From: Reinekea blandensis MED297
GTDB taxonomy: Bacteria; Pseudomonadota; Gammaproteobacteria; Pseudomonadales; Natronospirillaceae
Reading direction: 5' to 3'
DNA: 64,000 nt
NCBI RefSeq assembly: GCF_000153185.1
Contig: NZ_CH724149.1
Coordinates: forward strand, 386,789-450,788
How positions within the stretch are numbered: position 1 is the first letter of the stretch; every line of letters starts with the position of its first letter. The notes under the pieces were generated by a model, which was not told the DNA's origin, did no database searches, and was given only the letters and a program-made list of their open reading frames with translations. The translations under genes and the position numbers were made by a program. This document shows positions 1 through 64,000 of this stretch, piece by piece.

Positions 1-705
1 TTCCTCGCCAAAGTACCGCAAAAGCGTAATGATGAGAGTGGCAATCTGTTTGCAGCGCTGACTCGCGCAAAAGATGAAGACGGCAACAACTTCAGTGATC
101 AGGAAATTGCCGATCATATGATTTTCTTATTGATGGCGGCGCAGGATACCACCAGCAGCGCGCTGACCAGCCTGTTTTATATGTTGGCTGAACATCCGCA
201 ATGGCAGGAACGTCTGCGCGAAGAGTATCAGGCCATCTCCGAGTTCACCTATGAAAGCCTTGAGCAAATGCCGCAGACCTCCTGGGTGTTTAAAGAGGTT
301 TTACGGATGTGCACACCCGGTGCCGTTATTCCCCGCCGATCACTGCGGGAAGTGGAGTACAACGGGTATCGCATTCCCGCGGATACGATTGTCTCTGTGT
401 CGCCGATTCACAATCACTACCTGCCGGAATACTGGACGTCCCCTGACACCTTTGACCCGGAACGATTTTCACCGGAACGCGCCGAAGATAAGCAACACCC
501 TTATCTGTTTGCCCCGTTCAGTGGTGGTGTCCATAAATGCATTGGTCTGCACTTTGCCGAAATGGAAATTAAAGTGATCCTTTTTCATTTGCTGCAGCGT
601 TTTCAGATCAGTCGGGATGAGAGTGAAAAAGTGAACTGGCAGAAAGCGCCGGTCTGGCAACCGAAGGGCGGGCTCACCGTTCAGTTAACTCCGTTAACAG
701 AATAA
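1..705 (+). CDS. Cytochrome P450, C-terminal part (cut by window edge)
   Basis: The reading frame is open from the first base, so the gene begins outside the window. It encodes the C-terminal half of a P450 monooxygenase, a heme-thiolate enzyme inserting oxygen into an organic substrate using electrons from a redox partner. Visible motifs in order are the I-helix oxygen-activation motif AAQDTT, the K-helix ExxR motif (KEVLR), the meander region with DPERFSPER, and the heme-binding loop FSGGVHKCIG, whose Cys is the axial ligand. The end is normal and the stop lies 15 bases before a Nudix gene, so the two may be co-transcribed. No ferredoxin partner is seen in the window, and substrate cannot be deduced. 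Family assignment is firm; subfamily is not attempted. Confidence 0.95.
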   Translation, partial: FLAKVPQKRNDESGNLFAALTRAKDEDGNNFSDQEIADHMIFLLMAAQDTTSSALTSLFYMLAEHPQWQERLREEYQAISEFTYESLEQMPQTSWVFKEVLRMCTPGAVIPRRSLREVEYNGYRIPADTIVSVSPIHNHYLPEYWTSPDTFDPERFSPERAEDKQHPYLFAPFSGGVHKCIGLHFAEMEIKVILFHLLQRFQISRDESEKVNWQKAPVWQPKGGLTVQLTPLTE

Positions 706-720
706 GGAACAGCCTGATTT

Positions 721-1191
721 ATGTTGCGATTTACCGAAGGTGATAACCGACTGAACATTCGCAGTGTCTCCCTTGTGATTCAGGATGGCTGCCTTCTGGT
801 ACATCGCGACGCCAGCGAAGACTTCTGGTCTTTGCCTGGCGGGCGCGTTGAGTTTTTTGAATCATCACAAGAGACCGTCGTCCGCGAGATGCAAGAAGAA
901 CTGGGATGGTCTGCCACGGCCGGCGGGTTGCAGTTTTATGTTGAGAACTTTTTTCAATACAACCACCGCCGGTATCACGAGATTTCAACCTACTACCCAC
1001 TGACTCTGGATCCACAACCCGACGTAAAGCCCAGTCAGCCGTTCAACGGAATTGAAACCGATTGCGACTTGGTGTTTATGTGGGTCCCAATTGAAGACCT
1101 GCCGTCGTTACACCTGCTGCCGGCCTTTTTGAAAGATCGCCTGCAACGGCCACTTGATGGCACCGAGTATCTGGTTGTGAACGAGCTATGA
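721..1191 (+). CDS. Nudix hydrolase
   Basis: A 156-residue protein with a complete Nudix box at residues 41-63: G, five residues, E47, seven residues, R55-E56, then EE59-60 and G62. Nudix enzymes hydrolyse nucleoside diphosphates linked to another moiety, using these glutamates to bind Mg2+. The N-terminal beta strands (NIRSVSLVIQDGCLLVHR) are typical of short housekeeping or MutT-like members. It follows the P450 stop by 15 bases with AAGGA upstream, which suggests one transcript. The substrate cannot be predicted. Confidence 0.93.
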   Translation: MLRFTEGDNRLNIRSVSLVIQDGCLLVHRDASEDFWSLPGGRVEFFESSQETVVREMQEELGWSATAGGLQFYVENFFQYNHRRYHEISTYYPLTLDPQPDVKPSQPFNGIETDCDLVFMWVPIEDLPSLHLLPAFLKDRLQRPLDGTEYLVVNEL

Positions 1192-1326
1192 GTCCAAACA
1201 GATAACCTGATTTTCGTCTGTAGCGCTGGGCGGTCGTTTAAAAGGCTATCGAAAGAATGAACAGGCTGGTCAAACGCAAAGAAACCGTTATGCTCTGTTC
1301 CACTTTGTTACTTCGCAGATAACCCC

Positions 1327-2157
1327 ATGTTAAAGCCCGCCTTGCTGTATCCGATCGTACTCACCCTGATGCTCAGCGCCTGTCAGTTTGAACTATCAGC
1401 CCCGTCGGCATCGGAACGTCCTGACAACACCCCAACTCGTTACGCTCCGGAACCCGGCATCACCTGGCATTGGCAACTGAACGGCACCCTGAACACTGAC
1501 TACGATGTCGACCTCTACGACGTCGATCTGTTTGATACGCCAAAATCCACCATTGCCGCGCTGCAGGCTGAAGGTATTGCTGTCATCTGTTATTTTTCAG
1601 CCGGCAGTTATGAGCACTGGCGCTCGGATGCCAGTGACTTTCCGGCTGAGGCGCTTGGCTTGAACATGGATGGCTGGGCCGATGAACGATGGCTCGATGT
1701 CCGGTCGGCCAGGGTCCGGGCCATTATGGTTGAACGCTTAAAGCTGGCGCAGGAAAAAGGCTGCGATGGCGTCGAGCCGGACAATGTCGATGGCTTTGAT
1801 AACGCCACCGGTTTTCCGCTGATGGCAAGCGATCAACTCAGCTACAACCGGTTTTTGGCGGCACAGGCGCATACTCTTGATCTGGCCATCGGCCTGAAGA
1901 ACGACCTTGGCCAGATAGAACAGCTGGTGGACACTTTTGACTTTGCCGTCAATGAAGAATGTTTTGAGTACAACGAGTGTGATTCATTAAAACCCTTTAT
2001 CCAAGCCGGAAAGGCCGTACTGAATGCGGAATACAGTGCGTACTTATACACCAGCGAGTATGGTCGTACTCAGCTGTGTAATCAGGCTCGGGAGTTGCGG
2101 TTCAGCACGCTGATTCTGCCGCTCGATCTGGATGACAGTCTTCGTTTTGACTGCTGA
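1327..2157 (+). CDS. GH114-type glycosidase-like lipoprotein
   Basis: A 276-residue protein beginning with a lipoprotein signal peptide; the lipobox LSAC places the modified Cys near residue 19, so it should sit on a membrane facing the periplasm or surface. The mature part matches the endo-alpha-1,4-polygalactosaminidase (GH114, TIM-barrel) pattern: an N-terminal TWHWQLNG strand, VICYFSAGSYEHWRSD, the conserved WLDVRSARVRAIMVERL helix, GCDGVEPDNVDGF with acidic candidate catalytic residues, and the later NEECFEYNEC segment. Such proteins degrade galactosamine-rich exopolysaccharide in known members; the substrate here is inferred only. It stands alone between the Nudix gene and a convergent DUF1223 gene. 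Confidence 0.88.
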   Translation: MLKPALLYPIVLTLMLSACQFELSAPSASERPDNTPTRYAPEPGITWHWQLNGTLNTDYDVDLYDVDLFDTPKSTIAALQAEGIAVICYFSAGSYEHWRSDASDFPAEALGLNMDGWADERWLDVRSARVRAIMVERLKLAQEKGCDGVEPDNVDGFDNATGFPLMASDQLSYNRFLAAQAHTLDLAIGLKNDLGQIEQLVDTFDFAVNEECFEYNECDSLKPFIQAGKAVLNAEYSAYLYTSEYGRTQLCNQARELRFSTLILPLDLDDSLRFDC

Positions 2158-2166
2158 GCTAACAGC

Positions 2167-2892
2167 TCAAGGCAGATAGCCACCGGTGGCCTGCACAATG
2201 GCCACCTTGTCCGGCTCCGACACCCAGAAGGCAACGGCGGTTTTATCTCCGGTTGGTAATGTTGTCAGATCGGGCATCGTCAGTTCCCAGGGTGGTTCAC
2301 CGACAGCCTGCTGCCAGTGCAAAACCACAAAATCGTGGGTCAAGGTTTTACCCCGGTTCTCACCATTGCCAATGCGGTTACTTAACCCCATGCCTAAAAC
2401 GGCCACATGAAAGTTCATGGTCATTTCCGTTGGAAAGGTGGCTCGAATCTGTCCGTCTGTGGACAGCTCAACACTCAGCTTGCCCGGCGATTCAGTATCC
2501 CGCGGCCATTCTCGTTGCCCTGAAAACCAGGCTCGCCATTCACGACTGTTAATAAGAATGCCCGGAGTGTAAACCTGCGACAGCCGTTTCGTTTCAGCAT
2601 AAGCCTGCTGGCGCCCGGTATACCGGGTGTGGCTGAACGGGTCTTGCCAGCCGAGCCAGTTCCAATAGTCGACATGAAACGCCAGCGGCAGAATACCGCG
2701 GAACAGCTCAGGGTGATCCCGGTAGCCGCTGAGCCAGCGATCCGCCGGCGGACAACTGCTGCAACCCTCCGAAGTGTAGAGCTCAATCACCTGAGTTTTT
2801 TCGACCGAACTTTCAAAGATATGGCGTTCTTCGCCAAGCGTCTTCATGGCGGTACAAAGGAGCCAAACAGTGAGTAAGGTCAGGCGTCGCAT
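2167..2892 (-). CDS. DUF1223 secreted thioredoxin-fold protein
   Basis: The protein carries the DUF1223 signature ELYTSEGCSSCPPADRWL just after a signal peptide (MRRLTLLTVWLLC). The CSSC pair lies in a thioredoxin-like fold, but no function is established for the family. I chose the ATG at 2892 because GGGGGG lies five bases upstream and it puts the signal peptide at the N-terminus; a longer reading frame to 2943 would add a non-secretory extension. The middle contains the family-typical LAFHVDYWNWLGWQDPF and YTPGILINSREWR segments. It converges on the GH114-like gene with a gap of about ten bases. Confidence 0.88.
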   Translation of the reverse strand: MRRLTLLTVWLLCTAMKTLGEERHIFESSVEKTQVIELYTSEGCSSCPPADRWLSGYRDHPELFRGILPLAFHVDYWNWLGWQDPFSHTRYTGRQQAYAETKRLSQVYTPGILINSREWRAWFSGQREWPRDTESPGKLSVELSTDGQIRATFPTEMTMNFHVAVLGMGLSNRIGNGENRGKTLTHDFVVLHWQQAVGEPPWELTMPDLTTLPTGDKTAVAFWVSEPDKVAIVQATGGYLP

Positions 2893-2974
2893 GGCATCCC
2901 CCCGGAGTATTTGTCTCAATGTAAGACATTCTCCAGGGGGCAAAGTTCATATTTGAACAAGCCATTCAATATCT

Positions 2975-2993
2975 TTAAATGAGAATCATTTTT
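2975..2993 (+). promoter_or_regulatory. Fur box
   Basis: TTAAATGAGAATCATTTTT matches the Fur 19-mer (GATAATGATAATCATTATC) closely around the core TGAGAATCATT. It sits about 60 bases before the start of a siderophore-interacting protein, the expected place for iron repression. Called from the sequence by eye. Confidence 0.75.
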
Positions 2994-3049
2994 GTTTGAT
3001 GAGGCTCAATGCTATGCTGTGCCTGAATTTACTGAATGGGAGTTCTGCA

Positions 3050-3838
3050 ATGAAACGGAAATTTCGACAGTTGACCGTTAACGACAGTCAGCGCTTGACA
3101 CCCAACATGCAGCGCCTCTGGCTCAGTGGCGACAGCCTGGCTGACTTTCCCATGGACGCCGACGGCGCATATATCAAGTTACTGTTTGATAACGCTGGCA
3201 ACGCCATTGCGGATGAACAACAAATTGAGACGTTGGACGGTCGGCCGGTAATGCGGACCTATACCGTACGGTCGTTTGATCCGGTGAATCGACAGATTGT
3301 TGTCGATTTTGTGCGTCATCAACACGACGGTAAAACCGGTCCGGCGTCGGCTTGGGCCGATCGCGTTCAGCCGGGTGATGCCATCCTCATTGGTGGGCCG
3401 GGCCCGGCTAAGCGCCTGCAGACCGATGCCGACTGGGTATTTCTGGCCGCCGATATGACGGCGTTGCCAGCGCTGAGTGCCAACCTTGAACAGCTGGGCG
3501 AGCAGGCGACCGGTCTTGCCGTCATCGAAGTGATCAGCGAAAAAGACGTTCAGCCGCTGAATAAACCAGATGGTGTTGAACTGCATTGGGTGATTAACCC
3601 GGAGCCCGGAACACCCAACACTGTATTGGCGGATGCTGTTCGTCGGCAGTCATGGCGCAGTGGGCAGGTATCGGCTTGGGCCGCGTGTGAGTTTTCCAAC
3701 ATGCGTGCGATCCGCCAGTATTTTAAACAGGAACGTGACGTTGCTCGGGACTACCTGTACGTCAGCAGTTACTGGAAAATGGGGAACTCCGAAGAAGAAC
3801 ATAAGGTAGTGAAGCGCGAAGATGCGGAGACGGCCTGA
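3050..3838 (+). CDS. Siderophore-interacting protein (FAD/NAD(P)H ferric reductase)
   Basis: A 262-residue cytosolic flavoprotein of the ViuB/YqjH (SIP) family, which reduces ferric siderophores to release iron. The N-terminal FAD barrel holds the family motif RTYTVRSFDP followed by VDFVRH and GPASAWADRVQPGD; the C-terminal half has the NAD(P)H-binding part, with the conserved end WAACEFSNMRAIRQYFKQE and VSSYWKMGNSEEEH. The ATG at 3050 is preferred over an upstream TTG at 2996 because GGGAG lies eight bases before it and the extra residues have no family counterpart. A Fur box lies upstream, so iron-limited expression is likely. No siderophore synthesis genes lie in the window. Confidence 0.93.
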   Translation: MKRKFRQLTVNDSQRLTPNMQRLWLSGDSLADFPMDADGAYIKLLFDNAGNAIADEQQIETLDGRPVMRTYTVRSFDPVNRQIVVDFVRHQHDGKTGPASAWADRVQPGDAILIGGPGPAKRLQTDADWVFLAADMTALPALSANLEQLGEQATGLAVIEVISEKDVQPLNKPDGVELHWVINPEPGTPNTVLADAVRRQSWRSGQVSAWAACEFSNMRAIRQYFKQERDVARDYLYVSSYWKMGNSEEEHKVVKREDAETA

Positions 3839-4029
3839 GGGCCGTATGCAGAATGAATTTTTGCTCCGTCGTTTGAGGTTGTTTCGAGAGACCGGATTTG
3901 TTCAGCCTAACCGTGATGGATTACGCTTTAAAAAAGGAGCAAACTGCGCGGAGCAAGTTTCTCTTTCTCTTAGCCACATCACCGAGTAACCTCAGGAAAC
4001 GGCTGCGAAGTGAGATACTCGGAGGGCGC

Positions 4030-4476
4030 GTGCAATATATCGAAATCAAAAGCAGTCTGGTTCCTTTAGATTTACTGTTAGAGGCAGACCCTTCAGAAGC
4101 CAGTATTTCCAAATATCTGACTGATTCTTGGTGTTTCGCGGCTATGGCCAGTGAACGTGTTGTTGCAGCCTGCTTGGTGAAAGCACTCAGCAACGATGTT
4201 GCAGAAATTTTTAATATATCGGTTTATCCTGAGTTCCAAGGTCAGGGCGTCGGCTCCGAACTGCTAAAAACAGTTGTGTCTCAATTGCCAGCTAAAGGCA
4301 TAAAACGGGTTGAACTCGGTACCGGTACATTTGGCTACCAACTGACGTTTTATCAGCGACTTGGCTTTCGGGTTGACTCGATCGTCAAAGACTATTTCTT
4401 GCGGAATTATCCTGACCCAATCTTTGAAAACGGTATTCAGCATAAAGACATGCTGAGATTATCACTGCAACTTTAG
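4030..4476 (+). CDS. GNAT-family N-acetyltransferase
   Basis: The frame contains the acetyl-CoA binding motif A of GNAT enzymes: VYPEFQGQGVGSELL (Q/RxxGxG/A form), followed by a typical YQRLGFR C-terminal segment. I use the GTG at 4030, giving 148 residues, because GGAGG lies four bases upstream and the length fits a single GNAT domain; the frame stays open to 3898, but those residues are basic and unlike the family. The acceptor substrate is unknown. The upstream 190 bases hold no other recognisable gene. Confidence 0.82.
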   Translation: MQYIEIKSSLVPLDLLLEADPSEASISKYLTDSWCFAAMASERVVAACLVKALSNDVAEIFNISVYPEFQGQGVGSELLKTVVSQLPAKGIKRVELGTGTFGYQLTFYQRLGFRVDSIVKDYFLRNYPDPIFENGIQHKDMLRLSLQL

Positions 4477-4589
4477 TGTGCCTTTAGCCATGTGCATGAA
4501 AGGGATTCCTTTAAAAACGTACCGTCGCGTTGGGTGTGGCAAGAGTGGTAGCATGCGCTCATTGTCGCGGGCGATAACCCTATAAGTTT

Positions 4590-4874
4590 ATGAGTTTAGA
4601 TGTTCACCAGCTAATGGATGGCAAGGCGAAAGATCACCTTCTGTCCATCAACAGTTCCGAGTATGTTGAACTACTTCCGGCTATCGAATTGTTTCGAGCA
4701 AAGACGGGTTTGTTCATTGATCAGTACGGCGATCTGAAGTTAAGTTCAGGCGTCAGTTCATTGGTTGAATCGCTCGAAGCAACGAGTACGGGCAATCAGA
4801 ATTATCGGTCGTTGATCCGGGTTCTCAGGGCGTCAGAGGAAGAAGGCTATGGCATCATTTTCCTGGGTGACTGA
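4590..4874 (+). CDS. Hypothetical protein, 94 residues
   Basis: An isolated small frame with a start at ATG 4590 and no clear ribosome-binding site. The product is soluble, slightly acidic and rich in Leu and Ser, with a helical pattern and no cysteine cluster, signal peptide or membrane segment. I do not recognise a family. It converges on nirD, 158 bases away. It may be real because the composition is protein-like throughout, but this rests on appearance only. Confidence 0.45.
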   Translation: MSLDVHQLMDGKAKDHLLSINSSEYVELLPAIELFRAKTGLFIDQYGDLKLSSGVSSLVESLEATSTGNQNYRSLIRVLRASEEEGYGIIFLGD

Positions 4875-5032
4875 CCCATTCCCCAAGCAGACAAAAGTCA
4901 GCTGACTTTGATTCTTGGTTAAGCTGATGAGCTAAGGGGTTGAGCTGATGGCCGATTGAATCAGCGCATCAGCTTGGCCAGTTATGATCTTGTCAGCGAG
5001 ATTAATTTGGCGCACGGTGGCAATAGCTTTGC

Positions 5033-5380
5033 TTACACCGCAAACTGAATCCAAACCTCGCCCGATTCCAGACGGCACGGCCAGACGTTCAATCGGGCGT
5101 CGGCGTCTTCCAGGCATTGACCGCTAATCAGGCTGTAATGTTGCTTGTAGAGCGGCGAGGCGACGCACAGTTCACCTTGCTGTGTACCGACAATGCCGCG
5201 TGCAATCACATTGGCGTCACAGAGTGGATCGTAGTGATCCACTGCGTAAATCTGTGGCTCATGATCTGGCAGATAAAACAGCGCTATCGACTGTCCCTGT
5301 ACTTTAATGGCAACACCGGAGTACTCAAACAGGTCCGATTGAGTGCAGACAGCTTGCCAGCTTTGTTGTGCAACGGTCAT
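5033..5380 (-). CDS. nirD: Nitrite reductase (NAD(P)H) small subunit
   Basis: A 115-residue NirD, the Rieske-fold small subunit of assimilatory or cytoplasmic nitrite reductase. It aligns with family features at IYAVDHYDPLCDANVIARGIVG and VASPLYKQHYSLISGQCLED. As in enterobacterial NirD, the full Cys-His Rieske ligand set is not present, so it probably does not hold a 2Fe-2S cluster. It starts 19 bases after nirB with GGAG upstream, so it is the second gene of the nirBD operon and shares the attenuated leader upstream of nirB. Confidence 0.95.
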   Translation of the reverse strand: MTVAQQSWQAVCTQSDLFEYSGVAIKVQGQSIALFYLPDHEPQIYAVDHYDPLCDANVIARGIVGTQQGELCVASPLYKQHYSLISGQCLEDADARLNVWPCRLESGEVWIQFAV

Positions 5381-5399
5381 AACAGTTCTCCTTGATGCG

Positions 5400-7937
5400 T
5401 CAGTCGGTGCTGACGGCGTGAATCAGATGTTGGCGTTCATCGGCGTTAGCCGGTCGGCGCTGACCGCGTTCATTGACAAAAACGATTGAGTCGTCAGGCT
5501 CAGCCGCATTCACAAACGTACGGAACCGTTTGAGCTTCTCCGGGTTGTCGAGTGTTGCGGCCCATTCGCACTGATAGGTGCTGATCAGGTGCTGCATCTG
5601 CGCTTCCAGTTCGGCGTTGATGCCGAGGTGATCATTGATGATGACATCACGCAGGTAATCCAATCCGCCATCGAGGTTTTCCAGCCAGCGGGCGGTACGT
5701 TGCAAGCGATCACCGGTACGAATGTAAAACATGAAGATTCGGTCGATGTAGCGGATCAGGGTTTCATCGTCGAGGTCGGTGGCAAACAAGTCGGCATGGC
5801 GCGGTTTCATGCCACCGTTGCCACAAACATAGAGATTCCAGCCGTTCTCAGTCGCAATGACGCCAAAGTCTTTGCTTTGCGCTTCGGCGCATTCACGGGT
5901 ACAGCCGCTGACGGCAAATTTGACTTTGTGAGGTGCACGAATGCCCTTGTAACGATGCTCAATCTGGATAGCCATACCGACCGAATCCTGCACGCCGTAG
6001 CGGCACCAGGTGCTGCCGACGCAGCTTTTTACCGTACGTACCGACTTGCCATAAGCCTGACCGGTTTCAAAACCGGCGTCGCGAAGCCGCTCCCAGATGA
6101 TCGGCAACTCGTGCAGTTGCGCCCCAAATAAGTCAATCCGCTGGCCACCGGTAATCTTGGTGTAGAGGTTAAAGTCTTTGGCAATTTCACCAATGCAGAT
6201 CAGCCCTTCGGGTGTGATTTCGCCGCCGGCAATTCTGGGCACCACCGAGTAGGTGCCGTTCTTTTGCATGTTCGCGAGAAAGGCATCGTTGGTGTCTTGC
6301 AGTGGCATGTGTTCCTTATCCAGAACATGCTCATTCCACAGCGATGCGAGTATGCCACCAACCGTTGGTTTGCAGATGTCGCAACCTAACCCTTCACCAT
6401 GTTCAGCCAGCAGTTCGCGGAAAGTTCTAATCTGTTTGCTTTGAATGATGTGCAACAGTTCGTCACGAGAGTAAGGGAAGTGCTCACACAGATGGTTGTT
6501 GACTTCGATGCCCTGTTTGACCAGTTCTGCGTTGACCGTGTCTTTAATCAATTGTGCGCAGCCGCCGCAACCGGTGGTTGCGTTGGTGGCATCTTTAACA
6601 TCAGCCACGCTGCAGCAACCCGCTTGCACGGCCTGAACAACATCGCCTTTGGTCACATTCAAGCATGAACACAACGTGGCGGTATCGGGCAGGGCGTCAC
6701 CATCCAACGTTGGCGCATCGCCGCTGTCGGGCAGGATAAAGACGGCAGGGTTTTCCGGCAGAGTCATGCCGTTGAGATAATACTGCAGCAGGGTGTCGTA
6801 GCCTTCTTTACTGCCGACAAGAACGGCCCCAAGAAGGTGCTGACCATCTGCGCTAACGACCAGCTTACGATAAACGTTGGCTTGGCCATCCGAGTATTCA
6901 TAAATGACGGCTCCGGCGGTTTGAGCATGCGCATCACCAATGGAGCAAACATCGGTGCCGAGTAACTTCAATTTGGTGGACATGTCGGCCCCGGAAAAGG
7001 GCTGCGACTGACCGCACAGGTGCGCGGCGGCGGCTTCCGCCATACGGTATCCCGGAGCGACAAGACCGAAAATCTGGTTGTTCCAACAGGCGACTTCACC
7101 GATGGCATAGATGTTTGGATCGGACGTCTGACAATCGTTGTTGATTAATACGCCACCGCGTTCGTGACGATCCAGGCCCGCTTGTTCTGCCAACTCATCA
7201 CGTGGACGAATACCGGCTGAGAAAACCACCAGATCGGTTTTTATACTCGGGTGGTCTTTGAAGTTCAGTTGGTAACGATGTGACTCGCCCGGTTCAATGT
7301 TCAGTGTGGCGTGATTCGTCAATACATCAACACCGGTCTCTTCGATAAGACGTTTTAAAAATTCACCGCCTCTTTCATCGACCTGCACCGGCATCAGTCT
7401 CGGTGCAAACTCAACCACTTGCGCTTCTAAACCCAAACTCTTTAGGGCATTAGCCGCTTCAAGTCCGAGCAGGCCACCGCCAATCACGGTACCGACGGTT
7501 GCGGATTTGGCACTGGCGGCAATGCTATCGAGATCGTCCAAGGTGCGGTAGACAAAGCAATGGTCTTGATCGCGTCCTTCAATGGGGGGCACAAACGGGT
7601 AAGAACCAGTCGCCAGTACCAGATGCGTGTAATCGAGCTGCTGGCCTTGATCGGTGGTGACGGTTTGGTTGTCACGATCGATGTCGACAACGCGGGCATT
7701 CGTCAGTGCCTCAATATTATTTTGTTGGTAATCGGCCGCAGAGGTCAAAGCCAGATGTTCGGCGCCTTGTTCAAAGTATTCAGACAGGTGGACGCGGTCA
7801 TAAGCCAGATGAGGCTCTTCCCCGATGAGGGTGATTTGCCATTGGTCGCGTTGGTTGGTGCTCTGTAGTTGTTGAATGAACTGTCGGATAAAGTGGTGGC
7901 CCACCATGCCTTGCCCGATAACCAGTAAGCGATTCAT
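5400..7937 (-). CDS. nirB: Nitrite reductase (NAD(P)H) large subunit
   Basis: An 845-residue NirB that reduces nitrite to ammonium in the cytoplasm. Domains in order: an N-terminal FAD/NAD(P)H oxidoreductase part (VIGQGMVGHHF, GGGLLGLEAANALKSLG), a BFD-like 2Fe-2S domain with CSCLNVTKGDV and CGGC, then the siroheme/4Fe-4S half with SCVGSTWCRYG and GCTRECAEAQSKDFG. Length fits the family (about 840-860). The start at ATG 7937 follows GGGAG. Expression should depend on read-through of the terminator just upstream, probably through the NIT-ANTAR protein encoded at 19265-20533. No assimilatory nitrate reductase gene lies in the window. Confidence 0.97.
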   Translation of the reverse strand: MNRLLVIGQGMVGHHFIRQFIQQLQSTNQRDQWQITLIGEEPHLAYDRVHLSEYFEQGAEHLALTSAADYQQNNIEALTNARVVDIDRDNQTVTTDQGQQLDYTHLVLATGSYPFVPPIEGRDQDHCFVYRTLDDLDSIAASAKSATVGTVIGGGLLGLEAANALKSLGLEAQVVEFAPRLMPVQVDERGGEFLKRLIEETGVDVLTNHATLNIEPGESHRYQLNFKDHPSIKTDLVVFSAGIRPRDELAEQAGLDRHERGGVLINNDCQTSDPNIYAIGEVACWNNQIFGLVAPGYRMAEAAAAHLCGQSQPFSGADMSTKLKLLGTDVCSIGDAHAQTAGAVIYEYSDGQANVYRKLVVSADGQHLLGAVLVGSKEGYDTLLQYYLNGMTLPENPAVFILPDSGDAPTLDGDALPDTATLCSCLNVTKGDVVQAVQAGCCSVADVKDATNATTGCGGCAQLIKDTVNAELVKQGIEVNNHLCEHFPYSRDELLHIIQSKQIRTFRELLAEHGEGLGCDICKPTVGGILASLWNEHVLDKEHMPLQDTNDAFLANMQKNGTYSVVPRIAGGEITPEGLICIGEIAKDFNLYTKITGGQRIDLFGAQLHELPIIWERLRDAGFETGQAYGKSVRTVKSCVGSTWCRYGVQDSVGMAIQIEHRYKGIRAPHKVKFAVSGCTRECAEAQSKDFGVIATENGWNLYVCGNGGMKPRHADLFATDLDDETLIRYIDRIFMFYIRTGDRLQRTARWLENLDGGLDYLRDVIINDHLGINAELEAQMQHLISTYQCEWAATLDNPEKLKRFRTFVNAAEPDDSIVFVNERGQRRPANADERQHLIHAVSTD

Positions 7938-7949
7938 TTTTCTTCTCCC

Positions 7950-7998
7950 AAAAAAAAAGCGCCCGAAAAAGAATCCTGACGGAATCTTTTTCGAGCGC
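7950..7998 (-). terminator. Leader terminator (attenuator) upstream of nirB
   Basis: On the minus strand an 18-base arm starting GCGCTCGAAAAAG (7998-7981) pairs with an arm at 7976-7959 across the loop GTCA, with one mismatch and one G-T pair, followed by nine Ts (7958-7950). It is a strong intrinsic terminator placed inside the leader, only 12 bases before the nirB ATG, so it must act as an attenuator and not as an end-of-gene signal. Its 5' arm overlaps an ANTAR-type hairpin (7991-8008). Confidence 0.9.
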
Positions 7999-8008
7999 CT
8001 TTACTCGA
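7991..8008 (-). promoter_or_regulatory. ANTAR-type antiterminator hairpin, nirB leader
   Basis: On the minus strand TCGAGT (8008-8003), six-base loop AAAGGC (8002-7997), GCTCGA (7996-7991) form six pairs closed by a T-G pair. The loop has A at position 1 and G at position 4, as in known ANTAR targets. Its 3' arm is part of the terminator's 5' arm, so the two folds exclude each other. The nirC-side hairpin at 8478-8491 has the same layout and the same closing T-G pair. Confidence 0.7.
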
Positions 8009-8033
8009 TGTGTCTGTGTTGTAAACGAACTTA

Positions 8034-8051
8034 ATGCACAGCTTGTGCCAT
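8034..8051 (-). promoter_or_regulatory. Possible sigma-54 promoter for nirBD
   Basis: Minus strand TGGCAC, five bases, GTGC keeps the invariant GG-N10-GC spacing but has GTGC in place of TTGC. Transcription would begin near 8024, leaving a short leader with the antiterminator hairpin and terminator but no room for a second hairpin. The segment is also a GCAC/GTGC inverted repeat, so it could be a protein site instead. Confidence 0.4.
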
Positions 8052-8122
8052 GGCCGGTAAAACTGTTTTCTACTGTGCGCCAATCCTATCACGACTGCGA
8101 GTTGTTGCAGCGACGTTACCGC

Positions 8123-8134
8123 GTTCCCGGGAAC
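8123..8134. repeat. Palindrome in nir control region
   Basis: GTTCCCGGGAAC is a perfect 12-base palindrome, about 190 bases upstream of nirB and 260 upstream of the sigma-54 site of the other operon. It may be a regulator site, but it matches no operator I know. The rest of 8140-8380 shows no gene; short frames there lack start signals and family features. Confidence 0.3.
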
Positions 8135-8386
8135 CCAACGCCCTTCATACTTTTTATAGAGGGCTTGGTTCGGGTGGTTGTAAGGGCAACGTACCCACTC
8201 AAAAAAAGTTCTCTTTTGGTGCAGGCGCTGCGGGGGAGGCTCAAAAAAGAGGCATCATGGTTTGGGCTGTTCGATGACGGTGGAACGCTTATTCGAGTTC
8301 GATCCCGGTGTTTTTAGGCTCGCTTTCACCAAAGCGCTGCCGGCTTTGCGCGGGTTTCGGCATGGGTTCATTTTTAAAGTTCGGTT

Positions 8387-8403
8387 TTGGCACACCCATT
8401 GCA
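8387..8403 (+). promoter_or_regulatory. Sigma-54 promoter of the nirC-kinase-cynS operon
   Basis: TTGGCAC-ACCCA-TTGCA matches the sigma-54 consensus YTGGCAC-N5-TTGCA at all key bases, with GG at 8389-8390 and GC at 8401-8402. Transcription should start near 8413-8414, eleven bases before the first leader hairpin. Sigma-54 dependence implies an NtrC-like activator, consistent with nitrogen control. Confidence 0.85.
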
Positions 8404-8424
8404 AAATCGAAATCAGCGTAGGCT

Positions 8425-8446
8425 CACTTTGCAATGGCGCACAGTG
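8425..8446 (+). promoter_or_regulatory. Leader hairpin 1, ANTAR type
   Basis: CACTTTGC (8425-8432) and GCACAGTG (8439-8446) pair at seven of eight positions around the six-base loop AATGGC, which has A at position 1 and G at position 4. It begins just after the predicted sigma-54 start. In characterised ANTAR leaders, the protein dimer contacts two such hairpins; this would be the upstream one. Confidence 0.7.
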
Positions 8447-8477
8447 AATAACATACGCGACTACAAAGTTTTATTCC

Positions 8478-8491
8478 GGGTAATGGAGCCC
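8478..8491 (+). promoter_or_regulatory. Leader hairpin 2, overlapping the terminator
   Basis: GGGT (8478-8481), loop AATGGA (8482-8487), GCCC (8488-8491): a short stem closed by T-G with A1 and G4 in the loop, sharing AATGG with the upstream hairpin. GCCC is also the beginning of the terminator's 5' arm, so folding this hairpin would block termination. Confidence 0.65.
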
Positions 8492-8537
8492 TAAGTTTTT
8501 GGCAATTTAAACTGCCAAAAGCTTAGGGCTTTTTTTT
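8488..8537 (+). terminator. Leader terminator (attenuator) upstream of nirC-like gene
   Basis: GCCCTAAG (8488-8495) pairs with CTTAGGGC (8522-8529) and TTTTGGCA (8497-8504) with TGCCAAAA (8513-8520), giving a 16-17 pair stem around ATTTAAAC, followed by eight Ts. It lies between the sigma-54 promoter and the first gene, so expression needs antitermination. Confidence 0.9.
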
Positions 8538-8599
8538 GTGCCTGAAACGGTTCGCTACGGAACAAGCCGTGGTAGGACAACACACAAGAGGACAGGACT

Positions 8600-9454
8600 A
8601 TGTCATATCTAGAGCCAAATGAGTTCGTTTCGAAAATGGTCGACGCGGGCGAATCCAAAGTGTTTATGTCGACAAAAGATACCTTTATCCGTGCCTTCAT
8701 GGCCGGTGCTATTTTGGGCTTAGCCGCCGTCTTTGCGATTACCGTCGCCACCTCGACCGGATCACCGATCTTAGGGGCTGTACTGTTCCCGGTAGGCTTC
8801 ATGATGCTTTATCTGATGAAGTTCGACTTGCTGACTGGTGTCTTTACGTTGGTACCGTTAGCGGTGTTGGATAAGCGACCTGGTGTGACCGTGAACCAGA
8901 TGCTGCGTAACTGGGGATTGGTGTTTTTAGGCAACTTTGCCGGTGCATTAACCACGGCGTTTATGATCGCGTTTATCCTGACCTATGGTTTTAACACCGA
9001 TGGCGGCGCGTTGGCGGCGAAGGTCAGCACCATTGGCGAGTCGCGTACGTTGGGTTATGCCGAGCATGGTGTGGCCGGTTGGTTCACCATCTTTATCCGC
9101 GGCATGCTATGCAACTGGATGGTTTCGATGGGCGTGGTGGGCGCGATGATTTCAACCTCCGCGACCGGGAAGATGGCCGCGATGTGGATGCCGGTGATGC
9201 TGTTCTTCTTTATGGGCTTTGAGCACTCCATTGTGAACATGTTTCTGTTCCCGTTCTCCATGATCATGGGTGGTGAGTTCACCTTCTCTCAATACATCAT
9301 CTGGAATGAGCTGCCAACGGCCTTGGGGAACCTGGTCGGCGGGATTGCGCTGGTCGGATTACCACTCTATCTGACCCACGTTCGTACCAGTCCGGCTCGT
9401 CAGCTGGCCGGTGCTAAACCGGTTGCGACTTCAGCTGCGAACGCTAACGCGTAA
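8600..9454 (+). CDS. Formate/nitrite transporter family channel (NirC-like)
   Basis: A 284-residue inner-membrane protein of the FNT family with six predicted membrane helices and the typical segments MAGAILGLAAVFAITVA, LFPVGFMMLYLMKFDLLTG, NWGLVFLGNFAGA and FMGFEHSIVNMFLFP, the last holding the conserved pore His. FNT channels pass formate, nitrite or hydrosulfide; nitrite is the likely substrate because nirBD is divergent and this gene opens an operon with a shared type of attenuator. It is followed ten bases later by a phosphatase-kinase fusion. It is clearly FNT; NirC rather than FocA is inferred from context. Confidence 0.92.
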   Translation: MSYLEPNEFVSKMVDAGESKVFMSTKDTFIRAFMAGAILGLAAVFAITVATSTGSPILGAVLFPVGFMMLYLMKFDLLTGVFTLVPLAVLDKRPGVTVNQMLRNWGLVFLGNFAGALTTAFMIAFILTYGFNTDGGALAAKVSTIGESRTLGYAEHGVAGWFTIFIRGMLCNWMVSMGVVGAMISTSATGKMAAMWMPVMLFFFMGFEHSIVNMFLFPFSMIMGGEFTFSQYIIWNELPTALGNLVGGIALVGLPLYLTHVRTSPARQLAGAKPVATSAANANA

Positions 9455-9463
9455 GACATTGCC

Positions 9464-11281
9464 ATGACGACCCTCACTGACTCACAACAGAACCTGACTC
9501 GCCGTCTTCAGGTTCAGGTGGGTCAGTGCAGCCGAGCCGGGCGTAAACCGCGCCAACAGGATTACTGCGGGGTGCATTGTCCGGACGGTTCGGCATTGAA
9601 TCAAAAGGGCGTGGTGGTGGCGCTGGCCGACGGTATCAGCTCCAGTGACGTCAGCCACATCGCCAGCCAGACCTGCGTGAGTACCTTGCTCGACGATTAC
9701 TATGCGACACCGGATACCTGGGGTGTCAGCGCATCGGTAAAGAAGGTACTGCAGTCGTTGAACTCCTGGCTGTATGCGCAAACCCGAAACAGTGTTTATC
9801 GTTACCATCTCGACAAAGGTTATGTCTGTACGTTAAGCGGTTTGGTGCTCCGTTCGCAGACCGCGACCATCTTTCATGTTGGTGACTCTAGAGTATGTCG
9901 CGTTGTTGGCAACGCACTGGAACCATTGACCGAAGATCATCGGGTGTCGATTGGCGAGGGGCATTCGTTGTCCCGCGCCATGGGCATGCGCGAACATCTG
10001 GACTTGCAGATTCTTCAACAGAAAATAGAGGTTGGCGATGTTTTTGTGTTGATGACCGATGGTGTTTACGACTGGGTTTCACCAACAGAACTGGTTCGTC
10101 TGCTGGCGGCATCGGATACAGATTTGAACGCCGCTGCAGAGTCGATCGTGCAACGTGCATTGGACAATGGGAGTGACGATAACTTAAGCCTGCAGTTGGT
10201 TCGTGTTCAACAGGTGCCGGCGGCACGGTTAGATGAGTTCAGCGACGATCAAACAGTGGCGCTTCCGGTTCCTGAAGCCCTGAGTGTCGGTCAACTGTTG
10301 GATGACTATCGCATTCAACGAATTTTGCATGCCAATCACCGCAGTATGGTGTATCTGGCCAGTGATCCCACGACCGGGCAACCGTTGGTCTTAAAAGTAC
10401 CGACACCGGGAGCGGCGTCGAACCCGGAGGTGTTGGCATCGTTCTGGAAAGAGGCCTGGGTCGCTCAACGGGTACGACACGCCAGTCTGTCGAAAGCCGC
10501 TCCGGTTACCAAAGAACGACGCGCCTGTTATCTGCCGCTTGAGTATTTTCCCGGTCAGAACCTGTCGCAATGGCGAGACGATCACGGTCAGCCGACGCTG
10601 ACGGACGTTCGGACCATTGTTGAGCAGGTCGCCAAGGGTGTGCAGGCGATGCATCGTATGCACATGATCCATCAGGACATACGACCACAGAATATTCTGA
10701 TCAATAAACATGGCCAGATCCGGATCATTGATTACGGCGCAACGCGAATCGAAGGGTTGCAGGAAACCGACCGGCCGGCACAGCAGTTGTTGCAGGGCGA
10801 GCTGCAGTTTTCGGCGCCGGAGTGTTTGCTGGGCTGGCCGGGTACTGAACAGAGCGATCTGTATGCTCTGGCGTGCCTGACCTATTTTTTACTGAGTGGT
10901 CGTTTGCCCTATCCCGCGGCGTTACAGCGCGCGGGAAGTCGCTCAGCACAGCGCAAGATCCGATACATCAGTCTGCATGAGTACAAGGTGGATGTCCCTC
11001 CTTGGTTAGACATGACCCTACGTAAAGCATTGCACATTGACCCGGCACATCGCTATTCGACCCTGTCAGAGTTTGTGTTCGATCTGACCCATCCCAACCC
11101 GGCTTTTACCCGAAGCGGGTCGGTTCCGTTTATTGAAAAACACCCCGTGGTGTTCTGGCAGAGCGTGTCAGCGATCTTGTTGTTTTTGCTGCTCATTCTG
11201 GCCGGTACACACCCGGGTATCCTTGCGCGCAAATCCGAACTTATCACGGGACAATCCGTCCCACTCGCACAACAGAGGTGA
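9464..11281 (+). CDS. PP2C phosphatase - Ser/Thr kinase fusion, membrane anchored
   Basis: A 605-residue signalling protein. Residues about 20-250 are a PP2C phosphatase with metal-binding motifs VALADGISSSD, HVGDSRVCR, LMTDGVYDWV and GSDDNLS. Residues about 280-545 are a Hanks-type kinase with VLKVPTPG (ATP lysine), catalytic loop IHQDIRPQNILI (HxD as HQD), DYG in place of DFG, and an APE-like SAPECLLG. A single membrane helix (FWQSVSAILLFLLLILAG) near the C-terminus anchors it with both catalytic parts in the cytoplasm. Fusions of this kind recur beside nirBD and nitrate uptake genes, for example PA1782 in Pseudomonas aeruginosa, so a role in nitrogen assimilation is likely, but targets are unknown. 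It lies ten bases after the FNT gene and four before cynS. Confidence 0.93.
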   Translation: MTTLTDSQQNLTRRLQVQVGQCSRAGRKPRQQDYCGVHCPDGSALNQKGVVVALADGISSSDVSHIASQTCVSTLLDDYYATPDTWGVSASVKKVLQSLNSWLYAQTRNSVYRYHLDKGYVCTLSGLVLRSQTATIFHVGDSRVCRVVGNALEPLTEDHRVSIGEGHSLSRAMGMREHLDLQILQQKIEVGDVFVLMTDGVYDWVSPTELVRLLAASDTDLNAAAESIVQRALDNGSDDNLSLQLVRVQQVPAARLDEFSDDQTVALPVPEALSVGQLLDDYRIQRILHANHRSMVYLASDPTTGQPLVLKVPTPGAASNPEVLASFWKEAWVAQRVRHASLSKAAPVTKERRACYLPLEYFPGQNLSQWRDDHGQPTLTDVRTIVEQVAKGVQAMHRMHMIHQDIRPQNILINKHGQIRIIDYGATRIEGLQETDRPAQQLLQGELQFSAPECLLGWPGTEQSDLYALACLTYFLLSGRLPYPAALQRAGSRSAQRKIRYISLHEYKVDVPPWLDMTLRKALHIDPAHRYSTLSEFVFDLTHPNPAFTRSGSVPFIEKHPVVFWQSVSAILLFLLLILAGTHPGILARKSELITGQSVPLAQQR

Positions 11282-11284
11282 TTT

Positions 11285-11725
11285 ATGAATAAAATCCAAA
11301 TGACTGAAACCATCATCAACGCCAAACTGTCGAAAGCCGTCAGTTGGGAATCGCTCGCGGCCGAAGTTGGTCTGGACCCGGTGTTTCTGACCTCCGCTTG
11401 TTTGGGGATGAACAGCTTGAAAGCGGAGGCTGCAGAAAGCCTTTGTCGCCTGCTAGAATTGCCCGATAGCATCGCTACTCAATTGCAACAATGCCCGTTA
11501 AAACAATGGGATCAAGCCGTTCCGACCGATCCGCTGATCTATCGGCTGTATGAAATTGTTGGCGTCTATGGCGGCACCATCAAAGAGTTGATTCACGAAA
11601 AATTTGGTGACGGCATTATGAGCGCGATCGATTTCAGTATGAACATTGAGAAAGAAGAGAACCCAGCGGGTGATCGCGTTAAAGTCACTATGAATGGTAA
11701 GTTCTTGCCTTATAAAAGTTGGTGA
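11285..11725 (+). CDS. cynS: Cyanate hydratase (cyanase)
   Basis: A 146-residue cyanase, which converts cyanate and bicarbonate to ammonia and CO2. The N-terminal helical part is followed by the signature region DPLIYRLYEIVGVYG, with the catalytic Arg and Glu, and GDGIMSAIDFSM with the catalytic Ser; the C-terminus GKFLPYKSW is typical. It starts four bases after the kinase stop (ATTT between), so it is translationally close to it and shares the attenuated sigma-54 promoter. This makes cyanate another nitrogen source under the same control as nitrite. No carbonic anhydrase CynT is nearby. Confidence 0.96.
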   Translation: MNKIQMTETIINAKLSKAVSWESLAAEVGLDPVFLTSACLGMNSLKAEAAESLCRLLELPDSIATQLQQCPLKQWDQAVPTDPLIYRLYEIVGVYGGTIKELIHEKFGDGIMSAIDFSMNIEKEENPAGDRVKVTMNGKFLPYKSW

Positions 11726-11734
11726 AACCTGGTT

Positions 11735-11808
11735 TGCTCAAACAGAGCTCTGTTCGATCAGGGCTCTGAGGTCTCTATTTACCCAGAGCCGCCGGCCGAC
11801 TTACCGAT
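11735..11808. terminator. Possible weak bidirectional terminator
   Basis: Between convergent cynS and the NicO-type gene, CAGAGC (11742-11747 region) can pair with GCTCTG, and GGCTCTG with a later CAGAGCC, giving alternative hairpins. Neither is followed by a clear T run, so this is tentative. Confidence 0.3.
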
Positions 11809-12852
11809 TCAGAACAGGGGGTGCTGTATGGCATTCTGCAGACTGGTCAGTAACAGGCTCCAACCGAGGGCGACTAAAAAAACACCGCCGAATGCGGAAA
11901 AGATGATTCCGGTTTTACGGTGATGGTGCCCGTTGGGGTGTGCTGTTGCCAAAGTTTGAAGCCGATCTCGAAAAAAGATGGTCACGATGCCAATCAAGGC
12001 AATAGAGACGCCGGTACCGATGCCCATCATTAAGGTCGCTCCTACGCCAACCCAGTACACACCGACGACATGGGCGTAAATTAACGTAATGATGGCGCCG
12101 GTGCAGGGGCGGGCGCCCATTGTCATGATCACGGTCAGGGTCTGCCACACCGTTAGGCTTTTCTCAGGCACGTAGGTATGACAACAATGGTCGTGATTGT
12201 GATCGTGGCTATGGTCGTGATGGCTGGGGTCATGGTCGTTGTGGTTGTGGTGATGAACGGTTTGATGCGGATTCTCATCAGGCGGTGTTGCCGAACAAGC
12301 CGGCGCTTGAACGTGAGTGCGGTTGAACGGATTAAACGCTTTTATTGCCCTGAAAAACAGAAAAGCCCCAAACACGATGACCAGAACATAGGAACTTTGC
12401 TCAGCCCTCAGACTGACCAGGTTAACCTGCTTAAACGTTTGACTGAGCAAGACTGACATCAGGCTGACCAGCAAGATCGCGATGATTGACTGGAAGACTG
12501 CGGCAGAAAAAGAAATGAACACACCCTGTCGAACGGTTTCTTTTTGCGTGGACAGGTAAGTCACCAGAACCGCCTTGCCGTGGCCTGGACCAATCGCATG
12601 AAAAATACCGTATACAAATGCCAGGCCTGTAAGCAATAACCCACTGACCGTAGGGGTTTGGTTAAACTGGCGAATGTGTTCAGAAAGTGCGTGATGAAAA
12701 GCCGTTTGGCTTCGGTCAATGAACAGCACTATGTCGGTCCACGAAAGCCAGATAATCAGCGCTGCAGTCAGGATCAGAATAACACTGAGAGAAGCGTAAA
12801 GAGTGCGTGTCATGAGCTGGAATCGACTTATATTGGATGGAGAAAAAGGCAC
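11809..12852 (-). CDS. NicO/RcnA-type metal transporter with His-rich loop
   Basis: A 347-residue multi-pass membrane protein of the nickel/cobalt transporter NicO family. It shows the family motif GPGHGKAVLVTYL in the first half and GARPCTGAIITLIYA in the second, separated by a cytoplasmic or periplasmic His/Asp loop (HHHNHNDHDPSHHDH and following) ending with CCH. The start is uncertain: GTG 12852 gives the full frame, ATG 12813 is an alternative, and neither has a good ribosome-binding site. It lies 38 bases after znuA on the same strand, so it is probably controlled by the Zur box; zinc rather than nickel transport is plausible but unproved. Direction of transport cannot be told from sequence. 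Confidence 0.85.
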   Translation of the reverse strand: MPFSPSNISRFQLMTRTLYASLSVILILTAALIIWLSWTDIVLFIDRSQTAFHHALSEHIRQFNQTPTVSGLLLTGLAFVYGIFHAIGPGHGKAVLVTYLSTQKETVRQGVFISFSAAVFQSIIAILLVSLMSVLLSQTFKQVNLVSLRAEQSSYVLVIVFGAFLFFRAIKAFNPFNRTHVQAPACSATPPDENPHQTVHHHNHNDHDPSHHDHSHDHNHDHCCHTYVPEKSLTVWQTLTVIMTMGARPCTGAIITLIYAHVVGVYWVGVGATLMMGIGTGVSIALIGIVTIFFRDRLQTLATAHPNGHHHRKTGIIFSAFGGVFLVALGWSLLLTSLQNAIQHPLF

Positions 12853-12890
12853 AGACGAGAGCGTCTGTGCCGCTAAGCGATAACGGTGAA

Positions 12891-14003
12891 TTACGAGGCG
12901 CAGTTACTGAGACTTTGCATCAAGCGTAGAATCAACGTCTGGTACTGATTCACGCCTGGTTCAATATCAACCCCCAGCGGATCCATGATGCCGGTATAGA
13001 CATCGGTTCCATCAAAAACGGTTTTCACCAGATTCGGGTTAAATTGGGGTTCGGTAAAGATACAGCTCACGTTGAGATCGTTAACCGTTTGACGAATCTC
13101 TGCAACACGGGCGGGGCTTGGGTCGGATGCGTCAGAGACGGATAAGGCACCACTGGCCAGCACATCAAAGCGTGTCTCAAAATATTGATAGGCATCGTGA
13201 AAGACAATGAATTTCACATCACCTAAGGCATCGGCTTCGGCCTGAAGTTCGGTTATCAGACGATCCAGTTCGTTTGATGCCTGTTCGGCATTGCGGCGAT
13301 AGCGTTCAGCATTGGCGGGGTCCTGTTCAGCCAGGGTTGTTGCGATGTGCTGAAGCCATGCTTGCGCGTTGACAGGATCGAGCCAGACATGTGGATCGTC
13401 CCCATCATGTGAATGTGCATGACCCCCATGGTCGTGTTCATCGTGCTCGTGTTCGTGAGCGTCGTGGTCATGGTCGTGTTCATCGTGCTCGTCATGCTCA
13501 TGCTCGTGGGCGTCATGGTCGTGATCATCATGCTCGTGCTCGTCATGCTCATGTTCGTGGGCGTCATGATCGTGGTCGTGATCATCATGGTCGTGCTCGT
13601 CATGCTTATGCTCGTGGTCGTCATGATTGTGATCATGTGCCTCAAAAGTGGCCCCTTCCCGGAACGACAATAATTGTGTACCGCTCGAGTCCATCAAAGA
13701 AACGATCTCTGCCGAACCGGCCAGACTGTCCAGAGACTTATCCAACCAGGGCGTCAGGTCCTCACCAATCCAGAAAACAATGTCTGCTTTTGACAGCGCG
13801 CGAGCTTCTGAAGGGCGCAGGTTGTATTCGTGTGGTGAGTTTTCTGGTTTGATCAATAACGCCGGTTCACCGATACCGCGCATGACCTGTGCGACCAGTG
13901 AATGAACCGGGGCAATGTCAGTCACGACCTTTGGCACGTCCGCCAGGGTGGCCGTGCTCAATGTCAGTATGGACACCGACAGAGCGATTTTCTTAAGCAG
14001 CAT
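12891..14003 (-). CDS. znuA: Zinc ABC transporter, periplasmic binding protein
   Basis: A 370-residue cluster A-I binding protein with signal peptide (cleavage near STATLA-DV). Zinc ligands are seen at SPHEYNLRPSEARAL, at the His of HVWLDPVNAQ, at FHDAYQYFE and near the C-terminus; a Cys near the end (SNCAS) is also typical of ZnuA. Between about residues 120 and 205 lies an unusually long His/Asp/Glu loop, much longer than in E. coli ZnuA, proposed in the family to collect zinc. It is divergent from znuCB across a Zur box and is probably followed in the same transcript by the NicO-type gene. Confidence 0.96.
   Translation of the reverse strand: MLLKKIALSVSILTLSTATLADVPKVVTDIAPVHSLVAQVMRGIGEPALLIKPENSPHEYNLRPSEARALSKADIVFWIGEDLTPWLDKSLDSLAGSAEIVSLMDSSGTQLLSFREGATFEAHDHNHDDHEHKHDEHDHDDHDHDHDAHEHEHDEHEHDDHDHDAHEHEHDEHDEHDHDHDAHEHEHDEHDHGGHAHSHDGDDPHVWLDPVNAQAWLQHIATTLAEQDPANAERYRRNAEQASNELDRLITELQAEADALGDVKFIVFHDAYQYFETRFDVLASGALSVSDASDPSPARVAEIRQTVNDLNVSCIFTEPQFNPNLVKTVFDGTDVYTGIMDPLGVDIEPGVNQYQTLILRLMQSLSNCAS
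13412..13640 (-). repeat. Low-complexity tandem repeats coding the His/Asp loop of znuA
   Basis: Imperfect repeats of HDHDAHEHEHDEH-type units are visible both in protein and DNA. Several units of about 36-45 bases are nearly identical, so this stretch is expected to vary in length between strains by slippage and is a place where assembly may err. Long open frames on the opposite strand here are artefacts of the repeat. Confidence 0.85.
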
Positions 14004-14042
14004 GGGATCTCCTTTGGGGTTGTTGAGTGTGGTGACAACTCT

Positions 14043-14067
14043 AAATGATATGATGTATCATAACAAA
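14043..14067. promoter_or_regulatory. Zur box between znuA and znuCB
   Basis: The core TATGATGTATCATA (14049-14062) is a palindrome with six-base arms, embedded in AAATGA...ATAACAAAT, resembling the AT-rich Zur operators of gammaproteobacteria. It lies 46 bases upstream of znuA and 38 upstream of znuC, where one repressor could close both promoters. The zur gene is in the same operon as znuCB, giving autoregulation. Confidence 0.75.
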
Positions 14068-14099
14068 TATAATTTGCGAGCGCCGTTGGAGAATGACCA

Positions 14100-14795
14100 T
14101 TGTTAATCCGTGTTGAGGGGTTGAGTGCCCAAATTTCCGGGCGCGAAGTACTACGTGATATCAGTATGGGCGTTGAAGCGGGTGAAATTGTCACGCTGGT
14201 CGGACCGAACGGGTCCGGTAAAACCTCGCTGCTGAAAACGCTGATTGGAGCCCTGACACCCAGCCAGGGTCGGGTGTTAAAAGATCAAGGGCTTCGACTC
14301 GCCTATGTTCCCCAAAAGCTGCATGTTGAGCCTATGTTGCCGATGACGGTGGCGCGTTTTCTCAGTTTACCCAAAAAGAAAACCGCATCGAGCATCGCTC
14401 AGGCGCTGACGGCCGCAGGTGTGCCGGGTATAGAAAAGCAGTCGATTCAAGGCCTGTCCGGTGGGCAGTTTCAGCGCGTGCAACTGGCGCGCGCGATGAT
14501 GGATAAACCCAATCTGCTGCTGCTCGATGAAGCCACCCAACGTTTAGACCACGTTGGCATTGCGGATTTCTATCATCAGATCGCCGCGATTCGACGTGAT
14601 ACGAATTGCGCGGTTCTGATGGTCAGTCACGATCTCAATGTTGTCATGCGGCAGACTGATCGGGTGATTTGTCTGAACACACACATCTGTTGCCAAGGCA
14701 AGCCCGATCACGGAGTTCCTCACAGGAGTATCAGCGTCTCTTTGGGCTCGGCGATGCGCATTTGGCCTTGTATCACCATCAGCCGGATGCCGTAG
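14100..14795 (+). CDS. znuC: Zinc ABC transporter ATPase, C-terminus frameshifted
   Basis: The ATPase of the zinc importer, with Walker A GPNGSGKT, signature LSGGQFQRV and Walker B LLLLDEA, and the ZnuC hallmark CLNTHICCQGKPDH. The start is TTG 14100; GGAG lies eight bases upstream and a stop precedes it in frame. After codon for His at 14721-14723 the family sequence continues in another frame (QEYQRLFGLGDAHLALYHHQ) up to a stop at 14822-14824, overlapping the znuB start as usual. A single missing base near 14723 therefore replaces about the last 33 residues by an unrelated tail. The nucleotide-binding core is intact, so the product may still work, or this is a sequencing error. Confidence 0.9.
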   Translation: MLIRVEGLSAQISGREVLRDISMGVEAGEIVTLVGPNGSGKTSLLKTLIGALTPSQGRVLKDQGLRLAYVPQKLHVEPMLPMTVARFLSLPKKKTASSIAQALTAAGVPGIEKQSIQGLSGGQFQRVQLARAMMDKPNLLLLDEATQRLDHVGIADFYHQIAAIRRDTNCAVLMVSHDLNVVMRQTDRVICLNTHICCQGKPDHGVPHRSISVSLGSAMRIWPCITISRMP

Positions 14796-14813
14796 CGGCA
14801 CAGGAGACACAAC

Positions 14814-15668
14814 GTGCTGGATGATTTTCTGATTCGAGCCGCCCTGGCCGGGTTAGGGGTTAACCTGACGGCCGCACCGCTTGGGTGTTTCGTGATTTGG
14901 CGGCGAATGGCGTATTTAGGTGACGCCACCGCCCATGCCTCGATCCTTGGGGTAGCGTTGTCGCTCATTTTTTCGCTTCCATTAACGTTGAGTGTGCTGC
15001 TGACGGCCTCGCTGATGGCGCTGTTATCGCTGGCTTTATCCAACCGGGGTTGGGCAATGGATACGTTGTTAGGGGTGCTGTCGCATTCCGCTTTGGCCAT
15101 TGGGTTGGTAGCGGTTTCCTTCGTGTCGGGTATCCGCATTGATCTGATGGCCTATTTATTTGGTGACATTTTGGCCGTGAGCCAAACCGACTTGCTCACG
15201 ATCTGGGTGGGTGCCTTTCTTGTTGTCGGGATGTTGGCCTACCGATGGTCAAATCTCTTACTGGTGACGCTGAATCCGGATCTTGCTATTGCTAGCGGTA
15301 TCGACCCAAAACGAGAACAATTGATCCTAACGCTGTCGTTGGCTGTGGTCGTGGCGGTTGCCATTAAGATTGTGGGTGTCTTATTGATTGTCGCGATGTT
15401 GATTATTCCGGCAGCGGGCGCGCGACCCTTAAGCCGAACACCCGAGACCATGGCGATGCTTTCGGCGGTCATTGGCGGCAGCGCCAGCGGGCTTGGATTG
15501 ATCGCTTCGTATCAGTTCGATACGCCGACCGGCCCCACCATTGTCTGTACCGCGACCCTGCTGTTTTTACTGATCAATGCGATGCGTCCTGCCATTGATT
15601 GGATTCTGAAAAGTCGGCAAAAAGACCGGCAAGCCCAACCACTCAACACTGGAGAGAGACATGGCTGA
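14814..15668 (+). CDS. znuB: Zinc ABC transporter permease
   Basis: A 284-residue ABC-3 family permease with eight or so membrane helices. It begins at GTG 14814 ([40 protein letters not shown], in which the last part is the family signature). The [24 protein letters not shown] segment contains the coupling motif. The start overlaps the ancestral znuC end, and the end overlaps the COG0523 GTPase by eight bases, so znuC, znuB and the downstream zinc genes form one operon. Confidence 0.95.
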
Positions 15669-16866
15669 TAAAAAAATACCCGTGACGGTACTGTCGGGGT
15701 TTCTGGGTGCCGGAAAGACGACGGTACTCAGTCACATTCTGAACAATCGCGAAGGCAAGCGCGTCGCTGTCATCGTCAATGACATGAGTGAAATTAATAT
15801 TGATTCGGCAATTGTGCAGAACGATGTTTCGTTAAACCGGCACGAGGAAAAGCTGGTCGAAATGAGTAATGGCTGCATTTGCTGCACTTTGCGCGAAGAC
15901 CTGTTGTTAGAAGTCCGCAAGCTCGCCGAAGATGGTCGCTTCGACTATCTGGTCATTGAGTCAACGGGGATATCTGAGCCGTTGCCGGTCGCGGAAACCT
16001 TCACCTTTGCCGATGAAGACGGCGTGTCACTATCCGATGTTGCTACACTCGATACGATGGTCACGGTGGTCGATGCCGTAAATTTCATGACCGATTACGA
16101 GCAGGCGAAATCGCTGCAGGAAACCGATGAATCGTTGGGCGACGAGGATCATCGCAGTGTGGCGGATCTGCTGGTGGATCAGGTCGAGTTTGCCGATATC
16201 CTGCTGATCAGCAAAGCCGATTTGGTGTCGGAAGCCGACATCGACAAACTGACCGCGATTCTGCGCTCGCTGAATACCGAGGCGAGTATTTTGCCCATCA
16301 CCCATGGAGCGGTGCCGATCAACGAGGTTTTAAACACTGGGCGTTTCGACTTCAACAAAGCACAGTTGGCCCCAGGGTGGCTGAAGGAGCTGCGTGGCGA
16401 ACATGTTCCGGAAACGGAAGAATATGGCATCGGCAGTTTCAGTTATGTGGCGCGACGACCGTTTCACCCGCAAAAGTTTTTTGACTTTCTGCATGGGACG
16501 TCACCGTATGGGAAACTGATTCGCTCGAAAGGTTTCTTCTGGTTGGCAACCCGCCCGGAATTTGCCGGGCAATGGAGCCAGGCGGGTGGGATCGCGCATT
16601 ATGGATTTGCCGGATTATTTTGGAAGGCCGTACCGAAAGATCGATGGCCAGACGATCCCGAGTACCTTAACGCCATCCGTGAGCACTGGGTTGAGCCGTT
16701 TGGTGATATGCGTCAGGAACTGGTTTTTATCGGCCAGGGTTTGGACAAAGACGCCATGGTGGCCGCGCTCGATCAGTGCCTGCTGACTGAGGAAGAAGTG
16801 CTGCAGGGGAAAGAGGTTTGGAAGACATTGCCCGATCCGTTTCCAGCGTGGGAGGCCGCGCAATGA
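15661..16866 (+). CDS. COG0523 GTPase, zinc metallochaperone type (ZigA/YciC-like)
   Basis: A 401-residue G3E GTPase. Walker A is [10 protein letters not shown] near residue 15, the metal-binding CxCC motif is NGCICCTL near residue 72, the switch [11 protein letters not shown] follows, and the guanine-specificity motif is SKADLVS. The C-terminal CobW domain ends with the [13 protein letters not shown] and [13 protein letters not shown] stretches typical of the zinc-limitation subgroup. Such proteins (ZigA, YciC, ZNG1) hand zinc to client enzymes under shortage. It overlaps znuB and is followed by DUF1826 in an ATGA overlap, so it belongs to the Zur regulon. Confidence 0.93.
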
Positions 16867-17531
16867 CCGCACAACCATTCACTCAATCGCTTTCGTTCAG
16901 CCGTGGTCAGAGTCCAATGACGCTGGCCGATATTTATCAGGACGAGATCAACATAGCGATTTGGGAGCGTTCGCTCCATCCGGAACTGGTCCGCGCCGTT
17001 TCGACTATATTGACGTCAACGTCAACGCTCAATCTGGCCTGTACCGTATCGGTGTCCAACTGCGTGGACACCTTAACCAAAGAACTCGGTGGCGATGCGC
17101 CAGCGCACCGGTTAGCAAGAGACATCGGCAATCTCGTCGATATGTATTGCTGCCTGTTCGATCTGGATGTGGTCGCCCTGCGACTCACCAAGTTAGACCG
17201 AGCCATGTGCCCGAAATTTCATGTCGATCATGTGCCTGCACGCTTGGTCACAACGTATCAGGGCGTCGGATCGGAATGGCTAGAGAACTGGGCCGTCGAT
17301 CGTAGACGATTGGGCCGCGCAAGTGCCGGCATCCCGGATGATCAATCTGGTCTGTATGGTCAACATCATGACATACAAAAGCTCGTCGCCGGCGATGTTG
17401 CGCTGCTCAAAGGCGAACGTTGGATCGGAAACGAAGGGCGGGGCATCGTGCATCGGTCGCCTGCTGTGGCCGACGGCGAGCCGCGGTTGTTGTTGACGTT
17501 CGATTTTACGGAATCGGATGAGGCATCATGA
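16863..17531 (+). CDS. DUF1826 protein
   Basis: A 222-residue protein of the uncharacterised DUF1826 family, recognised by [16 protein letters not shown], the [25 protein letters not shown] block with conserved Cys, His and Asp, and the [20 protein letters not shown] segment. The pattern recalls a cupin-like or dioxygenase-like metal site, but no function is known. The ATG at 16863 overlaps the COG0523 stop (ATGA); a longer frame from 16818 lies wholly inside that gene. DUF1826 genes are usually found beside COG0523 and zur, as here, so a zinc-shortage role is inferred from context only. Confidence 0.88.
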
Positions 17532-18013
17532 GCATTCCGTCGGCGTCGTCAAGACCGGATATTCATAAGGATGTCCGCGTGGCTGAGCACCAGTGCCAGG
17601 TCTCTGGTCGACGTTTGACAATAAAACGGCGGCAGTTACTGGTCATCTTGCTTGAACAGGAGAAAGCGGTGTCCGCCTACGAACTGATTGACTGCTATTA
17701 TCAAAAGCATCACGAGCGACTGCCGCCGACGTCGATTTATCGAATGCTTGAATTTCTTGAACAGGAGCAGCTGGCTCATAAGCTAAAATTGGCCAATAAG
17801 TATGTCGCTTGTGCACACATCGCCGGCTGTGGTTCTCACCACGCGCCGCAGTTTTTAATCTGTTCGCACTGCTACCGGGTGAAGGAAGTGATCTTGAGCG
17901 ATACAGCCATGGCGGATTTGAAAGCGGTCTCTGCCGCCGCTGGATTTAAAATGGAAGCACCGCAATTGGAAATCAGTTGCGTTTGTTTTGACTGTCAATC
18001 CAAACTCAGGTGA
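17528..18013 (+). CDS. zur: Zinc uptake regulator, Fur family
   Basis: A 161-residue Fur-family repressor. The winged helix is in the first half (PPTSIYRMLEFLEQEQLAHKL is the recognition region), and the dimer domain has CAHIAGCGSHHAPQFLICSHC, with one CxxC pair, and a second pair in CVCFDC, the structural zinc site. Zur, not Fur, is chosen because of the operon with znuCB and COG0523 and the lack of a Fur-type HHDH arrangement. It overlaps DUF1826 by four bases. It likely represses its own operon and znuA through the box at 14043-14067. Confidence 0.93.
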   Translation: MSIPSASSRPDIHKDVRVAEHQCQVSGRRLTIKRRQLLVILLEQEKAVSAYELIDCYYQKHHERLPPTSIYRMLEFLEQEQLAHKLKLANKYVACAHIAGCGSHHAPQFLICSHCYRVKEVILSDTAMADLKAVSAAAGFKMEAPQLEISCVCFDCQSKLR

Positions 18014-18123
18014 CGCGGAAAGCGCTGTTTTAGCAGGCCACTGATATGGTCTCAAACGAAGCACGATGGTCTGAGGTTTATAACACTATGGTTTCGTTAT
18101 TTTAATGGCTTCAGGGCAGACGT

Positions 18124-19128
18124 ATGGCAACTTCTTCAGCTTCATTAACATCGGTTCCAACCAATATCATTACCGGCTTTCTGGGCGTCGGGAAAACCTC
18201 GGCTATCCTTAACTTGTTGAAACATAAACCCGCGCATGAGCGCTGGGCCATTCTGGTGAATGAGTTTGGCGAAATCGGAGTGGATGGCGCGCTTATTGAC
18301 TCGCAACCCACCAACGCGCAAGGCGTTTTTATTCGGGAAGTGCCCGGTGGTTGTATGTGCTGTGCGGCTGGCGTGCCCATGCAGGTGGCGCTGAATGAGC
18401 TTCTGAAACAGGCCCGACCCGATCGATTATTGATTGAGCCGACCGGGCTTGGGCATCCAAAGGAAGTCTTATCGGTGCTGACCGGTGAACACTATCGGTC
18501 GGTATTGAGCCTGCAAAAAACCGTGACGCTGGTCGATGCCCGTAAACTGACGGATGAACGCTATACCCGACATGAGACCTTTAATCAGCAGATTGCCATT
18601 GCTGACCTCGTCGTCGGGAATAAAACGGATTTGTACGCGCCGGAGGAATTCACGCGGTTGGTTGAATATGTGGCAGATCAGGCGCGACCAGGAACCGAAG
18701 TCCGCTTTGTTGAGCAAGGGCGAATCGATGTGGATCTCCTTTTGGGTGAGAGTGATTCTGCCGACGTCACCGCATCGACGCATCACCATCATCACCCATC
18801 CGATCAGCCACTCGCTGCCGAAAAACGGTTTCCGGCGTCGGGGGTGATTAAAGCGGCGAATGAGGGCGAAGGATATGTCAGTTTGGGGTGGCGAATTACG
18901 CCAGAGAAACTGTTCGATTATGAACGGGTGCAGGGCTTTATTGCCCAAGCCGATGTCGAGCGCCTCAAAGCCGTTTTTATTACCGAGCGAGGCATTTTCA
19001 GCGTGAACAAGTCGGAAGACAACGTGCAGCAGATGGCGTTGGATGAGTACAGCGAAAGCCGCATCGAAGTCATCGCACTCCAGGTCGACCCAACATTGGA
19101 AACTGAGTTGTTGGCCTGCTTGCGGTAG
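18124..19128 (+). CDS. COG0523 GTPase, second copy with His stretch
   Basis: A 334-residue G3E GTPase distinct from the one at 15661. Walker A is GFLGVGKTS, the metal motif is GGCMCCAAGVPM, and GNKTDLYAPEE supplies the NKxD guanine motif. A THHHHHPSD stretch lies near residue 220, between the GTPase and the short CobW C-terminal domain. Size and motifs are close to the YeiR-type subgroup, a zinc-binding GTPase. It is 110 bases beyond zur; the gap contains ATAAC...GTTAT arms (18081-18101) that might be a degenerate Zur site, but this is weak. Its client is unknown. Confidence 0.9.
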   Translation: MATSSASLTSVPTNIITGFLGVGKTSAILNLLKHKPAHERWAILVNEFGEIGVDGALIDSQPTNAQGVFIREVPGGCMCCAAGVPMQVALNELLKQARPDRLLIEPTGLGHPKEVLSVLTGEHYRSVLSLQKTVTLVDARKLTDERYTRHETFNQQIAIADLVVGNKTDLYAPEEFTRLVEYVADQARPGTEVRFVEQGRIDVDLLLGESDSADVTASTHHHHHPSDQPLAAEKRFPASGVIKAANEGEGYVSLGWRITPEKLFDYERVQGFIAQADVERLKAVFITERGIFSVNKSEDNVQQMALDEYSESRIEVIALQVDPTLETELLACLR

Positions 19129-19264
19129 TGGACCATGCGGGAAGTTTAGTCACACAGCTCGACGCCACTGAGGCTATAACGTCGTTGGGAAATCTTGACA
19201 CAGCCCCACTATACCTGCGATTTCCCGCCTTGTTCTGACCTCACAGGCTGCTAGCTTTCGCTAC

Positions 19265-20533
19265 TCAGCCCCAGTGGTCGATGTTCAGGATGGTGTCGGC
19301 AATCTCCACCAGACGTTGATTGTGCCGCATCGCGGAGCTGCGCAGTTCGCGATGAGCCGCTTCTTCGCTGATGTCCATCTTAGCCATCAGCACCCCCTTA
19401 GCCCGTTCGATCAGTTTGCGATCCTCCAGCATCTGCTGAGCCGTTTGCAGATCCGATTCAGCTTGCGCCAATTGTTGCGATTGCTGTTGCACGAGGTCAT
19501 ACAACGGGTGGGCACTCTGTGTCGCCTTCTGACTGACGTTCAAGCGAAAGTTACTGTTCTCATGCGCCAGCGATTGCTGCTGAAAAAACTCCATTGGCTC
19601 AACGGGCGGTTGATTCTTGGTGTTCATGAACTGCTGGATCAGTTCCTCGGAGTTTTCAAGTTTCTTTGTGGCGTCGTCGATAAACTCCGTGCAAAGCTGT
19701 TGAATGCGCTCAACCAGCGTCTGTTGAATGGTCCAGAGTTTGGAAATACGGTCGCTGCAGCAATCAAACCAGTCGCCACTGCGATCTGGGTCTAAATGAG
19801 TGTCGGGGGTCAGCGAATAGAACTCCTGGCGCATCGCCTTAAATGTCGCATTGCTCTGTAATGCATCAAGCTGTTGAATCATTGCACCAATATCGTGCTC
19901 GCAAAAGTCAACAAAGGTGGCAAAGTTGCGTTCCTGGTTCTCCTTTAGATGAGTTAACTTGGCCTGATGCTCGGCTTTGCAACCGCCGCCGGCAAACGCC
20001 AGAGCCCCGACAGCCCGTTCCTGCCCCGCCAGTTCTTTGCCCTCAACCAGGCTGAACAGACTGACCAGCAACTTACTGATGGTGGGGTGCACGGACGTAT
20101 CGGCCAGCTCAAATATGAGGTTGATGAGTACGCTGATTAACTGGCTGTAGGTTGTTACAGAGGCGTCGCCCTTAACCTTCAACGCGGTGACATCGGCGCG
20201 AAAGGGTTCCATGGCTTCTAAGCCTAGAATGACCCAGGCCAGTTGGTTGGCGATCTTCCGGTTGGCCAGTGCTGGCTCAGAGAGCACTGTTTCTAAGGTT
20301 GAGATTAGCAGGTTGGCAATGGTTCGTGACTCACCGATCAGCTGTTCTCTATTGTGCTGAAACCGGGTGCCGCGCGAGGCAATGTAAATACTGCTGGCGC
20401 CTCGTTCACTCTGCAGGCAATGAATGAGATGACCGGCCATGCCCGCGAGCATGGCGCGGGTGTGCAAGGCTTTCAGGTCTGCAATCTCCAGTTGTTTAGC
20501 GTGCAGCAATACGGCACCGGTCGAGGCCGACAT
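19265..20533 (-). CDS. nasR: NIT-ANTAR nitrate/nitrite-responsive antiterminator
   Basis: A 422-residue protein with an N-terminal NIT (nitrate/nitrite sensing) helical domain (from HLIHCLQSERGASSIYIASRG to about residue 300) and a C-terminal ANTAR RNA-binding domain (residues about 365-420: LIERAKGVLMAKMDISEEAAHRELR and following). This is the architecture of Klebsiella NasR, which binds leader RNA when nitrate or nitrite is present and prevents termination. The start at ATG 20533 has AAGGAGCC upstream. The obvious targets are the nirB and nirC leaders 11 kb away, which carry matching hairpins. It stands alone in its transcription unit. Symbol given by architecture and context. Confidence 0.92.
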   Translation of the reverse strand: MSASTGAVLLHAKQLEIADLKALHTRAMLAGMAGHLIHCLQSERGASSIYIASRGTRFQHNREQLIGESRTIANLLISTLETVLSEPALANRKIANQLAWVILGLEAMEPFRADVTALKVKGDASVTTYSQLISVLINLIFELADTSVHPTISKLLVSLFSLVEGKELAGQERAVGALAFAGGGCKAEHQAKLTHLKENQERNFATFVDFCEHDIGAMIQQLDALQSNATFKAMRQEFYSLTPDTHLDPDRSGDWFDCCSDRISKLWTIQQTLVERIQQLCTEFIDDATKKLENSEELIQQFMNTKNQPPVEPMEFFQQQSLAHENSNFRLNVSQKATQSAHPLYDLVQQQSQQLAQAESDLQTAQQMLEDRKLIERAKGVLMAKMDISEEAAHRELRSSAMRHNQRLVEIADTILNIDHWG

Positions 20534-20626
20534 TGGAGGCTCCTTGTTGCGTGATACGGTTCATTCAGCAAGGTCTGTTCCAGTCGCAGCGGCGTCCTGC
20601 CAGCTTGTTGGTCTTGAAATTACAAG

Positions 20627-20643
20627 TTGTCCAAAACGGACAA
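20627..20643. repeat. Inverted repeat upstream of nasR
   Basis: TTGTCC-AAAAC-GGACAA lies about 95 bases before the nasR start. It could be a regulator site; I cannot name the regulator. The stretch 20534-21203 contains no supported gene: a 67-codon frame at 20677-20880 lacks start signals. A hairpin GAAAACCGC/GCGG(CG)TTTTC lies at 21056-21079 and another, ATGCCGCT/AGCGGCAT, at 21162-21194, the latter perhaps the remnant of an upstream attC. Confidence 0.35.
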
Positions 20644-21203
20644 ATTATGAGTACCCGACCACCCTATGTTGACTGCTTAAAGCATAGAGCGGCTGTTGGG
20701 TGTTTGGTTTAATTTGCCTGTTTTAATGAGGAAGCAGATATTGGAGTTAATCGTGATCGATTCGCAATAAGCGCTAAAGCGGACGTTATTGTTGACGATT
20801 TCAGAGTTTTCGAAAATTGAACTTTTTGTCAGCTTTGTAATACATTTAAAAATGCACAAAGAATTACCTGTCGATACCATCTCTCTGTTAATAGCAGTTC
20901 AGTCACAGTTCCTTAAGTTAGCGCGGTTATTCGTGGGGAATATCCATGAATTACCGCACGTGCCGTAAAGCATAGAATCCTATAAGAGCTTTTCTCATTA
21001 AAAAATACGAGTAAGCACCGATAATAGGTACTCTCAGGCGCAGTAGTATTCAGAAGAAAACCGCACACGCGGCGTTTTCAGGCCAATCAAATTGACAATA
21101 GCCTCTTGAAGGATGACTATGAAGGCTTTAGACGGTTTGGGCCAGAAATGGCGCTCTGTATATGCCGCTCCATAAAAAACCGCGGTAGCGGCATAAGAAA
21201 CTG

Positions 21204-21649
21204 TTAATGGTCTCATGAAGAATACGATTCTACTGATTTTTACTCTCCTCTCGTCATTTGCATTTTCAGAATCTTTGGAAAAGACCGATTTCATTGGTGA
21301 ATGGAAAGCTTCTAATGAGAGTACAACAGCACTACTAATTATAGCGGATGACTTTTCAGGGTCTTTTAAACGAGGAAACGGTGAAGCATTTGTATTTTCT
21401 GGAGAAAACATCTTCTTTCAAAAAGATATCGCTATAATAGAATTGTATGTGCCTAAACTCGGAAGCCCAGTGCAAAAGCTAATGTTATCTGGTTGGAAAC
21501 TGGGTGATACTAGAAAACTATATGGAATGGTTTTGATGTACGACAGTTCAGTGGGCCAATTCAATGGCATTAACTTATCTCTGGACTACAGCAACCATTA
21601 ACAAATGCAGGCAGTCGACGCGAAAAAGACCGCGCAACTGCTACAAACG
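21204..21649 (+). mobile_element. Integron gene cassette 1
   Basis: The left boundary is G|TTAATGG (21203-21210) and the gene ends with CCATTAAC (21595-21602), its exact reverse complement. In integron cassettes the start of the cassette supplies the R' end of its own attC, so this match is the expected signature. The right boundary is G|TTAAGT (21649). One gene fills the cassette with ten bases of leader. No integrase lies in the window. Confidence 0.75.
21215..21601 (+). CDS. Cassette-encoded secreted protein, unknown function
   Basis: A 128-residue protein with a clear signal peptide (MKNTILLIFTLLSSFAFS, cleavage near AFS-ES), so it is exported. The mature part is about 110 residues, alternating hydrophobic and polar in a beta-rich pattern (FIGEWKASNESTTALLIIADD, GNGEAFVFSGENIFF, AIIELYVPKLG), compatible with a small beta barrel such as a lipocalin-like or DUF-type sheet domain, but I recognise no family. 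It has no cysteine. The DNA is visibly richer in A and T than the neighbours. The stop codon lies inside the R'' end of the attC site, as usual in cassettes. Confidence 0.7.
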   Translation: MKNTILLIFTLLSSFAFSESLEKTDFIGEWKASNESTTALLIIADDFSGSFKRGNGEAFVFSGENIFFQKDIAIIELYVPKLGSPVQKLMLSGWKLGDTRKLYGMVLMYDSSVGQFNGINLSLDYSNH

Positions 21650-21656
21650 TTAAGTG
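21595..21656 (+). repeat. attC recombination site
   Basis: R'' TTAAC (21598-21602) pairs with R' GTTAA (21649-21653). Inside, L'' AGGCAGT pairs with L' ACTGCT leaving one G unpaired, the extrahelical base characteristic of attC, with six-base spacers on both sides and a CGCG/CGCG central stem. Total length of about 60 bases is in the normal attC range. Confidence 0.8.
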
Positions 21657-22175
21657 TTATTATGTACTACAAGGTTGTGAAAAAATTCGGGTTAGATTTT
21701 GGTTCGGATTGGTCCTCATACAAAGAGTGGAGGAACTTTGAATTCTCTTCCTTTGAGTCTGTGGACGCTTTGCTACGGCCAGACCTTTTTGAACCTAAAT
21801 CTGATGAAGACTGGGATAACTGTGTCAACGAGGACTATAAGCTAAACTTAATTACGAATCTCGAATATGCAGCTAAAGTCCATTCTCGTTTCAAAAATTC
21901 TGATCTAGTCGGTGTTGAAATTGAATTGGAAACGCCACCGAAAGAAACAACTGAGTTACTCGGGTTTGATATATTAGACGAGTATTGCCAAGTATCACTT
22001 TTAACTAACTGGGGAAACAACAACGATGTAATTGATACTTCGTTGTGTAAAAACGGACTGATAGGTGATTTTTCTGAAGCACTCAAAATCAGAAATTACC
22101 TTAGGAAAGATTTTAAAGAGGACGGGCATGCTGAGTTCTGTGGTATTTGGGCGATCTATACTACAAACACTTAAC
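21650..22175 (+). mobile_element. Integron gene cassette 2 (3' site incomplete)
   Basis: It begins with TTAAGTG after G 21649, and the gene ends with CACTTAAC (22168-22175), the exact reverse complement of GTTAAGTG. The following 100 bases do not show a complete L''/L' and R' set, so the second attC appears truncated or decayed. The interval to 22350 contains no gene. Confidence 0.7.
21662..22174 (+). CDS. Cassette-encoded acidic protein, unknown function
   Basis: A 170-residue soluble acidic protein starting at ATG 21662, twelve bases after the cassette boundary; a longer frame from 21605 would run through the attC and is rejected. It contains aromatic-rich segments (MYYKVVKKFGLDFGSDWSSYKEW, AEFCGIWAIY) and three cysteines, no signal peptide and no membrane helix. 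The pattern WDNCVNEDYKLNLITNLEYAAK suggests an alpha-beta fold. No family recognised. Base composition is lower in GC than the host genes. The stop is within the attC R'' sequence. Confidence 0.7.
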   Translation: MYYKVVKKFGLDFGSDWSSYKEWRNFEFSSFESVDALLRPDLFEPKSDEDWDNCVNEDYKLNLITNLEYAAKVHSRFKNSDLVGVEIELETPPKETTELLGFDILDEYCQVSLLTNWGNNNDVIDTSLCKNGLIGDFSEALKIRNYLRKDFKEDGHAEFCGIWAIYTTNT

Positions 22176-22350
22176 AACGACGTTCAAAGGTCTGTTATCA
22201 GGTATATCATTTCAATCTAAAACACCGTCCTTACAGCCGCTTTCACCATACAGCAGACTTTTAACGCCTTCGAACAGAGGGCTGCATTTCGGCAAAACTG
22301 GAGAAAGCGCCCCCTAATAACGAAAAGTCTATGATTCCGTGGCGACTGTT

Positions 22351-24012
22351 TCAGTCAAGCCACTCCTTCACTTTGGCTTTCATGAAGTTCAGCGCTTGGG
22401 CCGGTTCGATAACCGGTGGCATCACCAGCTCATCGGCATTCACCTGAGCATCAATGACAAAGGGTTTTGCACTGGCCATGGCCTGAGTGAAGACGCCGTC
22501 GAGTGCGTCAATGTGGTCGACGCGCTGACCGTCCGCGCCGCAGGCTTTGGCGATGGCAACAAAGTCGGCGTTGTGCAGGTCGATACCAAAGGCCGGTAAG
22601 CCGGCGGCTTCTTGTTCCAGTTTGATGAACCCGAGTTTTTCATTGTTAAGAATCACGATGACCATTGGCAACTGGTAGTGCACCGCCGTGACCAGATCGG
22701 TCATGGTCATGGCAAAGCCGCCGTCACCCGCCAGCGCAACCACGGGTTTGTCGGGAAACGCCAACTTAGCGCCGATGGCTCCGGGTAAGGCGACACCCAT
22801 GGTGCCCAGCGCCGACGATAAGGTGAATCGCTGTCCGGGTTTCACGGTCAGGTGGCGCGCGGTCCAGGCGTTAACCGTGCCGGTATCGCAGACAAAGATG
22901 GCGTCGTCCGGGGCAACATTAGCCAGGCTCTGAATCAGGCTCTGCGGTCGGATGGGTTGTTCGTCCGCGTGTTCGATTTTTTCCTGTGCGTCCCGCCATT
23001 TCGCCATGCTCTGTTGGGCTTTTTCCAGAAAACCGGATGATTTCGGTTGGGTATGCTCGAGTAACTGGCTCATGGCCGGTTTCGCCTGACCGACTAAACC
23101 GATATCGACCGGATGGCGTTTACCGATCTGTGTCGCGTCACGATCAATCTGGATTACCTTCGCGTCTTGCGGGTAAAAGGCTTTGTAAGGAAAGTCGGTT
23201 CCGATCATCAGCAGCAAATCGCACTGTTTAAAGGCATCCATGGCCGGTTTACCGCCGAGTAAGCCCAGGCCGCCGATGCAGTTCGGATGGTCGTCATCGA
23301 TCACGTCTTTGGCTCGCAGCGTTCGTACGATGGGCGCTTTCAAATGATCGGAAAGCGCAATAAGTTCGTCACGCGCGTCGGCGGTGCCGATGCCTGCAAG
23401 AATGCAAATGCGTTCGCTGTCATCGATCAGTTGAGTGGCGTCTTTGCAGTCGGCCATGGAGGGCGCAATGCGGGCGTTGAACTGTACATCGGAGAGTTTG
23501 TTATAGGGCAGGTGTGCTTTTTTCTGTGCAATGTCGCTGGGCAAGTTAATGTGGGCGACGCCATGATGACTTAACGCGGCCCGACAACCTTCGAGTATAA
23601 CGTCCGGAACCTGCTGTTCGGTACTGATGGTCTGGCTGTAAACAGCCACGTCGGAAAACAGGCGCTGCAAGTCCACTTCCTGATGATAGCTTGTACCCAA
23701 GTACTGAGTTTCCACCTGGCCGGTAATGGCGATCACCGATGCGTGATCCATCTTTGCATCGTAAAGCCCGTTCAGCAGATGAATGGCCCCCGGGCCGCTG
23801 GTGCCGACACAGGCGGTCAGCTCGCCAGTCAGCTTGGCTTGAATGGAGGCGGCGAGGGCACCGGCTTCTTCGTGTTTGACCTGAATAAACTCAATGCCCT
23901 CAGTCTGGCGAACGGCTTCCATCAGATCGTTAATGGCGTCTCCGGGGATGCCGAAGAGATGGCGGACGCCCTGTTCTTTAAGGACTTGTACGATCAGTTC
24001 TGCAACGTTCAT
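22351..24012 (-). CDS. Pyruvate oxidase-like ThDP enzyme (PoxB type)
   Basis: A 553-residue thiamine-diphosphate enzyme. The catalytic Glu is in VKHEEAGALAAS, the FAD-domain region includes the GLGLLGGKPAM stretch, and the ThDP motif runs from VALAGDGGFAMTM (GDG) to LNNEKLGFIKLEQE (NN). LPSDIAQK and the overall size match PoxB (quinone-dependent, pyruvate to acetate and CO2) better than acetolactate synthase, which has no lipid-binding C-terminal tail and a different GDG...N spacing; a general acetolactate-synthase-like enzyme remains possible. It lies 32 bases after a LysR gene on the same strand, perhaps its regulator. Confidence 0.85.
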   Translation of the reverse strand: MNVAELIVQVLKEQGVRHLFGIPGDAINDLMEAVRQTEGIEFIQVKHEEAGALAASIQAKLTGELTACVGTSGPGAIHLLNGLYDAKMDHASVIAITGQVETQYLGTSYHQEVDLQRLFSDVAVYSQTISTEQQVPDVILEGCRAALSHHGVAHINLPSDIAQKKAHLPYNKLSDVQFNARIAPSMADCKDATQLIDDSERICILAGIGTADARDELIALSDHLKAPIVRTLRAKDVIDDDHPNCIGGLGLLGGKPAMDAFKQCDLLLMIGTDFPYKAFYPQDAKVIQIDRDATQIGKRHPVDIGLVGQAKPAMSQLLEHTQPKSSGFLEKAQQSMAKWRDAQEKIEHADEQPIRPQSLIQSLANVAPDDAIFVCDTGTVNAWTARHLTVKPGQRFTLSSALGTMGVALPGAIGAKLAFPDKPVVALAGDGGFAMTMTDLVTAVHYQLPMVIVILNNEKLGFIKLEQEAAGLPAFGIDLHNADFVAIAKACGADGQRVDHIDALDGVFTQAMASAKPFVIDAQVNADELVMPPVIEPAQALNFMKAKVKEWLD

Positions 24013-24044
24013 AGAGTGGTCCTTTTTTATGAGTCAGCAAATGA

Positions 24045-24974
24045 CTACGTTGATGGTGCCAGAGCAGATGACGAGGTCAAATCGCTGAACAGGTTTGCTT
24101 GCAGCAGAAAATCGATGACTGTGCGGGTGCGCAGGGGGATGTGTCGCCGTGACGGGTAAACCAGATAATAGTTCACCGGGTCCGTTTTCAGCTCAGGGAA
24201 AATGGGAATGAGCTCGCCGCTGGCAACTTCCGCTTTCACCGTGGTGGGCAACAGCGACGCGATGCCCACACCGGCTAAGACCATTTGGATCATCAGGTGC
24301 GGTGAGTTACAGCGATGCGCGCGTTCTGGTTGAATCACCAGTCGATGATCTTTGAAATGGAAAGGCAGCGCGGCGCGGGGCACCTGCTTGGTCATGACCC
24401 AGCGATGCTGATTTAGCTCTTCCGGAGACCGTGGCATACCAAACTGCTCAATGTACTTACGGCTCGCAAATAAACCGAACGATTCCTGATGCATCACGCG
24501 GGCAACGACGGAGTCGTCTTTGGGTAAGCTGACGCGTAAAGCCAAATCAATTTGTTGTTCAACCAGGTCTAATGGCTGGTCGTCGAGTATAAAGTCCAGC
24601 TCGATGTCCGGGTGCTGCTGCGTAAAGCGTGGCAGCACAGGCAGAATAAAACGATGAGCAAAGTCGTGCGTCATGGTCATGGAAACCCGCCCGCTTGGGG
24701 TGTCCGCACCGGCAATGGCTTCAACCCGACTCAGCAGTTGTGGCAACACGCGTGCCTGCTCGTAGATTTTGCGCCCCTCGGTGGTCGTGGTCAGGCGTCG
24801 GGTTGAGCGTTGCAACAGCCGCACCTCCAGCCGCGATTCCAGTTGGCTGACCTGCTCACTGATGCGCGAGCGGCTGCTGTTGAGTTGACGGGCCGCCCCA
24901 GCGAAGCTGCCACTGTCCACAACTGCGCAATAGATGCCCAGCAGTTTCAGGTCGTTCAGGTCTATTGTACTCAA
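24045..24974 (-). CDS. LysR-family transcriptional regulator
   Basis: A 309-residue LysR regulator: N-terminal winged helix (LKLLGIYCAVVDSGSFAGAARQLNSSRSRISEQVSQLE) and a substrate-binding domain with the typical AGVGIASLLPTTV near the end. It is oriented towards the pyruvate-oxidase-like gene and diverges from the QorB-like reductase, with 92 bases between starts, so it could control both. A LysR T-N11-A half-site was not resolved by eye. The effector is unknown. Confidence 0.93.
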   Translation of the reverse strand: MSTIDLNDLKLLGIYCAVVDSGSFAGAARQLNSSRSRISEQVSQLESRLEVRLLQRSTRRLTTTTEGRKIYEQARVLPQLLSRVEAIAGADTPSGRVSMTMTHDFAHRFILPVLPRFTQQHPDIELDFILDDQPLDLVEQQIDLALRVSLPKDDSVVARVMHQESFGLFASRKYIEQFGMPRSPEELNQHRWVMTKQVPRAALPFHFKDHRLVIQPERAHRCNSPHLMIQMVLAGVGIASLLPTTVKAEVASGELIPIFPELKTDPVNYYLVYPSRRHIPLRTRTVIDFLLQANLFSDLTSSSALAPST

Positions 24975-25066
24975 AATCAGATCATTCCATTCGTTATTGG
25001 TCGTCTACTGATTACAATTGTAGAAGCCTACACTGGTTCCGTCATTAACCGAATGAGGAAAAACCG

Positions 25067-25921
25067 ATGATTGCTGTCACAGGTGCAACCGGCCAACTGG
25101 GCCAGAAAGTTATGAATCAATTGTTAACAACGGTTCCTGCCGAACAATTGGTGGCCTTAGTCCGTAGCCCGGATAAGGCGGCGGACCTGGCGGGACGCGG
25201 AGTTGATGTTCGCAAAGCCGACTACGACCAACCCGACACACTGACCAGTGCACTGGCCGGTGTTGATCGCCTTTTGCTGATTTCCGGCAGTGAAATCGGC
25301 CAACGGACACGTCAGCATCAGGCGGTGATCGATGCCGCTAAGGCCCAAGGCGTTGAGCTGTTGGTTTACACCAGCATTTTATCGGCGGATAAATCCCCGC
25401 TGAAACTGGCCGAAGAGCACCGGCAAACCGAAGCCGCGTTAAAGGCGTCTGGCGTGCCGCACGTTATCCTGCGCAACGGCTGGTATACCGAAAACTACAC
25501 CATGGGTCTGGCCGGCAGCCTGGAGCAGGGCGCCATGGCCGGTGCGGCCGGTGAAGGGGTCTTTAATGCCGCCACCCGTCAGGACTATGCCGAAGCCGCC
25601 GTCGCCGTACTGACGCGCGAAGACAACACCAGCGGCACCGTATACGAGTTGGCGGGCACTGAGGGCTTTACCCTGGCGCAGTTTGCACAACTGGGCAGTG
25701 AACTGAGCGGCAAGCCGCTGACTTACCAGAATATGCCAGAGGCGGATTTTGCTGGTCTGCTGGCGCAGGTGGGTCTGCCTGCCGAATTCGCGGCCATTCT
25801 GGCGGATTCGGAAGCCGGTGCCGCGGACGGTTGGCTTGCCAGTGAATCGAAGGATCTGGAGACGCTGATCGGTCGGCCATCAACACCATTGAAGACCGCG
25901 ATTCAAGACGCGCTGAACTAA
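25067..25921 (+). CDS. NmrA-like NAD(P)H reductase, QorB type
   Basis: A 284-residue atypical short-chain dehydrogenase. The N-terminal Rossmann motif GATGQLGQKV is followed by LVRSPDKAADL and by RNGWYTENY, a stretch typical of QorB/YtfG (quinone oxidoreductase 2). It likely reduces quinones with NADPH in the cytoplasm. The start ATG 25067 has GAGGAAAAACCG upstream. The gene is divergent from a LysR regulator, the usual arrangement for a regulator and its target. Confidence 0.9.
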   Translation: MIAVTGATGQLGQKVMNQLLTTVPAEQLVALVRSPDKAADLAGRGVDVRKADYDQPDTLTSALAGVDRLLLISGSEIGQRTRQHQAVIDAAKAQGVELLVYTSILSADKSPLKLAEEHRQTEAALKASGVPHVILRNGWYTENYTMGLAGSLEQGAMAGAAGEGVFNAATRQDYAEAAVAVLTREDNTSGTVYELAGTEGFTLAQFAQLGSELSGKPLTYQNMPEADFAGLLAQVGLPAEFAAILADSEAGAADGWLASESKDLETLIGRPSTPLKTAIQDALN

Positions 25922-25931
25922 CACTCAAACC

Positions 25932-25967
25932 AAAAAAAACGCCCCGGACTCATGGAGTGCGGGGCGT
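25932..25967 (-). terminator. Terminator of fadE
   Basis: ACGCCCCG/CGGGGCGT with an inner ACTC/GAGT stem forms a 12-pair hairpin with one mismatch; on the minus strand it is followed by eight Ts. It lies just past the fadE stop and may also slow transcription from the convergent qorB-like gene. Confidence 0.88.
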
Positions 25968-25989
25968 GCTTCACTGGCGCTTTTAGCGT

Positions 25990-28449
25990 TTACGCGGCTT
26001 GATCGTCGTTGTGTTCGATCAGCGTGTCTTTGTTTTTAGCAAACTCGTCGAACGCAAAATCATCGACCATCAGCATGTTCAGAACTTTCGCTTCATACTT
26101 CGTCATGAACTCAAATTCTTCATCACTGATCACATCGGCGTCTTTGGCCGCCACGAAGCGTTCTTCCGGATGCAGTGCCTGCTCAGGCAGCTCACCTTTC
26201 GCGTACGCCTTGGCAATTTTACGATAGAGCGGTTCGGCTTTTTCGTAATCTTTCAGCAGGGCATTGTACTGTGCGACCGGGTTTTCGACTCCGCCATCTT
26301 TTTCGTCGTTCCAGATCGTTTCGATCAGATGACGTCGTAAACTTGAATCGGTCGAGACCGTTTTCGCCAGGTGTCGGGTCGCCCGATCGTCCGGCATTTT
26401 CCAGCGTCGACCTAATGGCAGAGTCACCACGCGCAGTGCCATGGCGACCGGACGGGCCGGCAGGTTGTCGAGAAATTCCGACAACGCCGCTTCAGTACGA
26501 TGCAACAGCAATTGCAGGCTGTACTCCATTACATGCTGTTCACCTTCAACTTTTTCAGATTCTTCCCAGCGCTTGAGAACCATCGACGCGAGATACAGAT
26601 TCGACAGCATGTCACCCAAACGTGCCGAAATCAGTTCGCGCATTTTCAGTTCACCACCGAGTGTTGCCATGGCGGCATCGCTGCACAAACCGAAGGCCGA
26701 ACTGAAACGAGACAAGGCTTGCGCGTATCGTTTTGCCGGACCATCGAAAGGTACCGAGGCTTTACCGATACCCAGCCCCTGAGTGAAGGCCCGGCTGGCG
26801 TTACCGATGACTAAACCGACATGAGCGAACACCGCTTTATCAAAGGCATTGGCATCGTCGTTGTTTTTCGCGGCCAGCTCTTTCAACACATAAGGATGGC
26901 AACGGATCGCGCCCTGACCGAAGATCATCAACGAGCGTGTCATGATGTTCGCGCCCTCAACGGTAATCGAGACTGCCGAACTGCTGTAACCAATACCGAG
27001 ATAGTTTTTCGGACCGAGCGTCACGGTTTTACCGCCGTGTACATCCATGGCATCGCTCAATATGGCGCGCTGCATTTCCGTCAGGTGGTATTTCAGAATG
27101 GCGGACGGAACGGATGGTTTCTGACCATCGTCAACCATGTTTGCGGTTTGCTGTACGGCCGCCTGTGCGATGTAGGTGTATGCCGCCATGCGTGCCAGCG
27201 GTGCCTGTACGCCTTCCATTTCGGCAACCGGCGTATTGAACTGACGACGCACCCGGGTAAAGCCGCCCGAGGTTGCCAATGCATAAGCACCGGCACCGGC
27301 CGCGCCGGAAGGCAGGGTAATGCAGCGACCGACGGATAGGCATTCAACCAGCATGCGCCAGCCTTCGCCGGCCATCTCTTCGCCACCGATGATGTAGTCG
27401 AGCGGGATAAATACGTCTTTGCCTTTGATGGGGCCGTTCAGGAACGGGCTGCCAATCGGGCAGTGACGACGGCCGATTTCCATCCCGTCTGTGTCGCGAG
27501 GAATCAACGCACAGGTGATGCCGCGATCGGTGCCTTTGCCGAGCAGGTTGTCCGGGTCAAACATACGGAACGCCAGACCAACGACGGTGGCAATCGGTGC
27601 CAGAGTAATCCAGCGCTTTTCAAAGTTTAGTTTAATACCGATCACTTCTTTGCCGTTGAACTCGCCTTTGCAGACGATGCCGGTATCGGGCAGCGACGTG
27701 GCATCGGAACCGGCTCGTGGGCCGGTCAAGCCAAAGCAGGGAATTTCACGACCGTCGGCCAGACGTGGCAGATAATGATTTTTCTGTTCGTCGGTACCGT
27801 ACTTCAACAACAGCTCACCCGGGCCGAGTGAGTTCGGCACACCGACAGTGACCATCAATGTTTCGTTCGACGCCAGCTTTTGCAACACCGCCGATTGCGC
27901 TTTCGCGGAAAATTCTAGGCCACCGTACTGTTTCGGAATGATCATGCCGAAGAAACCTTCTTTCTTCAGTGATTCCCAGACGGTTGGCGGCAGGTCGGCG
28001 CGTTCAACGGCGACATCCCAGCCGTTGCATTGAGACAGTACATCAACACACTGGTTATCGATAAACGCCTGCTCTTCGTCAGTCAGGCCGGTGTGTTTGT
28101 TGGCCAGCAGTTTGTTGTAATCCGGACGGCCGGTGAACAGTTCGCCGTCCCAGCCGACGGTGCCGGCATCGAGTGCCACCTGTTCGGTTTGTGACACTTT
28201 CGGTGCAATTTTCTTAAAGATGTCGAAGACTTTCTGAGACAGCCATAAGCGGCGAATGGGGCCGAATCCAATGACCAGTGTCGCAATGGCACCGAGGATC
28301 AGCAGGACACCATAAACAGCCGATGCTAATTCCATCGACAGCGCACCGAACAGCAACAGAACACCGACGGCGGCGAGTGAACCGAGTTCCTGGCGCATGA
28401 CCCAGAAGAGTCCGGCCAGAGTCAGGAGGAATAAAATAAACGTTACCAT
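25990..28449 (-). CDS. fadE: Acyl-CoA dehydrogenase, FadE type
   Basis: A large (about 819-residue) FadE, the first enzyme of fatty-acid beta-oxidation in gammaproteobacteria, reducing FAD and passing electrons on. An N-terminal hydrophobic stretch (MVTFILFLLTLAGLFWVM and a second one) attaches it to the membrane. The core contains CFGLTGPRAGSDA (FAD/substrate loop), EKRWITLAPIATV and YSSSAVSITVEGANIMTRS near the catalytic region. Start ATG 28449 is chosen because GAGG lies seven bases upstream; the frame open to 28488 adds a hydrophilic stretch. The gene stands alone with its own terminator. Confidence 0.95.
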   Translation of the reverse strand: MVTFILFLLTLAGLFWVMRQELGSLAAVGVLLLFGALSMELASAVYGVLLILGAIATLVIGFGPIRRLWLSQKVFDIFKKIAPKVSQTEQVALDAGTVGWDGELFTGRPDYNKLLANKHTGLTDEEQAFIDNQCVDVLSQCNGWDVAVERADLPPTVWESLKKEGFFGMIIPKQYGGLEFSAKAQSAVLQKLASNETLMVTVGVPNSLGPGELLLKYGTDEQKNHYLPRLADGREIPCFGLTGPRAGSDATSLPDTGIVCKGEFNGKEVIGIKLNFEKRWITLAPIATVVGLAFRMFDPDNLLGKGTDRGITCALIPRDTDGMEIGRRHCPIGSPFLNGPIKGKDVFIPLDYIIGGEEMAGEGWRMLVECLSVGRCITLPSGAAGAGAYALATSGGFTRVRRQFNTPVAEMEGVQAPLARMAAYTYIAQAAVQQTANMVDDGQKPSVPSAILKYHLTEMQRAILSDAMDVHGGKTVTLGPKNYLGIGYSSSAVSITVEGANIMTRSLMIFGQGAIRCHPYVLKELAAKNNDDANAFDKAVFAHVGLVIGNASRAFTQGLGIGKASVPFDGPAKRYAQALSRFSSAFGLCSDAAMATLGGELKMRELISARLGDMLSNLYLASMVLKRWEESEKVEGEQHVMEYSLQLLLHRTEAALSEFLDNLPARPVAMALRVVTLPLGRRWKMPDDRATRHLAKTVSTDSSLRRHLIETIWNDEKDGGVENPVAQYNALLKDYEKAEPLYRKIAKAYAKGELPEQALHPEERFVAAKDADVISDEEFEFMTKYEAKVLNMLMVDDFAFDEFAKNKDTLIEHNDDQAA

Positions 28450-28614
28450 GTCAGACCTCGTTTCCTTTTGTGTACCCACAACCATCATAGATGGTTATGA
28501 CCGTAAATTGGTGAGTTAGGGTGTAAAAAGTACGCGTGGGGTATAAAGCCGGATGGACAGGATGGCAACTTTGTACGGAGGTTGGCGTTTATCTTTACCT
28601 GAGACGAATCAGTC

Positions 28615-28649
28615 ATGCCCTGCAGGGGCGATTGTTTCCTGCAGGGCAT
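28615..28649 (-). terminator. Hairpin after cydB
   Basis: ATGCCCTGCAGG (28615-28626) and CCTGCAGGGCAT (28638-28649) form a perfect 12-pair stem with an 11-base loop, twelve bases beyond the cydB stop. There is no clear T run, so it may be a weak terminator or an RNA-stabilising hairpin. Confidence 0.6.
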
Positions 28650-28661
28650 TATTGGTGAGCG

Positions 28662-29657
28662 TCAGTTATAGGTCAGTTCCCGCGTTTTACCACGGAAGAT
28701 GTAATACGCCAGCGCGGTATAGGCGAGAATAAACGGCAACACAAAAACGGTGCCGAGTAGAATGATTTTCAACGCGGCCGGGCTGCTGGCACCTTCTGCG
28801 GCGGTCATGACGCCGGGAATCACGTCAGGGAAATAACTGTACGCGAGTCCGAGAAAGTTCAGCACAAACAACAGCGTGACCGCGACAAACGGAAACCAGT
28901 TGCCGATGTCGTTCTGCGTTGGGACATGCGCGAGATAGCGATCCACCGCCACCAGAATCAGCAAACACATCAACGGCACGGGCGCGAGCAGAAACACCTC
29001 CGGCACACTCAGCCAGCGCTCGGCGACCGATTGACTGAGCAACGGATTGATGACGCTGATGGCAACCATACCCAGTGCCGCCAGCCACCCCGCGCGACGA
29101 CCGGCTGCAGCGGCATGACGTTGCACCTCGCCTTCGGTTTTCATCACCAACCAGGCACCGCCGATGTAGGCATAGGCAGCGCTGACACACAGAGCACTGA
29201 GCACGGCAAACCCGTGCGCAAAAAGCCCGGGTTCAAAACCCAGGACCCAGCGTCCGAGCATGTAACCCTGTGACAGCGCTGCCAGCCATGAGCCCAAGCG
29301 AAACAACAGATCCCAACGGTCTTTGTGCTGTGCATGTGCTTTCGCGCGAAAGTCGAACGACACGCCGCGCAAAATGAGGCCCAGCAACAGCAAAAAGGTT
29401 GGGAAGTACAGCGCGCTGAACACCACTGAGTTGGCAAATGGAAATGCGATCAGTAACAGGCCGACCGCCAGCACCAACCAGGTTTCATTGGCGTCCCAGA
29501 ACGGCCCGATGGACGAAATCATCACATCGCGGTGCGCTTCATGGTGGAACGGCATGAGCATACCGACACCGAGGTCGTAACCATCGAGAATGGCATAAAG
29601 CAGCACGGCAAGGCCCATCAGGGTCAGAAATATTTCCGGCAGATGTGCATCAATCAT
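28662..29657 (-). CDS. cydB: Cytochrome bd-type quinol oxidase subunit II
   Basis: A 331-residue CydB with about nine membrane helices, beginning IFLTLMGLAVLLYAILDGYDLGVGML, the family's N-terminal signature, and containing SSIGPFWDANETWLVLAVG and FDFRAKAHAQHKDRWD. With subunit I it forms the inner-membrane quinol oxidase that reduces oxygen at high affinity. Subunit type resembles the cyanide-insensitive CioB of pseudomonads, agreeing with the short Q loop of subunit I. It overlaps cydA by four bases. No CydX reading frame was noticed downstream. Confidence 0.95.
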   Translation of the reverse strand: MIDAHLPEIFLTLMGLAVLLYAILDGYDLGVGMLMPFHHEAHRDVMISSIGPFWDANETWLVLAVGLLLIAFPFANSVVFSALYFPTFLLLLGLILRGVSFDFRAKAHAQHKDRWDLLFRLGSWLAALSQGYMLGRWVLGFEPGLFAHGFAVLSALCVSAAYAYIGGAWLVMKTEGEVQRHAAAAGRRAGWLAALGMVAISVINPLLSQSVAERWLSVPEVFLLAPVPLMCLLILVAVDRYLAHVPTQNDIGNWFPFVAVTLLFVLNFLGLAYSYFPDVIPGVMTAAEGASSPAALKIILLGTVFVLPFILAYTALAYYIFRGKTRELTYN

Positions 29658-31024
29658 GCGTTGGCTCCTTTGAGAAACTTCAGACGACTGGGGCGTGCCG
29701 GAGCGTCGGTAAACTCCTCGACCCGCGATGATTTACGCGCCAGATAAAACAGCGTCTGGATGTAGGCAAATAACAGAAAGGCGTAGAGCGATAAGTACAG
29801 GGCCAGTGACACGCCGACCTGTGTGCCGGGGACGGTGGTGACCGCATCGGTCGTGCGCAGTACGCCAGACACCAGCCAGGGCTGTCGTCCGATTTCGGTG
29901 ACATACCAGCCGGCCAGTGAGGCAATCCAACCGGAAAACGTCATTCCGGTCACCACGCGCAGCAACCAGGTGGGCATCTCATGGCGGCGGACAATGAAGT
30001 AAACGCTCACCCAACTGACAGCCAGCATGAGCAGGCCCATACCCACCATCAAACGGAACCCGAAGAACAGCGGCTTAACGGGCGGGTGTGCGTCAAAGTC
30101 ATTCAACCCGATCAGTTCGCCCTGGGTGTCGTGTGTCAGTATGAGACTCGCCAGATAGGGAATGCCGACTTCCCAATGATTGTCACGGGCGTCTTCATCG
30201 GGCCAGGCAAACAGCAGCAGTGGCGCGCCGGTTTCGGTTTCCCAGATGCCTTCCATTGCGGCGATTTTCTGCGGCTGATGTTCCAATGTGTTCAAGCCGT
30301 GCAAATCCCCCACGAATGCCTGAATCGGCATGATGATCGCAGCGGCGAACAGGCCGGTGGTCAGGGCGTAACGCGGCGCGGCTTTTTTGTCGCCCTTCAG
30401 GATGCGATACGCCGACAGGCCGGCCACCAGGAACGAGGCTGTCAGCGCCGAGGCCAGCAGCATGTGTGACAACCGATAGGGCATGGAAGGGTTAAAAATC
30501 ACTTCTTTCCAGGAGGTAACATGCGCCACCCCAATAATCAGTTCGTAGCCCGCGGGCGTATGCATCCAGCTGTTGAGCACCAGAATCCAGAACGCCGATA
30601 GCGTCGTGCCGATGGCGACGAGCGCGGTGGCGCCGGTGTGCACCCAGTTAGGCACCCGTTGCATGCCAAACAGCATGATGCCGAGGAAGGTGGCTTCCAT
30701 AAAGAAGGCGGTCAGCACTTCGTAACCGAGCAATGGTCCGGCAATGTTGCCTACCGTTTCCATAAAGCCCGGCCAGTTGGTGCCGAACTGAAAACTCATG
30801 GTGATGCCGCTGACCACGCCCAGTGCAAACGAGAGCGCAAACACCTTGACCCAAAAGCAGTAAACGCGCAGCCAGACCGGGTGCTTGCTGATGTCGAAGC
30901 GGATTTTGAAATACAGCAGCATCCAGCCGAGGGCGATGGTGATGGTCGGAAACAGAATGTGAAAACTGATGTTGGCGGCGAACTGAATGCGCGACAGCAT
31001 CAGCGTTTGAGCGAGTGCGTCCAT
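29654..31024 (-). CDS. cydA: Cytochrome bd-type quinol oxidase subunit I
   Basis: A 456-residue CydA with the heme ligands visible as His in NISFHILFPT (near residue 22), His in YRLSHMLLASAL (near residue 187) and Met in the later helix region; the GRQPWLVSGVLRTTDAV motif is the quinol-site hallmark. It is shorter than E. coli CydA (522) because the Q loop is short, as in CIO-type oxidases. It starts one base after the GbsR-like regulator stop, so the three genes form an operon controlled from the operator at 31621-31646. Confidence 0.95.
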   Translation of the reverse strand: MDALAQTLMLSRIQFAANISFHILFPTITIALGWMLLYFKIRFDISKHPVWLRVYCFWVKVFALSFALGVVSGITMSFQFGTNWPGFMETVGNIAGPLLGYEVLTAFFMEATFLGIMLFGMQRVPNWVHTGATALVAIGTTLSAFWILVLNSWMHTPAGYELIIGVAHVTSWKEVIFNPSMPYRLSHMLLASALTASFLVAGLSAYRILKGDKKAAPRYALTTGLFAAAIIMPIQAFVGDLHGLNTLEHQPQKIAAMEGIWETETGAPLLLFAWPDEDARDNHWEVGIPYLASLILTHDTQGELIGLNDFDAHPPVKPLFFGFRLMVGMGLLMLAVSWVSVYFIVRRHEMPTWLLRVVTGMTFSGWIASLAGWYVTEIGRQPWLVSGVLRTTDAVTTVPGTQVGVSLALYLSLYAFLLFAYIQTLFYLARKSSRVEEFTDAPARPSRLKFLKGANA

Positions 31025-31025
31025 T

Positions 31026-31583
31026 TCAGGCCTCCTCGTCTTTTTTACCCGGCTTCAAACGGCTGGTCATTTCCAGTACCCGGCCCACGCCGGCGCCCAT
31101 CTTCATCAAGGCTTTCAAGTGATCCGGTTTCATGTTCTGCACGTCATCAAACCAATGGGTGAACAGCTCCAGAAGGTCGTTCATTTCCTGCATCTGGGCG
31201 CGGGCATGTGAGTGGTCACTGTCGTCAAAATCCATCAGCAGACCGCGCACCACCGACAGGGTCGGGTCGACTTCGCGTTTTTTGCGCTCGGCCATCACCT
31301 GTTGCGCCAGCTCCCAGATGGAGCCATTGGCAACAAGATAGTCTTTGCGATCGCCGGGTTCGCGGTGCACGCGGATCAGGCGCCAGCTCTGCAGCTCTTT
31401 GGCGGCCATGCTGACGTTACCGCGGGAGACGTTCAGCCCCTGGGCGATGTCATCGGCGTTCAGTGGCTTCTCACTGAGGACGATCAGTGCCAGCATCTGG
31501 CCGACAGTTCGGTTGAACCCCCAGCGGCTGGCCATCTCACCAAAGTGGACCACAAAGGTTTCGGTTTCGGCGGACATTTGCAT
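31026..31583 (-). CDS. GbsR/MarR-type transcriptional regulator
   Basis: A 185-residue winged-helix protein of the GbsR branch: MASRWGFNRTVGQMLALIVLSEKPLNADDIAQGLNVSRGNVSMAAKEL is the DNA-binding region, followed by a helical tail. GGAG lies eight bases before ATG 31583. Being first gene of the cydAB operon and preceded by palindromes, it is likely an autoregulator that also controls the oxidase. Known GbsR homologues sense choline and related compounds, but the signal here is unknown. Confidence 0.9.
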   Translation of the reverse strand: MQMSAETETFVVHFGEMASRWGFNRTVGQMLALIVLSEKPLNADDIAQGLNVSRGNVSMAAKELQSWRLIRVHREPGDRKDYLVANGSIWELAQQVMAERKKREVDPTLSVVRGLLMDFDDSDHSHARAQMQEMNDLLELFTHWFDDVQNMKPDHLKALMKMGAGVGRVLEMTSRLKPGKKDEEA

Positions 31584-31620
31584 CCGGTTTTCTCCAGTCG
31601 TTTGATCAGAATCATTGACA

Positions 31621-31646
31621 TTCTGAATTTTCAGAAATTTCTGAAA
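31621..31646. promoter_or_regulatory. Overlapping palindromic operators upstream of gbsR-cydAB
   Basis: TTTCAGAAATTTCTGAAA (31629-31646) is a perfect 18-base palindrome, and TTCTGAA-TT-TTCAGAA (31621-31636) overlaps it, giving three alternating half sites. On the minus strand TATACT (a likely -10) precedes them, so a bound repressor would block transcription of the regulator and the oxidase genes. Confidence 0.65.
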
Positions 31647-31770
31647 GTATAATTATCTGGAATCGAAATGCGAATAAAACTCAGAAGTCTTTACAAATGC
31701 GTCGGCCAGGCTGACAAACGAGGGTGCAATCGGTCATCATGCGCGATCCCTTCTGCACGGAAACGACGCC

Positions 31771-32673
31771 ATGACCAACGCCACACCCTCGTCCTACGCT
31801 TTGTTGTTCTTTCAGGGGGCAATCTGGGGCTCGTCATTCCAAGCCATTAAGTTTGCGTTGGAAGGGTTCGGACCCATGACTGTCGCGGCCGGGCGCATTG
31901 GCCTTGCCGCGGTCATGATGCTGCTTTACGCCCGGGCGCGTGGGCATCGGTTACCACGAAACGGTCGGGTGTTGGGCATGCTGGCCATTGTGGGGTTGTT
32001 TAACTGCGCCATTCCGTTCTTCCTGATTCCGTGGGGCGAGCAGAGCCTCGATTCCGGCCGTACGGCGATTTTTATGGCCACCGGGCCGCTGATCGCGCTG
32101 GCCATTGCCCATTTCACAACCACCGATGAGCGCCTGAATCGCTTCAAGCTCCTTGGCTTTGTCATGGGGTTTGTCGGGGTGTTGCTGGTCATTGGCCTGG
32201 ACTCATTCAGTGCCGGTGCCGCCGAATGGTTGCCGCAGTTGGCGATTATTGGCGCGGCCACGTCGTACGCCATTTCCGGAGCCATCGCCAAACGTGTTCT
32301 GAACGTAAGCAGTTCCGTCTTTACCGCCTGTGTGTTGAGCAGCGCCGCTCTGATGACGCTGCCGGCGAGCCTGATTCTGGAAACCCCGGTGACCGATCTG
32401 GCCGCAACCGGGTTGAGCAGGCCCCTGCTGGCGCTGATCTACCTCGGGCTGATCCCAACCGGGCTGGCTTTCCTGATTCGCTTTCATCTCATTAAAACCG
32501 TGGGATATACGTTCGTGTCGCAAGTCGGATACCTGGTGCCTGTATTTGGAGTGCTGTTTGGCGCGTTGATTTTTCAGGAAGCGATCACCGCCAACATCGT
32601 GACCGGCTTGTGCCTGATTCTGACCGGTATCTTTGTGAGTCGTTTATCCGCACGTCACCGTGAACCGCTCTAA
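31771..32673 (+). CDS. EamA/DMT-family transporter
   Basis: A 300-residue inner-membrane protein with ten predicted helices arranged as two EamA repeats (first: FQGAIWGSSFQAIKFALEGFGPMTVAAGRIG; second: SYAISGAIAKRVL and following, ending in YLVPVFGVLFGALIFQEAI). Members export amino acids, metabolites or drugs; substrate cannot be predicted. It is divergent from the gbsR-cydAB operon with 187 bases between. Confidence 0.92.
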   Translation: MTNATPSSYALLFFQGAIWGSSFQAIKFALEGFGPMTVAAGRIGLAAVMMLLYARARGHRLPRNGRVLGMLAIVGLFNCAIPFFLIPWGEQSLDSGRTAIFMATGPLIALAIAHFTTTDERLNRFKLLGFVMGFVGVLLVIGLDSFSAGAAEWLPQLAIIGAATSYAISGAIAKRVLNVSSSVFTACVLSSAALMTLPASLILETPVTDLAATGLSRPLLALIYLGLIPTGLAFLIRFHLIKTVGYTFVSQVGYLVPVFGVLFGALIFQEAITANIVTGLCLILTGIFVSRLSARHREPL

Positions 32674-32806
32674 GTTGAGCAAAAACACACATGTGACAAG
32701 GGTCGGAGCATCGAATGGCAGGGACGGTTTAAGCGCTGATTAACCAAACCGAAACACACGCCCCGGCTGCACCGGCGCCAAGTTCTGTGCTGTCTAGTTG
32801 ACGAGA

Positions 32807-33727
32807 CTATTCGACCAGTAAAAAATTCACGCAGTTCTTGCCTTCATGTTTGGATTGGTAAAGCGCCTGATCCGCAATCTGCAGCGCCGATGCAGCATCG
32901 ATTACAGAACCGGTTGCAGAGGTGCAGCAACCTACCGAGACAGTGACCACCGGAAAAGTGGCGTCATCAGCATGCGGAATCGCTAAGGCTTCCACGTTGG
33001 CTCGGATACGTTCCGCGACTTTCTGTACACCGAGTGCATCCGTTTCCGGTAGCAGCACGGCAAACTCTTCTCCGCCATAACGCGCCACCAGATCTCCGGA
33101 TCGAAGAATGGCATCACTGAACACGGTACTGACGGCTTGCAGACATTTATCACCTTCGATATGTCCAAATTGATCGTTAAAGGCTTTAAAGTTGTCGATG
33201 TCCAGCATGATGAGGGAAATCGGGTTCTTTTGACGATTGGCACGTCCCAACTCAGACGTCAGCTGATCATCAAAGACCCATCGGTTAGCCAGTTTTGTTA
33301 ACTGATCCGTGCGCGCCTGTTTGTCGAGCAACTTCAACGCATGGTAATAGGCTAAATGGGTTTTGGCACGAGCCGCCAGCACTCTGGGGTTCAGCGGTTT
33401 ATGGATATAGTCGCCGGCACCGACCTCAAACACCGACTCCTCAAAGCCGACGTCGGCATGGCTAGTAATCACCAACACGGGGATGTCCTGCGTGGATGGC
33501 ATGGCTTTCAGCTTGGTACAGACATCCAACCCATTGGCATCCGGCAGTTCAATGTCGAGCAGAATCAGGTCCGGGTGCTTTTCTGAAATCATGCTGAAGG
33601 TTTGTTCAGCCGTTTCCGCAAATCGAACCCGCCCGATATCGCTCATCACCTGATACAGAGACATGACTACAGAAGGATCGTCGTCGACGATTAAGATTTC
33701 AGAAGACGCGGGGAGGGTGTTGTTCAT
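32807..33727 (-). CDS. Diguanylate cyclase response regulator (REC-GGDEF)
   Basis: A 306-residue PleD-like protein. The receiver domain (residues about 10-125) has the acidic pocket DDDPS, phospho-acceptor Asp in LILLDIELPDA, and conserved Lys in YIHKPLNP. The GGDEF domain (about 150-305) has an intact active site GGEEF preceded by RSGD, an RxxD product-inhibition site at the right five-residue distance. It should make c-di-GMP when phosphorylated. It is the third gene of the operon, directly after the hybrid kinase, so it is a likely output of that kinase. Confidence 0.94.
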   Translation of the reverse strand: MNNTLPASSEILIVDDDPSVVMSLYQVMSDIGRVRFAETAEQTFSMISEKHPDLILLDIELPDANGLDVCTKLKAMPSTQDIPVLVITSHADVGFEESVFEVGAGDYIHKPLNPRVLAARAKTHLAYYHALKLLDKQARTDQLTKLANRWVFDDQLTSELGRANRQKNPISLIMLDIDNFKAFNDQFGHIEGDKCLQAVSTVFSDAILRSGDLVARYGGEEFAVLLPETDALGVQKVAERIRANVEALAIPHADDATFPVVTVSVGCCTSATGSVIDAASALQIADQALYQSKHEGKNCVNFLLVE

Positions 33728-36700
33728 TCAGCGGTCCTCGACAGTCTGATAGGGTTGCAGCATCTGAATAATATCCTGAAACGCCAATCGCCCTAAGTGA
33801 GCGCGCAGTGTGGTCATGTTCTCTGAACCGATCAGGCTACGCAAGGGCTCATCATACGCATCAATATCATTCAGTACCGACAAATCACGGTCGTTAAGTT
33901 TGTCGATGAGCGCTGTTAAATCGACGGGTTGGCCTGAGTTTTCTTTCTGAGCCTCGGACAGAGTTTGGTTGTAATCGGCTGATACGTCGTTGAGAAACGG
34001 GGCACTGTGGTTAATCAATCTATGGAGTTGTTCCGATAACTCCGTCAGCAATGGCAATGCCGGCTCACTTTCATCTCGTAAGGCGGTTTCAGTTTTGGTC
34101 GCTATGGCCTGAATGGTTTGGGCACCCACCATGCCGGAAACACTTTTCAGTTTGTGAACTTGTCCGGCAAGTGCCTTTCTGGCATCGGCGTGTGAGGGCT
34201 CATCGATCGACGGGTCTGGCGGTGAGCTCAAGTTCTGGTGCTCTTCAACCAAGTTGGTGAGCGTCATGCGGAAAAGAGACGGGCTGTCCATCAACAACGT
34301 TTTGGCCTGTGTCATATCTAAACCCTCGATGACGGGCCAGTTATCATCGTCTGCTTCAGCAACGCCTTGGACCTGAGCATCCGCGATGTCAGGGGTTTGT
34401 TTGTCGCCGACATGGTGTCTCAGGGTTTGGATGAGCCGCTCCGGTTCAATGGGCTTGGTCAGAAAATCATTCATCCCAGCGTCCAGCGCTTTTTTTCGTT
34501 CTTCGACTAACGCACCGGCGGTTAAGGCAATAATGGGAATGTCGGTCATGTTCAGGTGGTTACGGATCCGCTGTGTAGTTTCCAGACCATCAATACCGGG
34601 CATTTGAACGTCCATTAAAATGGCATCGAACGCTTCCGGATGATTCGACAGGTAATCGATCGCGTCTTCACCGTTGTCTTTAACAACAACGGATGCGCCA
34701 TTTCTGGACAGTATCTGCGATACGACCAGCTGGTTGATCGGGCTGTCTTCGACGACAAGAATGGAATAGTTTTCTAACCACTTCCCGGCTAACAGGTCTG
34801 TTTTGGTAGACTTTAGTACCTTTTCAGCGTTGCCGGTACGGTCCGTGACGGCGGTGTTAACCACATTGAATAGCGCCGACGGTTCAATGGGCTTCTGAAG
34901 AAAGGCGTCGATCAACTTTTCGTCCGTTGGGTTCTCCGGGTCGAGTTGCTCATAGGCAGAGACCATAATCACGGCTGGCAAGTCAGCCTTGCTGATCATT
35001 TCGCGCATCTTACGGATGGTCTCGAAACCATCCAACTCGGGCATGTTCCAGTCAACTAACACGGCGTCGGGCAGGCGAAGGTTCTGCTCGGCACGCAGCC
35101 GAATGTCCGCCAGCATATCGACACCGTTGTTCACCACACTGCTGCGCCAACCCAACGCCCGCGTAATTTTCTGCAATTGCTGTGCATCGTCTTTGCTGTC
35201 TTCGGCAATCATGATAAACAGGGTGCCGGCAGACTCAGATAGGTTGTCCAGTTCGTTGTCAGATAAGGTTTTAAAGGGCAGTTCAAACCAAAAACGGCTC
35301 CCCTGACCCTCCTCACTTTCCAAGCCCAGTCGGCCTTCCATCAAATAAACCAGTTTTAAAATGATGGACAAACCAAGGCCCGTACCACCGTACTTTCGTG
35401 TAGTCGAGACATCGGCCTGCGTAAAGGGCTCAAAAAGCTGCTGTTGAGCCTTTTCAGAAATGCCGATCCCCGTATCGATGACTTCAAAACGAACCGTTGC
35501 CCGATCTGTTTCTTCAACCAGATGACATCGCAGCGAGATGCTGCCTTCGCTGGTGAACTTTAACGCATTGCTAAACAGATTATCGAGTATCTGTTTGAGC
35601 CGGGTTTTGTCCGTTTCGACCCAGTTGGGTACCTTCGGGTCAATGTTGAGAGCAACTTCCAGGCCTTTTAAGTCGGCTTGCATGCGATGCACGTTTAAGG
35701 TGTCTTCAATCAGCTCTCTTAAGTTGACGGGTGTGGATTCAATGTCCACTTCGTTGGCTTCGATCTTGGATAGATCCAGCACATCATTGATGATGTTGAG
35801 CAGGGATTGACCGGATAGTTGTATTTTGTCGACCAGTAGATGCTGATTCTCGGTCAGGTTTTCATGGTCGAGCAGGTGACTCAAGCCAATGATGGCATTC
35901 AACGGCGTGCGTATCTCATGACTGGTGTTGGCCAGAAAAGCACTTTTAGCTTCAGCCGACGACATGGCTTGCGTGATCGCATGTTGAAGTTTTTCTTCAG
36001 AATTTTTGCGTTCGGTAATGTCTCTTAATGCCGCCGAAACCAGCGTTCGGTCTTCAAGGGGTACGACGCCAAGGGTGACTTCAACCGGGAACTCCGTTCC
36101 GTCTTTGCATCGGGCAAACAGGTCCCGACCAACTCCCATCAGTCGGCGTGTTGGATTTTGTATGAACGCGGCTCGTTGTTGGGGATGGTTGGCTTTGAAA
36201 CGCTCCGGCAGCAAGGTGTCGATGTTCTGGCCGAGTAACTCATTGCGTTCATAGCCGAACATCTGTTCTGAGCGACGATTGACCAGTTGTATGATGCCCT
36301 GTTCGTCGACAATGAAAGTCGGGTCGGGCGCTGATTCCAGCAACGACTTAAACAGTTTTCTGTCTTTTTCCTGCTGTTGTTGGTGAAACTGCTGATAGGT
36401 ATCGATGCGTTTGCGGGCGGCGTTTCGCCACACAATGAACTGAAACAGAACGCCGATGAAAGAGACGATTGCAAAAGCGGTGAAAACTGAAAACACCCGT
36501 ATCAGCACAGTCTGCAGAACGGGCGTGCTGGCGCGGGCCACATAGAGCGTCAGGAAATTGCTATTGGCACGCGTTTCGAAATCGATGCTTTCCGACACCA
36601 TCCAGACGTCTCCAAAGGTGCTTGAATAGAGAGTCAGTTCGCTGTTCAGCGCGCTGGCCCAATTACTGTCGGGCGTAAACTCATCGGACCAGCGGTAAGG

Positions 36701-38509
36701 TGTGCCATGTTCAAAGGCGAATGTGCGTGATTGACTGGGGTGTAGAATGAAGTCGTTACTGACATTGGTGATAAAGGTTCGTTCGTCGCTATGCGTCGGT
36801 TCGCTTAAGGACGACAGATAGTTGTCAGGGGTGACATTGATGATGACAATGCCAAATGGACGGTTGTCGGCTGTCACAACAGGCGTGGCGAAGCGCCACA
36901 TGGGTCGGTGCGGATACTCAACCATGCCAAACTCACGATTGAGATTGATTGAGGACACATAGACGTCACCCGGCCCTTCAGCAAGCGTTGCTGAAATATA
37001 GGGTTCACTCTGTTTGCTCTGCAGTTGGTCGCCACTGAGACTGATGAGCTGGCTGTTTCCTCGCTGAACCTTTACGGCTTCGGTCCAGCGATCCTTCGCG
37101 AGAATCAGCCTGACCTGATACACCTCGGGCGCTGCGAGCATGTAGGAACGAAAAATGTCTTCAAGTCGCTCGCTGGATTGCTGATACGCCCGTCCAGTTT
37201 GATCCAGTGAGTCATTGTTTGCCAAGGCGATCAGTTGCTGAATGGGCGGTGTGTTCGCGATTGACTGGACATCGTTGATGTATCGGTTCGATAGCGTTTT
37301 CAGACGGTCGACCTTTTCATCTAAGGCACTGTTAAGCTCTGTTTGGACGTCATAGGTAGTTTGTCGGAAAACAAAGTAATTTAATCCCAGGAAAAAGAAC
37401 AACAAGATCGTGATGAATGCCGACCATGTCGATCGCAGTTGCGGTTCGTTGACAAAGGCACTGAACGATTCAAGTGTTGAGCTTGTCGACTCTTCGAGCG
37501 TTTTATCGGCCGATAGGGTGGTGCGGATCAACACCATCAGGTAGGCGAGGACCAGTGTTAAGGTCAGTCCGATAATCGCCACCGGCATGATTTGCCAGCG
37601 TTCAGCCATGGCCAGGCCAAGGCGGTTAGGGTACATCGTCAGCGTCCACTGTTGACCGAGGACCTGAATGGTTCTGCTGACAAAAATATCGCGGTCTGAG
37701 ATGTCAGCGTTGATGTCGGATGTGAAGAACGGAACAGGGTCTTCACTGTGGCTCAGTACAATGGTGGTTTGTTCCATCGGCGCACCCAGGTCTTCCAAAA
37801 CATCATCGATGACCAACGGTGCGTAGGTCCAGCCGACTACCGCCGACTCGCGTTGATCGGGCGTGTTGGTTGGGTGGTTGGCGTCGTAAACCGGTAACAG
37901 GATCAGTACCCCCCGCCGGGTTTTCTGGTCGGCCTGCACTAAGGTAATCGGCGCGGTTAAACGCGGCTGGTTGGTTCGGGCCGCGTCCAAGGCTGCCGCT
38001 CGACGGTTGTTTTCCGAACCGATGTCCAGCCCCTGCGCTTGTCGATTCGGCGCAAACGGGTAAATGTACTGGATGATAAACCGGTCGAGGTCGTGCGGTG
38101 CCAGCTGTGTTATTTCAAAGTTAGGTGCGCCATCGTTGCGGATGCTGCGCAGATAATCGCTTTCGGTTTCCATCGGTACCCGCCGGATAAAACCGAAGCC
38201 CAATGCGCCTGGAAATTCATACTCCAGGTCCCGGCTGGCGATGTAGTCTTCAAACATCGCACGATCAACGTTATCAACGCCAGCGGTGACAAATACGCCG
38301 CGAGCGCCACGTAATCCATACTGGAAGTGCTCAAACTCAGTGCTGATGGATGACTCAGCTTCGTCGGCCAACTCGACAAGGTGTTCCCGGATGGCCTGAT
38401 CGTTGCTGTTCAGCGCAATAACGCAGGCGATGCCCGTCAGCAGCAGGCCGGCTAAGAATGGTATCCAAAGGGTGATGGTTTGAACGGCTTTAGGCAGTCG
38501 CATACTCAT
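33728..38509 (-). CDS. Hybrid sensor histidine kinase (CHASE-Cache-PAS-HK-REC-REC-HPt)
   Basis: A 1593-residue membrane sensor. Order: membrane helix, CHASE domain (about 60-260, with FGFIRRVP), two membrane helices, a second extracytoplasmic region of Cache type (about 385-665), membrane helix ([19 protein letters not shown]), PAS (about 735-855), HisKA with phospho-His in [15 protein letters not shown], HATPase ([26 protein letters not shown]), two receivers ([10 protein letters not shown] and [11 protein letters not shown]) and a C-terminal HPt with His in [11 protein letters not shown]. Two sensory modules in one chain are unusual. Overlap with the upstream EAL gene is four bases. Confidence 0.94.
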
Positions 38510-40605
38510 AGTGGATACTCAAATAAGACGTCCTCGGCGGGTTGTGGCTTAGAGAAGTAATAGCCCTGTAGCAGCGAAATGCCAAGATTTTGCAGGTAAT
38601 GCACCTGCTGTTCAGTTTCCACGCCTTCCGCCACCGAAGACAGCCCCATGTTGTTGGCCAGTTCGGCAATGGTTTTAATGAGCACAGTATCGCCCTCCGT
38701 CGTTTCAGCCAGGGCGACGAACGACTTGTCGATTTTCAGGACATCGACAGGCAGGTCTTTCAGATAACTCAGGCTGGAGTAGCCGGTGCCGAAGTCATCG
38801 ATGGACAGCGTGATGCCCATGTCCCGTAAGGTTTGAATGTCGCGGGTAAGTTGAGCATGGGTCTCCAGCATCAGACTTTCTGTGACCTCCAGTTCAATCA
38901 TTCTGGGGTCAATCTGCATTGTTTGGAGGGTTTGTGTTAGAAAGCCTACAAAGCCGGGTTCACGAAACTGCACCGGTGAAATGTTCAGGCAGATGCGAAT
39001 GTTGCGGCCGGCTTTTTGCCATTTTTGTTGCTGTTTCAGCGAGTTAACGATCATCTGTTCACCCAACGGCAATATCAGCCGCGTATCTTCAGCGATGGCG
39101 ATAAAATCGATCGGTGGCACGATGTTGCCTTCGTCGTCGCTTATTCGCATCAGTGCTTCGACGGCTTCCACACGTCCGCTCTGACTGTTGACCATGGGCT
39201 GATAGAGCGTGATGACACTCTGGTTGGATACCGCAGCCTTGATGTGTTTGTAAATCTTTCGGCGAGTCATGAACTGGGTCGCCATTTCATCGGAGTAGAA
39301 GCAGATGCCCTGATGAATGGCGTTTTCTTTTGCCCGCTTCAGTGCCGAGTCGGCGTGCAGTATCAGCGACTGAGCATCACGGGCATCGTCAGGGTAAAGA
39401 CTCAACCCGATGCACGCTGTGAGATTAACAATGCCCGACAGGGTCTGGCTGAACAATCCCAGCTGTTCTTTGAGTTGAAGGGCCAGATTGGCCAGCTCGC
39501 TCGTGTCATTGAGCTTTGGTACCAGGATGACGAACTCATCGGCATTATGCCGGCTCAGGGTTTCTTCACCACTGAGCTGTTGCTTCAGGAAATTCGCAAC
39601 CTTTTTCAACAGCGAATCACCAAACGCAAACCCGAACTCTTCATTGATCAGTTTAAAGCGATCAATATTCAGTTGAAGGAGACCCAGCTTGGTTTGCTGC
39701 CCTTTGTTTGTCGCGATGGCGGCCGTCAGGTGTTCCATTAACAAAAAGCGATTAGGCAGGTTGGTGAGCTGATCGTGCTGAAGAGAATGGGTCATCTTCA
39801 GGACCATGGCCCGGGATTCATCAATGTCTTTAAAGACGATGACACCGCCGATGACGTCACCGGAATCCGATATCAGCGGTGAGGCACTGTCTTCGACTGA
39901 GATCCACTTCCCGCGTTGATTCCGGAGCTGGCAGTTGAATGCCATGCCCACGTTGCGTTTTTCGCTAATGGCTAATCGAAGCGGATTGACGTGAGCCGGA
40001 CCATCGTGACCGATGCGAAGCGGCATGATGTCTTCGATAAAACGCCCTTGTGCCTCTATGTTGGTATGACCGGTAATCAGTTCCGCCGCCGGGTTCATGT
40101 ATCTCACCCGGCCGTCTTTATCGGTTGAGATGACCGCATCGCCGATCGAGTCCAAAGTAATGGCTGCGTGGCGATAGAGGTTGTGTAAGGTTGTCTCGCG
40201 TTCTTTTAACTTCAGCTGTGTGCGAACGCGGGCTTCCACTATTTTGGGGTTCAAGGGCTTGATGATGAAATCCACAGCGCCTTCGTTAAGGCATCGGACC
40301 TGAAACTCCGGGCTGCTGTGCACCGTGATAAAGATGACCGGGATTGTTCGTGTCTGAGGGTGTTGCTTCAACAGTTTATGGACTTCAAAGCCATTCAGCC
40401 CCGGCATTTCGATATCCAGCAAGATCAGGTCAGGCGCAATGGATTCGACCACAGCGAGGGCTTGTAGACTGTCCTGCTCAAAATGCAGTTGGCAGGTGTC
40501 CTTAAAGATTTGATTGAGCAGGGTGATCTGCAATGGGTCATCATCAATGACCAAGAGCGTGGGAGGGGCATGACTGCCGGATGAAAAGGGGCGTATGTCG
40601 CTCAT
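38506..40605 (-). CDS. Response regulator phosphodiesterase (REC-PAS-GGDEF-EAL)
   Basis: A 699-residue cytosolic protein. Receiver (about 14-130; Asp in LILLDIEMPGL), PAS (about 150-270), a GGDEF domain whose signature has become HNADEF, so it is unlikely to make c-di-GMP, and an EAL domain (about 440-695) with EALMRI, the metal-binding DDFGTGYSSL and KIDKSFV motifs intact, indicating c-di-GMP breakdown. The REC domain suggests control by phosphorylation, probably by the adjacent kinase. It is the first gene of the three-gene operon read leftwards. With the downstream cyclase, synthesis and breakdown are under one kinase. Confidence 0.94.
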   Translation of the reverse strand: MSDIRPFSSGSHAPPTLLVIDDDPLQITLLNQIFKDTCQLHFEQDSLQALAVVESIAPDLILLDIEMPGLNGFEVHKLLKQHPQTRTIPVIFITVHSSPEFQVRCLNEGAVDFIIKPLNPKIVEARVRTQLKLKERETTLHNLYRHAAITLDSIGDAVISTDKDGRVRYMNPAAELITGHTNIEAQGRFIEDIMPLRIGHDGPAHVNPLRLAISEKRNVGMAFNCQLRNQRGKWISVEDSASPLISDSGDVIGGVIVFKDIDESRAMVLKMTHSLQHDQLTNLPNRFLLMEHLTAAIATNKGQQTKLGLLQLNIDRFKLINEEFGFAFGDSLLKKVANFLKQQLSGEETLSRHNADEFVILVPKLNDTSELANLALQLKEQLGLFSQTLSGIVNLTACIGLSLYPDDARDAQSLILHADSALKRAKENAIHQGICFYSDEMATQFMTRRKIYKHIKAAVSNQSVITLYQPMVNSQSGRVEAVEALMRISDDEGNIVPPIDFIAIAEDTRLILPLGEQMIVNSLKQQQKWQKAGRNIRICLNISPVQFREPGFVGFLTQTLQTMQIDPRMIELEVTESLMLETHAQLTRDIQTLRDMGITLSIDDFGTGYSSLSYLKDLPVDVLKIDKSFVALAETTEGDTVLIKTIAELANNMGLSSVAEGVETEQQVHYLQNLGISLLQGYYFSKPQPAEDVLFEYPL

Positions 40606-40860
40606 GATTGCCTTCAGATTGCTACCTCAAATTCGGCAATGCCATTTAATCTGGGTAGGCGGGAATGGGGGCGGGGTTGAGTGCCTTGGCACCTTCTCCC
40701 GATACGTCGTTATATTGACTGTTCAGCTTGGTTCACAATGGTGAAAAGTCAAGCCAACAGCGTCGGCGGCAACGGTCGAACTGGAGGTGTTTCGCGTTTG
40801 TTTTGGGAATGTGGCAAAGTGCGCGGCGTCGGCAGTTTGCTTAAGTTAAGCAATGCTGTT

Positions 40861-40918
40861 GTGGGAGGGATTGAGTGCCAACGAAGTCGCGACGTCAATT
40901 AGGTTCCATCCCTCCCAC
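40861..40918. repeat. Inverted repeat upstream of the alpha/beta hydrolase
   Basis: GTGGGAGGGAT (40861-40871) and ATCCCTCCCAC (40908-40918) are exact inverted repeats of 11 bases with a 36-base loop. This could form a stable RNA hairpin at the start of the hydrolase transcript or be the ends of a tiny mobile repeat. Apart from it, the 388 bases between the EAL gene and the hydrolase hold nothing I can support. Confidence 0.6.
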
Positions 40919-40993
40919 GGTAAACCCGGGATCAGGCAAGCAAACGGCGAGGTTTGTGTCGATTTGCTGTTTATTAATATAGGAAACACATCA

Positions 40994-41803
40994 ATGAGAT
41001 CCAAACTGACATTGCGTGATGGCAGACAACTTGCCTACCGACAAAAAGGCTCGCAGGGTCCGACGGTGATTTTTGAATCGGGTATGACCTGTGACAGCAC
41101 CGACTGGGTCGCAATACAGGATCGTTTAGCGGAACAATGCCCGAATGTCACGACGCTGATTTACGATCGGGCCGGGTTGGGTCAGTCAGATTTTGCACCG
41201 ATTCCGAAAACCCGGGCGACCATTACCGACGATCTAGCGCAACTGCTATCGGAACGGAACCTGCCTGCGCCCTATGTGTTGGTTGGCCATTCTTTTGGCG
41301 GGTTTTTAATCAAACACTACAGCCATTGTTGGCCAGAAAAGGTAGCCGCATTGGTCTTTGTGGATGGCAGTGACGCAACGTTCGAATCGCGAACGTTAGC
41401 TTACCGAACCGATACACAGCGAGCTTACTGGCAGTCGTTAAGCACGCGACCGGACCCGGATGAGACCGAGGCTGAACGTCAGGAGCAGGCGGCGTTTTAT
41501 CAATCACTTGAACTGGATGCGGCGCAACCGTTAAAGGACGGCTTGTATAACGCCATCTTGGTTTGTGACCATCTGACGTCCTGGTTTCATCCGGATACTG
41601 ATCCCTATTTTCAGTTCACCGAGGCACCTGAATCGTTACTGAAACGGGATAACCAAACCTGGATTGAGTGTCACCGCGATTGGTTAAAGGACGCACCAAA
41701 CGCTCACTTTCACGTGGTTGAGAACAGCACGCATGCCATCCATCTCGATCAGGAAGCGGTGGTGTTAGATGAGGTGGTTCAAGCGATCAAGGCTGTGCAA
41801 TGA
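40994..41803 (+). CDS. Alpha/beta hydrolase
   Basis: A 269-residue serine hydrolase with nucleophile motif GHSFGGFL, oxyanion-region ESGMTCDS, and the catalytic His in NSTHAIHLD near the C-terminus; an acidic residue in DHLTSWF or VFVDGSD provides the third member. Start ATG 40994 with AGGA nine bases upstream is preferred; the frame extends to 40853 without a ribosome-binding site. Its last 106 bases are repeated at 45345-45450. The position beside bioYNM suggests an origin in a biotin locus, where a hydrolase could act like BioH, but that is inference only. Confidence 0.9.
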   Translation: MRSKLTLRDGRQLAYRQKGSQGPTVIFESGMTCDSTDWVAIQDRLAEQCPNVTTLIYDRAGLGQSDFAPIPKTRATITDDLAQLLSERNLPAPYVLVGHSFGGFLIKHYSHCWPEKVAALVFVDGSDATFESRTLAYRTDTQRAYWQSLSTRPDPDETEAERQEQAAFYQSLELDAAQPLKDGLYNAILVCDHLTSWFHPDTDPYFQFTEAPESLLKRDNQTWIECHRDWLKDAPNAHFHVVENSTHAIHLDQEAVVLDEVVQAIKAVQ

Positions 41804-41839
41804 TGCCCAGTCTGTCAATAAGTGGTCTATCGTTGATGC
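41698..41839 (+). repeat. Direct repeat, copy 1 (hydrolase end plus bioY end)
   Basis: This segment matches 45345-45486 almost base for base. It covers the last 106 bases of the hydrolase and about 36 bases after it. In the second copy the sequence continues into bioY; here it jumps to the bioN fragment, so bioY has been lost from this copy. Confidence 0.9.
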
Positions 41840-42197
41840 GTAAACGGCGGGCGTCCAGCAGTGTGTTTAAGATGGCAATCAGAATCGGTATAAAGTGAAT
41901 ACAAAGCGACATCGCAAAGGCGAGGTTTTCAGTTGCGCTGCCCAGTTTTCTATGTGGGCACATTAGCCACAGAAACATCTCGGTAATGTCGTCCAGAGTG
42001 GAGGTGATGGTCACCGCATTCGCCAACAGAATCAATGTGATCATACGCAAAACCACTATTACCCCCAGTTGCCAGCTGGCCAGCCACCATTGCAGAAAAA
42101 ACCGAATCGTAAACATCCACAGCATCGGGCGGTAGCTATTCGTTTTGATGAGCCGGCTGAAAATCAATTCTTCTTTGAAACTTACCACAGCCGCCAA
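41787..42197 (-). pseudogene. Fragment of a second bioN (EcfT) copy
   Basis: A 136-codon frame whose middle part (about 41836-42139) is a diverged copy of the bioN gene interior at 46177-46477: YRPMLWMFTI-FFLQWWLASWQLG, NAVTITSTLDDITE-FLWLM, ATENLAFAMSLCI-FIPILIAILN are shared. It lacks the N-terminal helices and the C-terminal ATPase-coupling part, and flanking residues are unrelated, so it is not expected to work. It overlaps the hydrolase end. Confidence 0.85.
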
Positions 42198-42210
42198 AAC
42201 GGGGTGATGA

Positions 42211-42372
42211 CTCGTATGGTTCGTTAGTCCGCCGGGTATCCAAATACGGATATCGGTAAATCCCGGTGATCTGCTTCGTCTGTTTGAAGACGTCGAATCA
42301 AATAGTCCTATGAAACGTCTCGAGGTCGATAGTGAAAGGCCTTACATTGTTGCCAATTTGAAGCTGACATAG
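42211..42372 (+). pseudogene. Remnant related to the island's orphan family
   Basis: An open stretch of 53 codons without a credible start ends at TAG 42370-42372. Its end (DLLRLFEDVES, MKRLEVDSERPYIVANLKLT) resembles the end of the protein at 44026-44553 (DKLFQNTYKVIQ, then LRVAIQFTDF). It is probably the 3' piece of a fourth family member, broken on insertion or deletion. Low confidence. Confidence 0.35.
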
Positions 42373-42550
42373 TCGGAGCTCACTATTTTTACTGAGGTAA
42401 CTTTGCAAAGACATTGCTTTGACCCAAAAAGATAAATCATTTCTCTATTTTGGCTATAGGACTCCTATATGGATGTCTTTAAATTGGAAAGTGGTTTGGC
42501 ACTTGTCTAGTGCCTTTGATGGAGCGCCAGGTGTTTGGGTATGGGTTACG

Positions 42551-42979
42551 ATGAGTCGCGTTGATTCGGTCTTTCGAGAGAGTTCGCTTTCCGTTTTAGA
42601 GCGATTAGCGAGATTGGAGATTTTCAGCGGAAATCAGGAACAGCCCTGTCTGATGATTCGCCAAAACAGTGTTTGTTTGCTGAAGGATACACAGGCGTCC
42701 GAGGCCTACTTAGTACTTGTTGAGTTCTGGAGTTCAGTACTAAAATTTGTTGATTCTGATGCGCTTGCTATGAATCAATGTGAATTTTTAGTATCGGGAC
42801 TATCTACGTCCATCAGCATTACTATGTTCTGCTGGACTCAACAGCGTTTTATAATAGATTGTAGCGATTTCCAGTTTAGAGCGAGCGACTGGCGGACACT
42901 GGAAACGTTGCATGTAGAGTACCAGGTTAGATCTTTTAACGGCTATTTTAGCTGCTGCCTTACCGTACATAAGCTGTAA
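42551..42979 (+). CDS. Orphan family protein A, unknown function
   Basis: The frame is open from 42419, but the likely start is ATG 42551 because the paralogue at 44573-45031 aligns from about here (LERLARLE versus IERLARIN). This gives 142 residues, soluble, with LVEFWSSVLKF and CWTQQRFII matching FFEFWGRVHYD and CTPRQFIRL in the paralogue. The protein is neutral, rich in Ser and aromatic residues, with no signal peptide, and no known family comes to mind. It is 40 bases upstream of an AraC regulator on the same strand. The DNA is AT-richer than surrounding host genes. Confidence 0.6.
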   Translation: MSRVDSVFRESSLSVLERLARLEIFSGNQEQPCLMIRQNSVCLLKDTQASEAYLVLVEFWSSVLKFVDSDALAMNQCEFLVSGLSTSISITMFCWTQQRFIIDCSDFQFRASDWRTLETLHVEYQVRSFNGYFSCCLTVHKL

Positions 42980-43019
42980 TGGTAACTCTGTTGAAGTTGG
43001 TTTTTCCATTGGTTGTAAA

Positions 43020-44009
43020 ATGAAAAATTATATCAGAGAGCAAAAAATTAAGACGCTTGTTGAAAACTATTACAAGTTAACAGGCATTAGGCTACCTGAT
43101 GGACTGGAAGCGGAAAACTGTGTCGATGGGTATTGCCCGCTGGTTTCTTACCTATCCTGTTGGCAACAGATGGTAATGTTGACACCAAACATAGAACTAC
43201 CATTGAAACTCGCGGAGTTATCACACATTTCAGATTATGGTGTTATCGGTCAGGTTTTGCAAAATAGCCGATCTATCGGGTCTGGTTTAAACACGGTTCT
43301 TCAGTTTACGTCTTTGATTACTGATGCCGTTAATTTGAGGGTTCAGCCGAAGGGTAGGCATTTTTATGTCAACTTTATGTTTTCTGATTTTGTTCCAGTA
43401 GAGTTGCGTCCAATCCTGTTCTTCAAAATACTGGCTGACTTTTTGGTTATATCTGCTCAAGTCACCAATCATCGTTTTCCAGAAAAGGTTGCGCTAACGA
43501 CTATTGAAATAGGAGATCACGTTGGTCAACTTGAGCCGTTTCTGAACTATTTTAAGTGCCCGATCGCCGTTGTAAGCGGTCATTACAGTGTTGTTGTTCC
43601 GTCCGATTTTCTTGCTTTAAAAGTGTACCAGCCAAGCGAGGCGATCGTACCTAATATATTGCCATTGTTGGAATGTCAGCAGCAAAAAGTTCATAGTTGT
43701 ACCGTTGCGAGCCGGGTTGAGCTGATTTTTCAGGAAGCTCATTATCCTGTAAAAGTTCGTATTGATGCTGTGGCTGAACAGTTAGGGATGAGCGTAGCGA
43801 GTTTAAAGCGAAAGCTGGCATTGGAAGGCACTTGTTACTCAGAACTAAAATCAAATTTTCTTTTGAAGCGGACTATTTTCCTGACTAAGACTAAAAAGCG
43901 CAGTGCTCAATATATTTCTAGGTCGCTTGGCTACAATGATGCCAGTGCATTTTCGCGAGCTTTTCGTTCCTGGACTTGTCGAGGATATGAAGACTACTTT
44001 TCTGACTAA
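43020..44009 (+). CDS. AraC-family transcriptional regulator
   Basis: A 329-residue regulator of the OruR/ArgR-like subgroup: an N-terminal ligand-type domain of about 200 residues (SDYGVIGQVLQNSRSIGSGLNTVLQF is typical) and a C-terminal double helix-turn-helix (about 235-325) with VRIDAVAEQLGMSVASLKRKLALEGTCYSELK and ISRSLGYNDASAFSRAFRSWTC. It lies between one orphan-family gene on its own strand and two convergent ones, so it probably controls this island. The signal is unknown. Confidence 0.9.
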   Translation: MKNYIREQKIKTLVENYYKLTGIRLPDGLEAENCVDGYCPLVSYLSCWQQMVMLTPNIELPLKLAELSHISDYGVIGQVLQNSRSIGSGLNTVLQFTSLITDAVNLRVQPKGRHFYVNFMFSDFVPVELRPILFFKILADFLVISAQVTNHRFPEKVALTTIEIGDHVGQLEPFLNYFKCPIAVVSGHYSVVVPSDFLALKVYQPSEAIVPNILPLLECQQQKVHSCTVASRVELIFQEAHYPVKVRIDAVAEQLGMSVASLKRKLALEGTCYSELKSNFLLKRTIFLTKTKKRSAQYISRSLGYNDASAFSRAFRSWTCRGYEDYFSD

Positions 44010-44025
44010 GGTGGCGTATCTAAGG

Positions 44026-44553
44026 TTAAGAAAGGTTAGATACCTTAAAATCTGTAAACTGAATTGCTACTCTGAGGTTATGGAAGCCATGGATCTGAGA
44101 TATGCTGACTCGTTGAGCACGAATCTCCGGAGGTAGCATCCCTTGAATTACTTTGTACGTATTTTGGAAAAGCTTGTCTGGTGCTTCTTCTGAACCTCTT
44201 AACGTGCTGCATGAGGCATCCAATAACATCGAGTTAGGGTAATGCGACACCATGAACTGAATGTTTTTGATATCAAACCCTGTATTTTTGCATTCATCAA
44301 ATAGGCTATTCCAGAACGTACGTAACAGTGAATATAATGGTTTGGATTGCTCGCTTTTCAACTCGCAGGGGTTCGTTTTACGAACGATTAAATCGAGCGA
44401 TGAGCTCAGTTCCCGGAATGTCATTGCCCTGGCAATTTTGTCGAGCAATTCAGTTGGACTTAAACTGTGAAGTTGCGATTGGTCAGCTAGCCAGTGTTGA
44501 TTGTCATTTTTGCGCGACTCATCGTTAAGGCGAGCTTTCTTATAGTGATCCAT
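44026..44553 (-). CDS. Orphan family protein B, unknown function
   Basis: A 175-residue soluble protein with ATG 44553. It shares with A and C a first helix (LLDKIARAMTF), a Phe/Trp helix (LLRTFWNSLFDEC) and a terminal strand region (LRVAIQFTDFKV). The first 30 residues are charged and probably disordered. It follows gene C by 19 bases, so the two are one operon, convergent with the AraC gene. No database family recognised. Confidence 0.6.
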   Translation of the reverse strand: MDHYKKARLNDESRKNDNQHWLADQSQLHSLSPTELLDKIARAMTFRELSSSLDLIVRKTNPCELKSEQSKPLYSLLRTFWNSLFDECKNTGFDIKNIQFMVSHYPNSMLLDASCSTLRGSEEAPDKLFQNTYKVIQGMLPPEIRAQRVSISQIHGFHNLRVAIQFTDFKVSNLS

Positions 44554-44572
44554 CGATGTTAACTCTGGTCTG

Positions 44573-45031
44573 TTATTGGAATGTGAACCTGATATTGATG
44601 TTTAATAAACTTTGGGTGGCTTTTTTGTCCGTCCGGGTCACTCTAAGTCCGGAGTTATGAGGGCGGTCGGTCATATGACCCATCCGCAACCGAATGAACT
44701 GTCGCGGGGTACACTTAAGGTAAGTAGCTATTTGAACTGAGTTCTCTAAAAAAGTTATAAAGAAGTCAGTGCTTGAAAGTTCCAGATTTCCATGGCTGAC
44801 ATCGTAATGAACACGACCCCAGAACTCGAAGAACGCACTATACGCAACAGCGGTTTTATGTTTATCGAGGGCAAGGATGTTGTGAACCTCATGAGAAACA
44901 CAACTGTAACCGGGCGTGTTCCCGGTAGCGTTGATACGTGCCAGTCGTTCGATTAGGGTGATAGGCGTTCGGTACATGTTAAAGCTTGAGATTGATTTGC
45001 TGACGGAATCCTTAGACATTTTGGGGTTCAT
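44573..45031 (-). CDS. Orphan family protein C, unknown function
   Basis: A 152-residue protein, ATG 45031 with GGAG eleven bases upstream. Core motifs are LIERLARINATGNTPGYSC, FFEFWGRVHYD, SSTDFFITFLENSV and CTPRQFIRL; the terminal LLNINIRFTF is a predicted strand. It is basic towards the C-terminus. Resemblance to A is clear in spacing and residues, weaker with B. It leads a two-gene operon with B. Function unknown. Confidence 0.6.
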   Translation of the reverse strand: MNPKMSKDSVSKSISSFNMYRTPITLIERLARINATGNTPGYSCVSHEVHNILALDKHKTAVAYSAFFEFWGRVHYDVSHGNLELSSTDFFITFLENSVQIATYLKCTPRQFIRLRMGHMTDRPHNSGLRVTRTDKKATQSLLNINIRFTFQ

Positions 45032-45344
45032 GTTATTGGCTCCGTAAACATCAACGATGTTTAAACATTATCCATTATAACGGTTCCCGGGAATCGTCAT
45101 TTCGGCCCAATCTAATGGCATTTCAGTATTAGCTTTCGAAGTTGTCGGAATCTTGCCTGGTTACATTTCAGAGATTCGCTGATTGTTGAATACAATCTTG
45201 ATTTTCGTGATGACCGCTAAGAGTCTGGCTAGGTTGATGGGTAACTTGTGTGGTGACCGGCTATTAAACCTATTTCGGACTGAGCATGCCATCAATACAG
45301 GTTTATAGTGCGTACCTAAAAACGACAGGATTGCCTTACTTATG

Positions 45345-45450
45345 AAACGCTCACTTTCACGTGGTTGAGAACAGCACGCATGCCATCCATCTCGATCAGG
45401 AAGCGGTGGTGTTAGATGAGGTGGTTCAAGCGATACAGGCTGTGCAATGA
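45345..45450 (+). pseudogene. 3' fragment of the alpha/beta hydrolase (repeat copy 2)
   Basis: These 106 bases are almost identical to the end of the hydrolase gene (41698-41803), including the codons for the catalytic His region and the stop. There is no 5' part, so it is a remnant. The next 36 bases also match copy 1 and run into the bioY end. The 310 bases before it (45032-45344) hold no supported gene; a 117-codon frame crossing this fragment on the minus strand is rejected. Confidence 0.9.
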
Positions 45451-45473
45451 TGCCCAGCCTGTCGATCAATGGA

Positions 45474-46043
45474 TTATCGGCGATGTGCGAACTGCTCCGG
45501 TAACCCTCGCGCAATTGACATGACGATCAGTGTGGTGAGCACCGCTTTAATCAAATCACCCGGGATAAACGGCAGCATGGCAACGGTGGCATCGGCCAAT
45601 GACAAGCTGGTGTTCAAGGCCAGGCCGGGAACGCCAATGGCGTACAGCACAACAATGCCACCCAGAACTGACCCGAGAAAGGTCGCCACCGGTAAGCTCA
45701 GTTTTTTCATCATTTCAAAAATCAGTCCGGTCGCGAAGGTGGCGATTGGGTAACCAATGATGAACCCAGCCGTGCCGGTGCCCAGTAGACCGAGTCCGCC
45801 ACGACCGCCGGCCAACAGCGGCAGACCTGCCAGGGCCAGCAAGGTGAAAACAAAGATGGCAAAAAAGCCATTGCGTTTGCCGATGATGATGCCGGCCAGC
45901 ATCACGCCCATCGACTGCGCGGTAATCGGCAGGTTGGCGGTGATGTCAATTTTCGGAATCAAACCCAGTGCGGCCATGATGGCGGCAAAGAGGGCAATCT
46001 GAACAATGTCCAGGGTTTTAAACTGAAAGGCTTTTGAACTCAT
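45474..46043 (-). CDS. bioY: Biotin ECF transporter S component
   Basis: A 189-residue BioY with six membrane helices. The start ATG 46043 gives MSSKAFQFKTLDIVQIALFAAIMAALG; the frame open to 46100 would overlap bioN. Family motifs: NLPITAQSMGVMLAGIIIGKRNGFFAI, LPLLAGGRGGLG and GFIIGYPIAT, the GGxGG region forming the biotin pocket. It captures biotin and works with BioN and BioM upstream. Its end lies 24 bases from the hydrolase fragment. Confidence 0.94.
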   Translation of the reverse strand: MSSKAFQFKTLDIVQIALFAAIMAALGLIPKIDITANLPITAQSMGVMLAGIIIGKRNGFFAIFVFTLLALAGLPLLAGGRGGLGLLGTGTAGFIIGYPIATFATGLIFEMMKKLSLPVATFLGSVLGGIVVLYAIGVPGLALNTSLSLADATVAMLPFIPGDLIKAVLTTLIVMSIARGLPEQFAHRR

Positions 46044-46062
46044 AAGGTAAACCGTGTTGTTG

Positions 46063-46665
46063 TCATTGCTTGGGAAGCCCGCCGCGTGCGTTGATGGCAT
46101 CGGCGACGTGCTGTGAAAAAACGAGCGATTGTATCACCATTGGGGCGATCACCCGCCAGTAGTGTTTGCCTCCGCCGCGCAAGCGCCAGGCGTCCAGCAG
46201 TGCGTTTAAGATGGCAATCAGAATCGGTATAAAGCGTATACAAAGCGACATCGCAAAGGCGAGGTTTTCAGTCGCGATGCCCAGTTTTCTAAGTGGGCGC
46301 ATCAGCCACAGAAATACCTCGGTAATGTCGTCCAAGGTTGAGGTAATGGTCACGGCATTGGCCAGCAGAATCAATGTGCTCATGCGCAAGACCACCAGTA
46401 ACCCCAGTTGCCAGCTGGCCAGCCACCATTGCAGAAAAAACAGAATCGTAAACATCCACAGCATCGGCCGATAGCTTTTTAGCTGTGCCCAGGCGGGGCG
46501 TCCCAGTGTGGCGTATAACGAGAGCGTGGCGAACAGGGCAAGGGCCCAGAGTAACAGGTCGGCAAAGGGCATCATCACCAGCGTGATCAGCGCCAGAGCC
46601 AGCAGTTTGTGGCTGGCGCGAACGGCGTGTAGCCAGGTAGGCTGTTCCAGATACAGGCTGATCAT
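46063..46665 (-). CDS. bioN: Biotin ECF transporter T component
   Basis: A 200-residue EcfT/BioN membrane protein. Four or five helices are followed by the cytoplasmic coupling helices with motifs ATENLAFAMSLCIRFIPILIAIL and the terminal VIQSLVFSQHVADAINARG, which contains the Ala-Arg-Gly ATPase-coupling signature. It overlaps bioM by four bases, so they are co-translated. A damaged second copy is at 41787-42197. Confidence 0.93.
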   Translation of the reverse strand: MISLYLEQPTWLHAVRASHKLLALALITLVMMPFADLLLWALALFATLSLYATLGRPAWAQLKSYRPMLWMFTILFFLQWWLASWQLGLLVVLRMSTLILLANAVTITSTLDDITEVFLWLMRPLRKLGIATENLAFAMSLCIRFIPILIAILNALLDAWRLRGGGKHYWRVIAPMVIQSLVFSQHVADAINARGGLPKQ

Positions 46666-47363
46666 AGTGCCTCAATGGCCAGAGCGGCCGCCTCGTAGGC
46701 CGGCAGAACGTCGTCGGGAGTTCCGTCCATACGAATCGCTCCCTGATCAAGCCAGATCACCCGATCAAAGCCGACAAAGCTATTGGGCTCATGGCTGACC
46801 ATGATCGCCTGTTGCGGCAGGTCGTAAATGACCCGCGCCAGTTGGTGGCGAGTTGGATAGTCCAGTGCGGAGTAAGGTTCGTCGAACAGCAAGACCGACG
46901 GTTCCATCAGCAGTACCGACAGAATGCACAGCAGTTGTTTCTGACCTTCGGATAAGGATGCCACCGGACGGTCCCGCCAGTGTTCACGCTGATAGCGCTG
47001 CAGGATCTGTTCAGCCTGCGCGATCGCGTCCGCTTTGCTGCAGCCGAGGTTGCGCAGTCCAAAGCACAGCTCTTCGATGACCGTGGGGAAAATCAACTGA
47101 TGATCCGGGTTCTGGAAAATCAGACCGGCGGTTTTAAACAGGGTTTTCTGGTGGTCGCGGGTATCCAGACCGTGCACCGTCAGTTCGCCGCTGTCGGGCG
47201 TTAACAGTCCACAAAGCAAACGCAGCAGGCTGCTTTTTCCGGAGCCGTTGTAACCGATAATGCCGATCCGGGACTCCCGAATCGTCAGCGAGACATCGGT
47301 CAGTACCGGTTGGCCGCCTCGGGTCAGCGAGACCTTGTCTAAACGGATCAGTGGTTGGGTCAT
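46662..47363 (-). CDS. bioM: Biotin ECF transporter ATPase component
   Basis: A 233-residue energy-coupling ATPase: Walker A GYNGSGKSS, Q-loop FQNPDHQ, signature LSEGQKQLL and Walker B VLLFDEP, with the H-loop in IMVSHE. The order bioM-bioN-bioY on the minus strand forms a complete group III transporter for biotin. It diverges from an acetyltransferase gene across a palindrome at 47415-47428; no BirA-type operator was found. Confidence 0.93.
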   Translation of the reverse strand: MTQPLIRLDKVSLTRGGQPVLTDVSLTIRESRIGIIGYNGSGKSSLLRLLCGLLTPDSGELTVHGLDTRDHQKTLFKTAGLIFQNPDHQLIFPTVIEELCFGLRNLGCSKADAIAQAEQILQRYQREHWRDRPVASLSEGQKQLLCILSVLLMEPSVLLFDEPYSALDYPTRHQLARVIYDLPQQAIMVSHEPNSFVGFDRVIWLDQGAIRMDGTPDDVLPAYEAAALAIEAL

Positions 47364-47414
47364 GAACGTCAGTTGCCTGGAAAAACGTCGCGATTGTACG
47401 CAGACAGCCCCTTT

Positions 47415-47428
47415 TTGTCTGCAGACAA
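47415..47428. repeat. Palindrome between bioM and acetyltransferase
   Basis: TTGTCTGCAGACAA is a perfect 14-base palindrome next to a TATACT -10-like hexamer. It could be an operator for either gene. It does not match the BirA, BioQ or BioR site patterns known to me. Confidence 0.35.
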
Positions 47429-47470
47429 GGCGTATACTGGTCCGATTCTGTCCACCTGAGGAGGCTCGTT

Positions 47471-48007
47471 ATGGCATCCATCGCGATTGCTCACCCGGAT
47501 AAAGCGCTGTTTACGGAGCTGTTCCGTACAGCCTTTACCATCGCCGAAGACGAGCATGAAGGTGCTCTGGTCGCCGACTTAACTGCTGGATTGGTGCCGC
47601 TGGTCGATCAGGATCGGGTTTGGTGCTTTGGTCATTACCACGACGATGCGTTGGTGGGCGCCATCTTCTTTTCCCGGCTGGAGTACCCGTCCCTGGCCGG
47701 CGTTTATCTGTTGGCTCCGGTGGCTGTTCGCACCGATTTCCAGCGTCAGGGGGTAGGGCAGACGCTGATCCGCTATGGCTTAACCGTGCTTGCCGAGCAG
47801 GGCGCTCAGGTCGCCCTCACTTACGGTGACCCGGCTTACTACGGCCGGTTTGGCTTTCAGCCACTCTCGGAGACGCTGTTACAAGCGCCGCTTACGCTGT
47901 CTATGCCGTTCGGGTGGCAAGGGCAATCGTTGCAGGGCGGTACTATCCCTCAGTGTACCGAGCGCCCACAATGCGTTGAACCCTTTGCTAATCCGGCACT
48001 GTGGTAG
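47471..48007 (+). CDS. GNAT N-acetyltransferase (YhbS-like)
   Basis: A 178-residue GNAT enzyme with motif A VRTDFQRQGVGQTLIRYGL binding acetyl-CoA and the C-terminal segment YGDPAYYGRFGFQP, typical of YhbS. It likely modifies a small amine or protein; the substrate is unknown. A GAGGAG ribosome-binding site lies upstream of ATG 47471. Confidence 0.92.
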   Translation: MASIAIAHPDKALFTELFRTAFTIAEDEHEGALVADLTAGLVPLVDQDRVWCFGHYHDDALVGAIFFSRLEYPSLAGVYLLAPVAVRTDFQRQGVGQTLIRYGLTVLAEQGAQVALTYGDPAYYGRFGFQPLSETLLQAPLTLSMPFGWQGQSLQGGTIPQCTERPQCVEPFANPALW

Positions 48008-48120
48008 GTTTTTCGGAATCTCGCTGTTACCTGATCTAGCGCATCCTGGTGTTGCGTATGGCTGCTAGTCTGTCACTTAGTTGATGTATCAACTAAGTTT
48101 TTTTGGCAGAGGAGGTTCCA

Positions 48121-48945
48121 ATGATTCTGGTAACCGGTGCGACCGGTAATGTGGGTGGGTTGCTGTGTCGAGAACTGACTGAGCGTTCTTGCGTGTTTTT
48201 TCGCGGAGTATCCAAACCAACGCTCAGCAATGACCGTCGCTTAAACTTTCTCGACCCATCAACGTTTGACGCCGCTCTGTTCGGGATTGATCGTGTCTTT
48301 TTGGTCAGGCCGCCGGCGCTGGCCAAACCGGAGAAGGACATGCGCCCGTTTTTGGAAGCCTGTCAGCAGAAGGGGATCAAACAGGTGGTGTTTTTGTCGT
48401 TGCAGGGTGCGGCCCGTAACCCCTGGACGCCGCACGCAAAAATCGAAGCCATCATCAGAGAACTGGATTTGCCTTATACCTTTTTGCAGCCCAGCTTCTT
48501 TATGCAGAATCTGACGCAACAGCATGCGCAGGACATTCGTGAGCATGACGAGCTCTTTATGCCTGCGGGTCGTGGCGCGACCAACTTTATTGATGCCCGT
48601 GACATCGCCTTGGCGGCGGCGGTGGTGTTGACTGAACCGGGACATGAGGACCGCAGTTACGAGTTAACCGGCTCTCAGGCGTACCGTTACGATGAAGTCG
48701 CGGCGTTGTTGTCACAGGTACTTGGGCGGACGATTGTGTACTCACAGCCGGGCCTGTTGCGTTATCTGTGGCGGACGTGGCGACAGGGCAATCCTTTGGG
48801 TTATGCCCTCGTCACCGGCGTTATCTACAGCGTTGCCCGACTGGGCAAGGCCGACGGTTACAGTGATGCGCTACCGACACTGATTCAACGATCCCCCATC
48901 TCATTGACCCGTTTTATTGAGGAGCATCGAGCGCAATGGGTCTAA
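48121..48945 (+). CDS. NmrA-family NAD(P)-binding protein
   Basis: A 274-residue atypical SDR: GATGNVGG near the N-terminus binds the dinucleotide, followed by LQPSFFMQN and NFIDARDIALAAAVVL, typical of NmrA-like proteins that reduce substrates or sense redox cofactors. ATG 48121 has GAGGAGG upstream. It overlaps the following MarR gene by ten bases, so the pair is an operon in which the regulator may sense the state linked to this enzyme. Confidence 0.9.
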   Translation: MILVTGATGNVGGLLCRELTERSCVFFRGVSKPTLSNDRRLNFLDPSTFDAALFGIDRVFLVRPPALAKPEKDMRPFLEACQQKGIKQVVFLSLQGAARNPWTPHAKIEAIIRELDLPYTFLQPSFFMQNLTQQHAQDIREHDELFMPAGRGATNFIDARDIALAAAVVLTEPGHEDRSYELTGSQAYRYDEVAALLSQVLGRTIVYSQPGLLRYLWRTWRQGNPLGYALVTGVIYSVARLGKADGYSDALPTLIQRSPISLTRFIEEHRAQWV

Positions 48946-49358
48946 ATGAAGAGTCCTTTCTCGCCAGTGTTCAGTTGGCACGATTGAATCAGCGCTTAAA
49001 CCGGCGGCTGGATCAGCATCTGCGGCCGTTGGGTTTGCGCCGGGGACAGCATGCGTTGTTGTTGGCCATTCAAGATCGCTCCCCCGTATCCCTGACCGAC
49101 CTTGCCCGCGTTCTCGAAGTTGATAAGGCGGCGGTATCCAGAGGCGTGGCCTCTTGCGAGCGCCAAGGTTGGGTCCGTACAGAGTTTGCGCCACAAAGTG
49201 TTAAAACCCGAGCGGTCTGCCTGACGCCGGGCGGCGCCCGACTTGCTGATAAGATTCGCGCCGCTCTGCAACGGGTAGAAGCAGATCTCCGCCATGAGAT
49301 CAGCGCGTCGCTTTATCAGGCACTGATCACGGAACCGGTTGAAACCGGGAAAATGTGA
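48936..49358 (+). CDS. MarR-family transcriptional regulator
   Basis: A 140-residue winged-helix regulator. LGLRRGQHALLLAIQDRSPVSLTDLARVLEVDKAAVSRGVASCERQGWV covers the recognition helix and wing. It overlaps the NmrA-like gene and probably controls that operon. Ligand unknown. Confidence 0.9.
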   Translation: MGLNEESFLASVQLARLNQRLNRRLDQHLRPLGLRRGQHALLLAIQDRSPVSLTDLARVLEVDKAAVSRGVASCERQGWVRTEFAPQSVKTRAVCLTPGGARLADKIRAALQRVEADLRHEISASLYQALITEPVETGKM

Positions 49359-49446
49359 ACTGGTTCCGCTGGGTCGATTTCGATAGTGACCCCGCCATTG
49401 GAATCCGTTTTAATGACCAAGGTTGTATGCAGTCAATGAGCCATTC

Positions 49447-49707
49447 ATGGATCCCCGAGCCCCACGCTACAAACAGATTGAAATTCCACTTACAGTGACC
49501 AACGAAGCCGGTGAACACATTCAGTGTGCTTGCGTGAACATATCCGAAAGCGGGGCGCTGTTGCACGTCACTCAAGACCATCAATTGCAAAAGGGTCAGC
49601 GGTTGACGGCCCGACTGGTCAAAGGTGGGCATCTTGCCGATGTCACCATGCGAGTCGAGCGACTGGACGGTGATGGGGTGGGTGTGCGCTTCCTCAGAGA
49701 CGATTGA
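49447..49707 (+). CDS. PilZ-domain protein, probable c-di-GMP receptor
   Basis: An 86-residue single PilZ domain: RAPRYKQIEIPL supplies the N-terminal Arg-containing c-di-GMP motif and NISESGALL the D/NxSxxG motif. Start ATG 49447; a TTG at 49423 is possible but has no support. It may read out c-di-GMP made by the REC-GGDEF protein, among others. Confidence 0.85.
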   Translation: MDPRAPRYKQIEIPLTVTNEAGEHIQCACVNISESGALLHVTQDHQLQKGQRLTARLVKGGHLADVTMRVERLDGDGVGVRFLRDD

Positions 49708-49726
49708 TGAACCTCAGGAGATAGTG

Positions 49727-50446
49727 ATGTTTCGCGTTTTACCTTGGGTGCTGGCACTTTTGCTGGTGGCCTGTTCCGATCCTGAACCAGAGATCATTCA
49801 GGAGTCCACCGAGTTTACCCGCGCCGCCGTGCAGCCCGATTGGTTCAATCGTGTAGACGCCGAGCCGCTGACAAGTTGGGACGATGTGCAGGCATTGTGG
49901 GCCAGTGAAAAACGCTGTTGCGGTGACGACCGCAGTGTCGTTAAGGCCAATCGTGTGTTCTATAAAAGCTGCTATCGCGCCATTGAGGCCAAGCCCGATG
50001 ACGTGCATCTGGTGCCCTATTGTCTGTGGCTGATGGATGTCGCTCTGGATTATGACGACAGCATTCAGCTTTCGCGTTATCTGTTGGAGCATTATCTGTT
50101 TTATTCACAGCCGACCGATTACTGCGCCAATTGCAGTCCGGCCGATCTGGTTGCCCGAACCACCCGGGATGTCGCTCTGTACGACCTTCGCCATAATAAC
50201 GCGCCTTATGACGCAGCATTGCAGTTAGAACGGCTGCTTGATGAACGGGAGGCACAAATCAGTGCCTGGGTACTGGGCGAAATCTATGTGTCGTTGGCAG
50301 AAATTTACGAAGCCATACCGGATCGCGCTGAGCGAGTTGATCAGTTGCGTCAACGCGTGACCAGGCTGGAAGCTAACTGGCCTGAAGGCCTTCAAGCCTG
50401 GCGACTGGAAGACGTTCAGAGCGCGCTCAGGCTGCTCGAAAGGTAA
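49727..50446 (+). CDS. Lipoprotein of unknown function
   Basis: A 239-residue protein with a lipobox (LLLVACSD); AGGAG lies six bases before ATG 49727. The mature part is acidic, mostly helical and contains a repeated pair-of-helices pattern resembling TPR units, and several Cys (CCGDD, SCYRA, CLWL, CANC). It may be a periplasmic scaffold. It follows the PilZ gene by 20 bases. The family is not recognised. Confidence 0.75.
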   Translation: MFRVLPWVLALLLVACSDPEPEIIQESTEFTRAAVQPDWFNRVDAEPLTSWDDVQALWASEKRCCGDDRSVVKANRVFYKSCYRAIEAKPDDVHLVPYCLWLMDVALDYDDSIQLSRYLLEHYLFYSQPTDYCANCSPADLVARTTRDVALYDLRHNNAPYDAALQLERLLDEREAQISAWVLGEIYVSLAEIYEAIPDRAERVDQLRQRVTRLEANWPEGLQAWRLEDVQSALRLLER

Positions 50447-50596
50447 CCCGTTTCAGGCGGACCTTAGACTTTGGTCTGAGGTCCATTTCTGTTGACCCTC
50501 TGTAGAAACCATGTCTAGTATGGTTGCTGTCTGTTCAATTGATGACCCGTTTAGAGGTCAGGTTGAACAGAGGCTAAGGCAAAAAACAAAAATAAC

Positions 50597-51415
50597 ATGA
50601 GCGATCGGATGGTCGCTGCCGGAACAGAGAGTAAACAATCAATGCTGACCGTATCAAACGCAAGTTTGAGCTTTGGTGGCATTCGTGCACTCGTTGATTT
50701 GAGTTTTACAGCGCGTGAAGGCGAAATCACCTCCATCATCGGACCCAACGGGGCGGGCAAAACCAGCCTGTTCAATATCATTTCCGGGTTTTATCAGCCG
50801 CAAAGCGGCGCCATTCTGTTTGAAGGCGATGACATCACCCGTGAACGGCCAGACCGACGGGCGCGTCGCGGTATGTCCCGAACCTTTCAGAACCTGGCAT
50901 TGTTCCGGGGCATGTCGGTGCTCGACAACATCAAGCTGGGTGGCCACACCAAACTGAAAACCGGGTTCTTCAGCGGCGGCTGGTATTACGGCAAAGCACA
51001 GCAAGAAGAGATCACCTTTCGCGAAGAAATTGAGCGCGACATCATCGATTTTCTGGAGCTGGACCACATCCGCAAAGCGCCGGTCGCGGCGTTGCCCTAT
51101 GGCTTACAGAAGCGTGTCGAACTGGCGCGTGCACTGGCCATGAAGCCCAAACTGCTGATGCTCGATGAACCGGTGGCGGGCATGAACCGCGAAGAAACCG
51201 AAGACATCGCGCGGTTCATTCTCGACATTCAGGAGCAGTGGGGTACCACCATTTTGTTGGTCGAACACGACATGGGCATGGTGATGGACATTTCCGATCA
51301 GGTCGTGGTGCTGAACTTTGGGAAGCAGATTGCCACAGGTGCTCCCGCCGACGTTCAGCAAAACCCGCAGGTGATTGAAGCCTATCTGGGCAGCAGCGAA
51401 ACGGAGGTGGCGTGA
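50597..51415 (+). CDS. Branched-chain-type ABC transporter ATPase (LivG-like)
   Basis: A 272-residue ATPase with Walker A GPNGAGKT, LPYGLQKRVELARAL as signature region, and Walker B LLMLDEP. The start may be ATG 50597 or ATG 50642 (MLTVSNAS), neither with a strong ribosome-binding site. It opens a five-gene transporter operon ending in an acyl-CoA ligase. The LivG-type family imports amino acids, urea or acids; here an organic acid that is then activated to a CoA ester is likelier. Confidence 0.92.
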   Translation: MSDRMVAAGTESKQSMLTVSNASLSFGGIRALVDLSFTAREGEITSIIGPNGAGKTSLFNIISGFYQPQSGAILFEGDDITRERPDRRARRGMSRTFQNLALFRGMSVLDNIKLGGHTKLKTGFFSGGWYYGKAQQEEITFREEIERDIIDFLELDHIRKAPVAALPYGLQKRVELARALAMKPKLLMLDEPVAGMNREETEDIARFILDIQEQWGTTILLVEHDMGMVMDISDQVVVLNFGKQIATGAPADVQQNPQVIEAYLGSSETEVA

Positions 51416-52419
51416 TGGCGCAGGTCATTCAGTACTTACTCAATGGCATCATGAACGGAGCGCTCTACGCACTCATTGCGGTCGGTATCGTCTCAATTTT
51501 TAAGTCGACCAAAGTGGTCAGTTTTGCGCACGGTCACGTCATTATGTTCGGCGCCTATTTTTATTTTACCTTTGCGGTGATTTTGCCGGGTGCGGAGTTT
51601 ATGCCGGACTGGGTTGCGAAATGGGAACCGGAATGGCTGCTGGCTTACAAAGAAGGGGCGGCCATGTTTTCACCCAAGGCGGCTATCGCGGCCTGGGTCA
51701 GTAACCTGCCCAGAATTGTCTTAGGCCTGGTGGGTTCAATCGTCTGTAATGCGTTGTTGGCGGTCTTTATCGAGCGTGCGTTTATGCGACCGTTGCTTGG
51801 GCAAAGCAGCCTGTCGATGATTCTTTGTACGGTTGGGTTAATTTGGGTGTTGGAAGGCAGCGCCAGTTTGATCTGGTCGGCCGACATCGATCAGGTGCCA
51901 CCGCTGGGTCCAAACTTCCCGATTCGTTTTACTGTTTTCGACTCGCAGGTGTTCCTGTTCAGTTCTTCGGTGGTTAACTTTGTCATCGCGTTGATTCTGT
52001 TTATCGGTTTGATGCTGGTGTTGCGTTATACCCGTTCCGGCGTGGCGGTGCGTGCCACAGCAGAAGATCAATCGACGGCTTATGCCATGGGCATTAATGT
52101 CCCTGCGGTCTTTACCACCGCCTGGGTCGTGGCAGCGACGACCGGCGCCATTGCCGGCGCCATTCTGGCCAGCCGAAACGGTCTCTCACCAACGCTCGGT
52201 TTGTTTGGCTTGTCGGTGTTGGCCGTGGTGTTGATGGGCGGGCTGGATTCCTTTGCCGGTGTGTTCATCGCGTCGATGATCATCGGAATTTTTGAAGCCT
52301 TTACGCAATGGCAGTTTGGTGGCGAGTACGCCGAAATTGTGCCGTACGTTCTGGTGTTGCTGGTCATCCTCTGGCGACCGAACGGGCTCATGGGTCAGGC
52401 GGAGATTGAGCGGATATGA
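51415..52419 (+). CDS. Branched-chain-type ABC transporter permease (LivH-like)
   Basis: A 334-residue permease with eight or so membrane helices; NGIMNGALYALIAVGIVSIFKSTKVVSFAHG near the N-terminus and MGGLDSFAGVFIASMIIG are the LivH hallmarks. ATG 51415 overlaps the LivG stop; GTG 51412 is an alternative. It forms the membrane channel with the LivM-like protein. Confidence 0.92.
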   Translation: MAQVIQYLLNGIMNGALYALIAVGIVSIFKSTKVVSFAHGHVIMFGAYFYFTFAVILPGAEFMPDWVAKWEPEWLLAYKEGAAMFSPKAAIAAWVSNLPRIVLGLVGSIVCNALLAVFIERAFMRPLLGQSSLSMILCTVGLIWVLEGSASLIWSADIDQVPPLGPNFPIRFTVFDSQVFLFSSSVVNFVIALILFIGLMLVLRYTRSGVAVRATAEDQSTAYAMGINVPAVFTTAWVVAATTGAIAGAILASRNGLSPTLGLFGLSVLAVVLMGGLDSFAGVFIASMIIGIFEAFTQWQFGGEYAEIVPYVLVLLVILWRPNGLMGQAEIERI

Positions 52420-53468
52420 TTACCGGAAACTTTAAAACGTCTTACGCCGCCGATGAAAGCCTGTGGAACAACTGGGCGAAACGATACGGGTTTGTGCTGG
52501 CGGTCGTCTTTTTGCTTGTCCTGCCGTTGTTTGCCGATAACTACGTTTTGCTGTTAGCCGGTCAGATTGCGATTTACGTGATTGCGGTGACCGGGGTTAA
52601 TGTGCTGGTGGGCTACACCGGGTTGATGTCGCTTGGCCATGGTGCCTTTTTTGCGGTCGGTGCCTATACCACGGTTATTCTGCATCAGTATGTTGAGCAT
52701 CTGTTCCCGTTGATTACGTTGCTGGTGTCCATTGTCGTGGCCGCAGGCTTCGGGTTTCTGTTCGGGCTGCCATCGTTGCGGGTGAAGGGTCTGTATCTGG
52801 CCGTTGCCACACTGTCGGCAAATTTCATCATTCTGTTTTTTATCCGACAGGATTGGGCCGCTCCCTGGACGGGGGGACGTCAGGGCATCGAAACGCCGAA
52901 TGCGATGTTCTTCGGGCAGGAAATGCTCAGTAACACACAAAAATACTACTTCATTATCCCGATCTGTTTGGCGATGGTGCTGTTTGCGCAGAATCTGTTT
53001 CGTACCCGATTTGGCCGGGCGCTCATCGGCATTCGTGATAACGACCACTCCGCTGAAATTCTGGGCATTTCGTTGTACGCCTACAAGCTTAAGAGCTTTG
53101 CTATTTCGGCCGCCTATTGTGGCGCGGCGGGGTCGTTGTGGGCCTACTTCTTCCCGGCCATTCTGCCAGAAGACTTCAGCCTGAACCTGTCGATCACGCT
53201 GGTGGTGTGTCTGATCGCCGGCGGCATGGGCCGCACGCTCGGTCCGGTGTTCGGAACCTTGCTGATCTTGCTGATTCCGGAAATGCTCAAGATTGTCAGT
53301 GGTTGGGCAACCGGCGGCGATGGTCGCGCGTTGATTCATTTCAGTTCGATTCGGGACATCGTTTTCGGACTGATCATTATTCTGTTTCTGATTTTCGAAC
53401 CCATGGGGTTGGTGTCGATATGGGATCGATTCTGGCGCGTCGTTGCACGCTGGCCATTCTCAAAATAA
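52416..53468 (+). CDS. Branched-chain-type ABC transporter permease (LivM-like)
   Basis: A 350-residue permease. GVNVLVGYTGLMSLGHGAFFAVGAYT and RTRFGRALIGIRDNDHSAEILGISLYAYKL are family signatures, the latter forming the contact with the ATPase. It overlaps the LivH-like gene by four bases. Confidence 0.93.
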   Translation: MITGNFKTSYAADESLWNNWAKRYGFVLAVVFLLVLPLFADNYVLLLAGQIAIYVIAVTGVNVLVGYTGLMSLGHGAFFAVGAYTTVILHQYVEHLFPLITLLVSIVVAAGFGFLFGLPSLRVKGLYLAVATLSANFIILFFIRQDWAAPWTGGRQGIETPNAMFFGQEMLSNTQKYYFIIPICLAMVLFAQNLFRTRFGRALIGIRDNDHSAEILGISLYAYKLKSFAISAAYCGAAGSLWAYFFPAILPEDFSLNLSITLVVCLIAGGMGRTLGPVFGTLLILLIPEMLKIVSGWATGGDGRALIHFSSIRDIVFGLIIILFLIFEPMGLVSIWDRFWRVVARWPFSK

Positions 53469-53487
53469 CAACAAGAGGGGAACACTC

Positions 53488-54684
53488 ATGTCTATGAAAC
53501 GTCGTACCTTTATCAAAGCGGGGGCTGCATTGACTGCGGCCAGTGTTGCCCCGGCCATTGTTCGTGCTGAAGAAAAAGTCTGGCGCGTCGGTGGCTCTTT
53601 ACCAATGACCGGACCTTTCGCTACGGCCGGTCAGCTGGTGGCACCGGCATTGACCGATTTCACCATGATGGTGAACGATGCCGGTGGCATTGGTGGCAAA
53701 CCGATGAAAATTGAAGTCGAAGATTCCGGCTACATTCCAAAAAATGCGTTAGCGAACTTTGAACGCGCTTTGGCCGGTGGACCGCTGCACGGTTACTTTG
53801 GTGATTCAACCGGTTTTATGGAACTGGTGGGGCCGTCGCTGACCGGTGACAAAGCGGTCATGATGATGTCCACATCCTTTGCTTCGTCACTCGCCGATCC
53901 AGCCAAACGACCCTACCAGTTTATGGCCGGGCCGAGTTATCAGGACCAGGTGGAAATACTGCTGCGCGACATCGCTGACAAAGGCGGTGAAACCGTCGCG
54001 TTGATTTATTCCGACTCCGAATTTGGTCGCGACCCGATTCCGCATGCACGCAAAATCTGTGAAGCCCTGGGTCTTCGGATTGTGTTGGAAGAAGTCACCA
54101 AAACAGCCGGGGCTGACATTGAATCGCATGTAACTAAGCTGGCTCAGGCCAACCCGGAGTACGCCATCCTGCAGGGTTATGTCACCGGCGTTTGGCCGCA
54201 ATTGATTGGCGCCGCTCGCGCCTTTGGGTTGCCCACTCAGTTCATGGGTACCTTCTGGGGCATGGAAAAGGTCGTCGCCGACCGCGTCACCGATCAAGCC
54301 GGCCCGTTCCTCGATGGTTACCAGGGCGTTATGCCGTACCGCTATTTCTACGACATGGAAGACGCGCCTTACTACCAGGAAGTGAATGCCTGGAAGAAAA
54401 ACCAGAATCCGGATTTCCCCGGTTATATCGTCACCTGGGCACTGGAAGCTTACATCAACCTGTTGATCTGGAAGAAGTCGATGGAGATGACCATCGAAGC
54501 CGACAAGCCTATTACCGCCGACAACCTGATGGCGTCTATGCGTGCCATTAACGATTGGGATACCCGCGGCTTTTTCGGTAAACCGGTTTCGCTGGCTGAA
54601 CACAAGATCGGGCAGGGACGGGTGTATCGCTACAGCGCCGAGTCCAAACTCTTTACCCCGGTTTCTGATTGGATCGAAACCTGA
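53488..54684 (+). CDS. ABC transporter substrate-binding protein with Tat signal
   Basis: A 398-residue periplasmic binding protein. The signal peptide MKRRTFIKAGAALTAA contains the twin-arginine motif RRTFIK and an AxA-type cleavage site near VRA-EE, so it is probably exported folded. The mature part is a two-lobe type I fold (VGGSLPMTGPFATAGQL). Family members bind amino acids or organic acids; substrate not known. GAGGGG lies before ATG 53488; the frame upstream lies in the LivM gene end. Confidence 0.93.
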   Translation: MSMKRRTFIKAGAALTAASVAPAIVRAEEKVWRVGGSLPMTGPFATAGQLVAPALTDFTMMVNDAGGIGGKPMKIEVEDSGYIPKNALANFERALAGGPLHGYFGDSTGFMELVGPSLTGDKAVMMMSTSFASSLADPAKRPYQFMAGPSYQDQVEILLRDIADKGGETVALIYSDSEFGRDPIPHARKICEALGLRIVLEEVTKTAGADIESHVTKLAQANPEYAILQGYVTGVWPQLIGAARAFGLPTQFMGTFWGMEKVVADRVTDQAGPFLDGYQGVMPYRYFYDMEDAPYYQEVNAWKKNQNPDFPGYIVTWALEAYINLLIWKKSMEMTIEADKPITADNLMASMRAINDWDTRGFFGKPVSLAEHKIGQGRVYRYSAESKLFTPVSDWIET

Positions 54685-54739
54685 GTCGAAAGTTGGCCGA
54701 CTCAAAGTCCGCCCAATAACAATAAAACAGGACGATTGA

Positions 54740-55531
54740 ATGCTTCAGATTAACAACATCAACGTGAACTACCATCACGCTGTGCAGGTGTTGAAAGGGT
54801 TTTCTATCTCGGTCAAGCCCGGTGAGGTAACAGCCTTGCTGGGCGCCAACGGTGCCGGTAAGACCACGGTGCTGAAAGCGGCCTCCGGGCTTTTACCGCT
54901 GGAAAACGGCCACATTGAAGATGGCGATATTATCTTCGACGGTCACTCCGTGCGGCAGGTAAAGCCGCATCTTTTAGCGCGTAAAGGCCTGGTTCACGTG
55001 CGTGAGGGGCGGCGGATATTTGCCGAGATGTCGGTGGAAGATAACCTGAAAGCGGCGACCTATGCCTTAACCGGTCGCAAGGCAGGACAGGGAATCGATC
55101 AGGTGTATACCTATTTCCCACGGCTTCAGGAACGGTCGCGGCAGCTGGCCGGTCTGCTGTCAGGTGGCGAGCAGCAAATGCTGGCCATGGCGCGCGCCTT
55201 AATTGCGGAACCCAAGTTGATTCTGCTCGATGAACCGTCACTGGGCCTGGCCCCGAAGATGGTGGATGAAATCTTTGCCATCATCGCGCGAATCAACCGG
55301 GAACAGAACGTCAGTATGTTGCTGGTGGAGCAAAACGCCCGCGCTGCGTTTTCGGTATCGCATCAGGGCTACATTGTCGAAAATGGCAAGGTGGTGTTGG
55401 AAGGTCGGATCGACGAGTTGAAAGCCAACGAAGACATTCAGACGTTTTATCTGGGCATGGGCGACGCAGACGGTGAAAAGTCGTTCCGGGATGTTAAACA
55501 CTATAAGCGACGTAAGCGCTGGTTGAACTGA
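54740..55531 (+). CDS. Branched-chain-type ABC transporter ATPase (LivF-like)
   Basis: A 263-residue ATPase: Walker A GANGAGKT, signature LSGGEQQM, Walker B LILLDEP, and SLGLAPKMVDEIF typical of LivF. It partners the LivG-like ATPase. The C-terminal 25 residues are basic (HYKRRKRW), unusual for the family, and just precede the ligase start ten bases later. Confidence 0.93.
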   Translation: MLQINNINVNYHHAVQVLKGFSISVKPGEVTALLGANGAGKTTVLKAASGLLPLENGHIEDGDIIFDGHSVRQVKPHLLARKGLVHVREGRRIFAEMSVEDNLKAATYALTGRKAGQGIDQVYTYFPRLQERSRQLAGLLSGGEQQMLAMARALIAEPKLILLDEPSLGLAPKMVDEIFAIIARINREQNVSMLLVEQNARAAFSVSHQGYIVENGKVVLEGRIDELKANEDIQTFYLGMGDADGEKSFRDVKHYKRRKRWLN

Positions 55532-55540
55532 GGAACCAAG

Positions 55541-57343
55541 ATGGAATCGTATTACAGCCTGACGCAGATGCTGCAGATGAATGCGCAAGCCTACCCGGAC
55601 GACATTGCCCTGCGGCAGAAAAAACACGGTATCTGGCAACAGCAGACCTGGCAGGATTTCCTCAATGTCACTCAGGCTATCGCCGCCGGCTTGATTGAAC
55701 TGGGCGGGGATCGCGGCAGTCATATTGGCATTATCGCGGAAAACTGCGAGGAATGGGTGCTCGCCCAACTTGGGGTCAATTTCATGGGCGGTGTGGTCTG
55801 CGGGGTTTACCCGACCAGTCCATCAAACGAAGTGGTCTACCTGCTGAAAAGCGCGGATTGCACCATGGTGTTCTGCGAGGATCAGGAGCAGGTCGATAAG
55901 GTCTTGGCGATTGAAGACCAACTGCCGTTGCTGAAACACATCATCGTTTTTGATCCCAAAGGGCTAAACAACTACGACCACGATAAGCTGATCACGCTGG
56001 CCTCGCTTCAGGAGTCGGGCGCGCAGCGTTTGCAAACGGAACGTGACTGCGTCAACGAACGTCATGACCAACAACAGCCGGACGACACCGCGCTCATCGT
56101 TTTTACCAGTGGCTCAACCGGACCGCCGAAAGCCGCCATGATTTCCTATCGCAATATGTGGCACGAAATGCTGGTGATTCGTGACGCCATCGAAACGGAA
56201 CCCGGACTTAACCTGCTCAGCTATTTGCCGTTGTGTCACATAGCCGAACAGGCCATGTCGACGCTGAACCTGATGATCAACCGGGTCACGATAAACTTCG
56301 GCGAAAGCTTGCGTACCATCCGGACCGATCTGCAGGAAATCTCTCCGGACGTATTCTTTGGTGTCCCTCGGATCTGGGAGAAGATGCAAGCCGAAATCAG
56401 CGTGTTAGCGTCACGCAGTGGCAAGCTGCGCGGCTGGCTGATTCTGCGTGCCATGGACAAAGCCCGGGACCTGGGCGAGGTGCTGCCGGTCAATTGGTCG
56501 GTATCGCAAAAGCTCAGCTATGCCTTTTGGAATGCTGTGGTGTATCAACATTTGCGTGCCTATCTCGGGCTGGCGCGATGCCGCTTTGCCATGACCGCTG
56601 CAGCGCCGATTTCGCCCTCGTTGTTGTCGCAAATGCGTGGCATGGGCATTCGTATTTGTGAGATCTTCGGGATGACCGAAACCACCGGCGCGGCCACCAT
56701 TCAACCGTGGCACATGAACTCCGAAGGCCGTGTCGGGCAGCCCTGCACCGGTGTGGACTGTAAAGTCGCTGAAGACGGTGAGTTGCTGGTTAAAGGAGGC
56801 ATTATCTTTAAAGGCTATTACAAGAATGAAGAAGCCACCGCTGAAACCATTGAGGACGGTTGGCTGCATACCGGCGACATCGCCAAAGCACATACCGATG
56901 GCTCCTTCAGTATTGTCGATCGCAAGAAAGACATCATGATCAATGCCGCCGGTAAAAATCTGTCACCGAGCCTGATTGAAAACACCGTAAAGGCGTCGGC
57001 CTTTATCAAAGAATGCATTGTTATTGCTGATCAACGGCCTTATGTCACAGCACTGCTGCAGATCGACCCGGACTCCGTGCCAACCTGGGCCGAGCAACAT
57101 AATGTCAGTTACACCACGTTTAAATCTCTGACGCAATTGCCAGAGGTCCGCGAGCTGATCGCGGAAGAAGTTGAAAAAGCCAACACCCAGTTGGCACGGG
57201 TCGAGCAGATTAAAACGTTCTATCTGTTACCCAAAGAACTCGATCACGATGATGGTGAAGTGACAGCGACGATGAAGGTACGGCGTAAAAACATCGCTGA
57301 GCAGTACCAGCGGGAAATCGAAGGGCTATATGGCAGCGCTTAG
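55541..57343 (+). CDS. Long-chain-type acyl-CoA synthetase (AMP-forming)
   Basis: A 600-residue adenylate-forming ligase. AMP-binding motif TSGSTGPPKAAMISY, MTETTGA, and the hinge region GWLHTGDIAKAHTDGSFSIVDRKKD are present. It converts a carboxylic acid, ATP and CoA to acyl-CoA. FadD or long-chain type is suggested by size and the FGESLRTIRTDLQEISPDVFFGVPRIWEKM block. Encoded in the transporter operon, it probably traps the incoming acid, as known for such transporter-ligase clusters. It overlaps the next gene by 14 bases. Confidence 0.93.
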   Translation: MESYYSLTQMLQMNAQAYPDDIALRQKKHGIWQQQTWQDFLNVTQAIAAGLIELGGDRGSHIGIIAENCEEWVLAQLGVNFMGGVVCGVYPTSPSNEVVYLLKSADCTMVFCEDQEQVDKVLAIEDQLPLLKHIIVFDPKGLNNYDHDKLITLASLQESGAQRLQTERDCVNERHDQQQPDDTALIVFTSGSTGPPKAAMISYRNMWHEMLVIRDAIETEPGLNLLSYLPLCHIAEQAMSTLNLMINRVTINFGESLRTIRTDLQEISPDVFFGVPRIWEKMQAEISVLASRSGKLRGWLILRAMDKARDLGEVLPVNWSVSQKLSYAFWNAVVYQHLRAYLGLARCRFAMTAAAPISPSLLSQMRGMGIRICEIFGMTETTGAATIQPWHMNSEGRVGQPCTGVDCKVAEDGELLVKGGIIFKGYYKNEEATAETIEDGWLHTGDIAKAHTDGSFSIVDRKKDIMINAAGKNLSPSLIENTVKASAFIKECIVIADQRPYVTALLQIDPDSVPTWAEQHNVSYTTFKSLTQLPEVRELIAEEVEKANTQLARVEQIKTFYLLPKELDHDDGEVTATMKVRRKNIAEQYQREIEGLYGSA

Positions 57344-57596
57344 CAGCTTGATGGGTCTGGGTCAGAAAAGTCAGGCCATGCTGGCGGAGATCGGCATAGT
57401 CGATACAGAACGCTTTCTGGCCAGTGACCCATTTGAACTGTACCGGGCAATGGCTGAAGCCGGCGTCCCGGTCAGCTTGAATCTGCTCTACGCCATGATT
57501 GGCGCGCAGGAGCAGTGTCACTGGCAGCAAGTTAAGCGTGAGCGACGGCTGGATATCCTGATGCGCCTTGAGGATATGGGGATAGCGGTGAAATAG
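57330..57596 (+). CDS. TfoX C-terminal domain protein
   Basis: An 88-residue protein matching the C-terminal TfoX/Sxy domain (LGQKSQAMLAEIGIVDTERFLASDPFELYRAM and NLLYAMIGAQEQCHW). The N-terminal TfoX domain is missing, as in many short homologues. TfoX proteins influence competence in relatives; the short form has no known role. It overlaps the ligase, so is in the same operon. Confidence 0.85.
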   Translation: MAALSSLMGLGQKSQAMLAEIGIVDTERFLASDPFELYRAMAEAGVPVSLNLLYAMIGAQEQCHWQQVKRERRLDILMRLEDMGIAVK

Positions 57597-57734
57597 CGGG
57601 CAGTCACCGAATTGCCACGTCCTTTCATTCTGTACCCTACCGTTCCGGTTCCGAAGACCGCAGTGCAGGGAATTACTGTGGGTTAGCAATGAGTTATCAT
57701 CTCTGTCTTACCGTCCCCATCCGTTAGGCATATC

Positions 57735-58151
57735 ATGAAGCAGACGATCGTTCACATTGCACTCGTTGTGAGAGATTACGATGAAGCCATCGACTTTTAC
57801 GTAAACAAACTCAAGTTTGAGCTGATTGAAGACACCTATCAGCCGGAACAGGACAAACGTTGGGTGGTGGTTGCACCGCCAAACTCTCATGGGGTTACGT
57901 TATTGCTCGCCAAAGCGTCGAAACCCGAGCAACACAGTTTTATTGGTAACCAAGCCGGTGGACGCGTCTTTCTGTTTCTAAACACCGATGATTTCTGGCG
58001 TGATTACGAACGTATGACTTCGATTGGTATTCATTTTGTTCGCGAGCCTTCTGAACAGGATTACGGAACGGTGGCTGTTTTTGAAGATTTGTATGGGAAC
58101 TTGTGGGATCTTCTTCAGCTGAAACCTGACCACCCTATGGCCAAAAGGTAG
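57735..58151 (+). CDS. VOC-family (glyoxalase-like) protein
   Basis: A 138-residue VOC domain: IVHIALVVRDYDEAIDFYVNKLKFEL and TVAVFEDLYGNLWDLLQ, with conserved His and Glu/Asp metal ligands. Many such proteins are dioxygenases, resistance proteins or isomerases; the exact role is unknown. It begins a run of small single-gene enzymes. Confidence 0.88.
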   Translation: MKQTIVHIALVVRDYDEAIDFYVNKLKFELIEDTYQPEQDKRWVVVAPPNSHGVTLLLAKASKPEQHSFIGNQAGGRVFLFLNTDDFWRDYERMTSIGIHFVREPSEQDYGTVAVFEDLYGNLWDLLQLKPDHPMAKR

Positions 58152-58206
58152 TTTACAGGCAGGGAGTGTAGGGGGGCTGCTGGGAAAAACCAGATTAAGG
58201 GATGAT

Positions 58207-58986
58207 ATGAACAAACCCGAACACCTCAGTAAAGAAGTCGGCGATCAGTTTGCCGATAAGAGTGTCGTCGAAAACTATGGGTATCGACCTCAATACAGCC
58301 AAGCGGTAATTGATATCTTGTCTGACCAAGGTCGCGGGACTTCAATGTCCGTGCTGGACATCGGCTCCGGGACCGGGGAAGTTTCGATTCCGCTGGCAGA
58401 CAAAGGCCATTCGGTTATTGGCGTCGACCCCTCTGCGGCGATGGTAAAGGCCGCGAGAGCAAAGGGCTCAACCGCTGAGTTTGTAAACTCATACATTGAG
58501 GAGTTTTCCTCAAATCAGCGGTTTGATCTGTTGGTCGCCGCCAACAGCATTCATTGGCCGGATTGGTCTGTCACGTTTCCCCTGCTCAAAAGGTTAGCAA
58601 AACCGCACACCAAGCTTGCCATAGTCACCGGTGGCGATCTGGTGGTAGAAGGCATTAAAGATGATATCCTTCAGATTATTCAAAAATACTCGACGACACG
58701 GAACTTTAAACCCTATTCGATCGTCAAACTGCTCCAGGAGCAGGGTTTCATTTCAAATGTAACTGCCATTGACCTTCCAGGCGAAGCTCTCACCCAACAC
58801 ATCGATGAGTATGTTGCCTCTTTTCATGCCAGAAACGGCTTCAGTCTTGAGCGGATGGACACAGATCAGGCACGAGCCTTTGGCACTGATATCAGGCAAG
58901 TGTTAACAGACTACGGGTTCGAAAACGAAGTGACTGGCAATGTCTTTTACAGCGTCACCTTCGCAGACATCGAGTCGCCCGAATGA
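58207..58986 (+). CDS. Class I SAM-dependent methyltransferase
   Basis: A 259-residue methyltransferase with VLDIGSGTGEVSIPLADKGHSVIGVDPS as SAM-binding motif I and DLLVAANSIHWPDW as motif II/post-II. Substrate unknown. It follows the VOC gene by 55 bases. Confidence 0.9.
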   Translation: MNKPEHLSKEVGDQFADKSVVENYGYRPQYSQAVIDILSDQGRGTSMSVLDIGSGTGEVSIPLADKGHSVIGVDPSAAMVKAARAKGSTAEFVNSYIEEFSSNQRFDLLVAANSIHWPDWSVTFPLLKRLAKPHTKLAIVTGGDLVVEGIKDDILQIIQKYSTTRNFKPYSIVKLLQEQGFISNVTAIDLPGEALTQHIDEYVASFHARNGFSLERMDTDQARAFGTDIRQVLTDYGFENEVTGNVFYSVTFADIESPE

Positions 58987-59038
58987 TCATAATCGGTGAA
59001 GCTGCGTAGATTTGAGTTATTAAAAGGACAGGCACCCC

Positions 59039-59503
59039 ATGAATGACCTTAGCTTTATAGGTTTTGATCAGGTGGACGTTGACGGTTTGCTGAGCATTGT
59101 CAACGAAGACGCCCTCAGGACTCATCTGATTGACCATCCCTACTACGACCGTGAAAGTCTGAAAGCCTGGATGGATGAAAAAGTGAAAGTCGATTCGATG
59201 CCCGGTTGCCGGGTGCGGGCTGTCTTTGTCGATGAAGAGTTGGCAGGGTGGTGTGGTATCCAACCCGATGATCAGGGCTTCGAGTTGGCGATTGTGATTT
59301 CTCAGCGGTTCTGGGGTATTGGTATTGCCATTTACAAGACGCTCATCGGCTGGGCGAAAGAACTCGGGCACAAGGAAGTTCTGTTTCATCTGCTTGATAG
59401 TCGGCCGGAATATCAGGCGTTAAACAAAATGGCGAGCAAAGTTTATAAAACAGAGCAGTTAGGGCGGCGTTTTACAACCTACTGTATTCCGCTTGAAAGG
59501 TAG
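59039..59503 (+). CDS. GNAT-family N-acetyltransferase
   Basis: A 154-residue protein of GNAT fold: AGWCGIQPDDQGFELAIVISQRFWGIGIAIYKTLIGWAKELGHKEVLFHLLDSRPEYQALNKMA. Motif A is present but less canonical (QRFWGIGIA). Substrate unknown. It precedes an APH-type gene by 40 bases; the pair might act together. Confidence 0.78.
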   Translation: MNDLSFIGFDQVDVDGLLSIVNEDALRTHLIDHPYYDRESLKAWMDEKVKVDSMPGCRVRAVFVDEELAGWCGIQPDDQGFELAIVISQRFWGIGIAIYKTLIGWAKELGHKEVLFHLLDSRPEYQALNKMASKVYKTEQLGRRFTTYCIPLER

Positions 59504-59543
59504 GATAGTCAAGCAGGCAGTTCAATCATTTAAAGAGAACTTC

Positions 59544-60353
59544 ATGAAATTAAAAAAGATTGCTGAAGGGAATACGGCCGAAGTATTTTCTCTGGAACCG
59601 GGAAAGGTTATTAAGCTTTATCATGTCGGCTATCCTGCTGATGAAGCAATAAAAGAAGCGGAAAAGTGTGAGGTGGCATTTAAGCAAGGGCTGCCAACAC
59701 CGCGTGTTATCGACTTGACGACGATGGATGGGCGGCAGGGCATTGTGTTCGATGAATGCTCAGGACCAACCATGGAAGCGCGATTGCGTGACCATCCCAC
59801 TGATATAGATTTGATGGCAAAGACATTTGCGCAGTTGCACCACCAAATACACGATTGCTCTGGTATGGGGTTGCCGACCACGCAAGAGCGCACAGGTATG
59901 AAAATCTCGCACGCTCAGATACTGGATGAGAAAACGAGAAGCGCATTACAGGCAGAACTGAGTCAACAGCCCGGTGAAACGCACTTCTGTCATGGCGATT
60001 TTCATCCGGGCAATGTTTTGCTGACAGAGAAGGGGCCGGTTCTCATTGATTGGGTTGACGCCACCATGGGGTCTCCAGTGGCCGATGTGGCGCGCACCCT
60101 GATGTTAATCCGATACAGTGAAATCCCTGCCGAGCCGACCGAAGCGTTGGCGTTCAACCGCATGAAGGATGCGTTTCTGGATGCGTATTTGGCTCACTAC
60201 ACGTCACTCAGAGCGTTTCCTGAACAAGCGATGGACCGCTGGTTGCCACTTATTTCTGCGGCCCGCTTGTCTGAGAATGCCACAGGACCCGATCAAACCA
60301 AGGCGATTCTGAGTCTTGTTGAAACGTCGATTGACCGGTCCCTGAATGGTTAG
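59544..60353 (+). CDS. APH-family phosphotransferase
   Basis: A 269-residue kinase-like enzyme: CHGDFHPGNVLLTEKGPVLIDWVDA carries the catalytic Asp and DxD-type metal site. ATG 59544 has AGAGAAC upstream; a longer frame from 59493 is unlikely. Members phosphorylate aminoglycosides, choline, or sugars; substrate unknown, so no resistance is claimed. Confidence 0.85.
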   Translation: MKLKKIAEGNTAEVFSLEPGKVIKLYHVGYPADEAIKEAEKCEVAFKQGLPTPRVIDLTTMDGRQGIVFDECSGPTMEARLRDHPTDIDLMAKTFAQLHHQIHDCSGMGLPTTQERTGMKISHAQILDEKTRSALQAELSQQPGETHFCHGDFHPGNVLLTEKGPVLIDWVDATMGSPVADVARTLMLIRYSEIPAEPTEALAFNRMKDAFLDAYLAHYTSLRAFPEQAMDRWLPLISAARLSENATGPDQTKAILSLVETSIDRSLNG

Positions 60354-60544
60354 TGGCTCCACATGAACGACGAACAACGACGCTTCTGGAAGGGCTCAAC
60401 CCAACCCGTAGGGCCGAATTAAAACCATTTAAGCCATCGTTATCACTTGCTATGGTGGAACAACCACGATTCGCGCGTTCTGCCTTGCCGGAAATGGTTT
60501 TAATCTCGGCAGAATAGACAGAAAGAGTGTTAACAGGCCCTGGT

Positions 60545-61000
60545 TCAGACCAACGGGACATGTTGCTTCGCCCGTTGCAACAACCGTCCAATCATCACAA
60601 TCACCAAGGTCCCCACCAACACCGGTGTTACCAGGAATAGCCAGCTCTGACCGGACAACATAATCAGAATCGGATTGGCGCCAGCCGGTGGGTGTGTCGT
60701 ACGCGTCAGGAGCATACCGCTGACACCGGCACCGGTCGCCACGGCCAGGGTGATGGCATTAATCGGCAGGTATGTTACGAACAGGACACCAATCAACGCT
60801 GTCAGCAGGTGGCCGACGATAACGTTTTTCGGTTGTGCAAGCGGACTGTCCGGAACCCCAAAAACCAGCACGGCCGTAGCACCAAATGGTGCCATCAACA
60901 GCGCCAGTCCACCGGTTGATGTTTCAAATAAAGACAACAAGCCGATAGACAGGGCAGCACCCAGGCCCGCAAACAGGGCGGTTAACAGTTTTTTTATCAT
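60545..61000 (-). CDS. HPP-family membrane protein
   Basis: A 151-residue inner-membrane protein with four helices and the family signature THPPAGANPILIML. HPP-family proteins transport nitrite in some cyanobacteria and chloroplasts, so nitrite uptake is possible but not shown for this one. It diverges from a TetR regulator across a pair of operators, so it is likely repressed by that regulator. GGAGATC precedes ATG 61000. Confidence 0.88.
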   Translation of the reverse strand: MIKKLLTALFAGLGAALSIGLLSLFETSTGGLALLMAPFGATAVLVFGVPDSPLAQPKNVIVGHLLTALIGVLFVTYLPINAITLAVATGAGVSGMLLTRTTHPPAGANPILIMLSGQSWLFLVTPVLVGTLVIVMIGRLLQRAKQHVPLV

Positions 61001-61012
61001 TGAGATCTCCAG

Positions 61013-61058
61013 GTAGACAATTCGGTCTACTTTTCAGGGTAGACAAAATTGTCTACCC
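61013..61058. promoter_or_regulatory. TetR operators (two palindromes)
   Basis: Site 1 is GTAGAC-AATTCG-GTCTAC (61013-61030). Site 2 (61037-61058) has ten-base arms GGGTAGACAA and TTGTCTACCC around AA. The shared GTAGAC/GTCTAC half sites between divergent HPP and TetR genes are a typical TetR autoregulation arrangement. Confidence 0.85.
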
Positions 61059-61088
61059 TTGTCAATAAGTACTCTGGGGTGAGCAAGA

Positions 61089-61640
61089 ATGAGCAAGCGA
61101 CAACAACTGATGGACACGGCGCTGGAGCTGTTTTACCGCCATGGTGTCCGGGCGATTGGCATAAACGAAGTATTGAAGGCATCTACGGTCGCCAAGCGCA
61201 CGCTGTACAGTCACTTCGACAGCAAGGACGAATTGGTGCTGGCGGCACTGCAATGTCGTCACGACACGTTTTTAAGTTGGCTGGAAAGCAACATTGAACA
61301 ATCCTCGTCAAACGACGAGATGATTCAAAAGCTCTTTGCTGCACTGAGGCGTTGGTTCCGCAGCGACGACCCAACATTGGGAGCGTTCCGTGGTTGCTTT
61401 TTTATCAATACATCGGCGGAGTTCAGCGATCCGGACAGTCCGATCAGTCAGGCTTGTCGTGCGCATAAACGTGACGTTCGCAAACTCATTGGTCGGCACT
61501 TGCCTAGAGCGGATGAGTCACTGGCTGATACGATTTTTTTGCTTAAAGAAGGTGCCATTACGACGGCGTATCTGACTGGCGATGGTGACCAGGTGGTTGA
61601 ACAGTGTCTGTCGGCGTTACAGGGGTTGGTATCGACTTGA
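61089..61640 (+). CDS. TetR-family regulator
   Basis: A 183-residue repressor: HTH in the first 50 residues (RAIGINEVLKASTVAKRTLYSHFDSKDELVLAAL), and a C-terminal ligand-binding helical bundle with a FRGCFFINTSAEF segment. Start ATG 61089. Controls itself and the HPP gene through the operators at 61013-61058. Ligand unknown. Confidence 0.93.
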   Translation: MSKRQQLMDTALELFYRHGVRAIGINEVLKASTVAKRTLYSHFDSKDELVLAALQCRHDTFLSWLESNIEQSSSNDEMIQKLFAALRRWFRSDDPTLGAFRGCFFINTSAEFSDPDSPISQACRAHKRDVRKLIGRHLPRADESLADTIFLLKEGAITTAYLTGDGDQVVEQCLSALQGLVST

Positions 61641-61891
61641 GTGCAGCGCGTTTAACTGAGTCGTGGCCCTCCTTGTGGATTGTGAAGGTATGTCGTCAAT
61701 GAACACCGATCGGCCACCTCGGCAGTCGTGAAGGGGGCGTCGGTCAGATAAAGACGTGTTTAGCAATGTGATGGAGTCTGAGCTTTTTACTGTCACAGTC
61801 ATGCTAAATTGAATCGCTTTTGAAACTTTATTGAACAGATGCAACACCTTTCTAGACACCATAAAGAATGAACAACTCGGAGGTTATTCTT

Positions 61892-62551
61892 ATGAAAACG
61901 TCAGTGTTCTGGTGTGGGTTTCTTTTTTCTGCCATTCCCGTATGCCTCATGGCGAGCGACGTTGATATTCCGCACCAGTTTTCAGCGGGTACACCGGCCA
62001 TCGCTGCGCAAGTAAATGAAAATTTCTCGGAAGTCGAAGCGGCCGTCGATGATAATCAGGTGCAAATCACCGCAATGCAGTTGGAAATCGAAGCGCTTGA
62101 AGACGAAAACAAACAACTGCAAAAAGAAATCGACGAACTGCGTAACGCGCAGCCCTCAACTGTCGCCATGCCGATTTTTCCGCGCAGTTTTGGTCCGGGT
62201 ACTAACTACATAGACGATTATGATATGGATGGCAATAAAGGTGTATTTACCATCGAGTTTAACGTCGTTGTCGATCCGGACACCTTTGTCGCAGGCACCA
62301 ATGTTCTGGTGAGCGGTGCCGGCGGAGTTGGCAGCGGAACCATCGAATGGACCGATAATAATTCGACCTTAACGTTTCGGACAACCGAAGACTTTGCCAC
62401 CATCAGTCCCTGCTTTTCAGGTGGCCTGACACTCACCATTCTTGGCAGCGGGGAACTTGTGCCGCAAGACATGCATGGTAAAGCCATTGATGGCGACAAA
62501 GATGGGTTGCCGGGTGGCGATTTTAGCAATACCTATGATCTGATTTGCTAA
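61892..62551 (+). CDS. Secreted coiled-coil protein with Ig-like (Big_5/SbsA) domain
   Basis: A 219-residue exported protein: signal peptide MKTSVFWCGFLFSAIPVCLMA, then a short helical coiled coil (VQITAMQLEIEALEDENKQLQKEIDELRNA) preceded by a VNENFSEVEAA stretch, and a C-terminal beta domain with KGVFTIEFNVVVDPDTF, GTIEWTDNNSTLTFRT and HGKAIDGDKDGLPGGDFSNTY, which fits the Big_5/SbsA Ig-like pattern. GGAGG precedes ATG 61892. It is followed by a tiny lipoprotein gene 12 bases later, so they are likely a two-gene operon acting at the cell surface. Confidence 0.8.
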   Translation: MKTSVFWCGFLFSAIPVCLMASDVDIPHQFSAGTPAIAAQVNENFSEVEAAVDDNQVQITAMQLEIEALEDENKQLQKEIDELRNAQPSTVAMPIFPRSFGPGTNYIDDYDMDGNKGVFTIEFNVVVDPDTFVAGTNVLVSGAGGVGSGTIEWTDNNSTLTFRTTEDFATISPCFSGGLTLTILGSGELVPQDMHGKAIDGDKDGLPGGDFSNTYDLIC

Positions 62552-62563
62552 GTCGGAGGCACA

Positions 62564-62704
62564 ATGAAACGACGATTTAGTAATATCTCAGTTATGCTGT
62601 TGATGTTTCTGGCACTCGGTTTCATCGCCGGATGCAATGAACAAGGTAACCAGCCGGAAAGCACTTGGGGCACCATGGTCTGGGACGAGAGTGAATGGCA
62701 GTGA
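62564..62704 (+). CDS. Small lipoprotein, 46 residues
   Basis: A very short gene with a good ribosome-binding site (GGAGG four bases before ATG 62564). It encodes a signal peptide with lipobox FIAGC followed by only about 24 residues ending in TWGTMVWDESEW. Trp-rich WGTMVWD-type ends occur on some secreted proteins with Ig-like domains, so this could be a small lipid-anchored partner of the preceding protein. Confidence 0.65.
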   Translation: MKRRFSNISVMLLMFLALGFIAGCNEQGNQPESTWGTMVWDESEWQ

Positions 62705-62758
62705 TCGAGTCACTGCCTCTCGTTTGTGCTGTATGCGCTGGTTGAGCATGCCTCCCGG

Positions 62759-63688
62759 TTATTCAGCCGGTTGGCGAAAGGTCATCATCTCAGCCAGTTC
62801 TGTCCGCATTCGCGGAATGGCAAAGTCCAGAAAACAAAGCAGTTTCAACGGCATTCGACCGCGTGCTACGTGCATCATGTGGATCGGGACCGGCTCGCGT
62901 TCATACTCGTTTAAAACACTCACCAGCGATCCAACTTTCAATGCCGGGAAGGCCTGATAATACAGAACCCGGGCAAAACCAATCTGAGCGACCGCGGCAT
63001 CGACCACGGCTTGCCCGCTATTCACTCTGAACCTCGGCGAGATCGGTACCTCAAACATCTGGCCGGTATCAGGGGCGCAAAATTGCCAGACCGGGAACGG
63101 TAAACGCGTGTCAAGCGTGACACAGGGTTGGTGTGACAGGTCGCTCGGATGATTCACTGGGCCCGTTTCTGCCAGCAGTTCCGGGCTGACGCACGTGATG
63201 AAGGGCATGGTGCCCACCTGAGTGGCGACCAGGTTGCTGTCCGGTAAGTGGCCGACTCTCAAGGCCATATCAATGTGCTCATCAATCAGGTCGACGTTCT
63301 GATCAGACAAATGCAGCTGAATCTGTATATCCGGGTACATCGCCAGAAACTCCGTCACCAGAGGCTGAAGATAGCGGCGGCCAAAGAGCAGAGGGGCGGT
63401 CAATACCAGATGGCCTTTTGGAGCCAGATACTCACCCTGAGCCTCGTGTTCGGCGCAGTCAACCAACTCCAGAATGGTCCGGGCTTTATCCAGATACTGG
63501 CTGCCGGCATCGGTCAGCGTGAGTTTGCGGGTTGTCCGGGTTAACAGGCGCGTTCCCAGCAGTTTTTCCAGGTCGGATATTTTCCGGCTGACAGTCGCCA
63601 GTGGCACGTTCATCGCTTTGCTGGCGGACGAAAAGCTCCCACGATCAATGACGTTGACCAGGGTCCGCATGGCCTCGAGTCGGTCCAT
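62759..63688 (-). CDS. LysR-family transcriptional regulator
   Basis: A 309-residue LysR protein: MDRLEAMRTLVNVIDRGSFSSASKAMNVPLATVSRKISDLEKLLG is the HTH, and the C-terminal domain is of CrgA-like type (SGQAVVDAAVAQIGFARVLYYQAFPAL). It is divergent from the carboxymuconolactone-decarboxylase-like gene, which is its likely target. Effector unknown. Confidence 0.94.
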   Translation of the reverse strand: MDRLEAMRTLVNVIDRGSFSSASKAMNVPLATVSRKISDLEKLLGTRLLTRTTRKLTLTDAGSQYLDKARTILELVDCAEHEAQGEYLAPKGHLVLTAPLLFGRRYLQPLVTEFLAMYPDIQIQLHLSDQNVDLIDEHIDMALRVGHLPDSNLVATQVGTMPFITCVSPELLAETGPVNHPSDLSHQPCVTLDTRLPFPVWQFCAPDTGQMFEVPISPRFRVNSGQAVVDAAVAQIGFARVLYYQAFPALKVGSLVSVLNEYEREPVPIHMMHVARGRMPLKLLCFLDFAIPRMRTELAEMMTFRQPAE

Positions 63689-63810
63689 TATTCTTCCATT
63701 TTCCGGAAATATGTTTCTCGAATATAGGGGATTATCCTGAAATATGAAAGTGGCTAGGATGCGCCCAGCAATCGAGCAGAGTCGATTGTACTCACTTAAA
63801 GGAGACGACT

Positions 63811-64000
63811 ATGTCACGTATCACTATCCCTGAACTGAATGCCTTGCCGGAAGCTTCTCAACCGATTCTGGAACGTGTTCAAAAGCAATTAGGTTCCCTG
63901 CCGAACCTGTTTCGACTCATTGGCGTCAGCAGCAAAGCTCTGACGGCCTACACCAACTTCAACAGTTCAATCTCGTTGGCTCTCGACGCCAAAACCCGGG
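63811..64000 (+). CDS. Carboxymuconolactone decarboxylase / AhpD-like protein, 5' part
   Basis: The first 63 codons are visible: MSRITIPELNALPEASQPIL, then KQLGSLPNLFRLIGVSSKALTAY, the typical start of the CMD/AhpD peroxidase-related family, whose catalytic CxxC lies later, outside the window. GGAGACGACT precedes ATG 63811. It is divergent from a LysR gene with 122 bases between. Confidence 0.85.
   Translation, partial: MSRITIPELNALPEASQPILERVQKQLGSLPNLFRLIGVSSKALTAYTNFNSSISLALDAKTR

Follow-up and report, generated by a model that had tools for sequence, protein, structure and literature searches.

Two operons of Reinekea blandensis MED297 diverge from a control region at 7.94-8.60 kb of a 64,000-nucleotide window (the whole stretch of DNA that was analyzed), and each is preceded by a leader that resembles the target of an ANTAR antitermination protein. 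Why does only one of these two leaders carry the pair of hairpins by which such RNAs are defined? On the minus strand, the nirBD operon (5033-7937) encodes the large subunit of NADH-dependent nitrite reductase, NirB (5400-7937, ATG at 7937; PF07992, PF01077, PF04324 and PF03460), and its Rieske-like small subunit, NirD (5033-5380; PF13806, 4.2e-34). On the plus strand, the second operon (8600-11725) encodes a formate/nitrite transporter family member, NirC (8600-9454, ATG at 8600; PF01226, 1.4e-65), followed 3′ of nirC by a combined PP2C-type phosphatase and protein kinase (9464-11281; PF13672 and PF00069) and by the cyanate lyase CynS (11285-11725; PF02560, 9.2e-38, and PF21291). Gene names in both operons follow Pfam families. 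The window also encodes a NasR-like NIT-ANTAR regulator (19265-20533, minus strand; NIT PF08376, 7.6e-38, and ANTAR PF03861, 1.3e-17), which a first-pass annotation made from the letters alone had proposed to control both operons through one RNA switch. That annotation called the lack of a first hairpin on the nirB side a real puzzle.

The nirC leader has the familiar design, with its elements in the order sigma-54-like site, first hairpin (P1), linker, second hairpin (P2) and terminator. Specifically, the −24/−12 site (TGGCACACCCATTGC; 8388-8402, plus strand) carries 10 of 10 consensus letters with GG-N10-GC spacing; with transcription beginning 12 nt beyond the −12 element of the sigma-54 consensus, the predicted nirC start is at about 8414. 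Downstream of it lies P1 (CACTtTGC-AATGGC-GCAcAGTG; 8425-8446, plus strand), the additional AATGGC hairpin already seen in the first pass. Its stem has three unbroken pairs at the loop, or seven with one T·C mismatch, such that it counts when one mismatch is allowed and is excluded by a stricter unbroken-stem rule; at least 7 pairs arose in 105 of 20,000 shuffles. P2 (GGGT-AATGGA-GCCC; 8478-8491, plus strand) is closed by T-G, and its 3′ arm is used by the intrinsic terminator and T-run (8488-8537, plus strand), making the two structures mutually exclusive. Thus, both hairpins have stems of at least 3 bp and hexaloops with A at position 1 (A1) and G at position 4 (G4), and P2 overlaps and excludes the terminator, as in known dual-hairpin ANTAR RNAs.

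The linker of 31 nt (36 nt if only the unbroken 3-bp P1 stem is counted) falls outside the published range, which, as far as the accessible text of the sources goes, is 5-12 nt for dual-hairpin eut RNAs with A1 and G4, where change was not tolerated (PMC3369931), and 2-25 nt for curated actinobacterial ANTAR RNAs (PMC8164766). Among related leaders listed, 22 of 45 have linkers longer than 25 nt. Judged by its sequence, the nirC leader belongs to the ANTAR RNAs; its linker exceeds published limits, yet linkers of such length are common among relatives. The resemblance is close to nirC leaders in Zoogloeaceae/Rhodocyclaceae MAGs (L072, L073, L074, L076 and L077), where the NIT-ANTAR gene is adjacent and nirC is followed by the kinase/phosphatase gene, as in the window. 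The distance from sigma-54 site to P2 is 74-77 nt in those leaders and 75 nt in the window, and their P1-P2 linkers span 40-43 nt. P2 is closed by C-G in L074, L076 and L077 and by T-G in the window, whereas L072 and L073 have G rather than A at P2 loop position 1. The same G (in GACGGC or GATGGC loops) is present before nirC in L111, L116 and L127 and before nrtA in L132; these P2 loops before expected genes are natural exceptions to the A1 rule.

The nirB leader is organized differently. Its sigma-54-like site (TGGCACAAGCTGTGC; 8036-8050, minus strand) has 9 of 10 consensus letters with the correct GG-N10-GC spacing, and the predicted start at about 8024 leaves about 17 nt of RNA before P2 (CGAGT-AAAGGC-GCTCG; 7992-8007, minus strand). 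This hairpin is closed by T-G, has A1 and G4, and overlaps and excludes an intrinsic terminator with a T-run (7950-7998, minus strand), which a simple terminator/promoter scan missed while listing that of nirC. The two strong terminators directly before the first genes, the use of each P2 3′ arm as terminator 5′ arm and the T-G-closed loops AAAGGC and AATGGA are read directly from the DNA, exactly as the first pass had described them. No P1 precedes the nirB P2 within 80 nt, and the 28 nt between the sigma-54-like site and P2 leave no room for one. An inverted repeat of the sigma-54 site (GCACA-AGC-TGTGC) was rejected as P1 given its 3-nt loop and its location upstream of the predicted start. 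Although the nirB leader does not fit the dual-hairpin definition, no P1 standing before P2, it may still function as an ANTAR leader does.

The puzzle is not confined to nirB. Contig C4 of the same genome carries a second nitrate locus with divergent homologues of nrtA (PF13379) and nasA (PF04879), the latter name being supported also by relatives in which the PF04879 gene adjoins nirBD. Each gene is preceded by a P2/terminator leader. The nrtA-like leader (L151:1069-1122, minus strand) is of the dual-hairpin design, with a sigma-54 site (TGGCATAGCTTCTGC), P1 (CAGAC-AACGAT-GTCTG) and a 28-nt linker; nirC and nrtA thus both retain P1 and P2. The nasA-like leader (L151:1411-1472, plus strand) has a single hairpin, with a sigma-54 site (TGGCATAAGCTGTGC) 25 nt before P2, about 14 nt of predicted RNA ahead of P2 and no A1..G4 hairpin of at least 3 pairs within 150 nt. 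A hairpin at its 5′ end (GATA-CAAAAC-TATC) lacks both A1 and G4 and was rejected as P1. A P2 leader within 700 nt is found at 3 of 30 nasA loci from relatives and this genome, and in the same-genus genome G001 nasA is directly downstream of nirB. The best NtrC-like sites in both intergenic regions match 9 of 12 letters, a score equalled in 168 and 91 of 500 shuffles. A genome search with covariance model R1, in which 150 of 1,045 candidates were scored and nirB itself was missed, gave 15 weaker matches; inspected in their loci, they included one weak P2-like site, closed by neither C-G nor T-G, and no convincing leader. Given this scoring depth, four is a lower bound, and the regulon would comprise at least four leaders of two designs.

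Could these hairpins be chance foldbacks beside ordinary terminators? When each terminator was held fixed and the 60 nt upstream were shuffled with dinucleotides preserved (20,000 shuffles each), a fitting P2 arose 204 times for nirB, 49 for nirC, 7 for nasA and 61 for nrtA. Taken alone, the nirB element (p~0.01) gives the chance explanation some room, but the four P2 elements together are far beyond chance, and they stand in one genome at the four operons where they would be expected, with a model built from other genomes finding every one of them. A survey of 82 sources (L070-L149, L152 and the window) found an A1..G4 P2 with 64 of the 96 strong terminators that precede nirB, nirC, nrtA or nasA, compared with 9 of 694 other strong terminators. 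The 96 include duplicates; among distinct leaders the count is 64 of 77, rising to 70 of 77 when G is accepted at loop position 1, and of the 7 leaders then without P2, four show one in a looser scan (two each in L100 and L101). The background of 9 in 694 may even be overstated, since two of its matches (L095 and L117) fall directly downstream of the NIT-ANTAR gene, a place occupied in many other loci by nrtA with an ANTAR-type leader. We therefore regard chance folding as very improbable. In L092, at position 16250, an ANTAR-type P2/terminator precedes an ORF that by eye encodes a siroheme-synthase-type methyltransferase.

Model searches give the same picture. A scan of both strands of the 64-kb window for P2/terminator arrangements returned 4 matches, and terminator folds below −20 kcal/mol were obtained only for the nirB and nirC leaders; Rfam at gathering score gave 0 matches in the window. 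Covariance model R2, built on 58 leaders that all came from other genomes, was run on 13 sources of this genome (101,743 bases) and scored nrtA at 30.8, nirB at 22.9, nasA at 19.9 and nirC at 19.5 bits (E-values over these bases of 1.6e-4 for nirB and 1.4e-3 for nirC), with the best match outside the four leaders at 12.9 bits (E 0.094). Whole-genome matches at E<=0.05 were nrtA, nirB and nasA, nirC not being among them. Over 57 genomes with 93 candidates scored in each, R2 found a match in 24 of 32 genomes with an ANTAR protein versus 1 of 25 without (G055, E 0.017), for a Fisher p of 2.7e-8 that ignores kinship and counts matches unchecked individually. The absence of a match in 8 of the ANTAR genomes speaks against the reading, though misses are to be expected with 93 candidates scored per genome.

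Covariation is also present in related leaders, so the outcome that the first-pass annotation had named as a refutation, stems without covariation, did not occur. In an alignment of 62 leaders, P2 pairs are formed in 98.8% of cells, a percentage biased by the choice of leaders for having P2. Both sides of a pair are changed in 34 cells, compared with a mean of 10.3 after shuffling, and this excess is lost when the partner is slid. The second pair from the loop exchanges A-U and G-C (32 versus 23 leaders), which remains informative despite the selection.

The missing P1 is a genuine puzzle. In 70 distinct P2 leaders from NIT-ANTAR loci and this genome, a sigma-54-like site was found in 67; 65 of these have it 42-124 nt from P2, the exceptions being the 25 nt of nasA and 28 nt of nirB in this genome. 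With 29 further leaders from relatives the site is found in 94 of 99, compared with 183 of 9,900 simple shuffles of the upstream sequences, and the only other short leader among the 99, that of nasA in G039 (34 nt), likewise lacks P1. By a rule calling for A or G first, G fourth and at least 4 pairs with one mismatch allowed, P1 is present in 61 of the 99 leaders, and nearly all of the 38 without it have room for one. A recognizable P1 is often absent, but room for P1 rarely is. Thus, the missing P1 at nirB and nasA goes with the position of the promoter, and does so at both reductase operons. What is new here is that the sigma-54 site of these two genes stands too near P2 for a P1 to fit.

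Alternatively, nirB and nasA might have a distant or non-canonical P1 that is included in a longer transcript from a further upstream promoter. Upstream of the nirB P2, the first 150 nt contain an A1..G4 hairpin of 5 pairs at a distance of 99 nt and another of 3 pairs at 128 nt; the nearer one (GCGGT-AACGTC-GCTGC; 8107-8122, minus strand) has A1, G4 and a T-G closing pair. The 38 of 99 leaders without P1 by our rule, nearly all of which have room for one, also hint that odd P1 forms may exist. However, both distant hairpins stand upstream of the 9/10 sigma-54 site, a simple scan found no sigma-70-type site at 7930-8620, and a 99-nt linker exceeds the spacings given in the accessible reports. 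When the 150 nt were shuffled, at least one such 5-pair hairpin also appeared in 307 of 5,000 cases (about 6%), indicating that the hairpin at 8107-8122 is probably due to chance, and at nasA no comparable hairpin exists within 150 nt. We consider this alternative unlikely. In the Marinobacter nirB leaders L116, L127 and L130, an upstream hairpin with an 8-base loop (ACGGATCA, AAGGATCA or AAGGATTG) has A1 and G4, and is perhaps an enlarged P1.

A different possibility is that the short leaders have decayed, such that P2 is a remnant and the terminator is a fixed attenuator or is overcome in some other way. The absence of P1, which is required in the eut system as described in the accessible text of PMC3369931, speaks for this. 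So does the likeness of nirB and nasA: over the stretch that begins 60 nt ahead of the sigma-54 site and runs up to P2, their similarity score was matched by 1 of 1,000 shuffles (307 of 1,000 for the upstream 60 nt alone), and one event may explain both. These promoter-leader stretches fit a shared origin, with the sigma-54 consensus contributing to the score. Decay would not, however, be expected to leave P2, the A1..G4 loop and the terminator all intact at both genes, nor the P2 loop and 3′ arm of nirB identical to those in the same-genus genome G001 (GAGC-AAAGGC-GCTC) when divergence is seen in the upstream leader and in the upper part of the terminator stem. We judge decay to be quite unlikely, and favor the reading in which all four leaders are functional.

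The G001 leader is also instructive with regard to the regulator. The NIT-ANTAR protein has no match in the six same-genus genomes searched (G001-G006); each instead encodes one NasT-sized ANTAR protein from an open frame of 196-204 aa. This suggests that NasT was exchanged for NIT-ANTAR on a retained RNA element. No ANTAR protein other than the NIT-ANTAR regulator was found in the MED297 genome (96.76% completeness), and this regulator has the fusion of NIT to ANTAR that typifies NasR, matching chain 4akk_A ('nitrate regulatory protein') at 1.6e-32. Aligned to NasR, it keeps R340, K341, K347, R366, N373, E191 and R176, including the E191-R340 pair, and has R for K345; roles in RNA binding and the ligand pocket are assigned to NasR residues in the accessible text of PMC7496416. 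W362 of NasR, where replacement by A left RNA binding severely impaired according to the same text, corresponds to H394, and two relatives, L003 and L004, likewise have H. R193 and Q194, the autoinhibitory partners in NasR, correspond to Q190 and A191, so that autoinhibition may have been rewired. For a NasR-like mechanism, the retained residues speak in favor and these replacements against. The nearest NIT-ANTAR proteins found are those of L070 and L071 (an identity figure of 43%, compared with 26-32% for same-family proteins), and the leaders of the L070 nirB homologue and of L071 nirC are closed by T-G too. A quick tree placed the window protein with these two in a clade of mostly betaproteobacterial members, but on a long end branch (1.48), and we do not claim horizontal transfer.

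Regulation of both operons by this protein, as the first pass proposed, gains from its being the sole ANTAR protein found and from a nirC leader whose P1, P2 and terminator resemble those of relatives. The proposed gene set fares well in part: nirC and the kinase/phosphatase gene lie near NIT-ANTAR in 12 of 80 NIT-ANTAR loci examined (L071-L074, L076, L077, L093, L099, L111, L116, L118 and L127), and in L099 cynS is also present beside them. The notion of one RNA switch for two operons does not survive, given two leader designs and at least four leaders including nrtA and nasA on C4. In the window itself, cynS and NIT-ANTAR are about 7.5 kb apart, and several of the other genes in between look zinc-related by eye. 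One ORF of this zinc-type cluster (12891-14003), with cynS on one side and NIT-ANTAR on the other, appears by eye to encode a ZnuA-type zinc-binding protein with long His/Asp-rich repeats.

The kind of control proposed here is already known from Pseudomonas, where nirBD is governed by sigma-54, NtrC and NasT acting on the leader NalA (accessible portions of PMC8092218 and PMC12830290). There the regulator is NasT with its sensor NasS, whereas here the only ANTAR protein found is NIT-ANTAR. A further parallel is NasR acting on nasF in Klebsiella oxytoca, which shares a one-component NIT-ANTAR regulator, A1..G4 hexaloops and a P2 that excludes the terminator. Unlike the one nas operon of Klebsiella, the genome studied here has four separate leaders, of which those of nirB and nasA lack P1, and W362, R193 and Q194 of NasR are replaced. 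Hexaloop recognition and the exclusion of the terminator by P2 are also shared with the dual-hairpin RNA of EutV in Enterococcus, where linkers are 5-12 nt, in contrast to 31 nt for nirC and no P1 at all for nirB. We found no paper on this regulon in literature searches on NasR/nirC/kinase and on NasT/nirB(D), and no natural P1-less ANTAR leader described in the accessible text of PMC8934654 and PMC7496416.

We think it probable that NasR-like antitermination operates at all four leaders, through dual hairpins at nirC and nrtA and single hairpins at nirB and nasA. Under nitrogen limitation, sigma-54 RNA polymerase would start the four transcripts, each of which by default would end at its leader terminator. 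A dimer of NIT-ANTAR bound to nitrate or nitrite would hold P2, and because the 3′ arm of P2 is the 5′ arm of the terminator, the terminator could not form and the genes would be read. At nirC and nrtA, P1 would recruit the protein first. At nirB and nasA, where the predicted start is so near P2 that P1 is absent, the protein would act on P2 alone. We infer both this binding and the read-through that would follow, together with the predicted starts and the order of induction considered next.

Can a single hairpin suffice? In the accessible text of PMC7496416, which also reports SELEX with NasR, that protein binds P2 alone with about 12 uM and P1P2 with about 1 uM; if this weaker but real binding is valid here, P2-only leaders would probably need a larger amount of active regulator, and induction of the two reductases would come after that of the nirC and nrtA operons or fall short of it. 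EutV binds isolated hexaloops, and a model with one recruitment hairpin and one antitermination hairpin has been proposed (PMC8934654, accessible text). The remaining eut data, from similarly partial texts, point the other way: deletion of P1 abolished in vivo induction (PMC3369931), binding was weaker to a single hairpin and abolished without the second hairpin (PMC3369931, PMC8934654), and extending the linker by 20 nt abolished activity (PMC8934654). If these rules hold here, then neither a P1-less leader nor a 31-nt linker is expected to work. A two-tier regulon, in which one protein antiterminates on P2 alone at nirB and nasA and serves the dual-hairpin operons first, is thus a tentative proposal to which we give somewhat less than an even chance.

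If true, single-hairpin antitermination would break the rule derived from eut, by which both hairpins are needed at a fixed spacing, and searches demanding two hairpins would overlook such leaders. R. blandensis, in whose genome one ANTAR protein was found alongside two leaders of the dual-hairpin design and two that appear to have a single hairpin, offers a natural experiment that touches on a mechanistic question: what makes two hairpins necessary in ANTAR RNAs, and whether or not P1 serves only for recruitment.
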